Shown here: positions 1-64,000 of the stretch, in pieces
Layout: each line of letters begins with the position of its first letter
How positions within the stretch are numbered: position 1 is the stretch's first letter
DNA from: Moorella thermoacetica
Lineage (GTDB): Bacteria; Bacillota; DSM-521; Neomoorellales; Neomoorellaceae
DNA length: 64,000 nucleotides
Reading direction: 5' to 3'
Assembly: GCF_001267405.1 (NCBI RefSeq)
Contig: NZ_CP012369.1
Location: 274,001-338,000, forward strand
The notes under the pieces: generated by a model
Told to the model about the DNA's origin: nothing
Databases searched by the model: none
What the model saw: the letters and a program-made list of their open reading frames with translations, nothing else
Translations under genes and position numbers: made by a program

Positions 1-542
1 AGACGGAAAAGTACGCCCACGTCACCTTTTTCTTCAACGGCGGCGTGGAAGAACCCTTTCCCGGCGAAGACCGGCTCCTGATCCCCTCACCGAAGGTAGC
101 CACCTATGATCAAAAGCCTTCCATGAGCGCCCGGGAGGTGACGGACGCCGTCCTGGAACGGCTGGATAAGTACGACTTTATTGTCCTGAATTTTGCCAAC
201 CCCGACATGGTCGGCCATACCGGCGACCTGGCTGCGGCCATCGCCGCCGTAGAGATGGTAAATGAGTGTATCGGCCGGATTGTTCAGGCCATGGCCGAAC
301 GCCGGGCCCCCCTTTTGCTTACCGCCGACCACGGCAACGCCGAGGAGATGCGGGAGCCCGACGGCGAGCCCCATACGGCCCATACCAGCAACCTGGTGCC
401 CTTCATCCTGGTGGACGACCGCTACCGGGGAGCTTCCCTGCGGGAAGGCGCCCTGGAGGACGTGGCCCCGACGGTCCTGGATATTCTCCACATCCAACAG
501 CCGGCCGAGATGACGGGCAAGAGCTTGATTGTAAAAGGGTAG
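1..542 (+). CDS. gpmI: 2,3-bisphosphoglycerate-independent phosphoglycerate mutase, C-terminal part
   Basis: Glycolytic enzyme interconverting 3- and 2-phosphoglycerate, a cytosolic metalloenzyme of the alkaline phosphatase superfamily. The open frame runs in from the window edge (first full codon at position 3) and already reads [14 protein letters not shown] before the first internal Met at 45, so the gene is cut by the window and that Met is not the start. Metal-binding and catalytic motifs of the family are visible: [12 protein letters not shown] and [10 protein letters not shown]. The final residues (MTGKSLI) match the usual C-terminus. It lies about 100 bp upstream of eno in the same direction, the common glycolytic gene order in Firmicutes, so co-transcription is likely. 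Confidence 0.95.
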
Positions 543-621
543 GGCAGGTTTCTCGCGGAGCGGCCTGCACTCAACTCAACAGGAAGAAGTAGCCCTGTGA
601 CGAAGTTACCAGCCAAATTAA

Positions 622-1929
<1,308 letters not shown>

Positions 1930-1945
1930 CCCCCTTTAGAAAAAG

Positions 1946-1976
1946 AAACCCCGGCCTGGTAACCATGCCGGGGTTT
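1946..1976. terminator. Bidirectional intrinsic terminator between eno and corA
   Basis: A stem AAACCCCGGC pairs with GCCGGGGTTT around an 11-base loop, with A-rich sequence on the left and TTTAAAA on the right. It sits between two convergent genes and could stop transcription from both sides. Confidence 0.8.
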
Positions 1977-1985
1977 AAAATTGCC

Positions 1986-2936
1986 TCAAAACCATCCCTT
2001 GCGCCGGAAGAAATAAAGCATCACTCCGGCCAGCAGGGCCATGACTCCCAGGACCACAAAGTACCCGTAGCGCCATTCCAGCTCGGGCATATAACGGAAG
2101 TTCATACCGTAGATGCCGGCAATGAGGCTTAGAGGCATCATGATAGTGGTAATTACCGTCAGCACCTTCATGATTTCATTCAGGCGATTGGAGGTCAGGG
2201 AGAGATAGATCTCCAGGGTGGAGCTGGCCAGATCGTGGAAGGTTTCCACCTGGTCAATGAGGCGCAGCATCTCGTTGTAGATATCCAGGAAAAAGACCCG
2301 GTTTTCCGGTTTTACCAGGTTGAACTCGGGATAGGCCAGGACATTGATGATATCCCGCTGGGCACCTAAAATTTTACGTAGCTTGATGGCCTGGCGGCGC
2401 ATGGTGAAGACCTGGTTTAAAATCCTGCGAGTCGGCTGCCGGAAAACCTCTTCCTCCAGGTACTCAATCCTGGCTTCCGTACGATCAAAAAAGGCAAAAA
2501 AGGTTTCCGTCAGGGGCTCCAGCAGGCTGTATAGGATAAAATCGACACCCTTCGCAAAGAGCCGCGGGTCCTGGCGGTACTGGTGCCAGATTTTATTAAG
2601 GAAATCAAGTTCCTCCTGGTGGACGGTTACTATAAACCCGGGCCCGAGAAAAACGTTAAGGGCCGCAGTCAGGGAGCGCTGGCGAGCCTGGATACAGCGC
2701 AGGGTCAAAAAGGCATATTCATCATACTGGGCCATTCCCGGGCGGTAGTGGGGATGGAGGCAGTCTTTCACGGCCAGAGGGTGAAAATGGAAGAGGTCCG
2801 CCAGGAGGTCCAGTTCTTCCCGGGCCGGCTGTACCAGGTCCAGCCATGTAAACTCCTCGCTCTGCCGGGGCTGGAAACCAGGAGGCAGATTCTCCTTGAG
2901 TCCCTGTTTCGGGTGAAAAATTAAGAGACGCTGCAT
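1986..2936 (-). CDS. corA: CorA family magnesium/divalent cation transporter
   Basis: Pentameric channel for Mg2+ (sometimes Co2+/Ni2+) in the cytoplasmic membrane. The 316-residue protein has the large alpha/beta N-terminal cytosolic domain, long helices around residues 160-250, and two C-terminal membrane segments. The signature GMN lies in IAGIYGMNF at about residue 280, followed by MPELEW, the family's periplasmic loop. The C-terminus RRKGWF is basic, as expected on the cytosolic side. The gene is monocistronic and convergent with eno. No Mg2+ riboswitch is seen upstream of it, although an M-box does occur elsewhere in this window at about 50.1 kb. Confidence 0.95.
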   Translation of the reverse strand: MQRLLIFHPKQGLKENLPPGFQPRQSEEFTWLDLVQPAREELDLLADLFHFHPLAVKDCLHPHYRPGMAQYDEYAFLTLRCIQARQRSLTAALNVFLGPGFIVTVHQEELDFLNKIWHQYRQDPRLFAKGVDFILYSLLEPLTETFFAFFDRTEARIEYLEEEVFRQPTRRILNQVFTMRRQAIKLRKILGAQRDIINVLAYPEFNLVKPENRVFFLDIYNEMLRLIDQVETFHDLASSTLEIYLSLTSNRLNEIMKVLTVITTIMMPLSLIAGIYGMNFRYMPELEWRYGYFVVLGVMALLAGVMLYFFRRKGWF

Positions 2937-3194
2937 GTTAAAATCACCTGTAGTCGGGTTTTCTTTAGTTTACCACATTCAGGCCGCCCCAGTATCGTCC
3001 CCATGTAAAACCGGAAAGCAAACATTGTAAGGCGGCAGGAAGTGGGTTAGAATGGTAACAGTAAGAGGGCTCCCGACCTTGCTGCCTGGGCTAAAATAGC
3101 CCTGGCAGACGGAATTATTTACTTATTAGGGGCAGAAATTGAAGCAGGGCGGCACTAAAGTAGCGACATTCCAGCAGAAGGATGAAAATACAGC

Positions 3195-4055
3195 ATGACG
3201 GTCTTCAATCCGTTCCTGGCTTCAGCCAGTGCCAACAAGCCTTCGACCTCCAACTTCCGGCCTCCGACTGCCGCAATATACATCGGTACCTCGGGTTACA
3301 GCTACCGCGACTGGCAGGGTTACTTTTATCCCCGGGGGCTGGCGGCAAAGGATATGCTGCCTTATTACGCCCGGGAATTTAATTTTACCGAGATCAATTC
3401 CTCCTATTACGCCCTGCCGCGGCCCCAGAACCTGGAGCAGATGGCCCGCAAGGTGCCGGAAGGGTTTATCTTTGCCGTCAAGGCCTACCGCACCCTAACC
3501 CACGACCGGGGGGAGAGCGTAACCGACGACAGCAAGCAATTTCGCCAGGCCTTGCAACCCCTGGTGGACCAGGGCCGCCTGGGGGCCGTCCTTCTCCAGT
3601 TCCCCTATTCCTTTCATAATAACCAGGCCAATCGGGAGTACCTGGCGCGTTTACGGGAACTACTGCCCGATCTGCCCCTGGTGGTAGAATTCCGCCATGC
3701 CGGCTGGGTCCATGACGCCGTCCGGGATTTTTTGGCCCGCAATGAACTGGCCTACACTTGCGTCGATGAACCGGACCTCCCCGGACTGCCCGGCCCTGTG
3801 GTCTACTGCACCGCCCCCGTAGCCTATGTCCGCTTCCACGGCCGTAACGCGGCCAAATGGTGGCGGCATGAAGAGGCCTATGAACGCTACGACTACCTGT
3901 ACACCGAGGCGGAGCTCAAAGAATGGCTGCCCGGCATCGCCTACCTGGCCGGCCAGGCCCGGCAGGTCTTTGTGGCCTTTAATAATCACTACCACTCCCA
4001 GGCTGTGACCAACGCCCGCATGCTCAAGGAGTTGCTGGCCGCCGGGCAGTTATAG
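3195..4055 (+). CDS. DUF72 domain protein (YecE family)
   Basis: The family has a TIM-barrel fold related to UV endonuclease-like barrels; its biochemical role is unknown. Motifs seen are YIGTSGYSYRDWQGYFYP at about residues 29-46, FTEINSSYYALP, FAVKAYRTLTH, LLQFPYSFH, VVEFRHAGW and YVRFHGRN, all typical of DUF72. The first 27 residues precede the conserved domain, so translation may begin later, but AGAAGG lies upstream of this ATG and no better start is evident. It stands alone between corA and a convergent metallo-hydrolase gene. Confidence 0.88.
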   Translation: MTVFNPFLASASANKPSTSNFRPPTAAIYIGTSGYSYRDWQGYFYPRGLAAKDMLPYYAREFNFTEINSSYYALPRPQNLEQMARKVPEGFIFAVKAYRTLTHDRGESVTDDSKQFRQALQPLVDQGRLGAVLLQFPYSFHNNQANREYLARLRELLPDLPLVVEFRHAGWVHDAVRDFLARNELAYTCVDEPDLPGLPGPVVYCTAPVAYVRFHGRNAAKWWRHEEAYERYDYLYTEAELKEWLPGIAYLAGQARQVFVAFNNHYHSQAVTNARMLKELLAAGQL

Positions 4056-4106
4056 GCTGCTACCTGCCTTCCCGGGCGGCGACCCTGGCCTGGACCCAGG
4101 TATAAT

Positions 4107-5000
4107 TTAAATGGCGAAGAAATAGAGTTTGCCGTTTTCCACGCTGCAGGAAATGCGGCCTTCGTCTTTAAGGTAGCTGAGAAAGGCCGACAGGCTGGAC
4201 AGGTTCAGGAAGTACTGGGGGATGTCCATGGTTATATCCTCCAGGATGGCTACCTGGGCCAGCAGGTCTTCCCTGGTCAGGGGCTGGGACAGGAGTTCCA
4301 CAATTATGTCCAGACAGTTAGCTATCTGGCGGCGGTTGGCCTCCAGGACCGGCTCAACTTCAGTAATCACCTCCTGGCCGTGGGCCGGTAGGAGGTACTT
4401 TATTTCTAGACCGGCTATAACCTCGAGGGTAGCCAGTTCCGCCTTGATGTCCAGCAAAAAGGGCAGGGGATATTTGGCTAAAATACCCTGGTCAAAGACG
4501 GCATCGCCGCTGAAAAGGACCCCATCGGGGGTGAGGAAGGCCAGGTGGCCCGCAGTGTGCCCCGGTGTGGCTATTGCCTCGAGGTGCTGGTCCAGCAGCT
4601 TCAGCGGCCCCGGGGTAATGGTAATATCGACTGCTGTCGACCGGGCGAAGAGGAGGGGTACCTTAATCTCGTCGTAGGGAACGGCCCCGTAGAGGGTAGT
4701 CGTTGCCTGAAGGTTGTTTTCCATATAAACCTTTTCCCCGGGGGAGGCCAGGATCTCCAGGCCGGGGTAGAGTTCCTTCAATAAATTATGGGCGCCAAAG
4801 TGATCGGCATGGCCGTGGGTGGTCAGTAGATAGCGGGGTTTCAGGCCCTTTTCGGCCAGGACCTTGCTGATTTTATGGGCCACCGTATTGTTGATGCCGG
4901 AATCGATTAACACGCAGTAACCGCTTTTGGTGGTGAAGACCCCAGTATTGGTAGCACCGGGAATATAATAGGTGTGACCATGAATCTTTACCAGTTCCAA
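4107..5000 (-). CDS. Metallo-beta-lactamase fold hydrolase
   Basis: A zinc-dependent hydrolase of the glyoxalase II/lactamase superfamily; the substrate cannot be told. Metal ligands are visible: THGHADHFGAHN (HxHxDH), ATPGHTAGH, LFSGDAVFD and LLPAHGQE. After the MBL core (about 200 residues) comes a helical C-terminal region ending in a possible winged-helix-like segment (LSAFLSYLKDEGRI). I place the start at TTG 5000, which follows AGGAAAGGAACG at good spacing and gives LVKIHGHTYYIPG directly; an upstream ATG at 5072 would add 24 residues of low-complexity sequence. It is convergent with the DUF72 gene. Confidence 0.85.
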   Translation of the reverse strand: MELVKIHGHTYYIPGATNTGVFTTKSGYCVLIDSGINNTVAHKISKVLAEKGLKPRYLLTTHGHADHFGAHNLLKELYPGLEILASPGEKVYMENNLQATTTLYGAVPYDEIKVPLLFARSTAVDITITPGPLKLLDQHLEAIATPGHTAGHLAFLTPDGVLFSGDAVFDQGILAKYPLPFLLDIKAELATLEVIAGLEIKYLLPAHGQEVITEVEPVLEANRRQIANCLDIIVELLSQPLTREDLLAQVAILEDITMDIPQYFLNLSSLSAFLSYLKDEGRISCSVENGKLYFFAI

Positions 5001-5231
5001 AGTTATCGTTCCTTTCCTAATGGATGCCGCGGGTGCCGGGCGGTATCTCCCGCCGTCAGCACTATTACTCATATATTATAGTTGCCGGAAGGGAGATAGG
5101 GTAGCCCTCGACGAATCATAAACCGCATAACCGCCATCCACTGCAATGCGCCCAATCCTATGGACGACCCACCGGTGAACCTTCAACTATATACCCCGTT
5201 TCCCGCCCACTCTACCAGGCGATCTGAGAAT

Positions 5232-5254
5232 AAAAAAAGTGCCTGTAAGGCACT
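5232..5254 (-). terminator. Intrinsic terminator of the small Cys-rich gene
   Basis: On the minus strand AGTGCC and GGCACT form a short stem followed by seven T residues. The stem overlaps the stop codon of the small gene at 5254. Confidence 0.8.
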
Positions 5255-5463
5255 CAATCATTTATAGAGATAAAGTTTTTACAGTAGCCGTCCTGGTTCC
5301 GCGGCGGCCAGGCCCGGCAGCAGTAGTGATTCTCTAGACAGTAAATACATTCCACTTGTTCACAGGGAATACCGTTACCGTAAACTCCGGGGAGCCTGCC
5401 CGCAACCCTCGCCTGCTCGGGAAAAATGTCTTTCTTCCCTTCAGTATAGATTTCCTGGGGCAT
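5254..5463 (-). CDS. Small cysteine-rich protein of unknown function
   Basis: A 69-residue protein with cysteines clustered in the second half: CEQVECIYCLENHYCC followed by YCKNF, a likely metal or Fe-S ligand set. The ATG at 5463 sits behind a very strong GGAGGGAGGAGG Shine-Dalgarno, so the longer reading that starts at 5508 is rejected. It has its own terminator, so it seems to be a stand-alone transcript. I do not recognise the family. The Cys spacing resembles that of small zinc or iron binding proteins, but that is inference. Confidence 0.7.
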   Translation of the reverse strand: MPQEIYTEGKKDIFPEQARVAGRLPGVYGNGIPCEQVECIYCLENHYCCRAWPPRNQDGYCKNFISIND

Positions 5464-5666
5464 GGAGTTCCTCCTCCCTCCTCCGAATTTCCAAGCATAT
5501 TGTATCATGTATACAGGATATTTTAAAACTCGTTCAGGGTTGATTTAACCAGGCCCGGCAGGTATTTTCCGGGGCGTTAGTCGCTACCTGGTGTCGGGCG
5601 CAACTTTTCCTTGCTTACCGGGGTGCTTTTTTGTTAAAATTAAGGCTGTGGTAAAGCAGCAGGGGG

Positions 5667-5900
5667 GTGAAGTTTTTGCTGCATACAATCATCCTGATTC
5701 TGGATATACTGGTGGCCCTGGGTTTGATTGCCACCGTGCTCCTCCAGTCGGGCCGCAGCGCTGGTATGTCCGGCGCCATTGCCGGGGGCGCGGAAACCAT
5801 CTTTGGGAAGAAAAAAGGCCTGGATGATTTCCTCAACCGGGTTTCATCCATCCTGGGCGGTATTTTTATCGTCTTCACTTTACTCCTTTCGGTTATATAA
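5667..5900 (+). CDS. secG: Preprotein translocase subunit SecG
   Basis: Small subunit of the SecYEG protein-conducting channel. About 75 residues with two membrane segments (residues 5-25 and 55-75) around the family motif VLLQSGRSAGMSGAIAGG. GTG 5667 directly abuts the AGGGGG ribosome site, so TTG 5676, nine bases downstream, may be the true start (MLHTIILILD); the difference is three residues. The order secG, HD gene, rnr, smpB, ssrA is a familiar Firmicutes cluster. Confidence 0.93.
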   Translation: MKFLLHTIILILDILVALGLIATVLLQSGRSAGMSGAIAGGAETIFGKKKGLDDFLNRVSSILGGIFIVFTLLLSVI

Positions 5901-5955
5901 CATAACGATTATACCGGGCAGAGCTGCCCGATTTTTTTAGGAGGAGATGGGGGTT

Positions 5956-6507
5956 ATGAACCGGGAAGAGGCCCGGCAGTTAATGGAGCGGCACGTTAAA
6001 AACAAAAATTTGCGCAAGCACTGCCTGGCGGTAGAGGCAGTCATGCGCGCCCTGGCCCGGCACTTTGGCGAGGACGAAGAGAAGTGGGGCCTGGCGGGCT
6101 TGCTTCACGACATAGACTACGAAAGTACCAAAGAGGACCCTGACCGCCACAGTCTGGTAGGGGCGGAAATGCTGGCCCGGGAAGGCCTGCCGGAAGAAAT
6201 AATCTACGCCGTCAAAGCCCATAATGAGCGCCACGGCCTCCCGCGACCGGATCGCCTGAGCAAGGCCCTATACGCCACCGACCCCCTGACGGGGCTAATC
6301 GTGGCGGCGGCCTTGATCCGGCCGGAGAAAAAGCTGGCCATTGTCGACGTGCCCTTTTTACTTAACCGCTACCACGAAAAGTCTTTCGCCCGGGGTGCCA
6401 GCCGGGAGACCATTGCCGCCTGTAACGAACTGGGTTTTTCCCTCGAGGATTTCTTTCATATCGGCCTGAAGGCCATGCAGGGCATAGCTGCTGAACTGGG
6501 ATTGTAA
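5956..6507 (+). CDS. HD domain (HDIG) phosphohydrolase-like protein
   Basis: A 183-residue protein with an HD-type metal-dependent phosphohydrolase core: HCLAVEAVM near residue 22, GLLHDIDYE near residue 50, then H62-containing DRHSLVGAEML and VKAHNERHG. The substrate is unknown. The ATG at 5956 has GGAGGAG ten bases upstream; the ATG at 5947 overlaps that site and is rejected. It lies between secG and rnr and ends at a clear terminator, so it is probably co-transcribed with secG. Confidence 0.88.
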   Translation: MNREEARQLMERHVKNKNLRKHCLAVEAVMRALARHFGEDEEKWGLAGLLHDIDYESTKEDPDRHSLVGAEMLAREGLPEEIIYAVKAHNERHGLPRPDRLSKALYATDPLTGLIVAAALIRPEKKLAIVDVPFLLNRYHEKSFARGASRETIAACNELGFSLEDFFHIGLKAMQGIAAELGL

Positions 6508-6510
6508 AAG

Positions 6511-6545
6511 ATACCTGGTATCCGGTGGGAGCCGGGTATTTTTTT
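6511..6545 (+). terminator. Intrinsic terminator after the HD gene
   Basis: ATACCTGG pairs with CCGGGTAT (one G-U pair) across a 13-base loop and is followed by seven T residues. Confidence 0.8.
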
Positions 6546-6615
6546 ACCGGTAGATAGGCTAATAATACTTATCAGAGCGGCCTGAAGGCCGGAAGCTTGA
6601 AGGAAGGAATTTTGA

Positions 6616-8928
6616 ATGGACCGCGAAGAAATACTCACCCTCATGCGGGCCCGGTCCTACCGGCCCCTGACGGCGTCAGAATTGATGGTCGCTTTGGGGA
6701 TAGAGGACGAAGGGGCTTTCATGGAACTCCTGCACTCCCTGGAGCAGGAGGGTTATATCGTCCGGACCCGTAAGGATAAATACGGCCTGCCAGAAAAGAT
6801 GGGTCTCGTCAGCGGCCGCCTCCAGGCCTCGCCCAGGGGCTACGCCTTTGTAGTTCCCCTGGATAAGGATCGGGAGGATTTATATATAGGCGCCCTCAAC
6901 ATCAATGGAGCCATGCATGGCGACCTGGTTCTGGCCCGGGTTCTCCCAGGGACTACCGGCCGTCGCCAGGAAGGGGAGATTATCCGCGTCCTGCAGCGGG
7001 TCAACAAGCGCGTGGTTGGAACCTTTGACGCTACCCGCAATCTGGATTTTGTCATTCCCGACGATGCCCGGCTGCATCAGGATATCATCATTCCCGCCGG
7101 GGCTTCCCTGGAGGCCAGGGATAGGGATAAAGTAGTGGTTGAAATCACCCGCTGGCCCGAGGCGCGGCGCAGCCCCGAGGGGCGGGTGATCCAGGTCCTG
7201 GGACAAACAGGCGCGCCCGGGGTGGATGTTTTAAGCATTATTAAGAAATATGGCCTGGAGACGGAATTCCCCCCGGAAGTGATCCGGGAAGCGGAAGAGA
7301 TACCGAGGGATCTCGAACCCGGGGAATTGGCCAAGCGTCGCGACCTCCGGGATTGGCGCCTGGTTACCATCGACGGCGCCGACGCCCGCGATCTGGACGA
7401 CGCCGTTTCCCTGGAACGCCGGCCCGACGGTAGCTACCTGCTGGGGGTACATATTGCCGATGTGAGTTTCTACGTCCGGGAGGGCAGGCCCCTGGACCGA
7501 GAGGCCTTCAACCGGGGCACCAGTGTCTACTTTGTCGACCGGGTCATTCCCATGCTGCCCGCCAGGTTATCCAATGATATCTGTTCCCTGAACGCCGGTG
7601 AGGACCGCCTGGCCATAACGGCCCTGATGACCATTTCGCCGGCGGGTACGGTCAAGGACTATGAGCTTTTTCCCTCAGTTATCCGGGTCCGGGAGCGAAT
7701 GACCTACGATGACGTCAGGCGTATCCTGGAGGACAAGGACCCTGAACTAATGGAACGTTACCGGGAACTGGTGCCGGACTTCCAGCTCATGGCCCGGCTG
7801 GCCGCCATTTTACGCCGCCGGCGCCGCCGGCGGGGAGCCATTGACTTCGATTTCCCGGAGGCCAAAGTAAAGCTGGATGATCAGGGGTTACCGGTAGCCA
7901 TTATCCCGCGACACCGGACTGTAGCCGAAGGGATCATCGAGGAATTTATGATCGTCGCCAATGAAGTGGTGGCCCGCCACCTTTACGAACTGGCGGTGCC
8001 GGCCGTTTACCGAGTGCATGAGGAACCGGCTCCGGATAAGCTGGAGGCCTTGAACACATTCCTGGCCTATTTCGGCCTGCACATCAAACCCAACCGTGAA
8101 GGCCGGGTACGGCCCCGGGCCTTCCAGGAGATCCTGGCCGCCGTCAAGGGAAGGCCGGAAGAACGGGTAATCAGTACTGTCATGCTGCGTTCCATGATGC
8201 ATGCCCGCTATGCCGGCGATTGCCTGGGGCATTTCGGCCTGGCCTCACCCTACTACTGCCACTTTACCTCGCCCATCCGCCGCTACCCGGACCTGGTTGT
8301 CCACCGCATTCTGCGGGAGACCTGGTCCCCCGCTGGTTTTTCGGCGGAGCGGATGGCCCAGCTCAGCGCCTTCGTAGCCCTGGCTGCCGTCCAGGCTTCG
8401 GAAAGGGAAAAGCTGGCCGAGGAGGCTGAGCGGGAATCCCTGGACATGAAAAAGGTCCAGTATATGGAGCGCCATGTTGGGGCGACCTTTGCCGGTGTTA
8501 TCAGCGGCGTGGTGCCTTATGGTTTCTTTGTGGAGCTGGAGAATACCGTCGAGGGGCTGGTCCATGTTTCGACCCTCACGGATGACTATTACCATTATCA
8601 GGAAGACCAGTTGGCCCTGGTGGGAGAGCATACCGGCAAGTCCTATCGCATCGGCCAGCCGGTTACCGTACTGGTGACCAGGGTAAGCGTCGACGCCCGC
8701 CAGGTGGACTTTGAGCTGGTGAAGCCTGAGGAGGAGAAAACCGGTCCGGTCGGGGGGGCCGGAGCGAAGGTAAAGGGGCACCCGGTCAAAGCCCGGGAAA
8801 GGGAAGCCGGGCCAAGCGGGGGTAAAGCCCGGAAAAAGGCGATGACCATGGCCGGCGGCAAAACCGGGTCGAAGGGGAAGGGTAAAGCCAGGGTCAGGCG
8901 GAATAAAGGTACCCGGCGACGTAAATAA
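6616..8928 (+). CDS. rnr: Ribonuclease R
   Basis: 3'-5' exoribonuclease that degrades structured RNA and works with SmpB-tmRNA in RNA quality control. The 770 residues show an N-terminal helix-turn-helix region (about 1-65), cold-shock/OB domains, the RNB catalytic core with DGADARDLDDAVSLE (Asp cluster, about residue 250), GVHIADVSFYV and SPIRRYPDLVVHR, an S1 domain (about 620-705, VISGVVPYGFFVEL), and a long Lys/Arg/Gly-rich tail from about residue 712. The tail is unusually basic and low in complexity, common in RNase R and thought to bind RNA. The smpB and ssrA genes lie just downstream. Confidence 0.97.
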   Translation: MDREEILTLMRARSYRPLTASELMVALGIEDEGAFMELLHSLEQEGYIVRTRKDKYGLPEKMGLVSGRLQASPRGYAFVVPLDKDREDLYIGALNINGAMHGDLVLARVLPGTTGRRQEGEIIRVLQRVNKRVVGTFDATRNLDFVIPDDARLHQDIIIPAGASLEARDRDKVVVEITRWPEARRSPEGRVIQVLGQTGAPGVDVLSIIKKYGLETEFPPEVIREAEEIPRDLEPGELAKRRDLRDWRLVTIDGADARDLDDAVSLERRPDGSYLLGVHIADVSFYVREGRPLDREAFNRGTSVYFVDRVIPMLPARLSNDICSLNAGEDRLAITALMTISPAGTVKDYELFPSVIRVRERMTYDDVRRILEDKDPELMERYRELVPDFQLMARLAAILRRRRRRRGAIDFDFPEAKVKLDDQGLPVAIIPRHRTVAEGIIEEFMIVANEVVARHLYELAVPAVYRVHEEPAPDKLEALNTFLAYFGLHIKPNREGRVRPRAFQEILAAVKGRPEERVISTVMLRSMMHARYAGDCLGHFGLASPYYCHFTSPIRRYPDLVVHRILRETWSPAGFSAERMAQLSAFVALAAVQASEREKLAEEAERESLDMKKVQYMERHVGATFAGVISGVVPYGFFVELENTVEGLVHVSTLTDDYYHYQEDQLALVGEHTGKSYRIGQPVTVLVTRVSVDARQVDFELVKPEEEKTGPVGGAGAKVKGHPVKAREREAGPSGGKARKKAMTMAGGKTGSKGKGKARVRRNKGTRRRK

Positions 8929-8971
8929 TAGTTATGGCGAGGCGCTAAACCTTACGAAGGAGGCCAGCAGG

Positions 8972-9238
8972 ATGCACCAGCGAGTAGCAGTAGAGAGGGA
9001 TTTGAGTGCCATTGGCGATCACCTGGCCGAAAACGGCTTAAAGGTGGAGCGACTTGATTTAACGGATATGACGCCGGAACGGCTGCAGGACTACGGGGCC
9101 ATTGTTGTCAGCGGCCAGACAACCAACTTTATGGGCATGGAAGACCTGAAGGCCCGGCTGCCGGTTATCGAGGCTGCAGGTAAGACGGCCGAGGAGATCA
9201 CCTCCATGGTCAAAGAGCGCCTGCAACTGCAACTTTAG
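8972..9238 (+). CDS. UPF0180 (YkuS-like) family protein
   Basis: An 88-residue protein of unknown function. The central block IVVSGQTTNFMGMED resembles the UPF0180 signature (VVTGQD-N-MG), followed by AAGKTAEEITSMVKERL, which matches the family's C-terminal helix. AAGGAGG precedes the ATG. It lies between rnr and the smpB promoter and is probably read through from rnr. Confidence 0.75.
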   Translation: MHQRVAVERDLSAIGDHLAENGLKVERLDLTDMTPERLQDYGAIVVSGQTTNFMGMEDLKARLPVIEAAGKTAEEITSMVKERLQLQL

Positions 9239-9258
9239 GTAGAATCTGGAGCCACCCC

Positions 9259-9289
9259 TTGACGTTACCCCTCTCTCCCGTGTTATAAT
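9259..9289 (+). promoter_or_regulatory. Sigma-A promoter of smpB/ssrA
   Basis: TTGACG at 9259 and an extended -10 TGTTATAAT ending at 9289 (spacer 19). The slightly long spacer is compensated by the TGn extension. It lies 30 bp upstream of the smpB ribosome site. Confidence 0.7.
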
Positions 9290-9319
9290 AAATCAGGCGG
9301 GAGAGCAGGAGTGACGTAT

Positions 9320-9787
9320 ATGGGCCGCCAGGTAAAGGTCGTGACGGACAATCGCCGTGCCCGCCACGATTATTTTATTGAAGAAACCTACGAAGCGGGC
9401 ATCGCCCTGACCGGTACCGAGGTTAAATCCCTGCGCAACGGCAGGGCAAATATCAAAGATAGCTACGCGCGGGTAGAAAACGGCGAACTAATTCTCCACG
9501 ACATGCATATCAGCCCCTATGAGCAGGGCAACCGCTTCAACCATGAACCGCGCCGGCCGCGGCGCTTGCTCATGCACCGTTATGAGATCCAGCGCCTCTA
9601 CGGCAAGGTACGGGAAAAGGGCTTGACCCTGATCCCGCTGAAGGTGTATTTTAATGAGCGCGGCCTGGCCAAGGTAGAACTGGCCCTGGTCAAAGGTAAA
9701 CGGCTTTATGACAAACGAGAAGATATTGCCGCGCGTGATGCCCAGCGGGAAATAGCCAGGGCTTTACGCGAAAGGCAAAAAGTATAA
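9320..9787 (+). CDS. smpB: SsrA-binding protein SmpB
   Basis: Binds the tRNA-like end of tmRNA and brings it to stalled ribosomes for trans-translation. 155 residues with family motifs [38 protein letters not shown] and [17 protein letters not shown], and a short basic tail. ATG 9320 is seven bases after AGGAGTG; the upstream GTG 9311 lies inside that site and is rejected. The ssrA gene starts four bases after its stop codon. Confidence 0.97.
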
Positions 9788-9790
9788 CCT

Positions 9791-10148
9791 GGGGGCGTAA
9801 TGGTTTCGACGGGGGTAGCATTGGCAGTAGTAGCCAGGCGAGATCCCACCGGCTCGTTAAACGGTGGAACGGCTATTAAGTGCCGACGATAATTTAGCTC
9901 TGGCTGCTTAATTAAAAAGTAGCCCATCCGTCTGGTCCTGGCCTGCGGGGACCAGTACCGGGTGTCAAATCTAGCAGGCTACCGGCAAGGCCCCGGCCCG
10001 GGGGCCTGAAGGGAATCTCAAGCGGGCTGGCCCGAGGGTATCCGGTTTCCGGGAGACCCGACGGCGAGATTGAAAACGGAAACTATCCTGGTAGAAGCTA
10101 CTGTGGATGTACCTTCGGACGGGGGTTCGACTCCCCCCGCCTCCACCA
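9791..10148 (+). ncRNA. ssrA: Transfer-messenger RNA (tmRNA)
   Basis: The 5' end GGGGGCGTAATGGTTTCGAC and the 3' end CGCCTCC-ACCA form the alanyl acceptor stem, including the G3-U70 pair that marks alanine. The T arm is GGGGGTTCGACTCCCCC. The tag reading frame from 9882 reads A-D-D-N-L-A-L-A-A and stops at TAA 9909, so the degradation tag is probably AADDNLALAA including the charged alanine. CCA is encoded. It lies directly after smpB. Confidence 0.97.
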
Positions 10149-10249
10149 TCTGTATGCAGGATTTTAAAGGTCACTTCTAAAGCAGTTAGAGATTAACAAT
10201 CCCCATCTGAGGCGATCCCTGTCATAAAGGAGAGGACTTTTATATGCAG

Positions 10250-10273
10250 CAAGCCGCCCAATTGGGCGGCTTG
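10250..10273. terminator. Perfect 24-bp palindrome downstream of ssrA
   Basis: CAAGCCGCCCAATTGGGCGGCTTG is fully self-complementary. It is GC-rich enough to end transcription but has only a weak T-tract (AGCTTT), so its role as a terminator for the tmRNA unit or for the opposite-strand gene is likely but not certain. Confidence 0.55.
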
Positions 10274-10313
10274 AGCTTTGAATAAAGAAGATTGCTATCA
10301 GGAGTTTTTTAGG

Positions 10314-10712
10314 TTAGGGGTCTACTTGCACGGGGTTAATTTCAATAGCACAAATACGGTCTACGGGAATTATGATTGCCCTCATGATCTGTTTATCAAC
10401 GAGCTTGCCGCCACTGAATATCTTCAGGAAAAGGCAATCGCCATGGGCCGGAAGCAGGACGGCAAAATGCTTGATAAAGAACAATTTGGACCCGTTTATG
10501 ACTTTTTTGCAACAATCGCCGCACTCGAACTCAATGCCAATTTTTTTATCTTCTTTTTTGTCCTCTTCTTTATTGTTCTCTTCTTTTTTGTCCTTATTGT
10601 GCTGTAACTCGTTAATGATGCATTCCAGTTCTTCTAATACCGGGTCCTTTTTTTCAGGTGGACCCTCTTTAATCTTGTCAAAAATCGTACTTGCATTGGC
10701 CTCTTGAGACAT
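10314..10712 (-). CDS. Hypothetical protein with charged central segment and CGDCC motif
   Basis: 132 residues starting at ATG 10712, eight bases after AAAAGGAGTG. The N-terminal third is helical; residues 42-62 are a low-complexity Lys/Glu/Asp/Asn run (KKEENNKEEDKKEDKK); then comes FECGDCCKKV and a hydrophobic C-terminal domain ending near VDRICAIEI. That ending is reminiscent of small spore-coat proteins of the CotY/CotZ type, but the match is too weak to name it. Codon use and the ribosome site favour this strand over the 109-residue reading on the plus strand, whose end is poly-Phe/Val. Confidence 0.6.
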   Translation of the reverse strand: MSQEANASTIFDKIKEGPPEKKDPVLEELECIINELQHNKDKKEENNKEEDKKEDKKIGIEFECGDCCKKVINGSKLFFIKHFAVLLPAHGDCLFLKIFSGGKLVDKQIMRAIIIPVDRICAIEINPVQVDP

Positions 10713-11029
10713 GGGAATCACTCCTTTTTAATCTTTGATAATATAATATGGGTTCACATGGAAAAGGTTTCATTTTAACTTAAACAATATTAGGTGGTAG
10801 TATGGATATTATGCTTTCTAATTTTAGGTGGATTTACGGGGTTAGGCATAGTATCATCAATCGGGTGGTAACGCTAAATTCAGTTATAAAGGTGCCCTCG
10901 GCATGGGGGCCTAAGTTAGCCGTGGGGCGGCTTTGGTTTTAGTGGGAGGTGGTACAATTCCAGGAGCAGAGCTGGCACATAAGGGACAGGTTTTTTCTGT
11001 CAGGAAAATATAGAGCTGAGGTGGGAAGA

Positions 11030-11977
11030 TTGAATAGCCGCACGGAACACGAAAAGGAGCGAAATAATAGCCCGGGGGTGGCGGTCGAAGGGTTTCTTGC
11101 TACCCTTACCAGCTGTCGGCTCTGCCCCAGGGCCTGCGGGGTTAATCGTCTGGCCGGGGAAAAGGGTTTTTGCCGGGCTGGTGTCCGGCCCCGGGTGGCC
11201 CTGGCAACCCTGCATCACTGGGAAGAGCCCTGCCTCAGCGGCAGCCGGGGTTCGGGGGCAGTATTCTTTTCATACTGCAACCTGCGCTGCGCCTTTTGCC
11301 AGAACTACCGCATCAGCTGGCAGGGCCGGGGTAGGGAGATGGAAATCGAAGACCTTACGGCACTTTTTCTGGATCTCCAGGCGCAGGGAGCCCATAATAT
11401 CAACCTGGTTTCGGCGACTCCCTATACCCCCATGCTCGTCCCGGCCCTAAGGGAGGCCAAGAAGCGAGGCCTGAAGATACCGGTGGTTTATAATTGTAAT
11501 GCTTATGAGAGCTTGGAGTCCCTGCGTTCCCTGGCGGGGCTGGTGGATATCTACCTGCCGGACCTTAAATATATCGATGATGGGCCGGCCCGGCGTTACA
11601 GTCAGGCCCCAAATTACTTTTCTGTGGCCACAGCAGCCATCCTGGAGATGCAGCGCCAGGTAGGGATTTTAACCTTTGATGCAGCCGGACTGGCCCGTCG
11701 GGGGCTCCTGATCCGGCACCTGGTCTTGCCAGGCCAGGCAGAGGCCGCTTGCCGGGTATTGGAGTGGGTGAAGGCCAACCTGCCCCGGGAGACCTACCTG
11801 AGTATCATGGCCCAGTATGTACCCGTATGGCAAGCGCAACGCTATCCCGAGATCAATCGCCGCCTGACTGCTGCTGAATACGAAAGCGTTCTGGAATATT
11901 TCGATGCCCTGGGTTTGGAAAACGGCTTTTGCCAGGAACTGGATGCAGCCACAACAGACTATATTCCCAATTTTTAA
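11030..11977 (+). CDS. Radical SAM protein, PflA-like (COG1313 type)
   Basis: A radical S-adenosylmethionine enzyme. It has an N-terminal cysteine group (CRLCPRACGVNR, then GFCRAG), then VFFSYCNLRCAFCQNYRIS, which contains the CxxxCxxC cluster motif, and the downstream NINLVSATPYTP and GLVDIYLPDLKY strands of the barrel. It resembles pyruvate formate-lyase activating enzyme homologues of unknown target. I choose TTG 11030, which follows GAGGTGG at proper spacing; GTG 10949 abuts its own Shine-Dalgarno and would add 27 unrelated residues. No obvious glycyl-radical partner is adjacent. Confidence 0.85.
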   Translation: MNSRTEHEKERNNSPGVAVEGFLATLTSCRLCPRACGVNRLAGEKGFCRAGVRPRVALATLHHWEEPCLSGSRGSGAVFFSYCNLRCAFCQNYRISWQGRGREMEIEDLTALFLDLQAQGAHNINLVSATPYTPMLVPALREAKKRGLKIPVVYNCNAYESLESLRSLAGLVDIYLPDLKYIDDGPARRYSQAPNYFSVATAAILEMQRQVGILTFDAAGLARRGLLIRHLVLPGQAEAACRVLEWVKANLPRETYLSIMAQYVPVWQAQRYPEINRRLTAAEYESVLEYFDALGLENGFCQELDAATTDYIPNF

Positions 11978-11996
11978 GACTTCATATAGGAAATAG

Positions 11997-12025
11997 TTGC
12001 AAAAATTGTGCCGATGCGGTATACT
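11997..12025 (+). promoter_or_regulatory. Promoter of the zinc-ribbon gene
   Basis: TTGCAA, a 17-base spacer and TATACT, located about 115 bp upstream of the zinc-ribbon start codon. Confidence 0.6.
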
Positions 12026-12142
12026 AATAGAGCCTCTAAAGACTTGGCTTGGCCGGCTACTAAAACTATCTCCCCCGGGATAGCCCTAGTCAGTACGGTA
12101 CCTGGCCTGGATACTTTAGGGAGAATATCCTTTGGGGAGAGT

Positions 12143-12463
12143 ATGATGATCTATCAGGACAAAACTTTGACGTGCAAGGAATGTGGCGCGGAGTTTGTTT
12201 TTACTGCCGGCCAGCAGGAGTTTTTTGCCGAAAAAGGCTTCACCAACGAGCCATCCCGTTGTCCTGCCTGCCGGGCGGCCAGGAAGCAGCGTACGGGTGG
12301 CGGTCAGCGCCGTAACGATTTTTATTCCGGACCGCGGCAGATGTATAAAGCCATCTGCAGCCAGTGCGGTTCCCTGACCGAGGTACCCTTTGAACCCCGG
12401 GGCGACCGTCCCGTTTATTGCCGGGAGTGCTACAGCAACATGCGCGCCCGGAATTACCGCTAG
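12143..12463 (+). CDS. Small double zinc-ribbon protein
   Basis: 106 residues with two CxxC pairs in the first half (CKECGAEF; CPACRAARKQ) and two in the second (CSQCGSL; CRECYSNM). The first part matches the probable zinc-binding domain common in Clostridia and Chloroflexi (TCKECGAEFVFTAGQQEFF). It is likely a nucleic-acid-binding protein, but no target is known. ATG 12143 or 12146 follows GGGGAGA; the longer reading from 12008 runs through the promoter and is rejected. Confidence 0.82.
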   Translation: MMIYQDKTLTCKECGAEFVFTAGQQEFFAEKGFTNEPSRCPACRAARKQRTGGGQRRNDFYSGPRQMYKAICSQCGSLTEVPFEPRGDRPVYCRECYSNMRARNYR

Positions 12464-12500
12464 CTTGGGAAGCCCTGCGGGGCTAGATATATAACTATTA

Positions 12501-12535
12501 AAGGAACCCGGTTTTATAAAAAGCCGGGTTCCTTT
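12501..12535. terminator. Bidirectional terminator between convergent genes
   Basis: AAGGAACCCGG pairs perfectly with CCGGGTTCCTT around a 12-base loop. It separates the zinc-ribbon gene from the minus-strand coiled-coil gene. Confidence 0.85.
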
Positions 12536-12538
12536 ATG

Positions 12539-13615
12539 TTATTTTTTAAGGATCAGGCTCATTCGTCCCGGGGCGAAATTGATCTCTTTAAACTGCAGGC
12601 CGTAGTCGGGCGGGGGCAAATCGATGGTCAGCTTCTCCCGGGGCAGGAGCTCGTTCCTGGTGGCAGGGCTCAAAGGCAGGCCGGCAAAGGTCACCTCCGT
12701 GGGGGTGAATAGAAGCTGGTGGGGACCGGCTACCTGCAGGCTGCCCCGAATTTGAAAATCCGGGCCGGGGATGGTTAAACCTTCCCCGGAAAGGATCAGG
12801 CTTACTCCCGGTAGTTCCGCCGGTGTCAGGAGGGTGGCATTTAGATTCCGCTGGCTGAAGATAGCCTGGACCTCACCCCGCGAAAGGTCTACGCTCACCG
12901 CATCGGGTTTCAGGTTTTTCCAGGGTAAAGCCGGGAGTTGCTGCAACAGGTAGTACAGTGTCGGCAGAGCCCCGGACCAGGCCTTTTCCAGGGCCAGCAG
13001 GTCCTGGGACCAGGTAGTACTCTGCCGGCGTAAGCTGTCCAGGTCAGTTTCACGTTTCAATCTTAGGGCTGTCAAGCGCTCCTCGCTTTCAAGGAGGGTT
13101 GCTTGCGCCTGCCGGAGTTCTTGTTCCCTGGCTGCCACCAGGGAGCCTTCTTCCCGGGCCTGGCGGTATAGGGCCAGGTTGTAGCGCACGATACCTACAA
13201 AGTGATTGCCCAGGTATTTTAAAAGTTCCAGGCGAATAAAGAAATCTGGCAGATCATTGCTGAAAAAAGCCGCCAGAATGAAAGGAGAGGTACCGTAAAT
13301 CTGGAAAAACCGCAGGCTACGGTTCAGGTCCCGGCGTCCTGCCGCCAGGCGGGCCTCGGCCTGGATTTGCCGGGAGCGGGCTGCCTGGAGTTGTTGCCGG
13401 ACGGCAGCCAGGCGGTTCGCCAGCTCCTGACCCTCCTGCTCCGCTTTCTGCAGGCGGGCATCCAGGAGCATAATCTCTTGCAGGAGGCGGTTTTCTTGAT
13501 TCTCATTATCCAGGAGCCGCTGCTTCAGGGTGTCGGTAATACTGGTACTCGAAGCCGGGGGAACCGGGGAAATTAGCAAGAAAAAGATGGCCAGCAAGGT
13601 TATGAGCCGTTGCAT
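12539..13615 (-). CDS. Secreted or membrane-anchored coiled-coil protein
   Basis: 358 residues. An N-terminal signal sequence (MQRLITLLAIFFLLISPVPP) is followed by a long coiled coil at about residues 28-105 (repeated leucine/glutamine heptads), a hydrophobic middle region, a second coiled coil at about 145-205, and a beta-rich C-terminal domain. The arrangement resembles the N-terminal coiled coil of EnvC/PcsB-type murein hydrolase regulators, but no LytM or CHAP enzyme domain is present. ATG 13615 follows GGGAGG; the upstream reading from 13633 is rejected. The function is unknown; a cell-envelope role is inferred from the signal sequence. Confidence 0.72.
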   Translation of the reverse strand: MQRLITLLAIFFLLISPVPPASSTSITDTLKQRLLDNENQENRLLQEIMLLDARLQKAEQEGQELANRLAAVRQQLQAARSRQIQAEARLAAGRRDLNRSLRFFQIYGTSPFILAAFFSNDLPDFFIRLELLKYLGNHFVGIVRYNLALYRQAREEGSLVAAREQELRQAQATLLESEERLTALRLKRETDLDSLRRQSTTWSQDLLALEKAWSGALPTLYYLLQQLPALPWKNLKPDAVSVDLSRGEVQAIFSQRNLNATLLTPAELPGVSLILSGEGLTIPGPDFQIRGSLQVAGPHQLLFTPTEVTFAGLPLSPATRNELLPREKLTIDLPPPDYGLQFKEINFAPGRMSLILKK

Positions 13616-13857
13616 TATATTCCCTCCCACCATAAATATTCGTCAGGCATAAGCCAGATCCTGCTTTTATAGGTAAAAAATGTAAATAATTACGGGTAAT
13701 TCACATCCGCTGCGCCGGCAAGGCCGGCGCCGATAGTATAACAACTATCTACCGTAAGATAACCTGCATATAGCTGTAGCTGCTATTGCTACTGGCATTT
13801 ACAAAACGAGGGGGAGAATAATATAATAAAATGACAAAAAAGGCGGAGTGATGTTGA

Positions 13858-14691
13858 ATGGCCTGGAGCCTGACGATGGAGATTCTAATCATGGGTTTTT
13901 TAACCGGTATCCTCGGGGCTATGGTAGGCATCGGCGGCGGGGTTTTACTGGTTCCTTTTCTGACCCTGGTATTTCATGTACCCATACATACGGCCATCGG
14001 CGCCAGCATTGTCGCCGTTATTGCCACCTCCAGTACGTCTGCCAGTACTTACCTGGAAAGCCGTTTAACCAATTTACGACTCGGCATGACCCTGGAGACA
14101 GCTACGGCTACCGGCGGCATCTTGGGAGGATTGACGGCAGCCCTGTTGAGTCGGCAGGTACTGAGTGGTATTTTCGCTGTTGCCCTGGTGGGGACAGCAT
14201 ATTCCATGTTTAAGAAAGTCAAGGGCGGTCAACCCCGGGAGGAGGTAGAAGATACCGGGCGCCTGGGCTCTACCTTTTACGACGCTAACTTAAAAAGGGA
14301 AGTGCGCTACAATGTAAAGCGCCTGCCGCTGGGGTTATTTATTTCTTTTATAGCCGGCAATATCTCCGGGCTTCTGGGTATTGGAGGCGGGGTAATTAAA
14401 GTGCCCATGATGGTCCTGGGTATGGGGGTGCCCATGCGGGCGGCGGCGGCAACCAGTAACTTCATGATCGGAGTAACGGCCGTAGCCAGTGCCTATATTT
14501 ACTATACCCGGGGGTTTGTTGACCCTCTGATAGCTGCCCCTACCGCCATCGGCGTCTTCCTGGGGGCTATGCTCAGTTCGCGCCTTGCCGGCAGGGTCAA
14601 TAGTAATTTTCTGGCCAAATTACTGGCGGTAGTACTTATTTTCCTGGCCGTTCAAATGGCTTTGAGCGCCGCCGGTATCCAGGTTCGTTAA
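13858..14691 (+). CDS. TauE/SafE family sulfite or anion exporter
   Basis: A membrane permease with about eight helices in two repeats, each carrying the family glycine motif: GAMVGIGGGVLLVPFL at about residue 20 and GLLGIGGGVIKVPMMV at about residue 170. The family exports sulfite, sulfoacetate or other organosulfur or C2 compounds; the substrate here is unknown. It is followed closely by a DUF1634 membrane protein, a partner often found beside TauE genes. GGCGGAG precedes the ATG. Confidence 0.9.
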   Translation: MAWSLTMEILIMGFLTGILGAMVGIGGGVLLVPFLTLVFHVPIHTAIGASIVAVIATSSTSASTYLESRLTNLRLGMTLETATATGGILGGLTAALLSRQVLSGIFAVALVGTAYSMFKKVKGGQPREEVEDTGRLGSTFYDANLKREVRYNVKRLPLGLFISFIAGNISGLLGIGGGVIKVPMMVLGMGVPMRAAAATSNFMIGVTAVASAYIYYTRGFVDPLIAAPTAIGVFLGAMLSSRLAGRVNSNFLAKLLAVVLIFLAVQMALSAAGIQVR

Positions 14692-14704
14692 GGAGGCAAA
14701 GGGA

Positions 14705-15076
14705 GTGGCAATAGCCGGAGATGTTGAGAAGAACAAGAACAGGGAATACAGCCTGGACCACGTCGTCAGCCGCGTTCTGCTGGCAGGGGTTCTTACCAGT
14801 GTTGTTTTGATGCTTCTGGGGATGGGACTCCTGGCGCTAAATCCTGGTCTGGCCCAGGCTAACGTATTACCTGTAAGTCAGGTGCTAAAACTAATACCAC
14901 ACTTTCACCCAATGGCTTTGATCGATCTGGGCCTGCTAGTTCTCTTATTGACACCCCTGGCCCGGGTGATTATCACCGGCCTTGGCTTTGCCCTGGAGGG
15001 AGACTGGCTCTTTGCGGCTATCGCCTTACTTGTGCTGGTGGTTCTTGTCATTAGCCTGGCCGTCGGTTCGGCTTGA
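14705..15076 (+). CDS. DUF1634 family membrane protein
   Basis: 123 residues with three hydrophobic segments (about 25-47, 66-90 and 97-121) and the motif PLARVIITGLGFALEGDWLFA, typical of DUF1634. GTG 14705 follows AAGGAGG. Only 13 bp separate it from the TauE gene, so the two probably form one transporter operon. Its stop overlaps the -35 box of the downstream tRNA promoter. Confidence 0.82.
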   Translation: MAIAGDVEKNKNREYSLDHVVSRVLLAGVLTSVVLMLLGMGLLALNPGLAQANVLPVSQVLKLIPHFHPMALIDLGLLVLLLTPLARVIITGLGFALEGDWLFAAIALLVLVVLVISLAVGSA

Positions 15077-15101
15077 CACGCCGGCGGCCAGGAGCTATAA
15101 T
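15073..15101 (+). promoter_or_regulatory. Consensus promoter of the tRNA pair
   Basis: TTGACA at 15073, a 17-base spacer, and TATAAT at 15096, about 20 bp before the first tRNA. Confidence 0.85.
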
Positions 15102-15121
15102 TACCAGTGTAACACTTGTAA

Positions 15122-15197
<76 letters not shown>

Positions 15198-15208
15198 AGG
15201 ATCTTCAC

Positions 15209-15283
15209 GGGCGCGTAGCTCAGTGGGAGAGCGCTTGACTCACATTCAAGAGGTCGCTGGTTCGAAACCAGCCGTGCCCACCA
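15209..15283 (+). tRNA. tRNA-Val (anticodon CAC)
   Basis: 75 bases. The acceptor GGGCGCG pairs with CGTGCCC. The anticodon stem CTTGA/TCAAG encloses loop CTCACAT, giving anticodon CAC. T loop TTCGAAA; CCA is encoded. It lies 11 bases after tRNA-Ala in the same transcript. Confidence 0.95.
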
Positions 15284-15291
15284 GGTATATC

Positions 15292-15323
15292 AAGGCTTCT
15301 CGGGTTTACCGGGAGGCTTTTTT
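15292..15323 (+). terminator. Terminator of the tRNA operon
   Basis: AAGGCTTCTCGG pairs with CCGGGAGGCTT (12-bp stem with G-U pairs) and is followed by a T-run. Confidence 0.8.
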
Positions 15324-15481
15324 CTATATTATTTTTGGTAAAGATTGCAGGAATTATCGCGAGAAAAACGAATATTACTATATAATAATAGAGGAGGAGC
15401 CATAAGAGCCGGTTACCGGCCGTGTAAAGTATGCTGGCTGTAATTTAGGTAAAATTACCGGATAATAATTTCATTTGGGAG

Positions 15482-15841
15482 ATGCAAAGGATTGTCCCAG
15501 AGCTGGTGCAGTATTGGCGCTGGCAGGACCGGCTTTGCTTACTCTGGAGCTTTCGAACGAAGGCAAGATTTAGCGTAGAAGTATATATTGATACCGGCGA
15601 AAAGGAGAAGAACAAGCAATTTTTCGACCGCCTATAAGCGCAGAAAGAAGGTATAGAAAAGGAAATTAACATGGCTCTAAGCTGGGAGCAGCTAGATAAT
15701 GCCCGCGCTTGCCGTATAGCTGTATACCGGGAAGGAAGCATTGATGCCAGCGAAGAGGAACTAAACGAACTTCAAGATTGGGCTATTGAAACCCTAATCA
15801 AGTTTAGGAATGTATTTGGTAAACGGATCAAAACGCTATAA
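15482..15841 (+). pseudogene. Remnant of a DUF4268-domain protein with an in-frame stop
   Basis: Reading from 15482, one frame continues for 120 codons but is broken by TAA at 15635. The two halves read RFSVEVYIDTGEKEKNKQFF and then SWEQLDNARACRIAVYREG with a closing DWAIETLIKFRNVFG, which is the DUF4268 pattern (a domain found in nuclease-like proteins near restriction systems). The N-terminal part of a full-length gene is missing. It sits directly after the tRNA operon, a common place for inserted DNA. The opposite-strand 98-residue reading over it is a shadow. Confidence 0.7.
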
Positions 15842-15937
15842 TGAGATTGAGCCCCTTGGTAGATAAGCCGCTCAGGAACTTTACCGCGAGCTGAAATACC
15901 GGACATTTGAAGGATGGGGAGGGGTTCTCTAATCTTC

Positions 15938-16309
15938 TCAGTCTGCGGATCCTGTACGTGCCAAGTCCGGCCCTGGGGACAAGCGCGTATTATTTATATA
16001 GTATTTACCCCATTTAGCAATAACATCCAATACAGGTATAAAACTTTGGCCAATTTCCGTTAAGGAGTATTCGACTTTTGGAGGTACTTCCTTATATACT
16101 TCCCTATGTACAAGTCCATCCCGTTCAAGATCCCTTAGCTGTTGCGTAAGTACTCCCCGGGATACTTCTGGCAAGAGCTTTTGTAGCTCGTTGAATCTCC
16201 GGGTTTTATGACTCAGATGCCATAGAATAACAATTTTCCATTTACCTGCAATTAACCGTTGCACAGCCGTTACGGGACAGATTTCTTCCCGGTTCTGTAC
16301 TTTAGCCAT
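15938..16309 (-). CDS. HxlR family transcriptional regulator
   Basis: A 123-residue winged-helix regulator. Motifs: CPVTAVQRLIAGKWKIVILWHL, then RFNELQKLLPEVSRGVLTQQLRDLERDGLV and the wing VPPKVEYSLTEIGQS. The single cysteine near residue 10 is the one used for redox or aldehyde sensing in YodB/HxlR relatives. It is transcribed away from an iron-sulfur flavoprotein gene 137 bp off, so it probably controls that gene and itself through the shared intergenic region. Confidence 0.92.
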   Translation of the reverse strand: MAKVQNREEICPVTAVQRLIAGKWKIVILWHLSHKTRRFNELQKLLPEVSRGVLTQQLRDLERDGLVHREVYKEVPPKVEYSLTEIGQSFIPVLDVIAKWGKYYINNTRLSPGPDLARTGSAD

Positions 16310-16367
16310 CAAAAAGGACCCCCTTTATGGTACGTTTTTTATGCCTATGTAATAAAAATGTGCGTAC

Positions 16368-16396
16368 TTGTAAAGGTGTGCTTTTTACTATAGTAT
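16368..16396 (+). promoter_or_regulatory. Probable promoter of the flavoprotein gene
   Basis: TTGTAA, a 17-base spacer, and TAGTAT, within the divergent region between the HxlR gene and the flavoprotein gene. The -10 match is only partial. Confidence 0.4.
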
Positions 16397-16445
16397 CTTA
16401 TTAGGCTTTAATTATAAAATCAAGGTTTTATTCTAGGAAGAGAGG

Positions 16446-17012
16446 ATGATCTGCTGTATGAAAAAAATGGTAGCTTTTATAGGAAGCCCCAGAAAAGAAG
16501 GCAATACATCAACCATAGTAAGGGAAATTGCCCGGGGAGCAAAAGAAGCGGGGGCTGAGGTCAAGATTTATAATCTAAATGAAATGACCCTAAAGCCATG
16601 CCAGAGCTGTTTTTACTGCCGGCAAGCAGAAAATTGTGCAACAAAAGATGATATGCAATCAGTCTATGCGGATATAAAAAACGCCGATGCCATCGTCATA
16701 GGCTCGCCTATCTATATGTCTCAGGTTATAGCTCAGACCAAGCTTTTAATTGATAGGCTGTTTCCCTTAATAGATGCCAATTTCAAGCCGAGATTCGGTG
16801 TTAAAAAAACCGTGGTGGTATATTCTCAAGGACAGGACGAGGCCGGGGCTTTTCAGAGATATTTTGAATACAATGCCAATGTACTTAAGATGCTAGGTCT
16901 GGATATTGTAGATACAATTATATGTTCCGGTGCTAATGACCCTCAAACGGCTGTCAAGAATGAAGGCCTTATGGCAAAGGCCTTTAAAACCGGGAGAGAA
17001 CTGGTTGAGTGA
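16446..17012 (+). CDS. Iron-sulfur flavoprotein (flavodoxin-like, NADPH-dependent FMN reductase family)
   Basis: 188 residues with a flavodoxin-like fold. FMN phosphate loop: GSPRKEGNTSTI at the N-terminus; compact cysteine motif CQSCFYCRQAENC near residue 53, typical of iron-sulfur flavoproteins that carry a 4Fe-4S cluster; then VIGSPIYMSQV. Such proteins move electrons in anaerobes, often in oxidative-stress defence. The start may be ATG 16446 or ATG 16458 (MKKMVAFIGSP), since the ribosome site AGGAAGAGAGG suits either. It is divergent from the HxlR gene. Confidence 0.88.
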   Translation: MICCMKKMVAFIGSPRKEGNTSTIVREIARGAKEAGAEVKIYNLNEMTLKPCQSCFYCRQAENCATKDDMQSVYADIKNADAIVIGSPIYMSQVIAQTKLLIDRLFPLIDANFKPRFGVKKTVVVYSQGQDEAGAFQRYFEYNANVLKMLGLDIVDTIICSGANDPQTAVKNEGLMAKAFKTGRELVE

Positions 17013-17173
17013 CTTTATACCTGTATAGTTTATTGGAGAGATATTCACCTCAAAAATAGAGAGAAACCCAGAAAAAAGTCCCTAATTTATCGTTAAATTT
17101 CTCTGATGAAGAAAATGACTTTACAATCTGCGGTTGGCGTCCATATTAAAAGTTCGCACCGGAGAGGGCAGTG

Positions 17174-17211
17174 AGGCCCATGCTGGAATGTACGACAGCA
17201 TGGGCCTTTTA
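17174..17211 (+). terminator. Terminator downstream of the flavoprotein gene
   Basis: AGGCCCATGCTG pairs perfectly with CAGCATGGGCCTT, loop of 10, followed by TTTAATTTTT. It lies 160 bp past the stop codon. Confidence 0.8.
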
Positions 17212-17644
17212 ATTTTTCGGCCTTATTTCATCTCCAATTGACAGCATCATAAAGCAAAGCCCGGTGAGGGAAGATGGCGGCAACATAGTAACGCTGACCC
17301 CCACTTTTCATCATCGGCGGCGTTTTAAACCCTTCTAAAAAATTTTTTGGGTTCTTAAGATACCAGAAGGATTTTTAGAATAGACGTCGTATTATTTATT
17401 ATAGAGAAGCGATGTATTATATAGAGAAACAAATAAAATAAAAACTAAAAGTAACCTTCTGCTTAGATGGTACATTAGCTGCCTAAAACCGCCATACGGT
17501 TAAAAACGGTTTGGTCTTTTAAAAAGCTCAAGAGTTGGGTTGCAAATTTTTCGGATGAATTTGCTTTGCCATTTCATTAAAAATGTCGTTGTTTAAAATA
17601 AAATAAAGTAAAAAGATTAGATTACAATACTGTGGGGGAACAAC
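17212..17644. promoter_or_regulatory. AT-rich intergenic control region upstream of the IclR gene
   Basis: No gene seen. It contains several inverted repeats: TTCTAAAAA/TTTTTAGAA at about 17334-17380, a CGGTT repeat group at 17487-17512, and a perfect 7-bp inverted repeat GCAAATT-N9-AATTTGC at 17542-17564. The last, about 80 bp before the IclR start, has the size and symmetry of an operator. No convincing -35/-10 pair could be fixed. Confidence 0.4.
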
Positions 17645-18409
17645 TTGGCTAAGGAAAAATATATACTTCAATCGGTTGATAATGCTCTTCGGATTTTAGA
17701 AGCCTTTAGTGCGAATGAACCAGAACTGGGTATCTCAGAATTAAGCCGTAAGCTTGGTCTTAGTAAAAGCGCTGTTTTCCGATTAGTGCTTACTTTACAA
17801 TCAAGGGGGTTTTTATCTCAGGACCCGGTTACAGGAAAATATTTATTGGGGTTGAAGACACTATACCTTGGCGGTTTGGTCCTAAAACAAATGGATTTGG
17901 TGAAAATTGCGCGAACCCATCTTGAAGAATTGGTTAAAAAGTCCGCAGAGGTTGCTCACTTAGTTGTATTAGAGCAAGGCGAAGCTGTTTTTATTGGAAA
18001 AGTAGAAAGCCAGCGTCCCATGATGATGGGTTCTTATGTAGGGGCCAGGATGCCGGCTTATTGTACTGCGACTGGGAAAGTGCTTTTGGCTCATTTACCA
18101 AGTGAAGAGCTAGAAAATTATTTGCGGAACACTACTTTCACCAGGTTTACAAGTAACACTATAACCAATCCGGAAAAGCTGAGGGAACATCTTATATCTA
18201 TAAGGACCCAGGGATATGCGGTCGATAAGGAGGAGAGCGAGGAGGGTCTGTTCTGTATTGCCGCCCCGGTAAAAGATAATGGAGGCAAAGTGTTGGCTGC
18301 TATAAGTATTTCCGGACCAGCTGGGCGACTTGAAAAGCGATGGGAGGAATTCAGGGAACTAGTGATAAGTGCGGCGGAAAATATTTCTCGCTCTCTGGGT
18401 TGGAATTAG
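17645..18409 (+). CDS. IclR family transcriptional regulator
   Basis: 254 residues: winged helix-turn-helix (residues 5-65, LGISELSRKLGLSKSAVFRLV) followed by the IclR effector domain (about 80-250) with YCTATGKVLLAHLP and EGLFCIAAPVKD. IclR proteins bind small organic acids and control catabolic operons. TTG 17645 lies behind GTGGGGGAA. It stands directly before the oxidoreductase/acyl-CoA synthetase/UbiD operon and is the obvious regulator of it. Confidence 0.9.
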   Translation: MAKEKYILQSVDNALRILEAFSANEPELGISELSRKLGLSKSAVFRLVLTLQSRGFLSQDPVTGKYLLGLKTLYLGGLVLKQMDLVKIARTHLEELVKKSAEVAHLVVLEQGEAVFIGKVESQRPMMMGSYVGARMPAYCTATGKVLLAHLPSEELENYLRNTTFTRFTSNTITNPEKLREHLISIRTQGYAVDKEESEEGLFCIAAPVKDNGGKVLAAISISGPAGRLEKRWEEFRELVISAAENISRSLGWN

Positions 18410-18642
18410 AGGGCTTTCGCCTTCTTAAATAAATAGATGTTAGATCTTGGTTATAATGGTGAGACCCCTAAATTGATCGTTATGTATAGTCATCTATACC
18501 ATATTTTACTTTTGCGTGGGTAGCGTAAAGAACATCGCCTTGGGGAGGTAAGCCAATAAAGCATAAAAAGTGGAGAATTAGAAAGCTTTCTTGTTATTGG
18601 TTTTATGGTGTTACTTTTAATATAAATACTTTGTCAAATAAA

Positions 18643-18673
18643 ATGACCTGGTGAAACTTGTTTCGCTGGTCAT
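18643..18673 (+). promoter_or_regulatory. Stem-loop just upstream of the oxidoreductase operon ribosome site
   Basis: ATGACC...GGTCAT encloses GTGAAA-CTTG-TTTCGC, giving a two-part hairpin that ends eight bases before the AAAGGAGG of the gamma-subunit gene. There is no T-run, so it is not a terminator; an mRNA-stability or translational role is inferred. Confidence 0.4.
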
Positions 18674-18695
18674 ATCGCATAAAGGAGGCTGGCAT

Positions 18696-19244
18696 ATGTT
18701 ACAACTGAAATTATATGGCTTGGGAGGGCAGGGAGTAGTAACTGCGGCCAAAGTTCTGGCATCAGCTATCGCTATTCAGGAAGGCAGGTATGCTCAAGCC
18801 GTTCCTGCCTACGGTCACGAGCGGCGGGGAGCCCCTGTATATGCTGATTTGATAGTTGATGATGAACCTATTTTGGTCAAATCATTTGTTTATCAACCGG
18901 ATTATGTATTGATATTTGATCTTGCAGTCATCGAGAAAGGGGTCAATGTAACTGAGGGGGCCCATAAGAATACCTGTTTTGTAGCTAATAGCGATAAAGC
19001 GCCGATTGAATATCCTTTTAGCCAGGGTTTCGGTCCTGTTTACTACGCTGATGCTACGAAAATAGCCTTGGAGGTTCTGAACATAGAGATTCCCAATTCC
19101 GCAATGTTGGGGGCCTTTGCCGCTACAGGTGTAGTCAAAATTGATTCAGTTTGTGCAGCCCTCCAAGAGTTTTTCCAGGGAAAGGCAGGGGATAAGAATG
19201 TTGAAGCAGCTAGAAGGTGTTACACCTCAATCCAGCGACTATAA
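18696..19244 (+). CDS. 2-oxoacid:ferredoxin oxidoreductase, gamma subunit
   Basis: 182 residues. The N-terminal LYGLGGQGVVTAAKVLA and QAVPAYGHERRGAPVYADL are hallmarks of the gamma subunit (POR/KOR superfamily), which takes part in CoA handling in enzymes that oxidatively decarboxylate 2-oxoacids to acyl-CoA with ferredoxin as acceptor. ATG 18696 follows AAAGGAGG; the reading from 18651 is rejected. First gene of the operon gamma-delta-alpha-beta. The 2-oxoacid used cannot be told from this subunit. Confidence 0.92.
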   Translation: MLQLKLYGLGGQGVVTAAKVLASAIAIQEGRYAQAVPAYGHERRGAPVYADLIVDDEPILVKSFVYQPDYVLIFDLAVIEKGVNVTEGAHKNTCFVANSDKAPIEYPFSQGFGPVYYADATKIALEVLNIEIPNSAMLGAFAATGVVKIDSVCAALQEFFQGKAGDKNVEAARRCYTSIQRL

Positions 19245-19518
19245 AAAGGTGAAATACCTATATGGCCCTGTAGCCATTGCATTCGCCAGTACGAAAACTG
19301 GGTCGTGGCGCATTATGCGTCCGGAAGTCGACCATAATCAATGTACCCGCTGTGGAACGTGTGCTAAGTACTGTCCCTTGGACATAATTGACGTGGATAA
19401 AGAAAGCAAAGTTCAGAGTGTCACGATGAATCTTGATTATTGTAAGGGTTGTGGTATTTGCGCCAATGTTTGCCCCAGGAAATGTATCAAAATGGTCTCC
19501 GAAAGGGGAGAACGATAA
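19198..19518 (+). CDS. 2-oxoacid:ferredoxin oxidoreductase, delta (ferredoxin) subunit
   Basis: 106 residues with two 4Fe-4S motifs: CTRCGTCAKYCP and CKGCGICANVCP. It passes electrons from the thiamine-bound intermediate to external ferredoxin. ATG 19198 overlaps the gamma gene by 47 bp, with AGGGG upstream. The separate delta subunit is the archaeal-type four-subunit layout, unlike the fused single-chain PFOR of many bacteria. Confidence 0.92.
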   Translation: MLKQLEGVTPQSSDYKKVKYLYGPVAIAFASTKTGSWRIMRPEVDHNQCTRCGTCAKYCPLDIIDVDKESKVQSVTMNLDYCKGCGICANVCPRKCIKMVSERGER

Positions 19519-20736
19519 ATGGCGACCAGAAAACTGTTAGATGGGAACGGCGCAGCAGCTGAGGCCATGCGCATGGCGAGGGTTCAGGTTATATCTGCAT
19601 ATCCTATCACACCCCAGAGCCCTATTGCGGAAAAATTGGCAGAGTATGTTGCTAATGGAACGTTAAAAGCCAAGTATGTACGGGTGGAATCTGAGCACAC
19701 AGCTATGTCGGTGGCAATTGGAGCCCAGCTAACAGGGGTTCGAGCTTGCACGGCAACCTCATCTGTTGGCCTGGCTTTAATGCATGAGATGCTCGGAGTG
19801 GCTTCGGGTTGTCGGGTACCCATTGTGATGGCGGTGATTAATCGCTCTTTAGTAAGTCCATGGAGCCTTTGGTGCGACCATCAAGATAGCATGGCCGAAA
19901 GGGATTCAGGGTGGATTCAATTATATGTAGAAAACCCTCAAGAAGTCCTCGATACCATGTTTATGGCCTACCGGCTGGCGGAAGACCCCAGGGTATTGCT
20001 TCCAGTTATGGTATGTTTGGACGGGTTTTTCCTATCTCATACGCCTGCAGCGTTGATAGTACCGGATCAAGAAACAGTTGACTCCTTCCTACCGCCATAC
20101 CGGCCTTCTAATCTATATCTAGATCCTGATGATCCTATGTTTATAAATGACTTGACCCCATCTTCTGATTTTACGGAGATGCGGTACCAGCAGAAGCAAG
20201 CCTTTGATCAAGTTTTACAGGTATTACCGGAGATCCAGGATGAGTTTGCCCGTGTATTTGGTCGGCAATATTCAATGGTAGAGGCTTATCGTTGCGAGGA
20301 TGCTGAAGTAGTACTGGTAACCCTGGGGTCAATGTCGGGAACGGCAAAGTATGTGGTCAATGAACTCCGGAAAAAGGGGCAAAAAGTCGGCGTGCTTAAA
20401 ATCATCTGCTTCCGTCCGTTTCCAGCCAAACTTATACGGGAAGCATTAAAGCATGTACCAGTTGTAGGTGTTATGGATCGGAGTGCTGGGCTGGGGGCGG
20501 AAGGTGGTCCGGTGTGGACTGAGATTAGCGCAGCCTTAGGTTGCTTGCGTCAAGGGCCTCAAGTAATTAGTTTTATAGGCGGGCTTGGCGGCCGTGACCT
20601 GGCTCCTCACATTATGGAAAAAGCTTTTGAAGAATTACTGGCAATTAAGCGGGGGATAAAAACTTATCAAGGCAGCTGCTGGATTGATGTTCGAGATGAT
20701 GCATTGAGACTGCGGGAGGTGTCACAAGGTGTATGA
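19519..20736 (+). CDS. 2-oxoacid:ferredoxin oxidoreductase, alpha subunit
   Basis: 405 residues. YPITPQSPIAEKLAEYVANG near residue 30, RVESEHTAMSVAIGA and ATSSVGLALMHEMLG are the alpha-subunit pyrimidine-binding and substrate regions. It starts in the base following the delta stop (TAAATG). The subunit type resembles pyruvate/2-oxoacid oxidoreductases, but the match does not fix the substrate; neighbours (ADP-forming CoA ligase, aryl-acid decarboxylase) leave pyruvate, branched-chain or aryl 2-oxoacids open. Confidence 0.93.
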   Translation: MATRKLLDGNGAAAEAMRMARVQVISAYPITPQSPIAEKLAEYVANGTLKAKYVRVESEHTAMSVAIGAQLTGVRACTATSSVGLALMHEMLGVASGCRVPIVMAVINRSLVSPWSLWCDHQDSMAERDSGWIQLYVENPQEVLDTMFMAYRLAEDPRVLLPVMVCLDGFFLSHTPAALIVPDQETVDSFLPPYRPSNLYLDPDDPMFINDLTPSSDFTEMRYQQKQAFDQVLQVLPEIQDEFARVFGRQYSMVEAYRCEDAEVVLVTLGSMSGTAKYVVNELRKKGQKVGVLKIICFRPFPAKLIREALKHVPVVGVMDRSAGLGAEGGPVWTEISAALGCLRQGPQVISFIGGLGGRDLAPHIMEKAFEELLAIKRGIKTYQGSCWIDVRDDALRLREVSQGV

Positions 20737-21604
20737 AATGAGAACCGAGGCAAAAGGCTTGGTAGCTCACGGTGTAAGTACATGCCATGGTTGCGGTATG
20801 GAATTGGCAGTTAGAAACATCTTGGATGTACTGGGGCCGCGTACAATTATTGTTATACCTCCGGGGTGCGCTGCTCTTTTTTCCGGGTTCGGTAGTGAAA
20901 CGGCTCTAAAGATTGCCGGTATTCAAGGTAACCTTGAAAACAGTGCTGCAATTGCTGCAGGAATAAGAGCCGGTCTTGAAATGCAGGGCAAAGACGATGT
21001 TACGGTCCTGGCTTTGGCCGGTGATGGTGCTACTGTTGATATAGGCATACAATCTCTTTCGGGAGCCATGGAACGTGGGGATCGTATCCTATATGTCTGT
21101 TATGATAACGAGGCTTATATGAATACAGGCATTCAGGCCAGTGGCTCTACCCCCATGCAAGCCTGGACTACCACTACTCCGGCTAAAAAGCATGTATATA
21201 GAAAGGATATGCTTCAAATTGCCAGGGCGCACAGGATCCCCTATGTGGCCAGCGCTTCCATAGGCTATATCGAAGATCTTCGCAAAAAGATTGCCCGGGC
21301 TAGAGACGCAGGAGGGCCAGCTTATGTACATTTACAGACACCCTGCCCTACCGGATGGGGCTATGACCCTGCAAGAACTATTGAAGTAGCACGCCTGGCG
21401 GTACAGACCAGATGCTGGCCGCTGTACGAAATTATTGAAGGTCGTATAAATATTACCGTCAAAGTGAATAAACCCCGACCGGTAGAGGATTATCTTGTTT
21501 TACAGCGCCGGTTTAGAGGGATAGGCGCAGAAGAAGTTGAGCGCATACAAAGAGTTGTTGATGAGGAGTACACGGAGCTTTTGGAAAGGGTGGAGGAAGA
21601 GTGA
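20729..21604 (+). CDS. 2-oxoacid:ferredoxin oxidoreductase, beta (thiamine pyrophosphate) subunit
   Basis: 291 residues. CHGCGMELAVRN near residue 19, ALAGDGATVDIGIQSLSGAMERGDRILYVCYDNEAYMNTG (the GDG...N TPP/Mg motif), and PCPTGWGY. GTG 20729 overlaps the alpha stop by eight bases; ATG 20738 is an alternative. With the other three subunits it forms a complete enzyme. Confidence 0.93.
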   Translation: MYEMRTEAKGLVAHGVSTCHGCGMELAVRNILDVLGPRTIIVIPPGCAALFSGFGSETALKIAGIQGNLENSAAIAAGIRAGLEMQGKDDVTVLALAGDGATVDIGIQSLSGAMERGDRILYVCYDNEAYMNTGIQASGSTPMQAWTTTTPAKKHVYRKDMLQIARAHRIPYVASASIGYIEDLRKKIARARDAGGPAYVHLQTPCPTGWGYDPARTIEVARLAVQTRCWPLYEIIEGRINITVKVNKPRPVEDYLVLQRRFRGIGAEEVERIQRVVDEEYTELLERVEEE

Positions 21605-23724
21605 ACGCAGAATCTCTACAGCCCATTTTTTATCCCAGATCTGTGGCCATAGTTGGCGCCTCTAATAATCCTGATAAAGCATCTCACCAGTTTTTGAAAA
21701 CACTAATAGAAGAGCGATTTACAGGAGACATTTTTCCGGTTAATCCTCGTGAGACAAAGGTTTTAGGGCTTGATTGTTATCCTTCACTCAAAGACGTATC
21801 TGGATATGTCGAACTGGTAGTTATTGCTATACCTGCGCCGGGTGTACCGGAAGTAATGCGTCAGGCAGCGGAGCGGGGAGATGTTAAAGGGGCGATTATC
21901 GTATCTGCAGGATTTGCCGAGACAGCGATCCCGGAACGAGTAAAGCTTGAAAAAGAGGTAGTGGCTATTGCCAGGAGTGCTGGAATCCGCGTCATAGGTC
22001 CAAATTGCAATGGCGTTATCAACACCGAAAACAGGTTAAGCACAAGCTTTGCCCCGGGCCTGCAGATGATTCCTGGTAATATTGGCTTCTTTACGCAGAG
22101 TGGTGCCACTGGCGGTTCTATCCTGATGTTGACGGCAGCTCAGCCCAAACCCCTGGGTTTCAGCAAGTGGGCCCATGTGGGGAATATGTGTGATGTCACT
22201 AACCTGGAGATTCTAGAGTATTACGCAAGCGATCCTTCAGTAAAGGTAATTGCCGGTTATATGGAAGGAGTACGGGACGGACGGGAATTGATGCGCCTGG
22301 CCGAGAAGATCACTAGGAAAAAACCATTACTTGTATTAAAGGTCGGGCGGACTGAAGTTGGCTCAAGGGCTACTTTGTCTCATACAGGTACCCTGGCGGG
22401 ATCGGATAAGATCTATGATGCGGCTTTTACCCAGAGCGGCATAGTAAGGGTCGATAAGTTAGAAGAATTGGTAGATAGCGCAAAGGTGCTGGTAATGGCA
22501 CCTCCACCGCGTGGCAACAGGGTATGTATTCTGACTGAAGCAGGCGGCCTGGGCATTATAGCCATGGATGAAGTAGGAAGCGATCCGGCGGTTCGCTTGG
22601 CGTCTCTAACTCCGGAGACGCAAAAAGCCTTGGCCGAGGTGCTGCCTCCCATGGCTATGATCTGCAAGCCCAACGGTTATATTGATATGACGGCCGCAGC
22701 CATGGAACGAGAACATGCTGAAGCCTTACGACTGGTACTAGAAGATCCTAACGTTGACGCAGTGCTTTTGATAGGCCTGCCACCTACTTTTCTCCCAGCG
22801 GAACGCGTAGCTCAGGCCATTGCCGCGGTAGCTAAGAAATATGATAAACCGGTCCTTGTATGCTTTATGACTGGTAAAGCTATGGAAGATGGCCGTAGAT
22901 ACCTGGAGGAGAGGGGTATACCGACTTTCGATACACCCGACCGCGCTGCCAGGGCACTTATCAACCTTATTAAAGCTGGTAACAGGTTAAATACCGGCAA
23001 TAGCAACCTATCGGCGGTGGAGAAGCAGGGGTATACACCCCACCCCCTGGTTACCCAGGCCAGCCGTGAAGGACGAAACCTGCTGGAGCCGGAGGCAATA
23101 GAAGTATTGCGTGATTACGGCATCAAGATGCAGCCGGGACGTATCACCCACAGCAGGGAAGAGGCAGTAAGGTGTGCTCAAGAAATAGGTTATCCGGTAG
23201 TCCTTAAAATAGTGTCGCCGCAAATTGTTCATAAGAGCGATTATGGCGGTGTTAAGTTAAATCTGCAAACAGCTGAAGAGGTTGGCAGGGCTTATGAAGA
23301 GTTAATCGCTAGCGTGCAAGCCAAAGCTCCCACGGCTGAAATCAAAGGGGTCCTGGTAACGCCCTTCGTCAGTGGTGGTACGGAGGTTATCATCGGTGTA
23401 CTTCGTGACAACCAGTTCGGCCCGGTAGTGATGTTTGGACTGGGAGGCATCTTCGTAGAGGTCTTCAAGGATGTAAGCTTCCGGGTAGCTCCTTTCAGCC
23501 GGGAAGAGGCTCTGAGTATGATTGCTGAGACCAAGGCTTATACACTGCTTAAAGGAATAAGAGGTGGACAACCGAAAGACATAACGGCCCTAGCCGATCT
23601 CCTGGTGAAAATAGGAGAGCTGGCCATATCTAACCCGCAAGTAAAGGAAATGGATCTGAATCCGGTAGCGGTATTAGAAGAAGGTTTTGCTGTACTTGAC
23701 GTTCGAATGATCATAAAAGGCTAG
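21601..23724 (+). CDS. ADP-forming acyl-CoA synthetase (acetate-CoA ligase family)
   Basis: 707 residues, the fused alpha-beta form. CoA-binding Rossmann domain at residues 1-130 (SVAIVGASNNPDKASHQFL), succinyl-CoA-ligase-like domains (GNIGFFTQSGATGGS, VLKVGRTEVGSRATLSHTGTLAGSD with the phosphohistidine), and a C-terminal ATP-grasp domain (about 485-707; GYPVVLKIVSPQIVHKSDYGGV). It makes ATP from acyl-CoA, ADP and phosphate. GTG 21601 overlaps the beta stop (GTGA), so coupling is tight: 2-oxoacid to acyl-CoA with reduced ferredoxin, then acid plus ATP. Confidence 0.92.
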   Translation: MNAESLQPIFYPRSVAIVGASNNPDKASHQFLKTLIEERFTGDIFPVNPRETKVLGLDCYPSLKDVSGYVELVVIAIPAPGVPEVMRQAAERGDVKGAIIVSAGFAETAIPERVKLEKEVVAIARSAGIRVIGPNCNGVINTENRLSTSFAPGLQMIPGNIGFFTQSGATGGSILMLTAAQPKPLGFSKWAHVGNMCDVTNLEILEYYASDPSVKVIAGYMEGVRDGRELMRLAEKITRKKPLLVLKVGRTEVGSRATLSHTGTLAGSDKIYDAAFTQSGIVRVDKLEELVDSAKVLVMAPPPRGNRVCILTEAGGLGIIAMDEVGSDPAVRLASLTPETQKALAEVLPPMAMICKPNGYIDMTAAAMEREHAEALRLVLEDPNVDAVLLIGLPPTFLPAERVAQAIAAVAKKYDKPVLVCFMTGKAMEDGRRYLEERGIPTFDTPDRAARALINLIKAGNRLNTGNSNLSAVEKQGYTPHPLVTQASREGRNLLEPEAIEVLRDYGIKMQPGRITHSREEAVRCAQEIGYPVVLKIVSPQIVHKSDYGGVKLNLQTAEEVGRAYEELIASVQAKAPTAEIKGVLVTPFVSGGTEVIIGVLRDNQFGPVVMFGLGGIFVEVFKDVSFRVAPFSREEALSMIAETKAYTLLKGIRGGQPKDITALADLLVKIGELAISNPQVKEMDLNPVAVLEEGFAVLDVRMIIKG

Positions 23725-23736
23725 GTGATTCCTTCG

Positions 23737-25167
23737 ATGCCGTATGCTGATCTGCGTCAATTTCTAGAGCGCTTGGAAGCTGAAGGACAACTCGTCAGGG
23801 TAAAAGAACCGGTTCAGGCTGAACCAGACTTAAGCTCTATTGGAAGGGCAGCAGCTAATTTAGAACAGGCACCAGCAGTACTAGTGGAAAACATTAAAGG
23901 TTATTACCAGAAAGTTGCTTTGAACGTGCATGGTTCCTGGGCCAACCATGCCCTCATGTTCGAGCTACCCAAAGATATGCCGGTAAAAGAACAGTTTATG
24001 GAAATTAGCCGCCGATGGGATAATTTTCCTGTTCCTGTAAGACGGGTGTCCAGCTCCCCGGTTAAGGAGATAAAGCATCACGAACAGATAAACCTGTTTG
24101 AACTTATGCCTCTATTCAGGGTAAACAAGTTCGATGGGGGCTTCTACCTCTCCAAAGCGGCAGTGGTTAGCCGCGATCCCGAGGATCAAGATAACTTTCA
24201 CAAGCAGAATGTTGGCATTTACCGTATCCAGGTAAAAGGTAAAGATCTTCTCGGAATTCAAGTACTCCCCTTCCACGATATTGCTATCCACTTACGCAAG
24301 GCAGAGGAGCGCAATCAGCCATTGCCAGTTGCTATTGCTGTAGGCAATGATCCGGTACTGACTTTCGTTGCCAGCACGCCAATGGCCTATGAAGAGTCAG
24401 AATACGAAATGGCCGGGGCCTTGCGCGGTGAACCATTTGAAGTTATTAAGGCAGAAACGTCTAACCTTGATGTCCCGGCAGGAGCAGAACTTATCCTGGA
24501 AGGCGAAATTCTTCCCCGCCGTCGTAGTCCGGAAGGACCGTTTGGCGAATTTCCTGGAAGCTACTCGGGCGTTAGAATGCAAGCGGAAGTAAAGATTCAT
24601 ACGGTTACCCACCGGGTGGACCCGATTTTCGAGAACCTGTATCTTGGTGTACCTTGGACGGAAATAGATTATCTTCAGGCACTGAACACCAGCATTCCTC
24701 TATATAAACAAATTAAAGCCTCAATGCCTGAGGTAGTAGCAGTAAATGCTATGTATACGCACGGTATAGGGGTGATTATTTCTACCAACTGCCGTTTTGG
24801 CGGGTACGGTAAAGCAGTAGCAATACGGCTACTGTCCACCCCCCACGGCATGCCCTATTCCAAAATTATCATTGTGGTAGATGACTTTGTCGATCCCTTT
24901 AATTTAGAGCAGGTCATGTGGGCATTGACAACCAAGGTGCGCCCTGATAAAGACGTAATACTGATTCATAATGCTCCTGGTATGCCGCTGGATCCTTCAT
25001 CCGATCCACCAGGAATGCATACAAAATTGATTATTGATGCTACTACTCCGGTACCGCCAGACGTTGTGAGCAGGGAGGTGGAGTTAGTAGATACCCCTGC
25101 TAAGACGGCTTTGTGGGAAAAGATACTTAAAGAACTCCATCGAAATAAAAAAGGAGGGAGCATGTAA
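23737..25167 (+). CDS. UbiD family decarboxylase
   Basis: Prenylated-FMN-dependent decarboxylase of aromatic or unsaturated acids. 476 residues with LRQFLERLEAEGQLVRV at the start, VGIYRIQVKGKDLLGIQ, the EGPFGEFPGSYSG segment with the catalytic Glu-Arg-Glu region, and NCRFGGYGKA. ATG 23737 gives the usual MPYADLR; an in-frame GTG at 23725 is possible. The next gene is the small BsdD-like subunit, so this is likely the large subunit of a reversible hydroxyaryl-acid decarboxylase. The UbiX-type flavin prenyltransferase that makes the cofactor is not in the window. Confidence 0.9.
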   Translation: MPYADLRQFLERLEAEGQLVRVKEPVQAEPDLSSIGRAAANLEQAPAVLVENIKGYYQKVALNVHGSWANHALMFELPKDMPVKEQFMEISRRWDNFPVPVRRVSSSPVKEIKHHEQINLFELMPLFRVNKFDGGFYLSKAAVVSRDPEDQDNFHKQNVGIYRIQVKGKDLLGIQVLPFHDIAIHLRKAEERNQPLPVAIAVGNDPVLTFVASTPMAYEESEYEMAGALRGEPFEVIKAETSNLDVPAGAELILEGEILPRRRSPEGPFGEFPGSYSGVRMQAEVKIHTVTHRVDPIFENLYLGVPWTEIDYLQALNTSIPLYKQIKASMPEVVAVNAMYTHGIGVIISTNCRFGGYGKAVAIRLLSTPHGMPYSKIIIVVDDFVDPFNLEQVMWALTTKVRPDKDVILIHNAPGMPLDPSSDPPGMHTKLIIDATTPVPPDVVSREVELVDTPAKTALWEKILKELHRNKKGGSM

Positions 25168-25394
25168 TGATCTGTCCCCGCTGCGATCAGGATACCGCGG
25201 AAAAGCTGGTGGATTCTCCCAGGGGTCAGGAATGGTCCGTTTACCTTTGCCACACCTGTTATTTCTCCTGGCGTTCCACGGAAGATGAGAGTATTACCGA
25301 TCCCCGTTTTTATTCAACTAAGTTCAAATTGTCTCCGGATAGTTTTGAGAAAATGCTTTGTATACCACCCGTTCCGCCCCTTAAATCTACTTGA
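25167..25394 (+). CDS. Hydroxyaryl-acid decarboxylase small subunit (BsdD/VdcD-like)
   Basis: 75 residues: CPRCDQDTAEKLVDSPRGQEW, then YLCHTCYFSWRSTEDESIT, a two-CxxC zinc-ribbon with the SWRS-ESIT block typical of subunit D of the BsdBCD vanillate/4-hydroxybenzoate decarboxylases. It overlaps the UbiD stop by one base (TAATG). Its presence points to phenolic acids rather than ubiquinone precursors as substrate of the neighbouring UbiD enzyme. Confidence 0.88.
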   Translation: MICPRCDQDTAEKLVDSPRGQEWSVYLCHTCYFSWRSTEDESITDPRFYSTKFKLSPDSFEKMLCIPPVPPLKST

Positions 25395-25450
25395 GAAGTT
25401 AATGTCAACAGCCGGGTACTATTGTGTTAGTGCAAGTGGAGGTGATAAAA

Positions 25451-25486
25451 GTGACCCGTGACCCACCTTTTCCAATTGAAGATTAG
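25451..25486 (+). other. 11-codon micro-ORF behind a strong ribosome site
   Basis: GTGGAGGTGATAAAA, an almost ideal Shine-Dalgarno, is followed by a GTG codon and an 11-codon frame (MTRDPPFPIED) ending in TAG. It lies between the BsdD-like gene and the transporter. It may be a leader peptide or the stub of a deleted gene. Confidence 0.3.
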
Positions 25487-25564
25487 TCTGGCTGGTTCTT
25501 ATAACCGCCTGGGACCACAAATAAATAAGCAACCCTGATTAGACGGGTAGGAGGAGCAATAAAA

Positions 25565-26977
25565 ATGGACGCGAAAAATACAGCTGCTGGCTCGTACGGC
25601 AAAGTGTTAGCAGGTCTGTTAGCTATTATTGTCTACATTATACTGACAAATTTACCCACTCCTGCGAATTTGCCGCCCCAAGGCCAAAAAGCCCTGGCCT
25701 TTATGGTCGCTGTCGTGATCGTCTGGGTTTTTGAAGTCATTCCTATCGGTATTTCCGCAGCTCTGTTCTTAATGATTATGGATATACTAAAGGTCTTCCC
25801 TATGAAGGATGCCATGGCGAATTTTGCTACTACCACTCTTTTCTTTATCTTATCAGCGTTTATTATAGCCATAACTTTCATCAATACTGGGCTTGGGAAC
25901 CGCGTTTCGTTAATGGTGAGCGCTATCTTTGGGCAGAAAACTGATAGAGTCCTGCTGAGCTTTATGTTACCTACAGCTATTATTTCTAGCGTACTAGCGG
26001 ACATTCCCACAGCTGTGATTTTTTCGAGTATAGCATATCCTCTTCTACAGAAAAATGGCTGCCTTCCGGGGAAGTCAAATTTTGGCAAGGCCTTGATGTT
26101 GGGGATTCCTATTGCCGCAGCTATTGGCGGTATTGCTACCCCTGCGGGTAGTGGTCTCAATATCATGTCTATTTCACTCCTCAAGAACACGGCCGGCGTC
26201 GAGATTAATTTTTTACAATGGGCGCTTATCGGATTTCCTATGGCAATCTTACTCACCCTGGCAGCCTGGTATATTGTGCTAAAATTTTATCCGCCCGAAT
26301 TTGACCACGTACGGGGATTGGAAGATATCGCGAAAGCCAGACAGGATCTTGGCCCTCTCACGGTCAACGAGAAAAAATTCATAGCCATCTTCTCCGTCAC
26401 GTTGGTCTTGTGGTTTACTCAGCCATGGAATCATATCGATCCCTCGGTAGTTGCTATTATCACGGCTTCCTCATTTTTCCTGCCGGGAGTCAAATTAGCA
26501 ACCTGGGATGATGTCAAAGGAAAATTGAGCTGGGATGTTTTACTCCTACTAGGGACTGCCAACAGTCTGGCCATGGCGATTTGGCAGCTCAAGGGAGCTG
26601 CTTGGCTGGCCAACACGGTCCTGGGTGGATTGGCTGGTGTCGGCCTCCTGATAGTATTGTTCGCCGTTACAGCTTTCGGCATCTTCTCCCACTTAATTAT
26701 ACCTGTAGGTGGTGCCGTAGTGGCTGTAGCCATTCCGGTACTCGCAGTACTGGCTAAAAATACCGGGATCAATCCTGCCCTGCTAGTTATTCCAATTGCG
26801 TATACTGCGTCTTGTGTATTTTTATTACCTCTGGATCCCATTCCGCTAACCACATATCATTACAAATATTGGAAATTTTGGGACATGATGAAACCAGGTT
26901 TCCTTATTTCCCTCGTCTGGTTGGTTTTAATGGTTATATTTATGTATATAGGACAGGGCGTTGGAATAATACGATAA
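25565..26977 (+). CDS. DASS/SLC13 family carboxylate:sodium symporter
   Basis: 470 residues with about 12 membrane helices. Motifs resemble the divalent anion:Na+ symporter family: ANFATTTLFFILSAFIIA, two substrate/sodium hairpins around AAAIGGIATPAGSGLN and LLLGTANSLAMAI, and FSHLIIPVGGAVVAVA. Substrates in the family are di- and tricarboxylates, sulfate or lactate-type acids; here an acid fed to the upstream decarboxylase/oxidoreductase genes is the plausible cargo (inference). AGGAGGAG precedes the ATG. Confidence 0.88.
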   Translation: MDAKNTAAGSYGKVLAGLLAIIVYIILTNLPTPANLPPQGQKALAFMVAVVIVWVFEVIPIGISAALFLMIMDILKVFPMKDAMANFATTTLFFILSAFIIAITFINTGLGNRVSLMVSAIFGQKTDRVLLSFMLPTAIISSVLADIPTAVIFSSIAYPLLQKNGCLPGKSNFGKALMLGIPIAAAIGGIATPAGSGLNIMSISLLKNTAGVEINFLQWALIGFPMAILLTLAAWYIVLKFYPPEFDHVRGLEDIAKARQDLGPLTVNEKKFIAIFSVTLVLWFTQPWNHIDPSVVAIITASSFFLPGVKLATWDDVKGKLSWDVLLLLGTANSLAMAIWQLKGAAWLANTVLGGLAGVGLLIVLFAVTAFGIFSHLIIPVGGAVVAVAIPVLAVLAKNTGINPALLVIPIAYTASCVFLLPLDPIPLTTYHYKYWKFWDMMKPGFLISLVWLVLMVIFMYIGQGVGIIR

Positions 26978-27346
26978 TTTTGCTAATATCTAAACATGGA
27001 GCGATACCAGGAGAAAGTTGAAAAAGCCAACTGCCAGATTATTTAAGATTGTTACTGCGTTGCCATAAATTGTACCGTCTGTTTAGGTAGAACAGTCATA
27101 CCTTCCGAGTGGCGGCCCCTCAGAACTGTCTTGACATGCTGGTGATAGCATTAATGCTTCAAACGAGGCGGCCGCCACCTCCAAGTGTTAACCCCTGCCA
27201 TGCGGCTTAGAAATATAAAGTTCCAATATAGAAACATAAAAGTCGAAAAGGAAGAAGTGAAGAACTGATCGTTTAAGTTTAGGTGACCGTAAGCCAGAAA
27301 TGAATTACAAAAAACTTTACGTGATAGACGAAAGGACGTGAGACAA
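26978..27346. other. Intergenic region with a long-armed inverted repeat
   Basis: About 370 bp with no gene seen. GTGGCGGCC (27109-27117) pairs perfectly with GGCCGCCAC (27170-27178) over a 52-base loop that contains TTGACA at 27131. The repeat could be the terminator of the transporter unit or a regulatory site for the chemoreceptor gene. Confidence 0.4.
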
Positions 27347-28996
27347 ATGGCCCCAAAGTCTCTGGCTCAAAGGTCGCCAGGCAACTGGGGAGGGTTTATG
27401 CCATTATTCCCTTACTTACTTGTTATATCCCTTTGTATTATTGTGGTCACTGTAACGCTTGGTTCGGGAACTCTAGTAATGGTGCTTGTTGGAATTCTTT
27501 TAAGTAGTACAGGAGCTTTCTTGCTATGGCAGAGATGGATCCACCCGCTTTTGCTTCTTCAGCGGTTCCTCTCCCTTTTGGAAAAAGGTGATCCGGTAGC
27601 TGCAGAAAAATTTTTAAAGGCCCAGAAATGGAGCAGGGGCTTTCATGAGATAGCCGGTCGGGTCCTAGAAGCTTTTTTTCGCATGATCGGGAACATGCAG
27701 AGGAGTTCGGATGAGCTAAATTATCTCGTCGGGGTGATACAGCGCGAAGCAGAGGCCAATCGTGTAAGTCTTGCTGAGATAGCTCGGACTATGCAAGATA
27801 TGGCCGGTGGTGCGGATGAGGAAGCCGGGGCTACCCAAAGAGTAGCGGAAAATGTAGAAGCATTGACGGCTTTAGCTAAGGACATAGCCCATCTTTCCTC
27901 AGAAGGAGTCAATCTGGTAGGTGAGGCTAAACGACGTGAGGAGAAGGGCAGAGAGGTTCTAAAGGTTCTGCTGGCCAATATGGAACGGGCGGCGGTGTCG
28001 ATAGAAGAGGCAGCGGAGAAGGTTATGAGGCTGGAGGTGAAAATAGAGAAAGTCAACGAGTTTGTAAGATATGTAACGGAGATAACGGACCAGACGAATC
28101 TACTGGCGTTGAACGCGGCGATCGAGGCGGCGCGGGCAGGTGATTCTGGCCGCGGTTTTGCAGTGGTAGCTGGAGAAGTAAGGAAACTAGCCGAACGTTC
28201 CGCGCAGGCTGCGCAGAATATAGTACGTATAGCGGAGACGATCCAGGAGGTGGCAAAGGAGGCGGCAAAACAGGTAGAGGAGAATGTAAGGCTAGTAAAA
28301 GATAACTTGGAGCAGGGCGAAGAGACAATGCGGGAAATGGAGGAAGTTACAGAGGCCTTTACTCGTGTTGCTGGTGCCATGGAAGAGATATACAGCAACG
28401 CCCGTAAACAGGCAGAGCGGGCGCAGAATATAAACCAGGATGCATCCCATATGGCGGCCGTAGCCCAGGAGACGGCAGCGGGAGTAGAAGAGGTAACAGC
28501 TTCAGTGGCGCATCAGGAGATGGCCATGGAAACAATGGAGGAAAGCGTTGTCAAGCTATCGGACATGGCTGGACGCTTTGATGAACTTGCAAACCAGTAC
28601 ACGAAAGAAGGATGGGACGAGGCTACGAAAAACAGCCTGATCCAGAACGGGATGCAGATTTTAAAGAGTTTGGCAGAAAATAGCGAGATAAAAAGTATGC
28701 AAATAGAAAAATTAAGAAAGCCTTTCGATGAAGCAGTTGCAGGTCTAGATTTCATCAAATACCCCATGGTAGTAGGCCTTGACGGTAACATTATCTACTC
28801 TCCTTTGAAATTTAATCAATCTATCAACTGGTCATTTAGACCGTGGTTTCAGGCCGCGATAAAGGGGGAGTCTTACATAGGGAAACCTTATATAACTCAG
28901 GCGACTAACAGGTTGGCTGTACCCATTTCATGCCCCATTAAAAATGAAAAAGGGGAAGTTTTAGGGGTGTTAGCAGCAAATATTGCCGAAGATTAG
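27347..28996 (+). CDS. Methyl-accepting chemotaxis protein with a C-terminal Cache-like sensor
   Basis: 549 residues. Two adjacent membrane helices (about 20-60) with almost no external loop, a short linker, the methyl-accepting signalling domain (about 120-420) with the conserved hairpin tip [23 protein letters not shown]-type segment at about 243-265, then a C-terminal domain of about 110 residues: [35 protein letters not shown] and [11 protein letters not shown]. This last part matches PDC/Cache sensor folds, so sensing would be cytosolic. ATG 27347 follows AAAGGA at nine bases. It sits among aromatic-acid genes, suggesting chemotaxis to such compounds or their products. Confidence 0.88.
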
Positions 28997-29150
28997 AAGG
29001 CCAGCCAGGTTAGTGCCACCTGAAAAACTCAGGGCAAAAGCCTTAACTTCTCAAAAACCGGATAATTATTTTATAAACCAGGAGGAGTTACCGTAAATTC
29101 CTCATTTTCCGTAGAAACGCCTGAAACCAAATACATGGAGGGTGCAGGAA

Positions 29151-29912
29151 ATGTTAATCATCGGTGAAAAACTAAATAGCGCGATCCCCAGTGTCCGTCA
29201 AATCATTAATGACAAAAACGCCGCGGCCGTGCAGGACCTGGCCCGGAGGCAGGCGGAAGCGGGAGCGGACTACCTGGATCTAAATACCGCCCACTGTGAC
29301 GAAGTGGCCGATATGGAGTGGCTTGTGCGTACAGTGCAAGAAGTAACCGATGTACCTTTATGCATTGATAGCACAGCAGGGGAGGCAATAAAAAAGGGTC
29401 TGGAGACCGTCAAGGGCGATAAGAGCAAGGTGATAATCAACTCCATATCCATGGAAAAAAAGCGTCTGGAAGAAGTATTGCCACTTGTACTCGAATACCA
29501 GTGCCCGGTAATCGGCCTGACGGTGGACGACAATGGTATCCCGAAAACGGCTGAAGAAAGGATCAAGATAACTGAGGGACTGATAGAGACCCTGAGCAGG
29601 AAGAATTATGATTTGAGCAACCTGTATATCGATCCGCTGGTTCTCCCCCTGGCCGTAAACCACACCAATGCGGTGATGTTTTTCCAGTGCCTGAGGGATA
29701 TCAAGAGGTTATTTAAAGTGAAGACAGTATCCGGTTTAAGCAACATCTCGTTTAACATGCCGAAGAGGAAGCTCATCAACCGTTACTTCCTGACAATATG
29801 TATGGCGAGCGGCATGGACGCGGCCATTCTCGATCCGTTGGATGGAAAAATCATGACCGCAGTCACCACCACCGATTTATTGCTGGGTAACGACCGTTTC
29901 GGAAAGTGTTGA
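29151..29912 (+). CDS. mtvA: MtvA-like corrinoid-protein:tetrahydrofolate methyltransferase, C-terminally truncated by IS21
   Basis: Moves a methyl group from a corrinoid protein to tetrahydrofolate (AcsE/MtvA family, pterin-binding TIM barrel). LIIGEKLNSAIPSVRQ starts the barrel; DYLDLNTAHC, PLCIDSTAGEAIKKGL, VIINSISMEKKRLEEV and GLTVDDNGIPKTAEER are typical pterin-binding elements. ATG 29151 follows GGAGGG. The frame reads NDRFGK, then enters the IS21 element and stops after one Cys (TGT TGA). The missing 13 codons lie intact past the element at 32371. The truncated product has 253 residues in place of 265; loss of the final helix may or may not abolish activity. Confidence 0.88.
   Translation: MLIIGEKLNSAIPSVRQIINDKNAAAVQDLARRQAEAGADYLDLNTAHCDEVADMEWLVRTVQEVTDVPLCIDSTAGEAIKKGLETVKGDKSKVIINSISMEKKRLEEVLPLVLEYQCPVIGLTVDDNGIPKTAEERIKITEGLIETLSRKNYDLSNLYIDPLVLPLAVNHTNAVMFFQCLRDIKRLFKVKTVSGLSNISFNMPKRKLINRYFLTICMASGMDAAILDPLDGKIMTAVTTTDLLLGNDRFGKC
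29901..29906. repeat. Left target-site duplication of the IS21 element
   Basis: GGAAAG, repeated exactly at 32365-32370. Removing the element plus one copy restores the mtvA-like frame. Confidence 0.92.
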
Positions 29913-30020
29913 TTGTCAATAGAATTGACCCACTATGTGCAAATAAAATTGACCCACTGGGGAACAAAAATAATAAGCTGCAAGTCATGCGCTAAAGGGA
30001 ATGAAGGTGTAGCCTCCGAT

Positions 30021-30779
30021 TTAACGGTCGTTGGCTGCTTTCAGTTTACCCTTGAGCCGGTAGCTAGTGCCGTTAATATAGAAAATGCGGGCATGATGCA
30101 CAAGCCGGTCAATTATGGCCGCGGCTACCACCTGGTCGGAAAATATCTCCCCCCATTCGTTGAAGTTGTAGTTGCTGGTCAGGATAATACTCCCCTTCTC
30201 GTAACGCATGGAGACCAAGCGGAAGAGAAGATTGGCCTGTTCTTTAGTTACAGGCATGTAGCCGAGTTCGTCGATGATTAGAAGGTTTAGCCGGGAGTAA
30301 CCCAATAGCTTGTCAAGGAGACTGCCGTCTTTGGCGCTCAAAAGTAGTTCTTCCAGTAGTTTCTGAGCCGTAATAAACACTACCCGGTATTTGGCCATGC
30401 AGGCCTTGATACCTAAGGCTACTGATAGATGGGTCTTGCCGACCCCGGGCGGCCCCAGGAAGATGATATTCTCCTTTTTCTCCACGAAATCCAGGGAGCT
30501 TAAAGAGATAATTTCTTTTTCCCGGATTGAGGGTTGAAAGCTAAAGTCAAATTCCTCCAGGGTTTTGATAAAGGGGAAACGCGCTTTATTGATTTTCGTC
30601 TTGACCGTGCCTTCGTTTTTCCTTTTTAACTCCTCTTCGAAGAGAAGGGAGAGGTATTCGGTATAAGAAAGGTTGTTTTGCGAGGCTTTTTCTGTTATCT
30701 CCTGGTAATGGGCAAGCATCCCCTTTAGTTTTAAGGCCTGCATCTGGCTTTCCAGGTAAGCGGTTAATTTGTTGCTCAT
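30021..30779 (-). CDS. istB: IS21 helper ATPase IstB
   Basis: 252 residues. AAA+ DnaC-like ATPase with Walker A GPPGVGKTHLSVALG (about residue 110), Walker B LLIIDELGYMP, and the sensor motif ILTSNYNFNEW. It activates IstA and directs target choice. It overlaps the end of istA by four bases (ATGA), so the two are translationally coupled. Confidence 0.95.
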   Translation of the reverse strand: MSNKLTAYLESQMQALKLKGMLAHYQEITEKASQNNLSYTEYLSLLFEEELKRKNEGTVKTKINKARFPFIKTLEEFDFSFQPSIREKEIISLSSLDFVEKKENIIFLGPPGVGKTHLSVALGIKACMAKYRVVFITAQKLLEELLLSAKDGSLLDKLLGYSRLNLLIIDELGYMPVTKEQANLLFRLVSMRYEKGSIILTSNYNFNEWGEIFSDQVVAAAIIDRLVHHARIFYINGTSYRLKGKLKAANDR

Positions 30780-32263
30780 GATACTGCCGCCACCTCGCTC
30801 TCCTTTAGGGCATAACAGGAGAGGTCCCGTTTGATTTTACCTGGCGGCATATTGACACTTGCCGGGTCACAGGCACAAGAAAGCGGAGCGATTTCCTTGC
30901 GCTCTAAAAGCCTTTTTACGCTGTTTTTGTGATAAGAACCGATTTTCAGGCATTCTTTGATGGCTGCTATGATATCTTCTGGGGTATATATCTCCTGATA
31001 GCTTAAGATTTCCGCCAGGTGCCAGTACAGGTTGGCGCCATTTTTATCACGCAGGCCTTCCAGATACCTTTGGCCATCCTCGCCAAAGGCGCTGGTGAAC
31101 TTCTCCACCAGGGCCGAGCGTAGCTTCAGTTTCTTTTCCTGGTATTGACGGTTGATGGTTTCGTGTTCGGGGTGAAGGGGACGGGCGGTTTGTTTTTTAA
31201 GGTCAAGGTCAAACTCCGCTAAAAGCGCACCTTCCTCGTCATATACCTTTAAGCGCCGGCCGTAGATGTTTTCGACCCACACCCTCCTTAAGCAGTAGCG
31301 CATGGGTACGGGGTAGAGATTGCCGTCATGGGATATATAGCCGTCATTGCTCACCTTCCGGGGTTCTTTATGGTGTAATAAGGCCGGTTCGACAGCCGGT
31401 ATTTTAACAAGGCACCCTTTTTCCTCGGCAAACATTTCTTCCGGCGGCCGGCCTAAGGTGCTGTGGGGCCTTTTGTTGTAGGCTTCCTGGAACTCGGAAA
31501 GCTTTACAGCGAATTCGTTTAAGTTCCCCACCTCCAGGCCCCGCAGCAGGTGTTCCTGGACATAGTAAAAGGGGCGTTCTACCTTTCCCTTGGTCCGGGC
31601 ACGGTAGTTGGCGCAAGGACAGGGCTCAATGCCATACAGCCCGCAGAATTTTAAAAACTCGTCATTATACCGGACAATACCGTCCTTCTGGTGGGTGATA
31701 ACCATTTGCTTGCCGTTGTCTATCACCAACTCCGGGGCATAACCGCCGAAGAAGTCAATGGCTTCAATCAGAACCCGGATCACATCGGCGGTGGTGATGC
31801 TTAAAGAGAAGGTGTAGAATTTCATCCGGCTGTAGGATAAGACCACTTCGTGGAGATATATTTTCACGAGCTTCCCGTCAACTGGTAGCGTCCACACCTT
31901 CCAATCGTACTGCATCTGTTTACCTGGGCCTGTTTCCACCCGGGTGGTGGCTAATTTAGCGGTCCTGTCATCTTCCTTGATGGCCCTAAGATAACGGTGG
32001 ACGCTGGCCAGGGAGCCTTGATAGCCCTTATCTTTCAGTTCTTTGTAAATCCTTGTGCCGATATATCCTTTGGCAAGCATAACCTTTATTTCTTCCAGAA
32101 ACTTGTCCAGTTCTTTGGTATACTCCCTGGCTTTAAACTGGGGAGGGCCGGCTTCTTTAAGGTACTTCCTGACGGTATTCCTGGACACCCCAACATCCCT
32201 TGCTATTTGCCTGATGCCGACCCCTTGAGCGTGCAGTGCCTTGATGCGCTGCCATTTGTACAT
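30776..32263 (-). CDS. istA: IS21 transposase IstA
   Basis: 495 residues. N-terminal helix-turn-helix (VGIRQIARDVGVSRNTVRKYL), then the DDE integrase core: Asp in QMQYDWKVWTLP, Asp in ELVIDNGKQM, Glu in RTKGKVERPFYY, and a C-terminal beta-barrel region. ATG 32263 follows AAAGAGGTGG; the GTG at 32272 lies inside that site. No disruption is seen. Confidence 0.95.
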   Translation of the reverse strand: MYKWQRIKALHAQGVGIRQIARDVGVSRNTVRKYLKEAGPPQFKAREYTKELDKFLEEIKVMLAKGYIGTRIYKELKDKGYQGSLASVHRYLRAIKEDDRTAKLATTRVETGPGKQMQYDWKVWTLPVDGKLVKIYLHEVVLSYSRMKFYTFSLSITTADVIRVLIEAIDFFGGYAPELVIDNGKQMVITHQKDGIVRYNDEFLKFCGLYGIEPCPCANYRARTKGKVERPFYYVQEHLLRGLEVGNLNEFAVKLSEFQEAYNKRPHSTLGRPPEEMFAEEKGCLVKIPAVEPALLHHKEPRKVSNDGYISHDGNLYPVPMRYCLRRVWVENIYGRRLKVYDEEGALLAEFDLDLKKQTARPLHPEHETINRQYQEKKLKLRSALVEKFTSAFGEDGQRYLEGLRDKNGANLYWHLAEILSYQEIYTPEDIIAAIKECLKIGSYHKNSVKRLLERKEIAPLSCACDPASVNMPPGKIKRDLSCYALKESEVAAVS

Positions 32264-32364
32264 GCTGACCACCTCTTTTTCCTCCCCCTCTCAGGGGAGA
32301 TTTTATCACAAGGTGGGTCAGTTTTATTTGACGATCCTGGGTCAATTCTATTTTACGATCTACA

Positions 32365-32370
32365 GGAAAG
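32365..32370. repeat. Right target-site duplication of the IS21 element
   Basis: GGAAAG, identical to 29901-29906. Confidence 0.92.
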
Positions 32371-32412
32371 AACTTTTTAAAGGCATATCGTAAAGATTTG
32401 TTAGCGGATTAA
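32371..32412 (+). pseudogene. Displaced 3' end of the mtvA-like gene
   Basis: Read in the frame set by the duplicated GGAAAG, this segment encodes NFLKAYRKDLLAD and a TAA stop. Joined to the upstream part it gives NDRFGKNFLKAYRKDLLAD, the kind of C-terminal helix expected for the family. It has no start codon of its own. Confidence 0.85.
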
Positions 32413-32529
32413 AGTAATAAGAAGTTAAAGGGTGAGGTAATACGGTTAGGTAAGAAGAAAAGAAAAAAGGACCGGAGGAGCACTCCATGAGGTGGACGTC
32501 ATATAAGCAAGGAGAGGGAATGAGAGAGT

Positions 32530-33699
32530 ATGAGTAAGGAAAAGCTTTATCAGGAGAGACTGCAGCGTTACATCACAGCCATGGAATGTGGCAAACCGGA
32601 TAAAGTTCCTATAGCTTTCTCAGTTGGTGAATGGGCTGTCAAGTACACCGGCAGTACTCTTGAAGAAGTATATTACAACCTTGACAAATCAATTGAAATA
32701 ACTTGTGAAGTAGTACAGGACCTCGATTTTGACATTTTCGGAGGTGGTCCCACCTTATGGTGGCCACCAATGTTCGATGCCATGGGTTCGAAATTGTATA
32801 AGTTCCCGGGTATTCATTTAGAGGAGAACTCGCAATTCCAGTATATGGAAGAAGAGTACATGAAACCGGAAGACTATGATGATTTTATTGCCAATCCTAC
32901 TGAATGGCTGGCAACTAAATATTTGCCTCGTATTAGTGAGGAGTTTGCCAGGCCAGGCTCATACCGAGCCACGGTAGCGCTAATTAAAAGCGCGGCTGCT
33001 TATGCCATAGCCAGCAATGTCATGGCTAAAGGGTGGGAAAAGTGGACGAAGGAACACGGCGTAGTACCTTCTACGAGCGGGTTTACCAAGGCGCCTTTCG
33101 ATACCCTGGGTGACACTCTGCGGGGTATGAAAGGGATTTTGCTTGACATCCGCCGTCGACCCGAGAAAGTCCTGGCCGCGTGCGAAGCGATTATACCACA
33201 TAATATAGCCTATGCCATGATTGGGGCTCGTGGAGATACCACTTTACCTTGTAAGGCAACCCTTCATCGAGGTGCCTACCCGTTCCTGAGCATGGAACAT
33301 TGGGAAAAATTCTACTGGCCGTCTTTGAAGGCAGTTATCGAAGGTCTCTGGGCGCAAGGAAAGAGGATGTACTTCTTTGCTGAAGGAAATTGGACCCCGT
33401 ATCTTGAGAAGATAGCTGAACTGCCGGATAAAAGTATTGTATTCATCATAGATACAACTGATGCCAAAAAAGCGAAAGAAATTCTCGGCGGTAAGTTCTG
33501 CCTGTGGGGTGGCGTTCCCACTACGCTTCTGACTTACGGCACGCCGGCACAAGTGAAGGATTGTGTGAAGCAGGCTATTGATGAACTGGCCTGTGACGGG
33601 GGCTTTGTCCTTGCACCTGGCGGAGCTGTTATGAGTGATGCCAAGCGGGAAAATATTTTTGCAATGATTGAAGCAGGACGAGAGTACGGCGTTTATTAA
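32530..33699 (+). CDS. mtvB: MtvB-like O-demethylase (uroporphyrinogen decarboxylase-fold methyltransferase)
   Basis: 389 residues of the UroD/MtaA superfamily. In three-component O-demethylases this protein takes the methyl of a methoxylated aromatic acid and puts it on the corrinoid protein. Seen: KVPIAFSVGEWAVKYTG, DLDFDIFGGGPTLWWPP, ALIKSAAAYAIAS, FAEGNWTPYLEKIAEL, KFCLWGGVPTTLL and LAPGGAVMSDAKRENI. The fold order and the neighbours (methyl-THF transferase, corrinoid protein) support the role. The natural methyl donor (vanillate, syringate or another) cannot be read from sequence. AGGAGAGGGAATGAG precedes the ATG. Confidence 0.82.
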   Translation: MSKEKLYQERLQRYITAMECGKPDKVPIAFSVGEWAVKYTGSTLEEVYYNLDKSIEITCEVVQDLDFDIFGGGPTLWWPPMFDAMGSKLYKFPGIHLEENSQFQYMEEEYMKPEDYDDFIANPTEWLATKYLPRISEEFARPGSYRATVALIKSAAAYAIASNVMAKGWEKWTKEHGVVPSTSGFTKAPFDTLGDTLRGMKGILLDIRRRPEKVLAACEAIIPHNIAYAMIGARGDTTLPCKATLHRGAYPFLSMEHWEKFYWPSLKAVIEGLWAQGKRMYFFAEGNWTPYLEKIAELPDKSIVFIIDTTDAKKAKEILGGKFCLWGGVPTTLLTYGTPAQVKDCVKQAIDELACDGGFVLAPGGAVMSDAKRENIFAMIEAGREYGVY

Positions 33700-33718
33700 C
33701 AAAGGGAAGGGGAAGTCA

Positions 33719-33892
33719 ATGGCTGAAAATAAGGAGAAAACATTTGTTCCGGAAGCCGGTACTTGCGTGCCGTGGAAGGTTAAGAGGGAAGAGCTGGGGG
33801 AAATCCCCGGCAATGAGGAGATTGTAAAAAAAGAGTGGGAGAAACTCGAGGCCTTTGCCTACGCCTTTATCTGGTTCTGGGTACAGCGGTAG
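33719..33892 (+). CDS. Small 57-residue protein in the O-demethylase operon, function unknown
   Basis: ATG 33719 follows AAGGGAAGGGGAAG. The protein is charged (ENKEKTFVPEAGTCVPWKVK) and ends in an aromatic tail, AFAYAFIWFWVQR. It lies between the mtvB-like and mtvC-like genes with tight spacing and a clear ribosome site, so it is probably a real gene. I do not recognise it; it may be an accessory or assembly factor for the methyltransferases, which is only inference from position. Confidence 0.65.
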   Translation: MAENKEKTFVPEAGTCVPWKVKREELGEIPGNEEIVKKEWEKLEAFAYAFIWFWVQR

Positions 33893-33936
33893 CCCGCAGA
33901 GATATTTAATTCTCTAGAATTAGGAGTGAGGTCTTT

Positions 33937-34560
33937 ATGCTGACAGACACTTTATCAAAGGCAATGGCAGAACTAGAAGAAGAACAGGTACTCGCGCAGG
34001 TAAAAGAACGCCTGGGAGGGGGAGTCGCGCCCCTGGAGATTGTCAAAACCCTCCAGGAAGGCATGGTAGAAGTAGGCAACCGGTTTCAGTCGGGCGAGTA
34101 TTTTCTGAGCGAATTAATAATGGCAGGCGAGATAATGAAGGGCGCCATGGATATTTTAGAACCACACCTGGGGGGAGAAAGTGGAGAACACAAAGGAACC
34201 ATAGTGATCGGCACAGTGAAGGGAGATATCCACGACCTGGGCAAGAATATAGTCATCATGCTGTTAAAAGGGGCGGGGTATAAAGTAGTCGACCTGGGGG
34301 TGGATGTACCGAAAGAGAGGTTTGTTGAAGCCCTGCAGGAAACGAAGGCGCCCCTGGTAGGCATGAGCGTGCTCTTAACCAGTTGCCAGGAGGCGATGAA
34401 AGAAACCATCGAAGCGATCCGGGGTGCAGGTCTGGACACCAGGGTGGTTATTGGAGGCAACTATATAGACGAAACCGTGAAGAATTATGTAGGAGCGGAC
34501 TATTATGCCACCACGGCTACCGATGGAGTAAAGGTGGCGGCGGAAGTGTTCGGAGCATAG
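33937..34560 (+). CDS. mtvC: MtvC-like corrinoid methyl-carrier protein
   Basis: 207 residues: an N-terminal helical cap (about 1-85, B12-binding 2 type, VEVGNRFQSGEYFLSELIMAGE) and a Rossmann cobalamin-binding domain with GTVKGDIHDLGKNIV, whose DxHxxG supplies the lower-ligand histidine, then VDLGVDVPKERFVEAL, MSVLLTSC and VVIGGNYID. It carries the methyl group between the O-demethylase and the methyl-THF transferase. A terminator follows. Confidence 0.92.
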   Translation: MLTDTLSKAMAELEEEQVLAQVKERLGGGVAPLEIVKTLQEGMVEVGNRFQSGEYFLSELIMAGEIMKGAMDILEPHLGGESGEHKGTIVIGTVKGDIHDLGKNIVIMLLKGAGYKVVDLGVDVPKERFVEALQETKAPLVGMSVLLTSCQEAMKETIEAIRGAGLDTRVVIGGNYIDETVKNYVGADYYATTATDGVKVAAEVFGA

Positions 34561-34589
34561 TGTTAATGCACGGAAGGTTGGCAACGATA

Positions 34590-34625
34590 AGGAATGGGGC
34601 CTGAAAAATGGCCCCTATTCTTTAT
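34590..34625 (+). terminator. Terminator of the mtv operon
   Basis: GAATGGGGCC pairs with GGCCCCTATTC around TGAAAAAT and is followed by TTTATT. Confidence 0.75.
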
Positions 34626-35028
34626 TCATGCCATTGGTTTACCCCGGGTTTTACTTTTACTTTGGTAATGTCTTTTTGTATAAAGAAGGAATCCCATAAT
34701 GCGTGTCGAAATTTATTTTATCTAGTCTAGTAATTCTTGGTCAGAGGAGTACACTAGCAATGTCAAAGAAATTACAGATAAGCAATTACCAAAAGAACCA
34801 TATTAACCCAACGGGGGGGTAATTTATGTAGTAAATGTAAAAAGATGGAAGCAATTTGGCTACCACTTATTGTTCTTTCCATAAACAATAATCCTACCTT
34901 ATTTAACCCCTATTAAAACTTCTTCTCGCAAAGAACCCTTTCTGGTTTTGTTTCCCATAAAAAGGCTAAAAGAGCGATAAAAAACTAATTCTCCACCCCC
35001 TAGACTAAAAAATTTGCAAATCAGTAGA
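34626..35028. other. AT-rich intergenic region upstream of the c-di-GMP riboswitch
   Basis: About 400 bp with stop codons in all frames and no gene seen. It must hold the promoter of the signalling operon, but no convincing -35/-10 pair was found. Confidence 0.5.
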
Positions 35029-35130
35029 AGGCTTTAGTGTAAAAGGCAAACCACCTGAAAGGGTGGGACGCAAAGCCATGGGTCTACAGCCGTTACCGGT
35101 ATGACTGCCAGGCTGCCGCTAGTAAAGTCT
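35029..35130 (+). ncRNA. Cyclic di-GMP-I (GEMM) riboswitch aptamer
   Basis: The conserved core is present: GGCAAACC, GAAA tetraloop, GGGTGGGACGCAAAGCC, then GGTCTA and a second hairpin with GGTATGACTGCCAGGCTGCCG, the tetraloop-receptor side. P1 is formed by AGGCTTTA (35029) with TAAAGTCT (35130). It lies 160 bp upstream of a gene with a PilZ-like segment. CCAGGCTGCC (35108-35117) is exactly complementary to GGCAGCCTGG (35152-35161), so the aptamer and the downstream terminator compete. If the aptamer holds the first strand, the terminator forms, which predicts an OFF switch. Confidence 0.92.
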
Positions 35131-35148
35131 TGATTGATAGGTTTTTAT

Positions 35149-35186
35149 AAAGGCAGCCTGGTTATGTTAAATGGCTGCCTTTTCTA
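35149..35186 (+). terminator. Riboswitch-controlled intrinsic terminator
   Basis: AAGGCAGCC pairs with GGCTGCCTT, followed by TTCTATTTTTA. The 5' arm can instead pair with the aptamer's 35108-35117 strand. Confidence 0.85.
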
Positions 35187-35288
35187 TTTTTATTCAGCCT
35201 CCGGGGGTTGACTGGCTTTTGGAGGTGATTGTTCTTTGAAAGCCCAGGGTTCCTAGCCTTAACACCGGCTTAAAGGGGGTGTTCTAGT

Positions 35289-36386
35289 ATGCAACAATGT
35301 CGTCAGTGTAACCAGAAGACCCCGGAACGTTCTTGCCCTGATTGCGATTACTTTATGACCCCGGGCTCTTTGCGCCGGAAGCCCCCGTCACCTATAGGAA
35401 TAAATCTGGTTGCAGCTGACGGGAGGCGTTATGACGGCCGTATCCTGGTCTTAAATATGATGGAGTTGGGATTAGAAACAGATGCCCCGGTACCCGGGAA
35501 ATATCGTATTCACCTTCATCAGAACCTCAGCCTGGATGTGGCCGGGGTACCCACCAGAGGGAAGGGGAATATTCGCCTTTTTGATATCCTGACTGTTTAC
35601 CGGGATCAGGAAACAGCTACCCGCCTTAGCAGTGACGAGTACGCTTTATTAACCGGAAGTACGGGGGACTTTATTGAACAAGTATCCCAGCTGGTCCCCG
35701 TCCACCTGCAGAAACTGGTAAAAGAGCGGTTACTTGCCGAAATCCAGAACTCTGAGATTTTGAAGGCTATGCAGATCGGCAGCGTGTTGCGCTATGAAAG
35801 GGGACGATTTCGCCATTTAGGGGGCCAGGCTGATCTAGAATTACCCCCGGAGGAAATAGAAAAATTGATACATAAGGCAATTCGCCAGGGTACCCACTGC
35901 CGGGAGCTCATTGTAAGTAGTGACGGGAAAAGGGTTTTTGACCTGCATGGGATCCCCCTGGATCCTTACTCCGGGGGCTTGCTGGCCTTCGATATTACGG
36001 AGATTATCCATAAAGAAAGGCAGATGCGCCGGCAGGAGATGCTTGCTTACCAGGAAGCCATTGCTGCTGTTACCAATGGCCGGTTGAGGCTCTCGACCCG
36101 GGCGGAGATTGCTTCATTACTTTCCCAGGGACATGAGCTGGCCAAGGGTGAAGTTCAGAAGGCTGCCGATGTTGCCCTGGCGCGGAGCAAGTTGCGCAGT
36201 ATATTACCAGAGGTTTTTCGTGGTCGCCAGCACGGTATCTGCCTGGGCTTGACCGAAGCCTTAACTAATGCCTTAAAACACGCTGGCGGGGGTGAATGGG
36301 TAGCCAGGCAGGACGATGAAGTCCTGCGCGTAATTGTCCAGGACCACGGCCAGGGAATAAAACTAAAGGATCTACCCAAGGCAACC
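35289..36386 (+). pseudogene. Zinc-ribbon/PilZ-like/PAS-like/RsbW-type ATPase protein, split by an IS3 element
   Basis: The N-terminal 366 codons of a regulatory protein. Residues 1-20 carry CRQCNQ and CPDCDY (zinc ribbon). Residues 35-115 look PilZ-like (RYDGR, an RxxxR, then NMMELG in place of DxSxxG). A PAS-like part follows (about 155-235). The C-terminal HATPase_c domain begins near 310 (LGLTEALTNALKHAGGGEWV; VIVQDHGQGIKL, with the N and G1 boxes). The IS3 element enters after LPKAT and gives an artificial tail ending at 36407. The remaining codons lie at 37836-37988. Intact, it would be an anti-sigma/partner-switching kinase of the RsbW/SpoIIAB type. GGGGGTG precedes ATG 35289. Confidence 0.8.
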
Positions 36387-36458
36387 CCTCTTAAGCCCCG
36401 AAATTAGATTGGACAATCTTCCAAATTCATGAGACTATAAGGTCAGGAGGTTGTTCAA

Positions 36459-36800
36459 GTGGAACGTCGGAAATTTACCCTAGAGTTCAAGCGCCAGGTC
36501 GTCGAACAGGCCATCGCTGCCGGAAATAATTCCGTCGTTGCTCGGAAGTATGATATCCGGCCGAATATTGTCAGCCGATGGGTTCGTCAGTACAAAGCCG
36601 GCCAACCCATGCAAGGCAGTAGCCCAAAGGGAAACGCCACCCACGTTACTCAGCAGGAACACGCCCGACTCGTTGCAGAGAACCGTGAGTTAGACAAACA
36701 GAATACCCATCTAAAGCAACTTCTGGGCGAAAAAGACCTTGAAATTGCTATATTGCGTGACCTATTAAAAAAAGCCAACCCTCACTTGCAGATAAAGTAG
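36459..36800 (+). CDS. IS3-family transposase OrfA
   Basis: 113 residues: helix-turn-helix (RKFTLEFKRQVVEQAIAAGN, VARKYDIRPNIVSRWVRQ) and a leucine-zipper region (AENRELDKQNTHLKQLLGEK). The run of seven A at 36767-36773 provides an A-AAA-AAA slippery site for the -1 frameshift into orfB that IS3 elements use. Confidence 0.88.
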   Translation: MERRKFTLEFKRQVVEQAIAAGNNSVVARKYDIRPNIVSRWVRQYKAGQPMQGSSPKGNATHVTQQEHARLVAENRELDKQNTHLKQLLGEKDLEIAILRDLLKKANPHLQIK

Positions 36801-37728
36801 CCATTGCGCACAAGTGGATCACAGCCGGGTACAACGCTACTCTCGTGCTGCGCATAGTGGGGGTTTCTCGATCCACCTATTATTATCAATTAACACATGA
36901 ACCCAAGCCGCATACCACGACGGGTAGACGTCCGTTTCCTGGTCATTCACTGACTGTGGGCGGCCGCAAGGTCAGTGATGAACAGATTAAGGAATGGATT
37001 ATGGAGTCTATTTCCGGTGATGGTTACGCCTACGGGTACCGTAAGCTCACTCATATGCTTCGACAAGATCATGAGCTGGTGGTGAACGAGAAAAAGGTAT
37101 ACCGCTTGTGTAAGGAACTGGATATTCTGCGGCCACAACGGAACCTCCGTCGGAAACACCCGCGGAATTTGGCCCAGAACCGCACTATCACAGCGCCAAA
37201 CCAGCTCTGGGAGGTCGATGTCAAGTACGGATACATTGCAGGAGAAGACCGGTTTTTCTTTGTGCTGTCGTACATTGACGTCTTGACAGGCAGATTGTGG
37301 GCTATCATATTGGTCTAACCTGTGAAGCCAGACATGCCGTTGAAACTTTTCGAGCAGCATTGTGGAAACGTCAGATTCTTCAAAGGAATTTACCATTACC
37401 CATCATCCGTTCGGATAATGGACCCCAGTTTGTAAGCCATCTGTTTGAATCGGAATGTGAGCGATGGAATGTCCTACACGAGAGAATACCGCCCAAGACA
37501 CCGAATATGAACGCATATATCGAATCGTACCATCGGCTTCTTGAGGATGAATGCTTGTCGATGGGCGAGTTTGGGACCTACGCGGAGGCATATCAGGCGG
37601 TCGTGGAATTCGTTAGCCGTTATAACAACCGCCGATTGCACTCTAGTTTACACTACCTGTCGCCGGCCAAGTTTTACCGTCGTCATATCGAGACAGGATT
37701 GCAGCCCAGATATCCCGTGAGGGTGTGA
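36773..37728 (+). pseudogene. IS3-family transposase OrfB, broken by a single-base frameshift
   Basis: After the -1 slip the frame reads SQPSLADKVAIAHKWITAG and continues through an HTH_21 region (DGYAYGYRKLTHML) and the first catalytic Asp (LWEVDVKYGYI). Near 37293 the frame is lost: ACAGGCAGATTGTGGGC lacks one base compared with the expected T-G-R-I-V-G. The rest of the core continues in another frame with IIRSDNGPQF (second Asp) and NMNAYIESYHRLLEDE (Glu). The element is therefore probably immobile unless helped in trans. Confidence 0.82.
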
Positions 37729-37835
37729 CGTAAATTGGTGCGTATCCGGAAGCCTTTGCCCCTTAAAAGCTTGAAGAAAAATTGCAAGAGAGCTTAATGT
37801 CGGGTGCATATGTCCAATCTGCGGGGGTTAATCCG

Positions 37836-37988
37836 ACCCTAATGCAACATTACTCTACCAAGGAATCCCTGGGTAGCGGGTTTACTTTAATGCTCTATTA
37901 TACCGACGAACTCTACCTGGCTACAGGAAATTCCGGGACGACCCTGGTCCTCAATTTTTGTCAAGTAGCGGGGCAAAAAGCTTGTTAA
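37836..37988 (+). pseudogene. Displaced C-terminal part of the RsbW-type ATPase gene
   Basis: Continues the reading frame of the 35289 gene after the IS3 element: TLMQHYSTKESLGSGFTLML, then DELYLATGNSGTTLVLNF. This includes the G2 box region (GSGFTL) of the HATPase fold. Translation from a Met at 37782 inside the IS would give a 68-residue fragment of no clear use. Confidence 0.82.
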
Positions 37989-38007
37989 ATAAAGGGGAAG
38001 GGGATAA

Positions 38008-38343
38008 GTGGTTATGCTGACAATAGAGGTAACTAGAGTTAATGATAGCCGCTGTTTAAACCTTAAAGGGGAATTGGATATGGAAACCCTGCCGATGCTG
38101 GAACGAATGGCGGAAGCCCGGGAGGGGGAAGGCCGGCTGATTATCAATCTGTCCGGAGTTTCATTTATCGATTCGACGGGCCTCAGGGGATTGTTAACTA
38201 TCCAACAAGAGTGGGCGGCAAAAGGAGGGAGGGTGCACTTTCTTAACCCCTGCCCGGAGGTAGCAGAGGTTTTCCGCCTGGTAGGCCTGGAAGAACTTTT
38301 ACAGGGAACTTCAGGAGAAATGGTGGAGGCAGGTGAAAATTAA
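38008..38343 (+). CDS. STAS-domain anti-sigma factor antagonist
   Basis: 111 residues. NDSRCLNLKGELDMETLPML and LIINLSGVSFIDSTGLRGLLT: the Ser or Thr of IDSTGLRG is the usual phosphorylation site. It would be the switch partner of the RsbW-type ATPase upstream. GTG 38008 or ATG 38014 may be the start. It overlaps the next gene by frame coupling (TAA-ATG). Confidence 0.88.
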   Translation: MVMLTIEVTRVNDSRCLNLKGELDMETLPMLERMAEAREGEGRLIINLSGVSFIDSTGLRGLLTIQQEWAAKGGRVHFLNPCPEVAEVFRLVGLEELLQGTSGEMVEAGEN

Positions 38344-39045
38344 ATGGCCCTGGATGCCGGTAGGATAGAGAAGCAAATAATACATGCCGGTATACAGGGA
38401 GCCGGTTGCAGTATTCCGGCAGAAGTGGAGGGAGGGGATTTTTTTGATTTTATCCCCCTGGGTAAGGAACGGCTTATTGCCGCAATAGGCGATGTAATGG
38501 GCAAAGGCAGCAGGGCTGCCAGGCATATGAAAGACTTGAGGGCTATAGTACATGCCTGTGCCGGGAACAATATGCCGCTCCTGACGATGATGGAACAAAT
38601 AAACGAAAGGGGCGGGAAACAACTCCAGCTTGCCAGGTCCTTTGCAACCCTGTGCCTGATTTCTTACGAGATGTATAATGCCCGCTTGACATCCCTCAGT
38701 GCGGGACATCCGGCGCCTCTGGCTTTTAGTGGTAATAAATTACGTATCCTGAAGGTAAAGGGGGTGGCCCTGGGGCTCCTGGAAGGTTACCAGGGAACGG
38801 AGCCAGATACCGTAAGTTTGGCTCCCGGGGATGTAGTCCTCCTGTATACAGATGGCCTGGTAGAAGCCCGTAATGGGCAGGGACAAACCTACGGTTTAAA
38901 GCGCCTGGAGAATATAACTTTGGCAAACTCCTGCCAAAATGCAATCCAGCTGCGGGATACTATTTTGAATGATTTATTTACCTTCACTGGCAGGAAGCAG
39001 CAAAGGGATGATGTCACCCTGGTAATACTGAAGAGGGGTAGGTGA
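38344..39045 (+). CDS. SpoIIE/RsbU-type PP2C serine phosphatase
   Basis: 233 residues with PP2C metal-binding motifs: EGGDFFDFIPLGKERLIAAIGDVMGKG, SAGHPAPLAF, VVLLYTDGLVEARN and QRDDVTLVILKR. It dephosphorylates phospho-STAS proteins and so completes a partner-switching module with the two neighbouring STAS genes. No sensor domain is attached, so input must come from the N-terminal domains of the disrupted kinase or from expression level. The ATG follows the previous stop directly. Confidence 0.9.
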   Translation: MALDAGRIEKQIIHAGIQGAGCSIPAEVEGGDFFDFIPLGKERLIAAIGDVMGKGSRAARHMKDLRAIVHACAGNNMPLLTMMEQINERGGKQLQLARSFATLCLISYEMYNARLTSLSAGHPAPLAFSGNKLRILKVKGVALGLLEGYQGTEPDTVSLAPGDVVLLYTDGLVEARNGQGQTYGLKRLENITLANSCQNAIQLRDTILNDLFTFTGRKQQRDDVTLVILKRGR

Positions 39046-39051
39046 AAGCCG

Positions 39052-39381
39052 GTGAGCGGTTTGGAAGTAAGCGTACACCGGGAAAAGGATAGGAGCGTCC
39101 TGAGGGTGGCGGGAGAGCTGGATTTTAGCAATATAAACCAGTTACAGCAAGAGATTGAACGCCAGGATACAAAAATAGTAGAAATAGATTGTAGCGCTTT
39201 GCAGTTTATGGATTCCTCGGGGGCTGGTTTGCTTCTTTCTATAGCCAGGGTTCTGAACCTACAAAACCGCATTCTTGAAATCACCCATATCCCTGAGCAT
39301 ATATACCATGATTTGGATATAATTGGGGTTTTTCGCGTTTTAGAAAGCTTTAAGGCATCCCGTCCGACCGGGGGGAATTAA
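39052..39381 (+). CDS. Second STAS-domain anti-sigma factor antagonist
   Basis: 109 residues. SVLRVAGELDFSNINQLQQE and IDCSALQFMDSSGAGLLLSI: the DSSGAG serine is the likely phospho-site. GTG 39052 follows TAGGTG. With the 38008 gene it gives the module two different switch proteins. Confidence 0.88.
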   Translation: MSGLEVSVHREKDRSVLRVAGELDFSNINQLQQEIERQDTKIVEIDCSALQFMDSSGAGLLLSIARVLNLQNRILEITHIPEHIYHDLDIIGVFRVLESFKASRPTGGN

Positions 39382-39382
39382 A

Positions 39383-41221
39383 GTGGGGGAAAGCAACACG
39401 CAAGCTACCAATTTAATTGGAACCCAAAATCCGGCCTCGAAAGATTCCGGAGCTAATAAATTGCCGGCTACGGTAGCTATTATTAACGGGCGCCCGGTAA
39501 TAAAACACCCGCCTGAGGGACCCTATCCGGTAATAGTGCCATGCCGGGGATTGAGGTTGGTGGTAAATGGTGAAGAGCGAAAGGAACCGATGCCTGTCAC
39601 CTCAAAAGATAAAATAGAAATACTTCCAGTTGACGAAAAGCAGGAAGGATACTGGCGCATAAAGATTAGCGGGGATAAGCTGGCAGCCTTACTGCAAATG
39701 CGACCAGGGATAATATTGCACCGGTGCCTAAAAGATTTGCCGCCAGCCAAGGTACTGCAACTTGAAGTCCTGGAGCAAGAGAGCCATTATCCTCCCTTTA
39801 CTCTAGAAGATCTAGTCCGGGAGCTTAAAAGTCAAGGTATCCAGTACGGTATCGATTGGCAGACGTGTGCCCGTCTGGTCGAAGAGCCGGCAGAGGGGAC
39901 ATGGACCATTGCCCGTGGCCAACCGGCCTTCCCAGGTAAGGATGCTACCGTTCAATTATTATTCACAACCCAGGACAGGGTGCCTGTAACCATCAAAGAA
40001 GAAGATCAGCAGGTTAACTTTCGCGAGCGCTTTCAATTCACTTCTGTGGAACCCGGCACGGTCCTGGCCAGGAAAAAACCTGTTACCGGTGGTCGGCCAG
40101 GGAGGGCCGTGACGGGAGAAATAATTCTGCCGCCTGAACCCCGTGAAATTGAGCTCGTTGCCGGGCAGGGTGCAATTTTAAGTGATAACGGTTTAGAAGT
40201 GGTTGCCACCCGGTCTGGCCGGCCTATGGCCAGGAAAACAAAAGACCGGGTAACCATTGAAGTAGTCCCTGCTCTGATCCATGACGGCAATGTTAATCTT
40301 TCCTCGGGCAACATTAACTTCAGTGGCGATGTAATTGTAACGGGTCAGGTTGAAGAAGGGATGGCTATCGAGGCGGGAGGGAATGTGTATGTAGGGGATA
40401 CCGTATCCCGGGGTATAATCCGGGCAGGGGGGTCCATTGAGGTGGCCGGCAATATCTTCGTTTCGGTACTGGCTGCCGGAGGTATTACCGCCTTTCAGCA
40501 GAGGCTGAGCCCGCTCCTGGCGAGAATTGCTGAAGAGCTAGAACAATTGATAACCGCCATTAAGCAGTTATTAAGGCACCCTTCCTTTAAAAAAGATGAC
40601 CTTAAGGGCGGGATCGGCCCCCTGGTACTCCTGCTTTTGGAAAAGAAATTTCAAGGTCTTTCTCCTGCTATAGAGCTATTACAGAAAGAAGTGCAGAATT
40701 TACAAACAATATCTTTAGGTGAACCGGAAGGACTTATAAATGATTTGGAACGTCTTACTCGTTCGCCTCTCGCGGTTAAAAATTTAGACTACCTGGAAAC
40801 GATGTTGCAAAAGGTTGCAGGCTGGCAGGAAGGGATTAGTGCCCCTCTCCAGGGGAGAGCTGATGTTACCGTTAATTATGTTGTTAATTCTACCATCATG
40901 GCTTCGGGTAATATTAGAGTACTGGGGGATGGCTGTTACCACTCCCGGTTACAGGCCGGGAAATCAGTAACCATAAACGGTGTTTTCCGTGGTGGTGAGA
41001 TTCAGGCCCAGGGTGATGTTTATATAAGAGAACTTGGTTCGCGTAGCGGTATAGAAACCAGGGTAATCACCAGGAGTGGAGCTAGAGTGAAAGCAGGGCA
41101 TGTTTTTGAGAATACCTCCGTTCAAATAGGACCACGGGTGTATTCTTTTGGCCGGGAGGAACAGGGGGTTACTTTATATCTTGATCGGGAAGGAGAGCTA
41201 ATCAGAAGTTACATGAATTGA
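39383..41221 (+). CDS. FapA/DUF342 family protein
   Basis: 612 residues. N-terminal region of unknown fold; from about residue 165 the DUF342 core, with PGKDATVQLLF, RPGRAVTGEIILPP and the right-handed parallel beta-helix repeats IHDGNVNLSSGNINFSGDVI, IEAGGNVYVGDTV and IRAGGSIEVAGNI, an inserted coiled coil (about 370-480), then more helix rungs (INGVFRGGEIQAQGDVYI). DUF342 proteins polymerise or act as flagellar/polar scaffolds. GTG 39383 follows the STAS stop by one base, so it is the final gene of the c-di-GMP-controlled operon. Confidence 0.87.
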   Translation: MGESNTQATNLIGTQNPASKDSGANKLPATVAIINGRPVIKHPPEGPYPVIVPCRGLRLVVNGEERKEPMPVTSKDKIEILPVDEKQEGYWRIKISGDKLAALLQMRPGIILHRCLKDLPPAKVLQLEVLEQESHYPPFTLEDLVRELKSQGIQYGIDWQTCARLVEEPAEGTWTIARGQPAFPGKDATVQLLFTTQDRVPVTIKEEDQQVNFRERFQFTSVEPGTVLARKKPVTGGRPGRAVTGEIILPPEPREIELVAGQGAILSDNGLEVVATRSGRPMARKTKDRVTIEVVPALIHDGNVNLSSGNINFSGDVIVTGQVEEGMAIEAGGNVYVGDTVSRGIIRAGGSIEVAGNIFVSVLAAGGITAFQQRLSPLLARIAEELEQLITAIKQLLRHPSFKKDDLKGGIGPLVLLLLEKKFQGLSPAIELLQKEVQNLQTISLGEPEGLINDLERLTRSPLAVKNLDYLETMLQKVAGWQEGISAPLQGRADVTVNYVVNSTIMASGNIRVLGDGCYHSRLQAGKSVTINGVFRGGEIQAQGDVYIRELGSRSGIETRVITRSGARVKAGHVFENTSVQIGPRVYSFGREEQGVTLYLDREGELIRSYMN

Positions 41222-41254
41222 CTCCAGCTCCGGCACAACCGCCATTTCGCTGGC

Positions 41255-41283
41255 TTGCCAATATTGGGCCTTTAAGGTATAAT
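41255..41283 (+). promoter_or_regulatory. Promoter of the manganese riboswitch unit
   Basis: TTGCCA, a 17-base spacer and TATAAT, ending nine bases before the aptamer. Confidence 0.75.
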
Positions 41284-41291
41284 TATTTTAG

Positions 41292-41388
41292 TTGCAAAGG
41301 GGAGTAGCTACTTACCGGTAGAGTCAACATACTGGTCGCTGACCTGGCTCTACCAGCCTGTTAAATATGGCTTAGCGAGACCTTTGCA
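41292..41388 (+). ncRNA. yybP-ykoY (Mn2+) riboswitch aptamer
   Basis: The L1 sequence AAAGGGGAGTAGC and the L3 sequence GTCGCTGACCTGGCTCTACCAG are the conserved parts of the Mn2+ aptamer. P1 pairs TGCAAAGG (41293) with CCTTTGCA (41388). That 3' strand is also the left arm of the following terminator, so Mn2+ binding would favour P1 and let transcription continue: an ON switch. The next gene is a GDT1-type manganese exporter, in agreement. Confidence 0.95.
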
Positions 41389-41422
41389 CCCTGATAATAG
41401 GGGTGTAGAGGTCTCTTTTTTT
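41377..41422 (+). terminator. Riboswitch-controlled terminator of the Mn2+ exporter
   Basis: GAGACCTTTGCACCC pairs with GGGGTGTAGAGGTCTC, followed by seven T. Confidence 0.9.
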
Positions 41423-41468
41423 GGCCGCTGGCCAGCTCACATACATCAACCTATTCAGGAGGCAAGGT

Positions 41469-42119
41469 ATGAAAGCATTCCTGTTATCCCTCGGCTTGAT
41501 ATTTATTGCCGAATTAGGGGACAAGACCCAGCTAGTTGCCCTCACCCTGGCCACACGTTTTAACGCCCGTGTTGTCCTGGCCGGGATCTTCACCGCGACT
41601 CTACTGGTTCACGTTATCTCCGTTGCTTTGGGAGAGTTTGTGGGGGTACTTATCCCTACAGCCTGGACGCATTTTCTTGCCGGCCTGGCCTTTATCGGGT
41701 TTGGCCTCTGGACTCTACGTGGCGATAGCTTGGATGATGAAAGAGATAATGCCCACCGTATTGCTTCCCCCTTCTTGCTGGTAGTTGTTACCTTTTTTCT
41801 AGCTGAGTTCGGCGATAAAACCATGCTCAGTACCGTTACATTGGCCACAACTTATTCCATTATACCTGTCTGGCTTGGTTCGACCCTGGGTATGGTTCTT
41901 TCCGACGGATTGGCAATCTGGATCGGCCAGGCTATGGGGTCCCGTTTACCGGAGCGGGTAATTAGACTCGGGGCCGCCTTTATTTTCTTCGTTTTCGGCC
42001 TCTTTAGCACCTTCCAGGGAGGATTAAATCTTTCGCCCCCTGTATGGGGTCTGGGAGTCGCCATCCTGGCAATTCTAGTTTTCATCTTTTTCCGCAAGCC
42101 GGTACAAAAAGGCAACTAG
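41469..42119 (+). CDS. GDT1/UPF0016 family manganese exporter
   Basis: 216 residues, six membrane helices in two repeats, each with the signature E-x-G-D-K: IFIAELGDKTQLVALTLA and FFLAEFGDKTMLSTVTLA. Homologues export Mn2+ (MneA-like) or exchange Ca2+/Mn2+. ATG 41469 follows AGGAGG; the reading from 41421 lies in the terminator and is rejected. Expression is under the Mn2+ riboswitch. Confidence 0.93.
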   Translation: MKAFLLSLGLIFIAELGDKTQLVALTLATRFNARVVLAGIFTATLLVHVISVALGEFVGVLIPTAWTHFLAGLAFIGFGLWTLRGDSLDDERDNAHRIASPFLLVVVTFFLAEFGDKTMLSTVTLATTYSIIPVWLGSTLGMVLSDGLAIWIGQAMGSRLPERVIRLGAAFIFFVFGLFSTFQGGLNLSPPVWGLGVAILAILVFIFFRKPVQKGN

Positions 42120-42372
42120 GAGAATTGAAAGCCACACTGACGATATATTTGTCTTTTTAGCCTCACTGCTTTACTTTTTATTACCAAATTATAAACGTAA
42201 ATGGTGTGATATTTGATGTCAATAATGAATTGGCTCCTATTTTTAGAGCACGAAATAGCCATTAAGGCAGGTATATCTTGTTGGCTGGCGAATTAAGTTA
42301 AAGGAGTCAACGATAGCGGTTGGGAAATCTAAACTTTAACCCATTATAAACGGTGAGCTGTTGCAGGATTAG

Positions 42373-42406
42373 AAGGCCCCGGCGATTGCCAGGGCTTAAA
42401 TTTTTA
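42373..42406 (+). terminator. Terminator-like hairpin
   Basis: AAGGCCCCGGC pairs with GCCAGGGCTT (one mismatch) and is followed by AAATTTTTAA. It lies 255 bp past the exporter gene. The rest of 42120-42596 shows no gene. Confidence 0.6.
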
Positions 42407-42596
42407 ATCTACGGTTATTGCCTCTTTCCTGTTTTTTGCCAGCGGACCAGAAAAGCAGGCAATGGAAATTTGCCTGTAATTTTTTTATTACAGTAAGAGG
42501 AATCCGGCATTAGCTGTCGAACCACCATTAAAACTACTTGGATGTTTTGAAGAACCACTATGTTTAATGGCCTGAATTGTGAAAGAGGTAATTAGT

Positions 42597-42837
42597 GTGA
42601 AAGTGGTATTTCTGGTTGCCATGTTGCTAGCAACATGGTTTTTAATAATAACCGGCGTTTTGTATGGGCAGATATCCTTTTACAAGCACCATAAACAGGG
42701 GTTACTCCCCCGGGGAGAAGGGGAGAGGGGCGTTCACCCAGGAAGTGAAGAAGTCCACCGTCCTGGGGGTTGTCGGCCGGATATTAAGGGCAATACTTCT
42801 GATGAACGATGGAACCGGGGTTGAGGTTGTCTGTTAA
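42597..42837 (+). pseudogene. Small single-span membrane protein, probably frameshifted
   Basis: GTG 42597 follows AGAGGT. The first 38 codons encode a membrane segment (VVFLVAMLLATWFLIITGVL) and QISFYKHHKQGLLP. Around the run CTCCCCCGGGGAG (about 42704-42716) the sensible frame seems to change: the original frame becomes Gly/Arg/His-rich, while the +1 frame reads GRGAFTQEVKKSTVLGVVG and then ILRAILLMNDGTGVEVVC to TAA at 42837. A one-base loss in the homopolymer is the likely cause. I do not recognise the family. Confidence 0.5.
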
Positions 42838-42960
42838 GGGGTATGGTCCCTACCTGCTGGTGGTACCGATAGAAGCAAAAAACGTAATAAGTAAGGGTAG
42901 TTTAGGGGCAATTTCCAGCTTATTTTTGCAGGTTGCCTATAAAATCCAATAAATTATTCA

Positions 42961-42989
42961 TTGACACCATTTGTGAATATATGTTAAAC
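42961..42989 (+). promoter_or_regulatory. Promoter of the malate-CoA ligase operon
   Basis: TTGACA, a 17-base spacer and TTAAAC. The transcript would have a leader of about 225 bases. Confidence 0.65.
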
Positions 42990-43016
42990 TAGGCACAGAA
43001 AGGGGGAGAAGTAAAT

Positions 43017-43198
43017 ATAGCTCTTCCTCCTTATATTTGTAGCCCTGCCCTACCCTGGTGGGGTATCTTGTAAATTGTTTCCAGGTAGTAGGGCGGGAAG
43101 GCAGGGAAACGCAGAGAGCTATTAGGAGAGGGGGGACAGTCTCCTGGTTTCAACGCTTGGTAGCTGTAGCAAAGAAGCTGTGGCAAAGTTTCTCTGCG
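43017..43198 (+). ncRNA. Structured leader RNA of the malate-CoA ligase operon (unknown class)
   Basis: Nested pairings are seen: P1 ATAGCTCT (43017-43024) with AGAGCTAT (43115-43122); P2 CCCTGCC (43043-43049) with GGCAGGG (43100-43106); P3 CCCTAC with GTAGGG (43088-43093); and CCTGG with CCAGG. A competing helix CGCAGAGA (43110-43117) with TCTCTGCG (43191-43198) shares bases with P1 and ends right before the purine-rich GGAAGGAAGG region upstream of the start codon. Two mutually exclusive folds next to the ribosome site resemble a riboswitch, but the conserved cores of the classes I know are not present. Confidence 0.5.
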
Positions 43199-43220
43199 GA
43201 AGGAAGGTTTAGATTAAGGT

Positions 43221-44474
43221 ATGGCTAAATTGTTGGAATATCAGGGGAAGGAATGGCTCAGGAAAGCCGGTATACCGGTGCCTGCAGGCCGGGCAGCTTC
43301 AACTCCGGAGGAAGCCAGGCAAATTGCCGCCGAATTGGGAAAACCTGTAGCTGTCAAGGCCCAGGTCCAGGCTGGCGGCAGGGGTAAATCTGGCGCTGTA
43401 AAGTTAGTCAATACTCCCGAGGAAGCCCGGGCCGCAGCCGCCTCTATCCTTGGTACCTAGATAAAAGGGTACCCGGTCCGGCAGGTGCTGGTCGAGGAAA
43501 AACTAGATATTGCCCACGAGTATTATGTGACCATAATTGTTAATTCCGCCCGGGATGCCAGGTGCCCGATGCTGATGTTCAGCACGGAAGGCGGTATGGA
43601 TATTGAAAGCGTTCCGGAGGAAAAGATCTTTAAGCTGCACATCTCTCCCCTTTTTGGCCTGGAGGTATACGATGCGGTAGATTTGCTCGTTAAAGCCGGC
43701 ATCCCCAATGACCAGCTAATGAATTTCGCCAACTTCCTGGTGAAATTCTGGGGTGCCTATAAAAAATACGACTGCTTTACCCTGGAAACAAATCCCCTGG
43801 TCATGACAGCCAGTGGCGACCTGGTAGCGGCTGACTGCAAGATGGATGTCGACAACAGCAGCGTCTACCGCCACCCGGAAATGGGCATCGAGATCGCCCG
43901 CGACCTGGGGCATGAACCCACGGAACTGGATGTCATCGGCTGGGGCATAGAAAAGACCGACCTCAGGGGCTCGGGCTTCGTCATGAGTATGGGCTTTGAT
44001 GAGAAGAGCCCAGGCTATATCGGCTACCATCCCATTGGCGGCGGCTCGGCTATGATGGGTATGGACGCCCTGAATAATGTCAACCTGAAACCTGCCAATT
44101 ATGCCGATACCAGCGGTAACCCCGTCGCTTCCAAGATTTATCGCGTTGCCAAAGTAATCCTCTCCCAACCGAACATCGATGGCTACCTCCTGGGGGGCTT
44201 TATGATGGCCAACCAGGAACAGTGGCACCACGCCCATGCGGTAGTCAAAGTCCTGCGTGAGATTCTCCCCAAGAAACCTGGCCTGCCCTGCGTATTACTC
44301 CTATGCGGTAATAAAGAAGAAGAGTCCCTGGCAATTCTTCGCGAAGGCTTAAAAGACGTGGAAGGTGCCACCAGAGTAGAGATCTATGGTCGGGAGCACG
44401 TGACCGACACGGACTTCATCGGCCAGAGGCTGCTGGCTCTGGTCAAGGAATATCAAGAAGAGAAGCGAAAGTAG
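43221..44474 (+). pseudogene. mtkA: Malate-CoA ligase (succinyl-CoA synthetase-like) beta subunit, interrupted by an in-frame amber codon
   Basis: ATP-grasp subunit of a CoA ligase. ATG 43221 starts AKLLEYQGKEWLRKAGIPVP with VKAQVQAGGRGKSGAVKL (ATP-grasp); the frame meets TAG at 43458 and continues unbroken in the same frame with IKGYPVRQVLVEEKLDIAHE to 44474. The alignment-expected residue at the stop is a variable surface position (ILG-x-IKG). A product from GTG 43485 would lack the first ATP-grasp subdomain. Either this is a nonsense mutation, a sequence error, or readthrough. The later part includes METNPLV-like LETNPLVMTASGDLVAADCK. Malate as substrate is inferred from the lyase and malic enzyme downstream. 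Confidence 0.8.
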
Positions 44475-44483
44475 GGGAAAGCA

Positions 44484-44774
44484 GTGCTTGAATTCCTGGA
44501 AAAAAGCATCAAGGTCACCATCGATACCAGCAAATGCAGTGAATGCGAAACCAAAGCCTGTATTGCTGCGTGCAAGAAGTTTGCCCGGGGTATGCTGCAA
44601 TTAAAGGACGGAGTCCCCTCGGTGGCCTACCTGTCTGCCGATGAAGTAAAGCGCCGGGGTACCGAATGCCTGGCCTGTGAATACGAGTGCTGGTTCCGCG
44701 GTAAGAGCGCGATCAAGATTGACGTTCCGATTGAGGGCTTGGATGAGTATCTGCGCAAGCGGGGCTTGTCCTGA
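44484..44774 (+). CDS. Cysteine-rich ferredoxin-like protein between mtkA and mtkB
   Basis: 96 residues: TSKCSECETKACIAACKKFARG and then CLACEYECWFRGKSAIKI. Seven cysteines in two groups suggest an Fe-S cluster, but the spacing is not that of a standard 2x4Fe-4S ferredoxin. GTG 44484 follows GGGGAAAG, nine bases after the mtkA stop. CoA ligases of this type do not need electrons, so its role in the operon is unclear. Confidence 0.75.
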   Translation: MLEFLEKSIKVTIDTSKCSECETKACIAACKKFARGMLQLKDGVPSVAYLSADEVKRRGTECLACEYECWFRGKSAIKIDVPIEGLDEYLRKRGLS

Positions 44775-44812
44775 TCGAGCAATACCAAGGAAAAGAATGA
44801 AGAGGGATTAAC

Positions 44813-45709
44813 ATGGGGATTTTAATTGACAGGAATACTACGGTCGTTGTCCAGGGTATCACCGGCCGGGAAGGCTCCCTGCGGGCGGCGTATATGAAGG
44901 AATACGGTACGAAGGTTGTAGCCGGGACAAGTCCGGGTAAGGGCGGCCAGACTGTAGCCGGGATTCCCGTATATCATACCGTCAAGGAGGCAGTTGCTGA
45001 ACACGGACCCATCGACTTCAGCGTCATTTTCGTTCCCGGCCGGGCGTTGAAGGTGGCGGTCAAAGAAGCTGCCGATGCCGGTATTAAGAATATTGTCCCT
45101 TGTGTGGAATCGGTGCCCATCCACGATATCATGGAGATGGTAGCCTACTGCAAGATGAAGGGCACCAGGCTCATCGGCCCGGGTTCCATCGGCATCATCA
45201 CACCCGGGGAAGCCGTTGTTGGCTGGCTGGGCGGTAACGTAGAATGGGCCAATACCTTCTTCAAACCCGGACCCATAGGCGTTTTTTCCCGGAGCGGTGG
45301 CCAGTCGGGCACCATCCCCTGGGTCCTGAAGGAAGGCGGCTTCGGGGTAAGCACCGTTGTCCATACCGGTACAGAACCCGTCCTCGGCACTTCTATGGCC
45401 GACCTGCTGCCCCTCTTTGAAGCCGACCCCCAGACCAAAGGGGTGGCGGTATTCTCGGAGATCGGCGGCTCTCAGGAAGAGGAGTGTGCCGAAGTCATCG
45501 CTTCGGGTAAATTTACAAAACCCTTCGTTATCTATGTTGCCGGCGCCTGGGCTCCCGAGGGACAGCGGTTCTCCCACGCCTCTAGTATAGTAGAGCGGGG
45601 CCGGGGTTCGGCCAAGAGCAAAATGGAAGCCATTCGTAAGGCCGGCGGTTATGTGGCTATGTCGCCGACGGACATTCCGCGTATTCTTAGAGAAGTTATC
45701 AAAGACTAG
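44813..45709 (+). CDS. mtkB: Malate-CoA ligase (succinyl-CoA synthetase-like) alpha subunit
   Basis: 298 residues. CoA-binding Rossmann fold (VVVQGITGREGSLRAAYMKEYG), IGPGSIGIITPGE, VFSRSGGQSGTIPWVL, FSEIGGSQEEECAEVI, and the phosphohistidine segment GAWAPEGQRFSHASSIVERG with His replacing the usual GHAGAII histidine. It pairs with the interrupted beta subunit. The reaction is malate + CoA + ATP to malyl-CoA or its reverse (inferred from neighbours); succinate as substrate is the alternative. Confidence 0.85.
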   Translation: MGILIDRNTTVVVQGITGREGSLRAAYMKEYGTKVVAGTSPGKGGQTVAGIPVYHTVKEAVAEHGPIDFSVIFVPGRALKVAVKEAADAGIKNIVPCVESVPIHDIMEMVAYCKMKGTRLIGPGSIGIITPGEAVVGWLGGNVEWANTFFKPGPIGVFSRSGGQSGTIPWVLKEGGFGVSTVVHTGTEPVLGTSMADLLPLFEADPQTKGVAVFSEIGGSQEEECAEVIASGKFTKPFVIYVAGAWAPEGQRFSHASSIVERGRGSAKSKMEAIRKAGGYVAMSPTDIPRILREVIKD

Positions 45710-45721
45710 GAGGTCTTTATA

Positions 45722-46618
45722 ATGGCTGTAATGCGTTCAATCCTCTATGTTCCCGGTAACAACCCCAAAATGGTGGCTAAAGCCCCTACTTTTCCCGCCG
45801 ACATCATCACCCTGGACCTGGAAGACTCGGTGCCGCCGGCGGAGAAGGAAAACGCTCGTAAATTAATTCGGGAGAACATCAAAGCTGTTGGAGCTAACGG
45901 CTCCGAGGTATACGTCCGCATCAATAATTGGGAAACGGAAATGACCAACGACGACCTGGAAGCCGTAGTAGTTGAAGGTCTAGCCGGTGTCACCCTGGCT
46001 AAATGCGGCCATCCTGACAACGTCAAGCGCCTGGATTGGAAACTGGAAGAACTGGAACGCCGCCGGGGCCTGCCGGTCGGCAGCATTAAGGTATCCCTCC
46101 TTATCGAGACCGCCAAGGGCGTAATCAACGCCTATGAATCCTGCATCGCCAGCCCCCGGGTAGTCAGCGCTATCTTCGGAGCCGTCGACTACTGCAAGGA
46201 TATGAGGGTTAAACTTACCTCCGAAGCCACCGAGCAGTTTTACGCCAGGGCCCACGTAGCTGTAGCTGCCAGGGCAGCCGGTATAGTTGCCATCGATGCC
46301 CCCTACGTGGCTTATCAGGATCTGGAAGGCTTTGAGAAGAATATCCGTGAAGGCCGCCAGCTTGGCTATGAAGGCCGCATGATTATCCACCCGAGTCAGA
46401 TTGAGATTTGCAACCGCCTCTATGCTCCCGATCCTGCTGATGTGGAGTGGGCCCGCGGCGTAGTCAAAGTCTTTGAAGAAGAAGGCATCGCCAAAGGCAA
46501 GGCCGCGGTATCCTACAACGGCAAGATGGTAGATACTCCGGTATACCTGAACGCTAAAGATATCCTGGCGGCCCAGGCCGAAATTGACGCTAAAAACGCA
46601 GCCATGAAGAAAGCCTAA
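45722..46618 (+). CDS. mcl: HpcH/HpaI-family lyase, probable L-malyl-CoA lyase
   Basis: 298 residues, CitE-like TIM barrel. RSILYVPGNNPKMVAKAP (CoA/metal loop), ITLDLEDSVPPAEKENAR (metal-binding Glu/Asp), EVYVRINNWETEM, KVSLLIETAKGVINAYE and GRMIIHPSQIEICN are family signatures. It splits malyl-CoA to acetyl-CoA and glyoxylate or works in reverse; citramalyl-CoA lyase is an alternative. AGGAGG precedes the ATG. Together with the CoA ligase and malic enzyme it gives a glyoxylate-to-pyruvate path. Confidence 0.85.
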   Translation: MAVMRSILYVPGNNPKMVAKAPTFPADIITLDLEDSVPPAEKENARKLIRENIKAVGANGSEVYVRINNWETEMTNDDLEAVVVEGLAGVTLAKCGHPDNVKRLDWKLEELERRRGLPVGSIKVSLLIETAKGVINAYESCIASPRVVSAIFGAVDYCKDMRVKLTSEATEQFYARAHVAVAARAAGIVAIDAPYVAYQDLEGFEKNIREGRQLGYEGRMIIHPSQIEICNRLYAPDPADVEWARGVVKVFEEEGIAKGKAAVSYNGKMVDTPVYLNAKDILAAQAEIDAKNAAMKKA

Positions 46619-46632
46619 CGTTTATTCCCGGG

Positions 46633-46674
46633 CGGGGCCAGTCCCGTAAAGCCGGGCTCCTGGTCCCGTTTTTT
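46633..46674 (+). terminator. Terminator or attenuator hairpin between lyase and malic enzyme
   Basis: CGGGGCCAG pairs with CTGGTCCCG and is followed by six T. Because the malic enzyme gene follows in the same direction within 40 bp, readthrough may be partial. Confidence 0.7.
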
Positions 46675-46712
46675 ATCCACCACAAACTAAAGCATGGGAG
46701 GAGATATACTTA

Positions 46713-47936
46713 ATGAGCATCCAGGAAAGAGCCCTTAACCTGCACAGGGAATGGCAGGGTAAAATCGAAACCCGGCCGCGGGTACAGGTTAGAAATGCGG
46801 ATGATCTAACCATGGCTTATACCCCCGGGGTAGCCGAGCCCTGCAAAGAGATCCACAAGGACCCCAATTTGGTTGATGTTTACACCCGCCGCTGGAACCT
46901 GGTGGCTGTCGTTTCCGACGGTTCGGCCGTCCTCGGCCTGGGGAACATTGGCGCCCGGGCCGCCATGCCTGTAATGGAAGGTAAAAGCGTCCTCTTCAAA
47001 TCCTTTGCCGGCGTGGATGCCTTCCCTATTTGCATTGATTCCCAGGATGTCGATGAAATAGTCCGTACCGTCCAGCTCCTGACCCCGACTTTTGGCGGCG
47101 TGAACCTGGAAGACATTGCCGCACCCCGTTGCTTTGAGATCGAGCGGCGCCTCAAGGAGACTACGGACATCCCCATCTTCCACGACGACCAGCACGGCAC
47201 CGCTGTAGTTGTCCTGAGCGCCATCATCAACGCTTGCAAGATTACCAAACGTGAACTGTCCGACCTGAAGGTGGTCATCAACGGTGCCGGCGCGGCAGGC
47301 ATTGCCTGCGGTAAACTCCTCGTGGATGTGGGCGTTAGTGATGTAATCCTCTGCGACTCGAAGGGGATTATCTGCTCTAAGCGCGACGACCTCAACGCCA
47401 TCAAAAAAGAAATGCTCCAAATAACCAATAAAGAGGATCGCTGTGGCACCCTGGCCGATGCCATGGAAGGAGCCAATTGCTTCATTGGGCTTTCCGTCAA
47501 GGATGCCGTCACCCCCGAGATGGTCCGTTCCATGGACAAAGATTCCATTCTTTTCGCCATGGCCAATCCGGTGCCGGAGATCTTGCCTGACGTGGCCCGG
47601 GCTGCCGGAGCCGCTGTGGTGGGAACGGGCCGGAGCGACTTCCCCAACCAGGTGAACAACGTCCTGGGCTTCCCCGGTATTTTCCGCGGCGCCCTGGATG
47701 TCAAAGCTTCGGATATCAATGATGCCATGAAGATTGCCGCCGCCCACGCCCTGGCCGATCTGGTTGGTGACAGACTCTCGGCTGACTTTGTCATGCCCGA
47801 AGCCTTCGATCCCAGGGTAGCGCCGGCAGTAGCCATGGCCGTAGCCAGGGCAGCCATAGAAAGCGGTGTGGCCCGCGATCCCAAGGATCCTGAATGGGTA
47901 AAACGTCATACTGAGGAACTCATCGCTAGACAATAG
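46713..47936 (+). CDS. NAD-dependent malic enzyme
   Basis: 407 residues, the short bacterial type. TMAYTPGVAEPCKEI, VSDGSAVLGLGNIGARAAMPVMEGK, FHDDQHGTAVVVLSA (metal and substrate), VVINGAGAAGIACGKLL (NAD Rossmann), and ALADLVGDRLSADFVMPEAFDPR. Converts malate to pyruvate and CO2 with NAD(P)H. GGGAGGAG precedes the ATG. In this operon it removes the malate made from malyl-CoA. Confidence 0.95.
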   Translation: MSIQERALNLHREWQGKIETRPRVQVRNADDLTMAYTPGVAEPCKEIHKDPNLVDVYTRRWNLVAVVSDGSAVLGLGNIGARAAMPVMEGKSVLFKSFAGVDAFPICIDSQDVDEIVRTVQLLTPTFGGVNLEDIAAPRCFEIERRLKETTDIPIFHDDQHGTAVVVLSAIINACKITKRELSDLKVVINGAGAAGIACGKLLVDVGVSDVILCDSKGIICSKRDDLNAIKKEMLQITNKEDRCGTLADAMEGANCFIGLSVKDAVTPEMVRSMDKDSILFAMANPVPEILPDVARAAGAAVVGTGRSDFPNQVNNVLGFPGIFRGALDVKASDINDAMKIAAAHALADLVGDRLSADFVMPEAFDPRVAPAVAMAVARAAIESGVARDPKDPEWVKRHTEELIARQ

Positions 47937-47943
47937 TATTAAG

Positions 47944-47971
47944 AAACCCCCGGGGAACCCCCGGGGGTTTT
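47944..47971 (+). terminator. Terminator of the malic enzyme gene
   Basis: AAACCCCCG pairs with CGGGGGTTT, then TT; very GC-rich stem. Confidence 0.85.
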
Positions 47972-48107
47972 AAGGTTATCCCCAGCCTGTCCATTGTCGC
48001 GAAGATTTTGGCTGCGCGTAAGTATCTTGACGCCTCGAACCCGGAAGCCTTTCGCCTGTACTTTCGACCCTGGCTCGATCCTGTTCACCGCGTGAATTTC
48101 CATGGGT

Positions 48108-48512
48108 CTATTTTATTACTTGTTTCCGGTAGACGGTTCCCCGGGCCAGGGCGATGTTTTCGCCGCTGCCAGTGGTAACCCTTATCCGGTAAACCCCGGT
48201 GCGGCGGGTGAGGTGCTCTTCCTCGGCAGTAGCCACCAGGCTGTCCCCCGGGCGGGCCGGGGCGAGGTAGTTTATGGTGACTGTCAGGGCCACGGCCGCA
48301 TCGCCGTGGGAGTTGCTGGCCAGGCCCAGGGCGGTGTCAGCCAGGGTAAAGATGGCACCCCCATGAACGATACCGTGGAAGTTGACCATATTTTCTCCCA
48401 GCTTCAGGGCCACCCGGGCATAGCCGGGGGCCAGCTCCAGGAGTTCAATGCCCAGGGACCTGGGGAAAGTATCTCGCGCAAACTTTTCTTTGATAGCCTC
48501 GAGGGCATCCAT
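48108..48512 (-). CDS. PaaI-type hotdog-fold thioesterase
   Basis: 134 residues. The hotdog signature is NFHGIVHGGAIFTLADTALGLASNSHG, with the catalytic G-x-H-G-G-(A)-x-x-x-x-A-D, then NYLAPARPGDSLVATAEEEH. It hydrolyses acyl- or aryl-CoA thioesters. ATG 48512 follows GGGAGAGG; the TTG at 48530 lies in that site. It is convergent with the malic enzyme gene and could serve aromatic or short-chain CoA pools. Confidence 0.9.
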   Translation of the reverse strand: MDALEAIKEKFARDTFPRSLGIELLELAPGYARVALKLGENMVNFHGIVHGGAIFTLADTALGLASNSHGDAAVALTVTINYLAPARPGDSLVATAEEEHLTRRTGVYRIRVTTGSGENIALARGTVYRKQVIK

Positions 48513-48550
48513 TACTTTATCCTCTCCCAAACTTATTGCCTGGCTCTATT

Positions 48551-48793
48551 TCAGGTACCCTCCGGGCGGCAGGCGATGATAAAGTAGGTTCTGCCGTCGC
48601 TGTCGCCCCGGCTTTGAAAGTCCAGGCCGTGATCTTTAAGGATTTCCAGTAACATATCGGCCTGGTGGGCATCAGCCGCTTCCATGGTTATAGTCAGGTG
48701 GTCGCCGGGATTGAGGCGCGGCAGAGTATCCTTTACCCGGGCCAGGTCTTTATGGGTGATGGCGTTTCCCATTCTCAAGGAAATATCTGGCAT
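48551..48793 (-). CDS. Small protein of unknown function, possibly TusA-like fold
   Basis: 80 residues, ATG 48793 behind GGAAGGAGG. LARVKDTLPRLNPGDHLTITM, then ADMLLEILKDHGLDF, ending ACRPEGT. The order of elements recalls TusA/YeeD small sulfur-relay proteins, but the Cys-Pro motif at the first helix is absent, so sulfur transfer is unlikely. It lies between the thioesterase and glycerate kinase on the same strand. Confidence 0.65.
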   Translation of the reverse strand: MPDISLRMGNAITHKDLARVKDTLPRLNPGDHLTITMEAADAHQADMLLEILKDHGLDFQSRGDSDGRTYFIIACRPEGT

Positions 48794-48857
48794 GATAGCT
48801 AGGCCTCCTTCCTGGATCAGGTTCTAGTTTAACCTGGGAGGAGCCTCTTTCATGCAC

Positions 48858-50003
48858 TCATTTTTTAATGTTTATACTTAGCAAGCGCATTAAGCGCTCG
48901 GCGGCATCGGCCAGCAGGGAGGCGGCATTCTCCAGGCAGTAACTCAAAGGTACCGGCCGGGGGACAATACTCATGAAACCCTGGATGCCATGATCATAGA
49001 CGGCACTGGCTCCTTCGCCGATGGAGCCCACCAGGGCGACTACCGGGATACCATATTTGGCGGCCACACCGGCCACTCCGGCCGGAACCTTCCCGTAAGC
49101 CGTCTGGCGGTTGATTTCCCCTTCGCCGGTGATGACCAGGTCGGCGCCGGCTGCCAGGATACCGTCAAGATTCACAGCTTCTATGACCAGTTCAATACCA
49201 CGGCGCAGGGTGGCCCCCAGGAAGGCTACCAGGCCGGCACCCAGGCCTCCGGCGGCACCGGCGCCGGGCAGTTCTCTAACATCCACCTTCAGGTCCCTGG
49301 CAACGATATCCGCCAGGCGGGCCAGGGCGGCATCCAGGCGGGGAATCATCTCCGGCGTGGCTCCTTTCTGGGGGCCGTAGACGGCCGAGGCGCCCCGGGG
49401 CCCGCACAGGGGGTTGTCAACATCGCAAGCTACCAGGATTTCTACCTCCTTCACCCTCGGGTCCAGGCCCTGGATATCGATGCGCTCCAGGCGTTCCAGT
49501 CCTCCAGCCCCGGGGGGGATGTCAGCGCCCTCTGCATCCAGCAGCTTTACCCCCAGGGCCCGGGCCATGCCGGCACCGCCGTCATTGGTAGCGCTTCCGC
49601 CGATGCCCACAATCAGCCGCCGGCAACCTGCCTCCAGGGCCTGGTGGATGAGTTCACCTGTACCATAGGTGGTGGTAACCAGGGGATTGCGTTTTTCCCG
49701 GGGTACCAGGGGCAGGCCGGAAGCCTGGGCCATCTCCACTACGGCCGTGATACCGTCCCCCAGGATACCCCAGGAGGCCTGGACCGGTTCCCCCAGGGGG
49801 CCGGTGACGGTGGCGGTCATCTCCCGGCCGCCGGTAGCAGCTACCAGGGTGGCTGTCAGGCCTTCACCACCGTCGGCCATGGGCACGTTGACGGTTTCCA
49901 CCTCCGGCAGGACCCGATGGATACCTTGAGCTATGGCCGCGGCGACTTCCGGGGCCGATAAACTCTCTTTGAAAGAGTCGGGGGCAATAACAATACGACG
50001 CAT
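48858..50003 (-). CDS. Glycerate 2-kinase (GarK/GlxK family)
   Basis: 381 residues. IVIAPDSFKESLSAPEVA at the N-terminus, NVPMADGGEGLTATL, TYGTGELIHQAL, IVGIGGSATNDGGAGMARALG, and VITGEGEINRQTAYGKVP are family motifs. Makes 2-phosphoglycerate from glycerate with ATP. ATG 50003 follows GGAGG; the reading from 50084 lacks a ribosome site. It links glyoxylate/glycerate use to the enolase step and suits the adjacent malyl-CoA genes. Confidence 0.93.
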   Translation of the reverse strand: MRRIVIAPDSFKESLSAPEVAAAIAQGIHRVLPEVETVNVPMADGGEGLTATLVAATGGREMTATVTGPLGEPVQASWGILGDGITAVVEMAQASGLPLVPREKRNPLVTTTYGTGELIHQALEAGCRRLIVGIGGSATNDGGAGMARALGVKLLDAEGADIPPGAGGLERLERIDIQGLDPRVKEVEILVACDVDNPLCGPRGASAVYGPQKGATPEMIPRLDAALARLADIVARDLKVDVRELPGAGAAGGLGAGLVAFLGATLRRGIELVIEAVNLDGILAAGADLVITGEGEINRQTAYGKVPAGVAGVAAKYGIPVVALVGSIGEGASAVYDHGIQGFMSIVPRPVPLSYCLENAASLLADAAERLMRLLSINIKK

Positions 50004-50077
50004 TTTCTTACCTCCAGTCTTTAAACAATGGTTAAAATATTCGCCGCGAAAACAAAAATACCTACCGTCCCTGATCC

Positions 50078-50106
50078 TTGACACATAAAAAAGGGCTATC
50101 TATAAT
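50078..50106 (+). promoter_or_regulatory. Consensus promoter of the M-box ABC transporter unit
   Basis: TTGACA, a 17-base spacer and TATAAT: a perfect sigma-A promoter, about 28 bp before the M-box. Confidence 0.88.
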
Positions 50107-50133
50107 AATGTAAGAAAACAATCTAAGTGCGCA

Positions 50134-50286
50134 AACCTTCGTTAGGTGAGGCTTCTGCATAGACAGACGCCACTGCCCGGAAACGTCGAAAGACGCCAAT
50201 GGGTCAACAGGTATTACCGGCTTAAGGTTTTACCTAATGTGGCTGAGAAAATTCTCTAGCTATGCACGTGCCAAAGCTCAACGAGT
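50134..50286 (+). ncRNA. M-box (Mg2+) riboswitch
   Basis: Sequence closely follows the M-box (ykoK) consensus: CTTCGTTAGGTGAGGCT, CTGCCC, AAACGTCGAAAGACGCC, AATGGGTCAACAG, CTTAAGGTTTTACCTAATGTGGCTG, and finally GCTATGC...GTGCCAAAGCTCAACGA. A hairpin GGGGG...CCCCC with AGAGT/ACTCT follows at 50286-50335, then GACTTTTTAATT, which could act as a terminator or hide the start region. M-boxes normally switch genes off at high Mg2+. The gene below is an ABC permease rather than MgtE or CorA. Confidence 0.93.
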
Positions 50287-50366
50287 GGGGGTTAATAGAG
50301 TTATTTATTATGACTCTAAGTTTTCCCCCATGGGAAGACTTTTTAATTGGTTGGGAGGTGAGTCCA

Positions 50367-52088
50367 GTGAACCGGGTAACTAACCTGGCCCTGACCATGA
50401 TCATGGCCGCCCTTTTAATTTCCTTCGCATACTTTGCCTATCAGGGCCACAGGGTGCTAACCCTGGCGGGCGGGACGGAGGTCGTTACCAGTATAAGTGT
50501 ACTGCCCTACTACGCGTTCCGGTCTTTCCTGAGGATGCTGGGGGCTTATTTATTATCCCTTATCTTTACCCTGACCTATGGCTATAAAGCCGGTACCGAC
50601 ACCAGGGCGGAACGCTGGCTCATCCCCATCCTGGATATCCTGCAGTCCGTGCCCATCCTGGGCTTCTTTCCGGCGGCGGTCTATTTTTTCGTCTCCCTTT
50701 TCCAGGGCCGGTTGCTGGGAGTTGAACTGGCTTCCATTTTCCTTATCTTCACCAGCCAGGCGTGGAATATGACCTTTGGCTTCTATGAGTCTCTCACCAC
50801 CATTCCCCGTGATCTCCTGGAAGCCACTGTTGCCTACCGGGTAACCGGCTGGCGGCGTTTCCGCACCCTTTACCTGCCGGCCGGTATTCCCAAGCTGGTA
50901 TATAACAGCATTATGTCCTGGGCCGGGGGCTGGTACTTTCTCATTGCCGCTGAGATTATTGCCATCGGCCCGGTTGAGTATTCCCTGCCGGGATTGGGCA
51001 GCTACCTCATACGGACGACAGAAAGGGGCGAGCTGGGCCTGACCATGGTCGGCCTCCTGACCCTGGTAGCTTTGATAACCATGATGAACATCTTTATCTG
51101 GCGTCCCCTGTCTACCTGGGCGGAAAACTTCAAATATGAGTTTGGCAGCGGCGGCAGCAACCGCCTGCCAAGTGGCTTGGGTTACCGCCTCTGGTGGCAG
51201 GCGCCCGGTTTCCGGGAGATCAGGATAGGGGTAATCAAGGGCGGGGCCTTCCTGGGCCGGGCGGTGGGTAACCTTGGTGCCCGTCTGGCCCCTGGGCCGG
51301 AGAAGTGGCAGCGGTGGTGCCGTTATCTCGCCCGGGTCGAGCGCCTGGTAGCCTGGGGGTTAGCCCTGTTGCTGGTCTATGCCCTTGTCCGGGGCCTGCT
51401 AGCTCTGGGCACCCTCTTCCTGGAACCGTGGCAGCCCCAGGTTTTCAGCATCCCGGCGGCTCTCCTGTTTTCCTTCTTTCGGTTGATGGCGGCCTACCTG
51501 TTATCCCTGGCCTGGACTCTGCCGGTGGCTATCTGGATCGGGCATAACGAGCGGGTCTACGAATTCCTGACACCTGTTTTTGAGATCCTGGCATCTGTCC
51601 CCGCCACGGCTCTATTTCCCATTATCGTGTTTGTCCTGATCGGTCTGACGGGGGGCATGAACCTGGCGGCCATCTTACTGGTACTGACGGGTATGCAGTG
51701 GTACCTGCTCTTTAACTTGATTGCCGGGGTGAAAAGCATCCCCGGTGACCTTAAGGAAGCGGCGGCGGCCTTTGGCCTGCGGGGGTGGGGGTACCTGCGC
51801 CGGGTAGTCCTGCCGGCCATGGTTCCCTCTCTGATTACGGGAAGCATCACCGCCTGGGGTGGCGGCTGGAACGCCCTGATAGTAGCCGAATATGTCGTTT
51901 ACGCCGGGCACACCTATACGGCCTTCGGTATTGGCTCCCTGCTCGATATGGCCACCTATGGCAGCGGTAGTTTCCAGGTCATCTGGTCCAGTCTGATTGC
52001 CATGATGGTGACCATTGTTCTCATGAATCGCTTCTTCTGGCGGCGGCTGTATGAAATGGCCGCCCGAAGGTTTAAAATAGAACCCTGA
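50367..52088 (+). CDS. Fused two-domain ABC transporter permease (NitT/TauT-like)
   Basis: 573 residues with two tandem BPD_transp_1 domains, about 12 membrane helices in all. EAA loops: LLEATVAYRVTGWRRFRTLYLPAGIP in the first half and LKEAAAAFGLRGWGYLRRVVLPAMVP in the second. The closest types are the nitrate/sulfonate/bicarbonate permeases (COG0600). GTG 50367 follows GGGAGGTGAG; the reading from 50262 begins inside the M-box and is rejected. It is followed 16 bp later by an ATPase gene, but no substrate-binding protein gene is near. The Mg2+ riboswitch suggests a metal-linked substrate (inference). Confidence 0.9.
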   Translation: MNRVTNLALTMIMAALLISFAYFAYQGHRVLTLAGGTEVVTSISVLPYYAFRSFLRMLGAYLLSLIFTLTYGYKAGTDTRAERWLIPILDILQSVPILGFFPAAVYFFVSLFQGRLLGVELASIFLIFTSQAWNMTFGFYESLTTIPRDLLEATVAYRVTGWRRFRTLYLPAGIPKLVYNSIMSWAGGWYFLIAAEIIAIGPVEYSLPGLGSYLIRTTERGELGLTMVGLLTLVALITMMNIFIWRPLSTWAENFKYEFGSGGSNRLPSGLGYRLWWQAPGFREIRIGVIKGGAFLGRAVGNLGARLAPGPEKWQRWCRYLARVERLVAWGLALLLVYALVRGLLALGTLFLEPWQPQVFSIPAALLFSFFRLMAAYLLSLAWTLPVAIWIGHNERVYEFLTPVFEILASVPATALFPIIVFVLIGLTGGMNLAAILLVLTGMQWYLLFNLIAGVKSIPGDLKEAAAAFGLRGWGYLRRVVLPAMVPSLITGSITAWGGGWNALIVAEYVVYAGHTYTAFGIGSLLDMATYGSGSFQVIWSSLIAMMVTIVLMNRFFWRRLYEMAARRFKIEP

Positions 52089-52104
52089 GGGGGGTGTGAT
52101 AGGC

Positions 52105-52854
52105 ATGGCCTTGCTGGAAGTGAATCATGTCTATAAGACTTATACCGATGCCAACCGCTCGTTGACGGTCCTGGATGATATATCCTTTAGCATTGCCAAG
52201 GGAGAGTTTGTCTGCCTGGTAGGACCTTCGGGTTCCGGCAAGAGTACCCTCCTGCGAATGGTTGTAGGCCTGATCCAGCCCTCCCGGGGAGAGATATTTT
52301 ACCGGGGGCAGCAGGTGAGGGGCGTCATGGATAAAATGGCCATTGTTTTCCAGTCCTTCGCCCTGATGCCCTGGCTGACGGTCATGGGCAACGTGGCCCT
52401 GGGGTTGGAGGCTAAGGGTATCTCCCGGCCGGAGAGGGAAGCCCTGGCCAGCAAATATATTGATAAAGTCGGCCTGGATGGTTTCGAAGAGGCCTACCCT
52501 CGGGAACTATCCGGCGGCATGAAACAGCGGGTGGGTATCGCCCGGGCCCTGACCATGGAACCGGAACTCCTCTGTATGGACGAACCCTTCTCCGCCCTGG
52601 ACGCTTTTACGGCCCAGAACTTGCGGGAGGAGGTCCTGGACCTGTGGCTGGACGTCACCCTCCCGGTCAAGTCGGTCCTTATGGTTACCCACGGCATTGA
52701 GGAAGCCGTCTTTATGGCCGACAGGATAATCGTTCTCTCCCGGAGGCCGGCCCGGGTCCTGGCCGATGTCAGGGTGGACCTGCCCCGGCCGCGGAATATG
52801 AAGGACGAAGCCTTCGCCAGGGTAACGGATAAGATATATTCCCTGCTGTTCTAA
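52105..52854 (+). CDS. ABC transporter ATP-binding protein (NitT/TauT-like)
   Basis: 249 residues: Walker A GPSGSGKSTLLRMV, Q-loop VFQSFALMPWLTVMGNV, signature LSGGMKQRVGIARAL, Walker B LLCMDEPFSALDAFT, H-loop MVTHGIEEAVFMADRI. ATG 52105 follows GGGGGGTGTG. It lacks the C-terminal AAA-associated domain found in some relatives; that domain is encoded separately at 56810. Confidence 0.93.
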   Translation: MALLEVNHVYKTYTDANRSLTVLDDISFSIAKGEFVCLVGPSGSGKSTLLRMVVGLIQPSRGEIFYRGQQVRGVMDKMAIVFQSFALMPWLTVMGNVALGLEAKGISRPEREALASKYIDKVGLDGFEEAYPRELSGGMKQRVGIARALTMEPELLCMDEPFSALDAFTAQNLREEVLDLWLDVTLPVKSVLMVTHGIEEAVFMADRIIVLSRRPARVLADVRVDLPRPRNMKDEAFARVTDKIYSLLF

Positions 52855-52856
52855 AA

Positions 52857-53225
52857 CTATTCTTTTCTCCGGCGCCGGATCTCAACGGCGGCGTAGTCAA
52901 AGCTCCCGGGCAGTGGTGCCCGGGGTTTTTTTACACGCACCAGGACCTCGTCCACCGGGAAACCGGCCAGAATGCCGTCGCTGATGGCCGCGGCCAGGGC
53001 CTCCAGGAGTTTATAGGGGCGGCCGGTGACTATTTCCTGCACCAGGCGGTAGACCTGGCCGTAGTTGACGGTGGCTTCCAGAGCATCGGTCCTCCCGGCA
53101 GGTTCCAGGTCCAGGTAGAGTTCGAGGTCGACAATAAAGGGCTGCCCCAACTGCTGCTCTGCCGGATGGTTGCCGTGGAAGCCATAAAACTCCAGCCCGG
53201 CTAAAATAATCTTATCCTGACCCAA
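52857..53225 (-). CDS. folB: Dihydroneopterin aldolase
   Basis: 122 residues. KIILAGLEFYGFHGNHPAEQ (substrate Glu region), FIVDLELYLDL, TVNYGQVYRLVQ, PYKLLEALAAAI, and VRVKKPRAPLPGSFDYAAVEI. Folate pathway step to 6-hydroxymethyl-dihydropterin. The start is TTG 53225 after AAAGGGGGT; the longer ORF to 53369 overlaps folE and is rejected. Co-transcribed with folE. Confidence 0.92.
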   Translation of the reverse strand: MGQDKIILAGLEFYGFHGNHPAEQQLGQPFIVDLELYLDLEPAGRTDALEATVNYGQVYRLVQEIVTGRPYKLLEALAAAISDGILAGFPVDEVLVRVKKPRAPLPGSFDYAAVEIRRRRKE

Positions 53226-53245
53226 AGAGTTGACCCCCTTTCTGC

Positions 53246-53803
53246 TTAGCGACCCTGGATAAGGGACATAGCTTCCGCCCGGGCGGCCTGGTCGCGGCGG
53301 AAAAGACCCCGGACGGCGGAGGTAATGGTCAGGGAGCCTGGTTTTTTTATGCCGCGCATGCTCATGCAAAGGTGTTCGGCTTCAATGACAACGACTACGC
53401 CGTAGGGATTTAACTTTTCCATGATAATATCGGCTATCTGGGAGGTTAAACGCTCCTGGACCTGGGGCCGGCGGGCGGCGATGTCCACTACCCGGGCCAG
53501 TTTGCTTAAACCGGTAATTTTACCCCGGGGAATGTAAGCTACATGGGCCCTGCCCAGGAAGGGTAGGAAGTGGTGTTCGCAGATAGAATAGAGAGGTATA
53601 TCCTTTACCAGTACCATTTCCTCGTGGTGTTCGTCGAAGACAACCGTCAATTCCTCGCCGGGGTCACGGTTAATACCGGCAAAGATTTCCTCATACATAT
53701 CAGCTATACGGCGGGGCGTCTCCCGCAGGCCTTCCCGGTCCGGGTCCTCACCGACAGCTTCAATAATCATGCGTACCGCCTGGCGGATCTTTTCCTTATC
53801 CAT
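53246..53803 (-). CDS. folE: GTP cyclohydrolase I
   Basis: 185 residues. First folate step. Zinc ligands in [10 protein letters not shown] and [36 protein letters not shown] is the conserved core. ATG 53803. folE-folB is a partial folate operon; folate is central to the acetogenic methyl branch. Confidence 0.96.
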
Positions 53804-53937
53804 AGTTGTACCCCCCGGTTATACTTCTGGTTGCTTGGCGCATTACATAATAATTCCCCCAGGATTATAAATTTTCCTGCCCCGTAGCGATATAAAATGG
53901 TAAAGCCAGATAGCTTAGAAGAAGAGCCCTCAGGTTA

Positions 53938-53956
53938 GTAATGAATTCTGTTCTAA
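53938..53956 (+). repeat. Left copy of a 19-bp direct repeat
   Basis: GTAATGAATTCTGTTCTAA, matching 56724-56742 at 18 of 19 positions. The two copies flank a stretch of Rpn, broken GGDEF, hicBA and integrase-remnant genes; they may be old attachment sites. Confidence 0.55.
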
Positions 53957-54011
53957 AACGAGGGCAAAATTGCCGGCAAGGGGCGGCACGGCTCCGACAA
54001 GTTATAATAAC

Positions 54012-54044
54012 AAGGCCCGCCCCGGTGGATGAGGCGGGCCTTTT
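54012..54044. terminator. Terminator-like hairpin downstream of the Rpn gene
   Basis: AAGGCCCGCC pairs with GGCGGGCCTT; T-runs exist on the plus side. Confidence 0.75.
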
Positions 54045-54068
54045 CCTGAATTTACGGCCAGCAAAAAA

Positions 54069-55079
54069 TCACTGTTCCAGCTGTTTCTTCAACACGGCGA
54101 TCTCGTCCGGAGTAAGCCCCGTAGCTTTAACAATGGTCTCTATATCGACGTTGAGCAGTAGCAGGTTTCGAGCTACTTCTCGTTTGCCCTCCAATTTTCC
54201 TTCCAATTTCCCTTCCAATTTCCCCTTCTGTTCGCCTTCTTTTAAGCCTTTTAACAAAGCCTGCTGTTGCATCTCTTCCAGGGTTAATTCCAGGTTATAA
54301 ATCATCCGTTCCACCTCCCACGGATTGCTTGCGTCCAGGATGCGGTCAACCTTTTTCCTAAAATCTTCGGGCATTCTGGGCTTGACGACGTTCTTCAGCC
54401 AGCTGGTGATATGGCGGAACTCGTCAGGCGTGAGCCGCCTTAAGACCCCCGCCAGTTTCTGCAGCCGTCCAACCAGCTCTTCCGGCCGCATCTTTTGGTC
54501 CAGGAGAAAGACACCGGCGATCAGGTTTGCCGCTCTGATCAGCTCTTCTTCGCTGTAACGGTTGACATCAAACAGCAGGTAATGAAAGTCCAGGAGATGC
54601 CCGCTGAAATCCTGGTAACTGTCCAGCATTTCTTTGAAGGAGAGCGCCGCCGTCCAGGATCCGGCCCCGTTGTAGAGCACCGCCGGGATGATGGGCGGCA
54701 GGCGGAAATGCTTGCTCTCCCGCTCGTGCTGCGGGGTGTTGGTGTAGATTTCCCGCCAGATCTCGACCATATAGAGCAGCAGCCGGAAGGGTATCAGGTA
54801 GTCTACCGTTGACTGCAGTTCCAGCAGGACGTAAAAGATGACGTTTCTATCTTTCGTCTTAAGCCGGTAAACGATATCGGCTTCTTTCTCGCTGAAATCC
54901 TGGAGGACGTAGGATTTGTTCACCAGGATGAGATCTTTTTCGTCGATAGCCTCTACCCAGGTTTCCCGGACGAAGGTTTTCAGCAATTCCAGGAAAACTC
55001 TCTTGTCGGAAAGAAGCTGCCTGTAACCCTTGTCGTGGGGGTGGTAGGGAGGCCGGAGCTGCCCTGCGTTTTCCGGCAA
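54069..55079 (-). CDS. Rpn/PD-(D/E)XK nuclease family transposase-like protein
   Basis: 336 residues. N-terminal nuclease domain with HDKGYRQLLSDKRVFLELLKTF, EKEADIVYRLK, and VIFYVLLELQSTVDYLIPFRLL (the D...ExQ catalytic set), followed by a helical region and a C-terminal KGLKEGEQKGKLEGKLEGK repeat run. The repeat corresponds to three 12-bp units at 54189-54228. Rpn proteins are recombination-promoting nucleases, often in mobile or phage-derived DNA. Confidence 0.88.
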   Translation of the reverse strand: MPENAGQLRPPYHPHDKGYRQLLSDKRVFLELLKTFVRETWVEAIDEKDLILVNKSYVLQDFSEKEADIVYRLKTKDRNVIFYVLLELQSTVDYLIPFRLLLYMVEIWREIYTNTPQHERESKHFRLPPIIPAVLYNGAGSWTAALSFKEMLDSYQDFSGHLLDFHYLLFDVNRYSEEELIRAANLIAGVFLLDQKMRPEELVGRLQKLAGVLRRLTPDEFRHITSWLKNVVKPRMPEDFRKKVDRILDASNPWEVERMIYNLELTLEEMQQQALLKGLKEGEQKGKLEGKLEGKLEGKREVARNLLLLNVDIETIVKATGLTPDEIAVLKKQLEQ

Positions 55080-55185
55080 GGGATCACCTTCTTCTGGATT
55101 TTATTATAGCATATTTTTGGAACAAGGGGATACTTTTCGGAAAGCCGCCTTCAACCCTTTCCAGGGCCGGAAGGAACTTTTTTTG

Positions 55186-55874
55186 GTGAAAACCTTGCTA
55201 GCCTTGCCGGAAAAGAGCGTCCTGCTGGTGGAAGACTCGACCCTCACCAGGTTTTCCTCCAGGAGAACACTGGAGGAGAAGGGCTACCTGGTGGACGAAG
55301 CCGCCAGCGGCCAGGAGGCCCTGTCCGCGTAGAAACCTTTATAGACATCTCCGAACGCAAATACCTGGAAGAAGAGCTTTACCGCCTCTCCATCACCGAC
55401 CCTCTGACCGGTGCTTATAACCGCCGCTATTTTTTAGAAATGCTGGAAAGAGAAGTTGAGCGTATACGGCGGACCGGGAATCCCTTCTCCCTGATCATGT
55501 TTGACCTGGATCACTTCAAAAGTATAAATGACCATTTTGGACATGCCGCAGGAGACCGGGTGCTGAAAGGCGTTGTGTCCGCTTTTAAAAAGCGGCTGCG
55601 CAAGACAGACTGCCTTGCCCGCTGGGGCGGGGAGGAGTTCGTCATACTCCTTCCGGAGACGGGAGTAGAAGGGGCGGCTACACTTGCGGAAGAACTGAGG
55701 CAGAAACTGAGCGAAATGAAGATCCCCGGGGTGGGCCTGGTGACGGCTAGTTTCGGCGTGACGGGCTACCGCCCTGGCGACACGGTGGACGCCGTCACCC
55801 AGAGGGTTGACAGTGCCCTCTACCGCGCTAAAGGGAACGGGCGGAACTGCGTCTGCGTCGGTGGTCCGCATTAG
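55186..55874 (+). pseudogene. Broken response regulator-GGDEF diguanylate cyclase
   Basis: The start of a receiver domain (GTG 55186: KSVLLVEDSTLTRFSSRRTLEEKG) stops at TAG 55330. A different frame then gives VETFIDISERKYLEEELYRL (end of a PAS domain) and a full GGDEF domain: SITDPLTGAYNRRYF, FDLDHFKSINDHFGH, RWGGEEFVILLPE (GGEEF active site), ALYRAKGNGRN. Most of the receiver and the PAS core have been deleted. The GGDEF part is intact in sequence, but translation from Met 55440 would miss the DPLTG part. Confidence 0.75.
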
Positions 55875-56016
55875 TCCTGCGGCTCAGGCGGCCGCACCGG
55901 CATAATTGAAAGCCGCGCTGGTGTATGATATTATTGGTCATATAAGCCTTTAAAGCATGTGGTGGAGAAATAGACTTTTCTAGGTAGAGCAACCCCCAGG
56001 TTGGGAGGGAAACGGA

Positions 56017-56226
56017 TTGGACAAGGAGATAATTTTCTTAGTCGAGGAAGCCCCGGAAGGCGGCTATACGGCACGCGCCCTCGGCCACTCCATATTCACG
56101 GAGGGCGAGGCCCTGGACGAAATAAGGAGCAACGTCCGTGACGCGGTCCGCTGCTACTTCGGGGACAAGGACATGCCGCGGGTGATCCGGTTGCACATCA
56201 TGAAAGACGAGGTTATCGCGGTGTGA
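56017..56226 (+). CDS. hicB: HicB-like antitoxin
   Basis: 69 residues with the HicB fold: FLVEEAPEGGYTARALGHSI, FTEGEALDEIRSNVRDAVRCYFG. No DNA-binding tail. TTG 56017 follows GGGAGGG. It overlaps the HicA-like gene by four bases. Small HicB proteins neutralise HicA mRNA interferases. Confidence 0.85.
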   Translation: MDKEIIFLVEEAPEGGYTARALGHSIFTEGEALDEIRSNVRDAVRCYFGDKDMPRVIRLHIMKDEVIAV

Positions 56227-56471
56227 GATTGCCCAGGGACGTGAGCGGGGAAGAATTGGCCGAACTCTTGGCGAGGTACGGGTACCACATAACTAGACAG
56301 ACAGGGAGCCACCTCCGCCTCACCACGACACTAAGAGGAGAGCACCACATTACCGTGCCGCTGCACAGCCCCCTAAAAATCGGAACGCTAAGTGGCATCT
56401 TGGCCGATGTGGCCGATCACATGCAAATTTCCAAAGAAACTTTGGTCAAGGAACTTTTCCACAAGCGGTAA
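56223..56471 (+). CDS. hicA: HicA-like mRNA interferase toxin
   Basis: 82 residues. GEELAELLARYGYHITRQTGSHLRL holds the family's G-S-H catalytic histidine; HHITVPLHSPLKIGTLSGIL follows. GTG 56223, in an antitoxin-first pair. It lies within a run of mobile-element debris. Confidence 0.88.
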   Translation: MRLPRDVSGEELAELLARYGYHITRQTGSHLRLTTTLRGEHHITVPLHSPLKIGTLSGILADVADHMQISKETLVKELFHKR

Positions 56472-56530
56472 AACCCGGCACCTGTGAAAATTGCCTCGCC
56501 CCCTGGAGAGACAGACACCCACCTCCGGGG

Positions 56531-56722
56531 GTTCTGCTTTTATACTGGTCGAAACAAACCCTAGTATTCACGACCAGGACGGGCAAACCGCTAAATCTTA
56601 ATAATTGCCTGAAGCTGTTTCGCCAGGCTGCCCCAAAGTCAGGTTTAAAAGCAATCACTTTCCATGATCTTCGCAACACCCATGCTACAATCCTTCTACG
56701 CCAGGGCATAAATCCAAAAAGG
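56531..56722 (+). pseudogene. Tyrosine recombinase (phage-type integrase) remnant
   Basis: One frame reads TLVFTTRTGKPLNLNNCLKL, then FRQAAPKSGLKAITFHDLRNTHATILLRQG, the segment just before the active-site HxLRHTHAT motif (here HDLRNTHAT). Both the N-terminal part and the region with the catalytic tyrosine are missing. The end meets the right copy of the 19-bp repeat. Confidence 0.8.
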
Positions 56723-56723
56723 G

Positions 56724-56742
56724 GTAATGAATCCTGTTCTAA
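56724..56742 (+). repeat. Right copy of the 19-bp direct repeat
   Basis: GTAATGAATCCTGTTCTAA; one mismatch to 53938-53956. It abuts the integrase remnant. Confidence 0.55.
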
Positions 56743-56809
56743 GATCTGTTATAATAAGATAAAATAGTGGTACCTAAAAATTGGTATCAAATAGGGGGTC
56801 ATAGCCGCC

Positions 56810-57292
56810 GTGGATGTTGGACCTCTACCCCAGGTTGGGATAGGGATGGTCGTTGGCCTGCTGGAAATGCTGGAGGATGCCCGGGGGAGGGAAGATATCT
56901 TTAAACTGGCCGGTAGTCTTTCCATGGAACTGGATGATATCGGCCCGGTAATCGAGGCAGCCAGGGTACTGGGGTTTATTGAAACAACTAATGGTGATAT
57001 AACCCTTACCAGGCTTGGCAGTAAGCTCCTGAATGCCGATATAAATGAGCGTAAAGATATAATCGCCGCCAGGCTGCAGGAATTACCGGCTTTTAAAGAA
57101 GTCTTACAGCTGATTAAATCCGGCCGCGGCCGGCAGGTACGGCGGGAGCAGGTTGTACGGCGCTTTGCCCGCAGAATGTCTGACGAGGACGCCGAGGTAC
57201 TCTTTAAAACCGTTGTTGACTGGGGTCGCTTTGCTGAAATCATCGGTTACGATACCAAGGGAGAAGTTTTATATCTCGACGAGGGAGCATAG
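56810..57292 (+). CDS. Stand-alone AAA-associated domain protein, probable ABC transporter partner
   Basis: 160 residues resembling the AAA-associated C-terminal domain (PF09821 type) that is normally fused to NitT/TauT-type ABC ATPases: VGIGMVVGLLEMLEDARGREDIFKLAGSL, ARVLGFIETTNGDITLT, and FKTVVDWGRFAEIIGYD. GTG 56810 follows AGGGGGTC. The ATPase at 52105 lacks this domain, so the two probably act together although about 4 kb apart; inserted DNA between them may explain the gap. Confidence 0.78.
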   Translation: MDVGPLPQVGIGMVVGLLEMLEDARGREDIFKLAGSLSMELDDIGPVIEAARVLGFIETTNGDITLTRLGSKLLNADINERKDIIAARLQELPAFKEVLQLIKSGRGRQVRREQVVRRFARRMSDEDAEVLFKTVVDWGRFAEIIGYDTKGEVLYLDEGA

Positions 57293-57342
57293 ATTTTTCT
57301 TGCCTGGCAGTCCCGGTTAAAAGGATTATAATGAAGTGGCCC

Positions 57343-57371
57343 TTGACAAACAGGTCAGGGGCCAGTATAAT
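57343..57371 (+). promoter_or_regulatory. Promoter of tRNA-Ala(GGC)
   Basis: TTGACA, a 17-base spacer and TATAAT, 12 bases before the tRNA: perfect consensus. Confidence 0.92.
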
Positions 57372-57383
57372 AATCATTGCTGT

Positions 57384-57459
<76 letters not shown>

Positions 57460-57491
57460 GAAAAGGAAAGTAGCGCTAGGGTTTTCGGAAG

Positions 57492-57540
57492 TGTGAACAG
57501 CTTCCTGTTGGGAGAAACAGGAAGCTGTTCACATTTTGTT
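57492..57540 (+). terminator. Long perfect hairpin terminator after tRNA-Ala
   Basis: An 18-bp perfect stem (57492-57509 with 57516-57533), loop GGGAGA, then TTTTGTT. Unusually long for a tRNA terminator. Confidence 0.8.
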
Positions 57541-57832
57541 CACCCGCAACCTCCAACGCTGGCAGTTACGAGCTGCCGGCTTTTTTTGTGTCACCGCTGC
57601 CGAAGAGGAAGAAGTTGAGCCGCTCTGCCTCCCGGTGTCGCTGGTGCTCTCCTTCGCCACCCACCCGCCCGGCGACCTGGACAATTACATCAAGTCCCTG
57701 GCCGACAGTTTGAACGGCATCGCATGGCTTGACGACCGCCAGGTAGCTCGCATGGAAGTCGAAAAAGTAGTGGTAGTAGAGGGCGACGAGCGGGCTGAGG
57801 TGGAGGTGGCCCCCTGGAAGGCCAGGTTTTGA
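57536..57832 (+). pseudogene. RusA-type Holliday junction resolvase remnant
   Basis: The second half matches RusA: HPPGDLDNYIKSLADSLNG and IAWLDDRQVARMEVEK, with the DxDN and DD catalytic aspartates. The N-terminal half of RusA is missing and replaced by an unrelated stretch, so it is probably a phage remnant that sits next to the tRNA. The stretch 57833-58145 after it has no gene I can support. Confidence 0.65.
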
Positions 57833-58145
57833 GTAGTCGACGTTATTTAAACATTATCCGCCACGTGCTTAATGGTGCGGCTGATGGCTACAACCCTCCA
57901 GCACGCGGCGGCGAATCCCTAGAAGACCTTTCCCGGCCGGCTTCTTTGTAGATTTCTGTTTCCTTATGGTTCATATATTCGCTTAAAATGGACAGTTTCT
58001 GGTTCCCGCTTACGAGTGCACTGGTTCAAGCGGTGGAAAATAACTCCATAATATAATTAACCTGTGGTATACTTAAATTACTAGATTGCGGGAAAGAGAA
58101 TGAGGGACGAGGCTACATAAAGCTGTTTTAGCAGGGGGCTAAAAT

Positions 58146-58529
58146 ATGGGTACCCGAACTGATGAACTGGCTGCTTATTATGCGAAAAAATACCCTTTGA
58201 CTTTTACCGACGATTTTTCAAAAACTGACCCCTCCCTAACCGAGCGTTATAAAGAAGCCTGGCAGGTTGCTACCAGAGCTGCGGCTATCTTAAAAGAGCG
58301 ATATGGTGCCCAAAAAGTGGTGGCCTTCGGCTCCTTGGTTGATCGCTCCCGCTTTACACGCTGGTCCGATGTTGATTTGGCGGCGTGGGGCATCCCATAC
58401 GACCGGTTCTACGCCGCAGTGGGGGCGGTGACGGGTCTTAGTGAAAAGTTTAAAGTTGACCTGGTTGACCCGGAAGACTGCCGCGAATCTTTACACAGGG
58501 CTATTGAAAGCGAAGGGGTCGAGCTATGA
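58146..58529 (+). CDS. Minimal nucleotidyltransferase (MNT/MntA-like) antitoxin-type protein
   Basis: 127 residues with nucleotidyltransferase signature VVAFGSLVDRSRFTRWSDVDLAAWG (GS-x...-DxD) and FKVDLVDPEDCRESLHRAI. MNT proteins pair with HEPN RNases (HepT) as toxin-antitoxin systems, in which MntA AMPylates HepT. The stop overlaps the start of the next small gene (ATGA). Confidence 0.85.
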   Translation: MGTRTDELAAYYAKKYPLTFTDDFSKTDPSLTERYKEAWQVATRAAAILKERYGAQKVVAFGSLVDRSRFTRWSDVDLAAWGIPYDRFYAAVGAVTGLSEKFKVDLVDPEDCRESLHRAIESEGVEL

Positions 58530-58672
58530 AAAAGAAGTACCTTGCCCTGGCTGGCCGCATCCGGGAGGAGCTCGCTTGGCAGCGCACAAAAAGGGAATTA
58601 GAAAGGTTTCTTCTTTTTCTTGAAGCAAGGGGGAACATCCTGAACTATTTTACGGAACTTGGTACACCATAG
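58526..58672 (+). pseudogene. Truncated HEPN (HepT-like) partner of the MNT gene
   Basis: 48 codons: KKYLALAGRIREELAWQRTK, then a region that ends early at TAG 58670. A full HepT-like protein has over 100 residues and an R-x4-6-H motif, absent here. Just downstream, in another frame, VDKLISEIKEAD* (58687-58725) looks like the expected C-terminal end, which suggests an internal deletion with frameshift. The RNase partner is therefore probably dead. Confidence 0.6.
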
Positions 58673-58708
58673 TTATGAGGGGTATCGTTGATAAACTAAT
58701 AAGCGAAA

Positions 58709-59515
58709 TCAAAGAAGCCGACTAGGAAAAGAGCGCTCCGCGGTCGCCGGTTTAAAACCCAGTTGCCGGGATATCTCCTGCCCGGCGTGGCCGACCATTT
58801 TTCCCAGCTCTGGTACCCTTTCCGGTGTAACGCTTATAGTTAGGCCGGAAACGCTTAAAGCAGCTACTACCTGGCCGCTATGATCAAAGATGGGTGCACC
58901 GACACAACGAATTCCTTCTTCATTTTCGCCATCGTCCACTGAATATCCCTGTTCCCTTACCCGGGCCAGTTCGGCCTGTAAAGATGCCATAGTAGTAATG
59001 GTTCGCGGTGTAAAGCGGGGCAAACCCCGGTCGGTGGCAATCTTTACTACCTCTTGCTCCGGCAGGAAGGCAAGGATGGCTTTACCCACGGCAGTAGAGT
59101 GAAGAGCCACCCGGCGACCGATCTGGGAGTGCATGCGAATGGTGCGGTTACCCTCCACCTTGTCAATATAAACAGCTTCGGCACCATCCCTGATAACCAT
59201 ATGGGCTACTTCCTGGGTCGCGTCAGCCAGTTCCTTGAGGTAGGGGTGAGCAACGGCCCGGACGTCAAGCCTTTCTAATAGGCTGCCACTTAGATCCAGG
59301 ATTTTCAAGCCAAGGACATATTTTTCCGTGGTCTCCTCCTGGTCAACGTAACCGTAAGCCTTCAAAGTGGAAAGCATGCGGTAAACGGTGCTTTTATTTA
59401 GGTTCAGCCGGCGGCTGAGCTCGCTTAAACCTATTCCCTCTCCGGCCGCCGCCAGAGCTTCTAATATTTTGAGGGCCTTCTCCAGCGACTGGACATGACC
59501 TTCAACTTGGGACAA
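58709..59515 (-). CDS. IclR/KdgR family transcriptional regulator
   Basis: 268 residues: winged helix (EGIGLSELSRRLNLNKSTVYRML) and IclR effector domain (AVYIDKVEGNRTIRMHSQIG, LHSTAVGKAILAFLP, ENEEGIRCVGAPIFDHSG). TTG 59515 follows TGGAGTG. Its location near kdgK and eda, and the KdgR-like sequence, make 2-keto-3-deoxygluconate or a related sugar acid the probable effector (inference). Confidence 0.88.
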   Translation of the reverse strand: MSQVEGHVQSLEKALKILEALAAAGEGIGLSELSRRLNLNKSTVYRMLSTLKAYGYVDQEETTEKYVLGLKILDLSGSLLERLDVRAVAHPYLKELADATQEVAHMVIRDGAEAVYIDKVEGNRTIRMHSQIGRRVALHSTAVGKAILAFLPEQEVVKIATDRGLPRFTPRTITTMASLQAELARVREQGYSVDDGENEEGIRCVGAPIFDHSGQVVAALSVSGLTISVTPERVPELGKMVGHAGQEISRQLGFKPATAERSFPSRLL

Positions 59516-59627
59516 TGCTATTCACTCCAGAAGTAAAATCGTACAGGATTACGGTAAGACTTTTGCCAATCGATTTTTGCTATAGTAAAGCTTGCCTAAT
59601 AGAAGAATATCCATTTAATGAGATAAC

Positions 59628-59698
59628 GGCCCCGGGGTCAAATACAGCGCCGCATATGCTATTATAACATTTCCGGCCCAAACCATGAACCCGGGGCC
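59628..59698 (-). terminator. Inverted repeat downstream of hppA
   Basis: GGCCCCGGGG at 59628 is complementary to CCCGGGGCC at 59690, with a loop of about 50 bases. It may end the hppA transcript; the loop is long, so support is modest. Confidence 0.4.
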
Positions 59699-59748
59699 AC
59701 CAGTACCAGCCATAATCGTGGGCTTCTGCTTGGGGAACGTGAGGCCCT

Positions 59749-61797
59749 TTAGATAAATAATCCTGCCAGGACCAGGGTAATGGTACTGATGAGTTTTACC
59801 AGGACGTGCAGGGATGGCCCGGCAGTATCTTTAAAAGGATCACCTACGGTGTCGCCGACAACACCGGCTTTATGGGCTTCCGACCCTTTACCGCCAAAGT
59901 TGCCCAGCTCGATATACTTCTTGGCGTTGTCCCAGGCACCGCCGCCGTTGTTGAGGAAGAGGGCCACAATGACGCCGGTGATGGTCCCTACCATGAGAAA
60001 GGCAGCGGCAGCCTCGGCTTTCAACACCAGACCGACAATGATGGGGGTAATGACGACAATCAAGCCAGGTAAGACCATTTCTTTCAAAGCTCCCCTGGTA
60101 ACAATATCAACGCAAGCGCCATACTCCGGCTTGGCCGTGCCTTCCATAATACCCGGAATCTCTTTAAACTGGCGCCGGACTTCTAGGATGACGTACTGGG
60201 CGGCGTTGCCTACAGCACGGATGGCGGTTGAGCTGAACAGCAGGACCATCATGGCGGCGATGAAGGCGCCGACAAAGACTTCGGGTTTGCCGATATCTAC
60301 GGGGAAATTGCCTTTGATATTCAGGGCTATTTTGACTTCGTCGATATATGCCGAGAAGAGGAGGAAGGTCGCCAGGGCGGCACTGCCGATGGCATAACCC
60401 TTGGTCAGGGCCTTGGTGGTATTGCCGGAGGCATCCAGGCGGTCGGTGCGCCGCCGGACTTCTTCCGGAGCGCCGGACATTTCGACAATGCCGCCGGCGT
60501 TATCGGTAATGGGACCATAGGTATCCATGGCCAGGATGTAGGCCGCCGTGCTGAGCATACCCATGGTTGCCACGGCGGTGCCATAGAGGCCGCCACCGGG
60601 AAGGCCGCTTTTCAGTCCCAGCCAGTAAGCACCCAGGATGGCCAGGGAAATAAAGACGACAGGCAGCGCCGTGCTCTCAAAGCCCACAGCTACACCGGAG
60701 ATGATGTTCGTCGCCGGGCCGGTTATAGAGGCACGGGCGATCTCCTTGACCGGACGGTAGTCGTAGGAAGTATAGTACTGGGTAATGAGGACAAAGATGA
60801 AGCTTAAAACAATGCCGATGATCCCGGCGCCGTAAAAATAGATGAAGTTAATCCCCGGGCCACTCAACATATAGCGACTGATAGGATAGAGAAAGATTAT
60901 AGCCAGGATACTGGTAACGATATAACCCCGGTTCAAAGCGGCCATGGGGTCCTGGTTTTCTTCGGCCCTGACGAAAAACATGCCGATTATAGAGGCAATA
61001 ATCCCTGCCGCCCGGGCTACCAGGGGGAAGACGATGCCTTTGACACCGAAGAACGGCACCAGGGCTATACCAAGGATCATGGCTCCTATATTTTCTGCCG
61101 CCGTAGATTCAAACAGGTCGGCACCACGGCCGGCGCAGTCACCGACGTTGTCACCCACCAGGTCAGCGATGACGGCCGGATTGCGCGGATCGTCTTCGGG
61201 TATGCCGGCTTCTACTTTACCCACTAAATCGGCCCCTACGTCGGCAGCCTTGGTGTAAATACCACCGCCCAGCTGGGCAAAAAGGGCGACAAAGCTGGCA
61301 CCAAAGCCAAAGCCGACAATATCGAGGGGAGCCCGGGTGGGATTGGTGGCCCCACCAAAGGCGTAGAAGAGGGAGGTGACCCCCAGGAGGGAAAGGGCGG
61401 TAACGGCCAGGCCCGTAACGGCACCGCCGCGGAAGGCAACAGTCAGGGCTTTATTGAGGCTATTACGCGCCCCGGCGGCCACCCGCAAGTTGGCGTTGAC
61501 TGCCACGTACATGCCGATATAACCTGATAAGGCCGAGGCAAAGGCTCCGGTAATAAAGGCGACGGCTGTGTGGTACTGGCGTGTGAGGAGGGCCAGGAGC
61601 ACGGCTACGATAAGGGCCAGGCCCGCAATGGTGCGATACTGGCGGTTCAAGAAGGCCATGGCCCCTTCCCTGATAGCCGCGGCAATGGTCTGCATTTCCT
61701 TAGGACCGGTATCTTCTTTTAAAACACTACTGGTCATGTAGAGAGCCACCAGCAGGGCCAGGATCCCACCGGCAGGGATAATGGGAAACAGCTCCAT
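59749..61797 (-). CDS. hppA: Membrane-bound pyrophosphatase, K+-insensitive proton-pumping type
   Basis: 682 residues with about 16 membrane helices. Catalytic motifs GGGIYTKAADVGADLVGKVEAGIPEDDPRNPAVIADLVGDNVGDCAGRGADLFES and the C-terminal GKGSEAHKAGVVGDTVGDPFKDTAGPS region are read in pieces. The sorting motif is GNTTKALTKGYAIGSA: Lys and Thr at the two positions where K+-dependent enzymes have Ala and Gly, so it should be the K+-insensitive H+-pump. It couples PPi hydrolysis to ion translocation, useful in an energy-limited acetogen. AGAGGTG precedes the ATG. Confidence 0.95.
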   Translation of the reverse strand: MELFPIIPAGGILALLVALYMTSSVLKEDTGPKEMQTIAAAIREGAMAFLNRQYRTIAGLALIVAVLLALLTRQYHTAVAFITGAFASALSGYIGMYVAVNANLRVAAGARNSLNKALTVAFRGGAVTGLAVTALSLLGVTSLFYAFGGATNPTRAPLDIVGFGFGASFVALFAQLGGGIYTKAADVGADLVGKVEAGIPEDDPRNPAVIADLVGDNVGDCAGRGADLFESTAAENIGAMILGIALVPFFGVKGIVFPLVARAAGIIASIIGMFFVRAEENQDPMAALNRGYIVTSILAIIFLYPISRYMLSGPGINFIYFYGAGIIGIVLSFIFVLITQYYTSYDYRPVKEIARASITGPATNIISGVAVGFESTALPVVFISLAILGAYWLGLKSGLPGGGLYGTAVATMGMLSTAAYILAMDTYGPITDNAGGIVEMSGAPEEVRRRTDRLDASGNTTKALTKGYAIGSAALATFLLFSAYIDEVKIALNIKGNFPVDIGKPEVFVGAFIAAMMVLLFSSTAIRAVGNAAQYVILEVRRQFKEIPGIMEGTAKPEYGACVDIVTRGALKEMVLPGLIVVITPIIVGLVLKAEAAAAFLMVGTITGVIVALFLNNGGGAWDNAKKYIELGNFGGKGSEAHKAGVVGDTVGDPFKDTAGPSLHVLVKLISTITLVLAGLFI

Positions 61798-61968
61798 TTT
61801 CGTTTTTCACCTCTACAAATAGATTTTTGCCTTGCCCATTTGATTTATTGTGCTAAATTTCGCTTCCTTGTCATTCATGCTTTTTGCAGCTAGTGATTTC
61901 ATGGTTCACGGAGGAGCATCGGTCACCGTGATTGATTTTCCGAAAATAAGCTAAATAAATTCAAAACA

Positions 61969-61996
61969 TACCCTGGAGCCTTAAACTCCAGGGTTT
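61969..61996 (-). terminator. Terminator of the kdgK transcript
   Basis: CCCTGGAG pairs with CTCCAGGG; on the minus strand it is followed by TATGTTTTG. Confidence 0.75.
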
Positions 61997-62001
61997 TCTG
62001 T

Positions 62002-63024
62002 TTATCGCTGTACCCTGCCGGAAGCGTCGCCGCGCATAAGGCTCAAAACTTCTTCGCGGGTGACATGGTTAAAATCGCCTGGGATGGTATGCTTCAGGCA
62101 GGAAGCAGCCACGGCAAATTCCAGGGCCTCTGCTGGGGCAAAGCCTTCCGTCAGGGCGTAGATTAAGCCGCCGGCAAAGGCGTCACCGCCGCCGACCCGG
62201 TCCACAATGTGGATCTGGTAACGGCGCGAGCGGTAAAACTCCTGGCCATCGTAGATGAGGGCCGACCAGCCGTTATCAAAGGCTGAAAAGCTCTCCCTTA
62301 AGGTGATGGCTACTTTTTGCAGGTTAAAGCGATTTAATAGCTCCCTGGCCACCTGGCGGTAACCTTCTTCGTTAATCTCCCCTTTGGTAACATCGGAAGC
62401 AGCCGCTTTAATGCCAAAAACCTTCTCCGCATCTTCTTCGTTGCCGATGGCTACATCAACATAAGTCATTAATTCCGTCATGGTCGCCCTGGCCTGCTCA
62501 GGAGTCCAGAGGTTCTTGCGGTAGTTAAGGTCACAGCTAACTGTAAGGCCCATTTCTTTCGCCTTCCGGGCAGCTTCCAGGGTGACAGCGGCTACATTTT
62601 CTCCCAGGGCGGGGGTAATACCGGTAAAGTGAAACCAGGAAGCTCCGGAAAAAATCCTGGCCCAGTCAAATTCACCCGGCTGTACCCCGGCGATACTGGC
62701 GTACTTACGGTCATAAACAACTTTTGAAGGTCGCTGGGAGGCCCCGGTTTCCAGGAAATAGATCCCCAGGCGTTCGCCTCCCTGGAGGATATGGCTGGTA
62801 TCCACGCCGTAACGGCGCAGGTGGTTGATGGCTGCCTGGCCCAAAGGGTTGGCCGGGACTTTGGTGACGAAAGCGGCCTCGGCACCATAATTGACCACGG
62901 AACAGGCGACGTTGGCCTCGCCGCCCCCGTAAGTAACGTTAAAGGATTCTGCTTGAACAAAACGCTGGTACTCCGGCGTCGATAAACGCAACATGATTTC
63001 TCCAAAGGTAATAATCTTGGCCAT
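62002..63024 (-). CDS. kdgK: 2-keto-3-deoxygluconate kinase (PfkB family)
   Basis: 340 residues. FGEIMLRLSTPEYQRF and YGGGEANVACSVVNYG at the N-terminus, then the PfkB signature VDRVGGGDAFAGGLIYAL with the catalytic Asp. Makes 2-keto-3-deoxy-6-phosphogluconate. GGGAGG precedes the ATG. The next gene upstream, eda, cleaves the product. Confidence 0.92.
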   Translation of the reverse strand: MAKIITFGEIMLRLSTPEYQRFVQAESFNVTYGGGEANVACSVVNYGAEAAFVTKVPANPLGQAAINHLRRYGVDTSHILQGGERLGIYFLETGASQRPSKVVYDRKYASIAGVQPGEFDWARIFSGASWFHFTGITPALGENVAAVTLEAARKAKEMGLTVSCDLNYRKNLWTPEQARATMTELMTYVDVAIGNEEDAEKVFGIKAAASDVTKGEINEEGYRQVARELLNRFNLQKVAITLRESFSAFDNGWSALIYDGQEFYRSRRYQIHIVDRVGGGDAFAGGLIYALTEGFAPAEALEFAVAASCLKHTIPGDFNHVTREEVLSLMRGDASGRVQR

Positions 63025-63138
63025 GGAAAACTACCTCCCTTGTTTTTCGAAAAAATTATTTACCACTTCCATGCATCTGGGCTTCCTGGCATTCATCCTG
63101 TTTCGGTTGGACCCTTCTAAAACAACCTTAGTGGTTGC

Positions 63139-63152
63139 AACAACGGTTAACT
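63139..63152. promoter_or_regulatory. Candidate IclR/KdgR operator upstream of kdgK
   Basis: AACAACGGTTAACT; the same 14-mer with one change occurs at 63886-63899 upstream of eda. A nearby inverted repeat CAACC-N5-GGTTG (63123-63137) adds symmetry. Confidence 0.4.
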
Positions 63153-63211
63153 GAGAGGCCAGTTGTTAGTAACTACCAGTGTATGGACCATTTGCCGTAA
63201 CCGGATGCCCC

Positions 63212-63856
63212 TTATAATCCTCTGGCGGCCCGGATGGCGGATACAAACTTCCGGGCTGTTTCTTTTACCAGCTCGTAATTGCCGGTTTTGGCTCCTTTGA
63301 TCAGCTCGCCGCCAACTCCTACAGCTTCACATCCGGCTTTGATCCACTGGGCGACGTTTTCCAGGCTGACACCGCCGGTGGGTATAATTGGCGCCTGGGG
63401 CAATGGCCCTTTGATTGCTTTAACCATTTCCGGCCCAAAAGCGCTGCCCGGGAAAAACTTGACGAAATCACTGCCGGCTTCCATAACTTCGACTATTTCT
63501 CTTATGGACATCGCCCCGGCCATGCAGACCTTTTGGTAGCGGTTGCAAGTCTTTACCATCTCCACGTCCAGGCAGGGGCTAACGAGGAATTCGGCTCCAG
63601 CCAGGATGGCCATCCTGGCGGTAGTGGCATCCAGGACTGTACCGGCACCAATTAAGATTTCACCTTCCCGGTAGGTGGTGGCCAGTTCCCGGATAACATC
63701 CAGGGCCCCCGGTATAGTCAAGGTAATTTCAATTGCTTCCACTCCTCCTGTTTTAACCGCCTCGGCAATCTTTAATGCCTGCTCAGGATTCTCAGCTCGT
63801 ACTACTGCTACAATGCCGCAGTCAATAATTCGCTGCATTACTTTTAGTTTTTGCAT
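63212..63856 (-). CDS. eda: KDPG/KHG aldolase
   Basis: 214 residues. CGIVAVVRAENPEQALKIAEA, GGVEAIEITLTIPGAL, LIGAGTVLDATTARMAI, FLVSPCLDVEMV, FVKFFPGSAFGPEMVKAIKGP with the Schiff-base lysine, and IIPTGGVSLENVAQW. Splits KDPG to pyruvate and glyceraldehyde-3-phosphate. ATG 63856 follows AAGGAGGGT at proper spacing; ATG 63862 is too near. Confidence 0.93.
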   Translation of the reverse strand: MQKLKVMQRIIDCGIVAVVRAENPEQALKIAEAVKTGGVEAIEITLTIPGALDVIRELATTYREGEILIGAGTVLDATTARMAILAGAEFLVSPCLDVEMVKTCNRYQKVCMAGAMSIREIVEVMEAGSDFVKFFPGSAFGPEMVKAIKGPLPQAPIIPTGGVSLENVAQWIKAGCEAVGVGGELIKGAKTGNYELVKETARKFVSAIRAARGL

Positions 63857-63885
63857 TGCCATACCCTCCTTGGTTCATTATATAA

Positions 63886-63899
63886 AACAACGGTTTACT
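63886..63899. promoter_or_regulatory. Candidate IclR/KdgR operator upstream of eda
   Basis: AACAACGGTTTACT within the short palindrome AAAC-AACG-GTTT, 30 bp upstream of the eda start; pairs with the site at 63139. Confidence 0.4.
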
Positions 63900-64000
63900 A
63901 TGATAAATATATTCTCTGTCCGGTAAAAAACTCCTTCTGTTTTAGCAAAAATTTTTAGCGACCATTTTTAGTTACTTCAATTTATAAACAAACTCGGGCC

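Follow-up and report, generated by a model that had tools for sequence, protein, structure and literature searches.

A genus-wide CsoR-type palindrome ahead of the malate-CoA ligase operon of Moorella thermoacetica, where a riboswitch is unlikely

The closest described counterparts of the region upstream of the malate-CoA ligase (mtkA) operon of Moorella thermoacetica are the type-2 operators of CsoR-family repressors, the FrmR branch of the same family and translational riboswitches. Type-2 CsoR operators, known from Streptomyces lividans, Bacillus subtilis, Listeria and Staphylococcus, follow the consensus ATATACCCCTNAGGGGTATAT and require a TAC-X9-GTA dyad (PMC3902906); a palindrome in the mtkA leader has the same dyad around G-tracts. 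FrmR proteins are formaldehyde-sensing DUF156 repressors, a specificity that would be in keeping with glyoxylate, itself an aldehyde. Translational riboswitches resemble the locus in that a metabolic operon has a conserved folded leader immediately ahead of its ribosome site. However, the mtkA leader differs from them in belonging to no known class, in leaving the ribosome site unmasked and in being shared by two species only.

Here, we analyzed this leader within a window of 64,000 nucleotides (the whole stretch under study, from contig NZ_CP012369.1). Judging from sequence comparison, we lean towards control of the operon mainly at the DNA level, by a CsoR-family repressor acting on the palindrome, and consider a riboswitch in the mtkA leader unlikely. 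The M. thermoacetica genome (hereafter G000) consists of one contig of 2,527,564 bases, and the elements of the locus are as follows, G009 being a genome of the same genus.

42961..42990, plus strand: sigma-70 type promoter TTGACA-18-TAAACT; transcription start predicted near 43000
43000..43032, plus strand: 5'-terminal hairpin (43000-43036 in the fold test); pairing retained in G009 although the sequence has changed
43051..43065, unstranded: palindrome TACCCTGGTGGGGTA (TACCC-N5-GGGTA), candidate CsoR-family (DUF156) operator
43110..43198, plus strand: conserved RNA domain closed by 43110-43117/43191-43198, with inner hairpins at about 43125-43144 and about 43160-43181; G000 and G009 only
43199..43208, plus strand: ribosome-binding stretch GGAAGGAAGG, predicted mostly unpaired
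43221..44474, plus strand: mtkA, malate/succinate-CoA ligase beta subunit, with a TAG interruption at 43461-43463
44813..45709, plus strand: mtkB, malate/succinate-CoA ligase alpha subunit
45722..46618, plus strand: CitE/malyl-CoA lyase-type protein
46713..47936, plus strand: malic enzyme

Given the position of the promoter, the transcript is expected to start near 43000 and thus to carry a leader of about 220 nt before the ATG start codon of mtkA at 43221. The genes from mtkA to malic enzyme (43221-47936), whose products score below the curated family cut-offs, together make up the malyl-CoA route gene set for glyoxylate. No terminator-like site was found in the mtkA leader, and a leader peptide was discarded as a candidate, as no open frame combined conserved length with a good ribosome site.

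In an earlier note, the leader had been drawn as a nested stem system (P1 to P4, 43017-43122) whose first stem competes with a second helix, a switch by mutually exclusive folds. The arms named there are present: those of P1 (43017-43024/43115-43122) and of the second helix (43110-43117/43191-43198) are each perfectly complementary (8/8), and as both helices use 43115-43117, they are mutually exclusive. Against this perfect complementarity in M. thermoacetica stands the predicted pairing probability of P1, which is 0.0 in the full leader; forcing P1 costs about 5 kcal/mol (-73.6 vs -78.8). The folding signal is modest: 43017-43122 alone gave a z-score of -1.96 relative to dinucleotide shuffles, with -1.75 for the full leader and -0.48 for 43000-43135. 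In G009, neither the P1 arms (AUAGCUCU/AGAGCUAU) nor the P2 arms (CCCUGCC/GGCAGGG, our reconstruction) pair, and the consensus fold of the P1-P4 span from G000 and G009 reached a z-score of -1.4 against column shuffles. The covariation check accordingly provided no support for P1-P4. The ribosome site is predicted to be mostly unpaired with or without enforced P1; because it is open in both folds, the competition that exists on paper between P1 and the second helix would leave access to it unchanged. With no terminator in the leader and P1 neither conserved nor predicted, the proposed switch finds no backing. The reading of P1-P4 as aptamer, switch and riboswitch is therefore not supported, and that the nested system works as first drawn is very hard to credit.

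To place the leader among related genomes, we compared it with 101 relatives. A full-length DNA alignment was obtained with G009 only (82% identity), and the matches of the other relatives start at or just before the mtkA coding sequence. Likewise, a covariance model of 43105-43202, built on two sequences and searched with strict filters, returned the copies of G000 and G009 and one noise match (E 0.54) among these relatives. Across 398 genomes of the phylum, a pattern for the 3' end of the leader, allowing up to three mismatches, was exact in G000 and G009 and otherwise matched one distant genome with three mismatches. The 45 scattered hits of an exact 17-mer scan of genome contigs fell in unrelated organisms and were judged to be chance. 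Rfam 15, at gathering as well as lax thresholds, gave no match in the leader or its G009 counterpart, a result that excludes only described classes, since a new one would have no model to match. As a neutral reference, G000 and G009 agree at 61% of the four-fold degenerate sites of mtkA, whereas 42941-43000 is 87% identical (52/60 bases) and 30-base bins in the promoter and in the 3' leader half reach 77-97%. Since this lies well above the neutral level, selection appears to act on both of these regions.

The RNA folds that the two long leaders do share are others than P1-P4. The consensus fold of the 5' hairpin scored a z of -7.6 (-7.8 in a repeat, -5.3 on the opposite strand), and that of 43105-43202 scored -4.05 (repeat -4.4, opposite strand -3.9); among 28 coding windows used as control, the mean was -0.37 and the minimum -2.51. 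The helix 43110-43117/43191-43198, which the earlier note had rightly singled out, is identical letter for letter in G000 and G009 and closes the conserved fold, with a predicted probability of 0.34-0.49 in the M. thermoacetica leader and 0.96-0.99 in G009. Within it, the inner hairpin pair 43128/43141 is G-C in M. thermoacetica and A-U in G009. Altogether, the two sequences support conservation of the fold at 43110-43198, although their few compensatory pairs amount to less than a full covariation test. What is left of the proposed structured leader is thus the 5' hairpin and this domain, each kept in two species, but not P1-P4. The domain also contains an imperfect direct repeat (AGCTGTAGCAAAGA/AGCTGTGGCAAAGT at 43162-43189), which is largely retained in G009.

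Could 43110-43198 then be a real riboswitch or protein-binding leader of very narrow distribution, through which mtkA translation is controlled? Its z-score of about -4 exceeds the coding-control minimum of -2.5, its identity bins of 77-97% contrast with 61% at neutral sites, and it lies directly before the ribosome site. Nevertheless, we judge this improbable: the predicted folds leave the ribosome site unpaired and include no terminator, Rfam holds no match, the domain occurs in two genomes while other species lack it upstream of the same operon, G000 and G009 differ inside the domain in their single-sequence folds, and the opposite strand scores nearly as strongly. The 5' hairpin was also considered as an anti-ribosome-site element and rejected, as it is complementary to the ribosome site in G009, yet the predicted probability of this pairing is about 0. 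In several short leaders upstream of mtkA (L006, L007, L078, L079, L080 and L082), most of the ribosome-site stretch GGAAGGGACG has its complement in CGTCTTTCC (in L007, CGTCTTCC). Unlike the long leaders, these short leaders may be able to mask the ribosome site.

Another account of the long leaders has their folds passive and free of any sensing role, the 5' hairpin stabilizing the mRNA and a spacer domain holding the ribosome site accessible. The hairpin is located at the predicted 5' terminus and retains its structure rather than its sequence, and the ribosome site is mostly unpaired, both as this account would have it. A stabilizing or ribosome-site-opening role would be enough to explain the hairpins, and a sensing role is a possibility. 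Passive folds are compatible with a CsoR explanation and would suffice by themselves if the palindrome had no role; taken as the explanation of the locus, however, they have a rather low probability in our view, since they leave unexplained the palindrome shared across the genus as well as the near letter-for-letter conservation of 43151-43210.

By sequence comparison, this palindrome is the one feature retained wherever the operon occurs in the genus. Each of the nine genus genomes that have the operon (9/9) carries a single exact TACCC-N5-GGGTA in its 260-nt upstream stretch, at a distance of 91-155 nt from the mtkA start; in shuffled upstream sequences, the site was present in 2-6 of 20,000 trials. 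Two of the 11 genus genomes (G005 and G006) lack an mtkB match and hence an operon to compare, and in the family relative G015, which has mtkB, the contig stops before the mtkA leader. Seven of the nine species carry an otherwise different, shorter leader, yet the same palindrome. Unlike the flanks and the spacer, the ten arm bases are the same in all nine species, and this invariance without compensatory changes favours recognition by a protein over an RNA stem.

The form of the site points to the CsoR family. It shows the type-2 form, with the TAC-X9-GTA dyad and G-tracts in between, and most mtkA sites of the genus read ATACCCCTAnnGGGTA, nearly matching the S. lividans CsoR consensus (PMC3902906). 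G000 encodes exactly one PF02583 (DUF156) protein, which has an orthologue in each of the 11 genus genomes (11/11), and its gene adjoins a thioredoxin gene. The closest NCBIfam relative of this protein is the copper sensor RicR, at a score under the cut-off, and it retains the Cys-His-Cys pattern of copper CsoR. This pattern, together with a score well below the FrmR cut-off, sets it apart from the FrmR proteins of the same family. Further sites of the TAC-X9-GTA form with G-tracts lie downstream of the copA promoters in G000 (TACCCCCAAGGGGTA) and G005 (TACCCCCGAGGGGTA), and the copA-promoter sites of several other species read TACGGGTGGGGGGTA or TACCGGTGGGGGGTA in the same form. The operator fit, the single DUF156 gene and the copA-promoter sites put CsoR first among the candidates to bind the mtkA palindrome. 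The locus thus resembles type-2 CsoR systems in having one CsoR-type repressor in G000 and similar sites at copA promoters, but differs from them in that the operon encodes malate-CoA ligase, malyl-CoA lyase and malic enzyme rather than copper efflux, and in that about 55 nt of transcript precede the site in M. thermoacetica.

In the mechanism that we favour, TACCC-N5-GGGTA downstream of the promoter would be bound by a repressor of the CsoR family (DUF156), most probably the only CsoR that G000 encodes. With the palindrome about 55 nt beyond the predicted start, repression would need a roadblock: the bound repressor would block RNA polymerase at the palindrome and be released upon binding of a ligand, which might be copper(I) or another thiol-reactive signal. 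The 5' hairpin and the multi-helix domain of the two species with long leaders would most likely serve to determine mRNA stability and to leave the ribosome site open, not to detect a metabolite. Two points speak against CsoR: repression would have to work as such a roadblock, and nothing explains why copper should bear on a glyoxylate operon.

The palindrome might instead belong to a different repressor whose site looks alike. A non-CsoR repressor or activator, such as a regulator of glyoxylate metabolism that senses carboxylates, would match the physiology of the operon better, and a similar palindrome is found at the glycolate oxidase operon promoter of G000. However, the exact TAC-X9-GTA with G-tracts is a CsoR-family signature, and relatives have no conserved counterpart of the G000 site directly ahead of glcD (glycolate oxidase subunit), so that we regard such a regulator as a minority option, if a serious one. 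The glcD copy lies behind the promoter, at L131:10065-10079 (G000:C1:36064). The exact motif occurs seven times in G000, compared with three for a backwards control; together with the lack of conservation at glcD, this indicates that some motif matches are chance. The idea of a glycolate regulon was dropped because the palindrome is absent from that position in relatives, and a second target suggested by palindromes in G008, G003, G001 and G004 was rejected, these sites falling within a glmU-like coding gene.

If CsoR does act at this site, the family would have an unusual target here, with a copper- or thiol-sensing repressor governing the malyl-CoA (glyoxylate) pathway in an acetogen. A bolder version, in which a CsoR-family repressor was recruited to glyoxylate carbon metabolism in Moorella-type acetogens and a new structured RNA of narrow distribution, located downstream of the operator, adds ligand- or protein-dependent control of translation in two species, strikes us as a long shot. 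The comparison also amends the record on this leader: a persuasive single-sequence fold is unconserved, and a DNA palindrome and a different helix are conserved.

Two genes of the pathway appear to be damaged in this strain. Codon 81 of mtkA is an in-frame TAG (43461-43463) where G009 has GAG; the beta subunit of malate-CoA ligase is probably truncated here, or the base is a sequencing error. The glcD product (L131:10181-11533; G000:C1:36180-37529) matches relatives up to residue 398 and continues in another frame, so that the gene appears to be frameshifted near codon 398 in comparison with eight relatives. If they are not sequence errors, the stop in mtkA and the frameshift in glcD, both affecting the glycolate/glyoxylate pathway, suggest that this pathway is decaying in the strain.

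Besides the mtkA leader, the window contains a c-di-GMP-I riboswitch at 35035-35120 (Rfam match) and an M-box (magnesium) riboswitch at 50131-50296. The M-box lies ahead of a gene for a two-domain ABC permease, which is no obvious magnesium channel; the pair of M-box and permease gene is conserved in G009 (L132:3310-3475), where an ABC ATPase gene comes next.

Follow-up and report, generated by a model that had tools for sequence, protein, structure and literature searches.

What does an ABC transporter of the NitT/TauT type carry when its genes lie behind an M-box, a riboswitch for Mg2+? No other divalent ion is as abundant in cells as Mg2+. The locus in question lies in a window of 64,000 nt from contig NZ_CP012369.1 of Moorella thermoacetica, and all coordinates given here and in Table 1 are positions within that window. 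An earlier note on this DNA had argued from the regulation that the system should import Mg2+ or respond to Mg2+ shortage. Our analysis supports that reading, with Mg2+ import itself still inferred, and we put at about two in three the probability that these genes specify a primary-active ABC transporter that imports Mg2+ and is itself subject to direct feedback by Mg2+. The evidence is computational, with no transport, transcript or metal-binding data behind the importer reading.

Table 1. Features of the M-box operon and its proposed third part.
Feature	Position	Strand	Basis or remark
Sigma-70-type promoter, TTGACA-17-TATAAT	50078..50106	+	12/12 consensus positions
M-box (ykoK) Mg2+ riboswitch aptamer, RF00380	50131..50296	+	cmscan, full model 1-169
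Predicted antiterminator	50286..50330	+	Inference from folding only
Intrinsic terminator hairpin and T tail (expression platform)	50318..50344	+	10 pairs, loop 4
Shine-Dalgarno-like GGGAGGT	50353..50359	+	Read from sequence; motif also in relatives
Fused double ABC permease, NitT/TauT-like, 573 aa, likely start GTG	50367..52088	+	PF00528 twice
ABC ATPase, ABC_tran PF00005	52096..52854	+	Start GTG 52096 or ATG 52105
Stand-alone AAA_assoc_C protein, PF09821	56810..57292	+	112.3 bits vs gathering 27.6; E 2.8e-32

The aptamer scores 147.4 bits against a gathering threshold of 44 (E 1.7e-33), no non-standard pair is marked by cmscan, and the 2.53 Mb genome has no other match to RF00380. The lack of a match to the Rfam model, which would have refuted the earlier note, can therefore be dismissed; the aptamer it recognised is confirmed over the full model, although its limits, given as 50134–50286, need correction. 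The promoter is perfect, as had been claimed, and both hexamers are legible, never with more than one altered letter, in 11 of 11 leaders examined from the same family (of 12, L013 being excluded). Folding predicts an antiterminator in which UGGGGG, from the 3' strand of aptamer helix P1, pairs with CCCCCA on the 5' side of the terminator, with energies of -20.6 kcal/mol for the antiterminator segment (50282–50330) and -12.2 kcal/mol for the terminator segment. By this prediction the leader has the expression platform expected of an M-box, a terminator coupled to P1. The terminator at 50318–50341 reads AAGTTTTCCC-CCAT-GGGAAGACTT, followed by the T tail. A terminator scan alone gives weak support, since it reports seven such sites across 3.2 kb where shuffled sequence averages 3.6, and the call therefore rests on conservation in relatives: the corresponding hairpin is present in sister genomes. 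A terminator-type hairpin also occurs in 9 of 12 further M-box leaders and, when 9 of those leaders were subjected to mononucleotide shuffling, a hairpin at -8 kcal/mol or better appeared in 3 of 180 shuffles. Translational control, by P1 masking the ribosome site, was set aside because the likely site lies downstream of the terminator.

The permease reading frame, as listed, starts at 50262, within the aptamer. Both ATG 50262 and ATG 50310 were rejected because distant family members share the frame only from about GTG 50367, which lies behind GGGAGG and, placed by conservation, is the likely start. The product meets the criterion for a Type I importer in its two BPD_transp_1 stretches (115.3 bits against a cut-off of 26.4), and each half contains an EAA-type loop. 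An AlphaFold2 model (pLDDT 88) finds its best PDB folds in CmpB and NrtB, and the family carries about five extra residues after a conserved AE motif, modelled as a beta hairpin in both halves. The first gene is a fused double permease of the nitrate/sulfonate type followed by its ATPase, as initially described. More specific NCBIfam names were not adopted, only equivalogs below cut-off being available: the nitrate permease TIGR01183 (76.9 bits, cut-off 209.05) and SaoP NF040733 (81 bits, cut-off 295). At E <= 0.001 no match was found beyond PF00528 in Pfam, nor beyond ABC permease models in NCBIfam, and the protein falls outside the known Mg2+ importer families PF01544, PF01769, TIGR01524 and PF01566. 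COG4986 is described as a duplicated permease. This label is given to the Bifidobacterium breve counterpart in the accessible part of PMC5746004.

The ATPase shares 54% identity with the ATPase portion of a fusion protein and lacks a C-terminal domain found in most relatives. In most relatives a PF09821 part is fused to the ATPase or follows it directly, in two sister genera the PF09821 gene is adjacent to the ATPase gene, and among 21 genomes (a subset of 61) PF09821 occurs in 10 of 10 with the permease and in 0 of 11 without it. The stand-alone PF09821 protein at 56810 therefore belongs to the same system, which bears out the suggestion that it is the third part of the transporter, and to judge from the sequences it resembles a C-terminal part that has become displaced from the ATPase. 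Its model (pLDDT 92) predicts tandem winged-helix-like units; a fold search gave no match under E 0.001, and several of the weak matches were, by their titles, winged-helix proteins.

The pairing recurs in relatives. In the set of 61 relatives, the M-box lies directly upstream of the permease in all 13 permease-bearing genomes, namely 12 from the same family (f1) and G041. A phylum draw of 398 genomes gave 15 such cases among 24 permease-bearing genomes; 11 of the 15 come from one family, which counts against the importer reading. The pairing is also found in Clostridium, Pelosinus, Lucifera, Paenibacillus and Chloroflexota. When 80 genomes were picked by their permease, 13 had an M-box match, directly before the permease in 10 (L066, one of these, and G014 are one and the same contig), and 67 had none, in a search that in part used stricter filters and so loses weak matches. 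Elsewhere the M-box is present in the genome but not at the permease (G175, G245, G377, L099, L108 and L127). Parsimony on the permease tree requires eight changes of the M-box label, at least five forced by starred branches; four tips carry no label, their permease starting close to the end of a contig (L055, L073, L090 and L141), L058 has no row, and f1 genomes are included only in part. In a permease alignment, 10 of the 79 loci L067–L145 had no usable permease ORF. In this genome the fused permease and ATPase genes follow an M-box whose platform is of the terminator type, and the pairing of M-box and permease is found in more than one phylum. A survey of related genomes could have exposed the riboswitch as unique to this genome, and it has done the opposite. 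That the M-box was inserted by chance, with no bearing on the cargo, is an idea for which no supporting evidence was found; it is refuted by the recurrence in many lineages and by the conservation of leader, promoter and terminator in the family.

The company that M-boxes keep was assessed in a census of 147 loci, where the following gene is MgtE in 81, CorA in 28, the present permease in 16, a P-type ATPase in 12, Nramp in 2 and something else in 8, such that 139 of the 147 precede one of the five named families. Both P-type ATPase representatives tested pass a Mg2+-ATPase model, and most other M-boxes of the phylum draw likewise precede MgtE, CorA, P-type ATPase or Nramp genes. Family members without the permease have the M-box before CorA (G006, G007 and G012) or MgtE (G015), and the leaders of G006 and G007 resemble that of the permease. 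The census omits G330 (contig edge), G050 (44.1 bits, borderline), G202 (below cut-off) and a second partial match in G007; four rows were assigned by hand (L006, L012 and L014 to the permease, L247 to the P-type ATPase) and some cargo clusters were named from few representatives (L005, L021, L147, L191 and L228). The view that M-boxes are known mainly before MgtE, CorA and P-type transporters holds in the census; it is incomplete, as M-boxes also precede Nramp-like nrmT genes (PMC4072509, in the part available).

Around the permease relatives themselves, Mg2+ genes (MgtA, MgtC, CorA, MgtE or Nramp) occur in 8 of 79 loci: MgtA in L101, L108 and L133, MgtC in L079 and L108, CorA in L110 and L112, MgtE in L134 and Nramp in L109. 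This favours the Mg2+ reading, with the reservation that there is no matched background. K+ systems also appear, KdpB being above cut-off in L075 and L110 and TrkA domains occurring in 2 of 138 nearest neighbours, and a cluster of P-type ATPase neighbours covers five loci, three of the Mg2+ type and two KdpB. Recurrent neighbour clusters beyond the permease and ATPase are mostly confined to near relatives. No binding protein forms a recurrent neighbour cluster across the 79 permease loci, and no such family is among the 25 listed of 105 Pfam families from 138 neighbours in 78 loci (138 of 144 ORFs, with six that overlap or adjoin the operon omitted; L136 has no core ORFs). In the Moorella genome itself MgtE has no match and CorA is present, so the ABC system is not the sole possible route for Mg2+.

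Taken together, the M-box, its recurrence before this permease in distant bacteria and the Mg2+ transporters near some of its relatives suggest that this is probably an overlooked ATP-driven Mg2+ importer. At high cytosolic Mg2+ the aptamer would fold, P1 would trap the G-rich strand, the terminator would form and transcription would stop; at low Mg2+ P1 would open, and its 3' strand could pair with the 5' arm of the terminator, allowing permease and ATPase to be made. The fused permease would constitute the whole membrane channel, driven by two ATPases, and Mg2+ would enter without a dedicated binding protein. The winged-helix-like part, separate here, may bind to the ATPase and regulate it, perhaps shutting the transporter while Mg2+ is plentiful, much as MgtE is closed by its own cytosolic domain. 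On a wider scale, and with somewhat less assurance, we favour a widespread ABC-type Mg2+ importer composed of fused double permease and ATPase with a winged-helix-like regulatory domain and no binding protein. It would be linked to M-boxes in Firmicutes and Chloroflexota as well as, going by the B. breve report, in Bifidobacterium, and it lies near MgtA, MgtC, CorA or MgtE in some others.

It remains possible, if unlikely, that a true Mg2+ switch governs a cargo otherwise useful in Mg2+ shortage, such as K+, a polyamine, a Mg-chelating organic acid or another divalent metal. The nearest solved relatives and folds are anion importers (NrtB for nitrate and CmpB for bicarbonate), and K+ genes lie near some permease relatives. 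Moreover, according to the accessible part of PMC12810186, neither M-box of M. tuberculosis precedes a classical transporter, one being followed by rv1535 and the other by the pe20 operon, which has a small ORF upstream; the same source qualifies this by stating that Mg2+ uptake requires pe20 and ppe31. Such a cargo is hard to square with the census, with the replacement of CorA or MgtE by the permease behind the M-box in its own family, and with the MgtA, MgtC, CorA and MgtE neighbours.

We consider it quite improbable that the aptamer has drifted to another divalent ion, for example Mn2+, which the transporter would then import: the full model is matched with standard pairs, a similar leader precedes CorA in sister genomes, and neither the recurrent neighbours nor the 25 families listed of 105 include a Mn-specific one. 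The idea draws on a manganese-type M-box class named in mycobacteria (PMC12810186, accessible part) and on a like possibility raised for NrmT, where the Mg2+ reading prevailed (PMC4072509, accessible part). Nor do we give more than very slight credence to an ABC machine without import function, remodelling lipids or the envelope or signalling under Mg2+ limitation. That no binding protein recurs beside the 79 relatives or among the neighbour families listed, and that the ATPase carries winged-helix-like units, would suit it; the Type I importer fold with its loop in each half and the functional neighbours observed, which are ion transporters, would not.

If Mg2+ import is correct, a further class of Mg2+ importer joins CorA, MgtE, MgtA/B and NrmT, and the NitT fold has an ABC importer for a bare cation. 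An importer seemingly needing no binding protein would also be a test case for how ABC transporters select a small hydrated cation. The family is large, at least 571 candidate stretches being confirmed as relatives by tblastn, and is commonly annotated as transporting nitrate, sulfonate, taurine or anions; this unassigned family would gain a function, and annotations and models would change. The bacterial Mg2+ importers named in the available part of PMC4072509 include no ABC importer. We found no publication naming one, and no ABC cargo is named for ykoK in the 2013 regulon survey (PMC3766115) or the 2007 metagenome survey (PMC2211319), supplements excluded.

The earlier note was not aware of a characterised case, and as far as the literature searched goes this holds for the function. 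It does not hold for the bare pairing: in B. breve UCC2003 an M-box before a COG4986 permease and ATPase (Bbr_0406-07), with its leader in an expressed region, was reported in 2017 (PMC5746004). The riboswitch is shared and the permease family probably so, by COG label only; as far as the available part of that report goes, it suggests just 'metal ion homeostasis', without a survey, a claim of Mg2+ import or a third domain.

Known systems resemble the present one in different respects. M-boxes with MgtE, CorA or MgtA, such as B. subtilis mgtE, share the aptamer family, the terminator-type OFF platform and the downstream transporter gene, but their cargo is a channel or P-type ATPase in place of an ABC permease and ATPase. 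The NrtBCD nitrate and CmpBCD bicarbonate importers have dedicated binding proteins and anion cargo. Their permeases, similar to the C-terminal half in sequence and in fold, are separate rather than fused and lack the residues after the AE motif. NrmT, from an unrelated protein family likewise thought to carry other solutes and revealed by M-boxes, sets the precedent for a riboswitch naming the cargo, and for NrmT transport tests exist whereas the ABC system has none (PMC4072509, accessible part). A structural match is the ferric importer FbpBC of Thermus thermophilus (9j4r), which carries a cation; at 15% identity and a TM-score of 0.52 by query length, the match extends over 539 alignment columns, which implies that FbpBC is probably also a double permease.

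The leader that the earlier note had taken for an M-box was matched by the whole of the Mg2+ riboswitch model RF00380 (ykoK), and no second match was found in the 2,527,564-base source genome. Both promoter hexamers are also recognisable, with one letter different at most, ahead of the 11 leaders inspected from the organism's own family. Sister genomes carry hairpins corresponding to the terminator with different bases, and an antiterminator is predicted in which CCCCCA on the 5' side of the terminator pairs with UGGGGG of the 3' strand of aptamer P1. Folded in isolation, the terminator segment yields -12.2 kcal/mol versus -20.6 kcal/mol for the antiterminator segment. A perfect-stem hairpin with a T-rich tail was seen in nine of 12 further M-box leaders (exceptions: loci L078, L089 and L146), and three of 180 mononucleotide shuffles of nine such leaders gave a hairpin at -8 kcal/mol or better. 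The leader has the anatomy of a Mg2+ OFF switch that acts through transcription termination; the folding energies are predicted values rather than proof, and the Mg2+ response itself is inferred. A c-di-GMP-I riboswitch (81.6 bits) also occurs in the window at 35035-35120 (+).

Features of the M-box operon and of the associated PF09821 gene (window coordinates)
Feature	Position	Strand	Remarks
Sigma-70-type promoter	50078-50106		identical to consensus
M-box aptamer	50131-50296	+	whole model matched, 147.4 bits; gathering score 44
Terminator hairpin and T tail	50318-50341		between aptamer and gene; ten pairs
ATPase gene	52096-52854		follows the permease
PF09821 (AAA_assoc_C) gene	56810-57292		separate gene, about 4 kb downstream

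The possibility that the pairing of M-box and permease is unique to this genome, which would have undermined the earlier note, was looked for and ruled out: the pairing recurs in many lineages. In a set of 61 genomes of relatives, the M-box lies directly upstream in all 13 permease-bearing genomes (12 from the own family, f1, together with G041). A phylum draw of 398 genomes contained an M-box in 134 and the permease in 24 (E <= 1e-45), with upstream positions judged from coordinates, and the M-box is directly upstream in 15 of the 24, comprising 11 f1 genomes, G041 and G084 (family f23), G190 (f31) and G192 (f93). It lies elsewhere in G175, G245 and G377, is undecidable at a contig edge in G302, and was not found in the permease-bearing G205, G223, G316, G332 and G337.

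A pattern scan of a named GTDB collection gave at least 571 confirmed permease relatives, the best 80 of which were retained. Whole-genome searches of these best 80 detected an M-box in 12 of 45 genomes, a batch searched with stricter filters, and in one of 35. In ten of the 13 it lies directly upstream of the permease (exceptions: L099, L108 and L127), as cmscan of the loci confirmed for nine of the ten. They are Thermanaeromonas, Clostridium acidisoli, Clostridium sp. OS1-26, a Ktedonobacteria MAG, Pelosinus, a MAG labelled Proteobacteria which groups with the Ktedonobacteria row in the tree, Lucifera butyrica, two Paenibacillus and an Anaerolineae MAG. Since the Thermanaeromonas locus (L066, Neomoorellaceae) is the same contig as f1 genome G014, only nine constitute new evidence. 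On an 85-row tree the M-box label needs eight changes, at least five of them forced by starred branches, versus 16.4 for shuffled labels; the tree was built by a quick method with SH-aLRT only, carries a warning of long branches meeting, and cannot distinguish gains from losses.

Downstream of 147 M-boxes (30 + 117 loci; G330, G050 and G202 were left out), the first gene encodes MgtE in 81 cases, CorA in 28, the permease in 16, a P-type ATPase in 12 and Nramp in two; of the rest, two M-boxes are oriented against an mgtE gene, three are unresolved (L194, L258, L262) and three lie at contig ends (L028, L232, L261). Clusters were named from representatives and close relatives are over-sampled; the two P-type ATPase representatives put to the Mg2+-ATPase model TIGR01524 both pass it. 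For the phylum draw alone, the permease stands behind 15 of 142 M-boxes examined, 11 of the 15 being from the own family. Within this family the cargo is also swapped, with an M-box preceding CorA in G006, G007 and G012 and MgtE in G015, and the permease is absent from all four genomes. MgtE and the permease can coexist, as they do in G004 and G014. MgtE was not found in the window's own genome, which has one CorA (window 2001-2858, minus strand) without a nearby M-box; the ABC system is therefore not its only possible Mg2+ route, and it is the ABC operon, rather than CorA, that is under M-box control.

At two family f14 loci (L025 in G032, L237 in G149) the M-box transcript would run against an opposite-strand mgtE, and an antisense-acting M-box is possible; at L237 the strand of the M-box carries a CorA frame (PF01544) farther downstream. 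At L228 (G175) and L251 (G377) the M-box precedes an Nramp-like gene, and a permease homologue lies on another contig without an M-box.

The suggestion that the stand-alone PF09821 gene encodes the transporter's third part gained support from relatives. ATPase and PF09821 domain are fused in G041 (locus L032), a PF09821-like frame lies directly 3' of the ATPase in G017 and G011, and a match to the window protein occurs in 69 of the 79 named permease loci (L067-L145), almost without exception immediately behind the ATPase; of the 69 ATPase frames listed, 48 measure 419-492 aa. Ten loci gave no match, short contigs among them, and the domain may be truly missing in some, such as the Burkholderiales-like L102, L103, L105 and L122. 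Among 21 relatives searched, PF09821 is present in single copy in 10/10 permease-bearing genomes and in 0/11 permease-less ones. The domain model (pLDDT 92) shows an order of elements resembling two winged-helix units, and a fold search with it returned only weak matches (best E 0.0033). In our reading the protein is a regulatory domain that has become separated from the ATPase; that it regulates is inferred. Just 5' of the PF09821 gene, at window 56223-56471 (+), is a small gene for a HicA-type toxin (PF07927, 41.1 bits).

The simplest reading is that the ABC system is a Mg2+-repressed, ATP-driven Mg2+ importer (probability roughly two in three), in which Mg2+ would repress the operon through the leader and ATP would drive import. 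The cargo is inferred, and the chief rival, that a different solute is imported during Mg2+ shortage, seems to us unlikely. Support for the importer reading that does not rest on the riboswitch comes from the neighbours of permease relatives, surveyed in flanks of up to 5 kb of the 79 named loci. Mg2+-type genes were observed at eight, six of them without an M-box (L109 and L110 also carry one): a Mg2+ P-type ATPase (TIGR01524 above cut-off) at L101, L108 and L133, MgtC at L108 and L079, CorA at L110 and L112, MgtE at L134 and Nramp at L109. A rough estimate, assuming a few such genes in several thousand and made without a matched background, would put the chance expectation at about one or fewer. 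K+ genes are among the neighbours too, with KdpB above cut-off at L075 and L110 and TrkA domains in two of 138 nearest neighbours.

The absence of a binding protein, claimed in the earlier note, is supported for the neighbourhood: the 25 commonest families of the 138 neighbours (80 further families fall outside that listing) include no substrate-binding protein family, and no such protein forms a recurrent neighbour cluster; for whole genomes it is unproven, and independence from a binding protein is inferred.

Three of these loci have individual arrangements. In Mycolicibacterium (L108, 1447-6581) a Mg2+ P-type ATPase and MgtC are followed by the ABC permease, and the genome's two M-boxes lie elsewhere. 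In a Paenibacillus (L110) KdpB (TIGR01497) lies downstream of a c-di-AMP riboswitch (70-2577 and 2696-2866, both minus strand); CorA, M-box and ABC permease point away from it, and K+ and Mg2+ genes thus adjoin. In Lucifera butyrica (L109, 2115-4210) the M-box and ABC operon are closely preceded by an Nramp gene and by a 112-aa protein that has no Pfam match.

The ORF finder starts the permease at 50262, within the aptamer; it is probably 573 aa long, because the frame common to more distant family members begins only at about GTG 50367, preceded by GGGAGG. It contains two BPD_transp_1 stretches, and its scores are far under the cut-offs of the nitrate and Sao permease equivalog models. The AlphaFold2 model (71-row alignment, mean pLDDT 88) has CmpB and NrtB as top solved-structure matches and also matches the ferric importer FbpBC over 539 columns. 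Past the conserved AE motif of the C-terminal half the family is about five residues longer than CmpB, and the model carries a beta hairpin at this site and at the matching place in the N-terminal half.

In the open-access literature, supplements excluded, no publication was found that interprets the system as a Mg2+ importer, describes the recurrence of the pairing across phyla, or notes the Mg2+ neighbours or the third part. The bare pairing is not new: in Bifidobacterium breve UCC2003 an M-box has been reported in the 5' UTR of a COG4986 permease and ATPase, and the authors remark that this hints at a part in metal ion homeostasis (PMC5746004). Known M-box cargo includes MgtE, CorA, MgtA and the Nramp-related NrmT, the last of which was identified as a Mg2+ importer by way of its M-box (PMC4072509).
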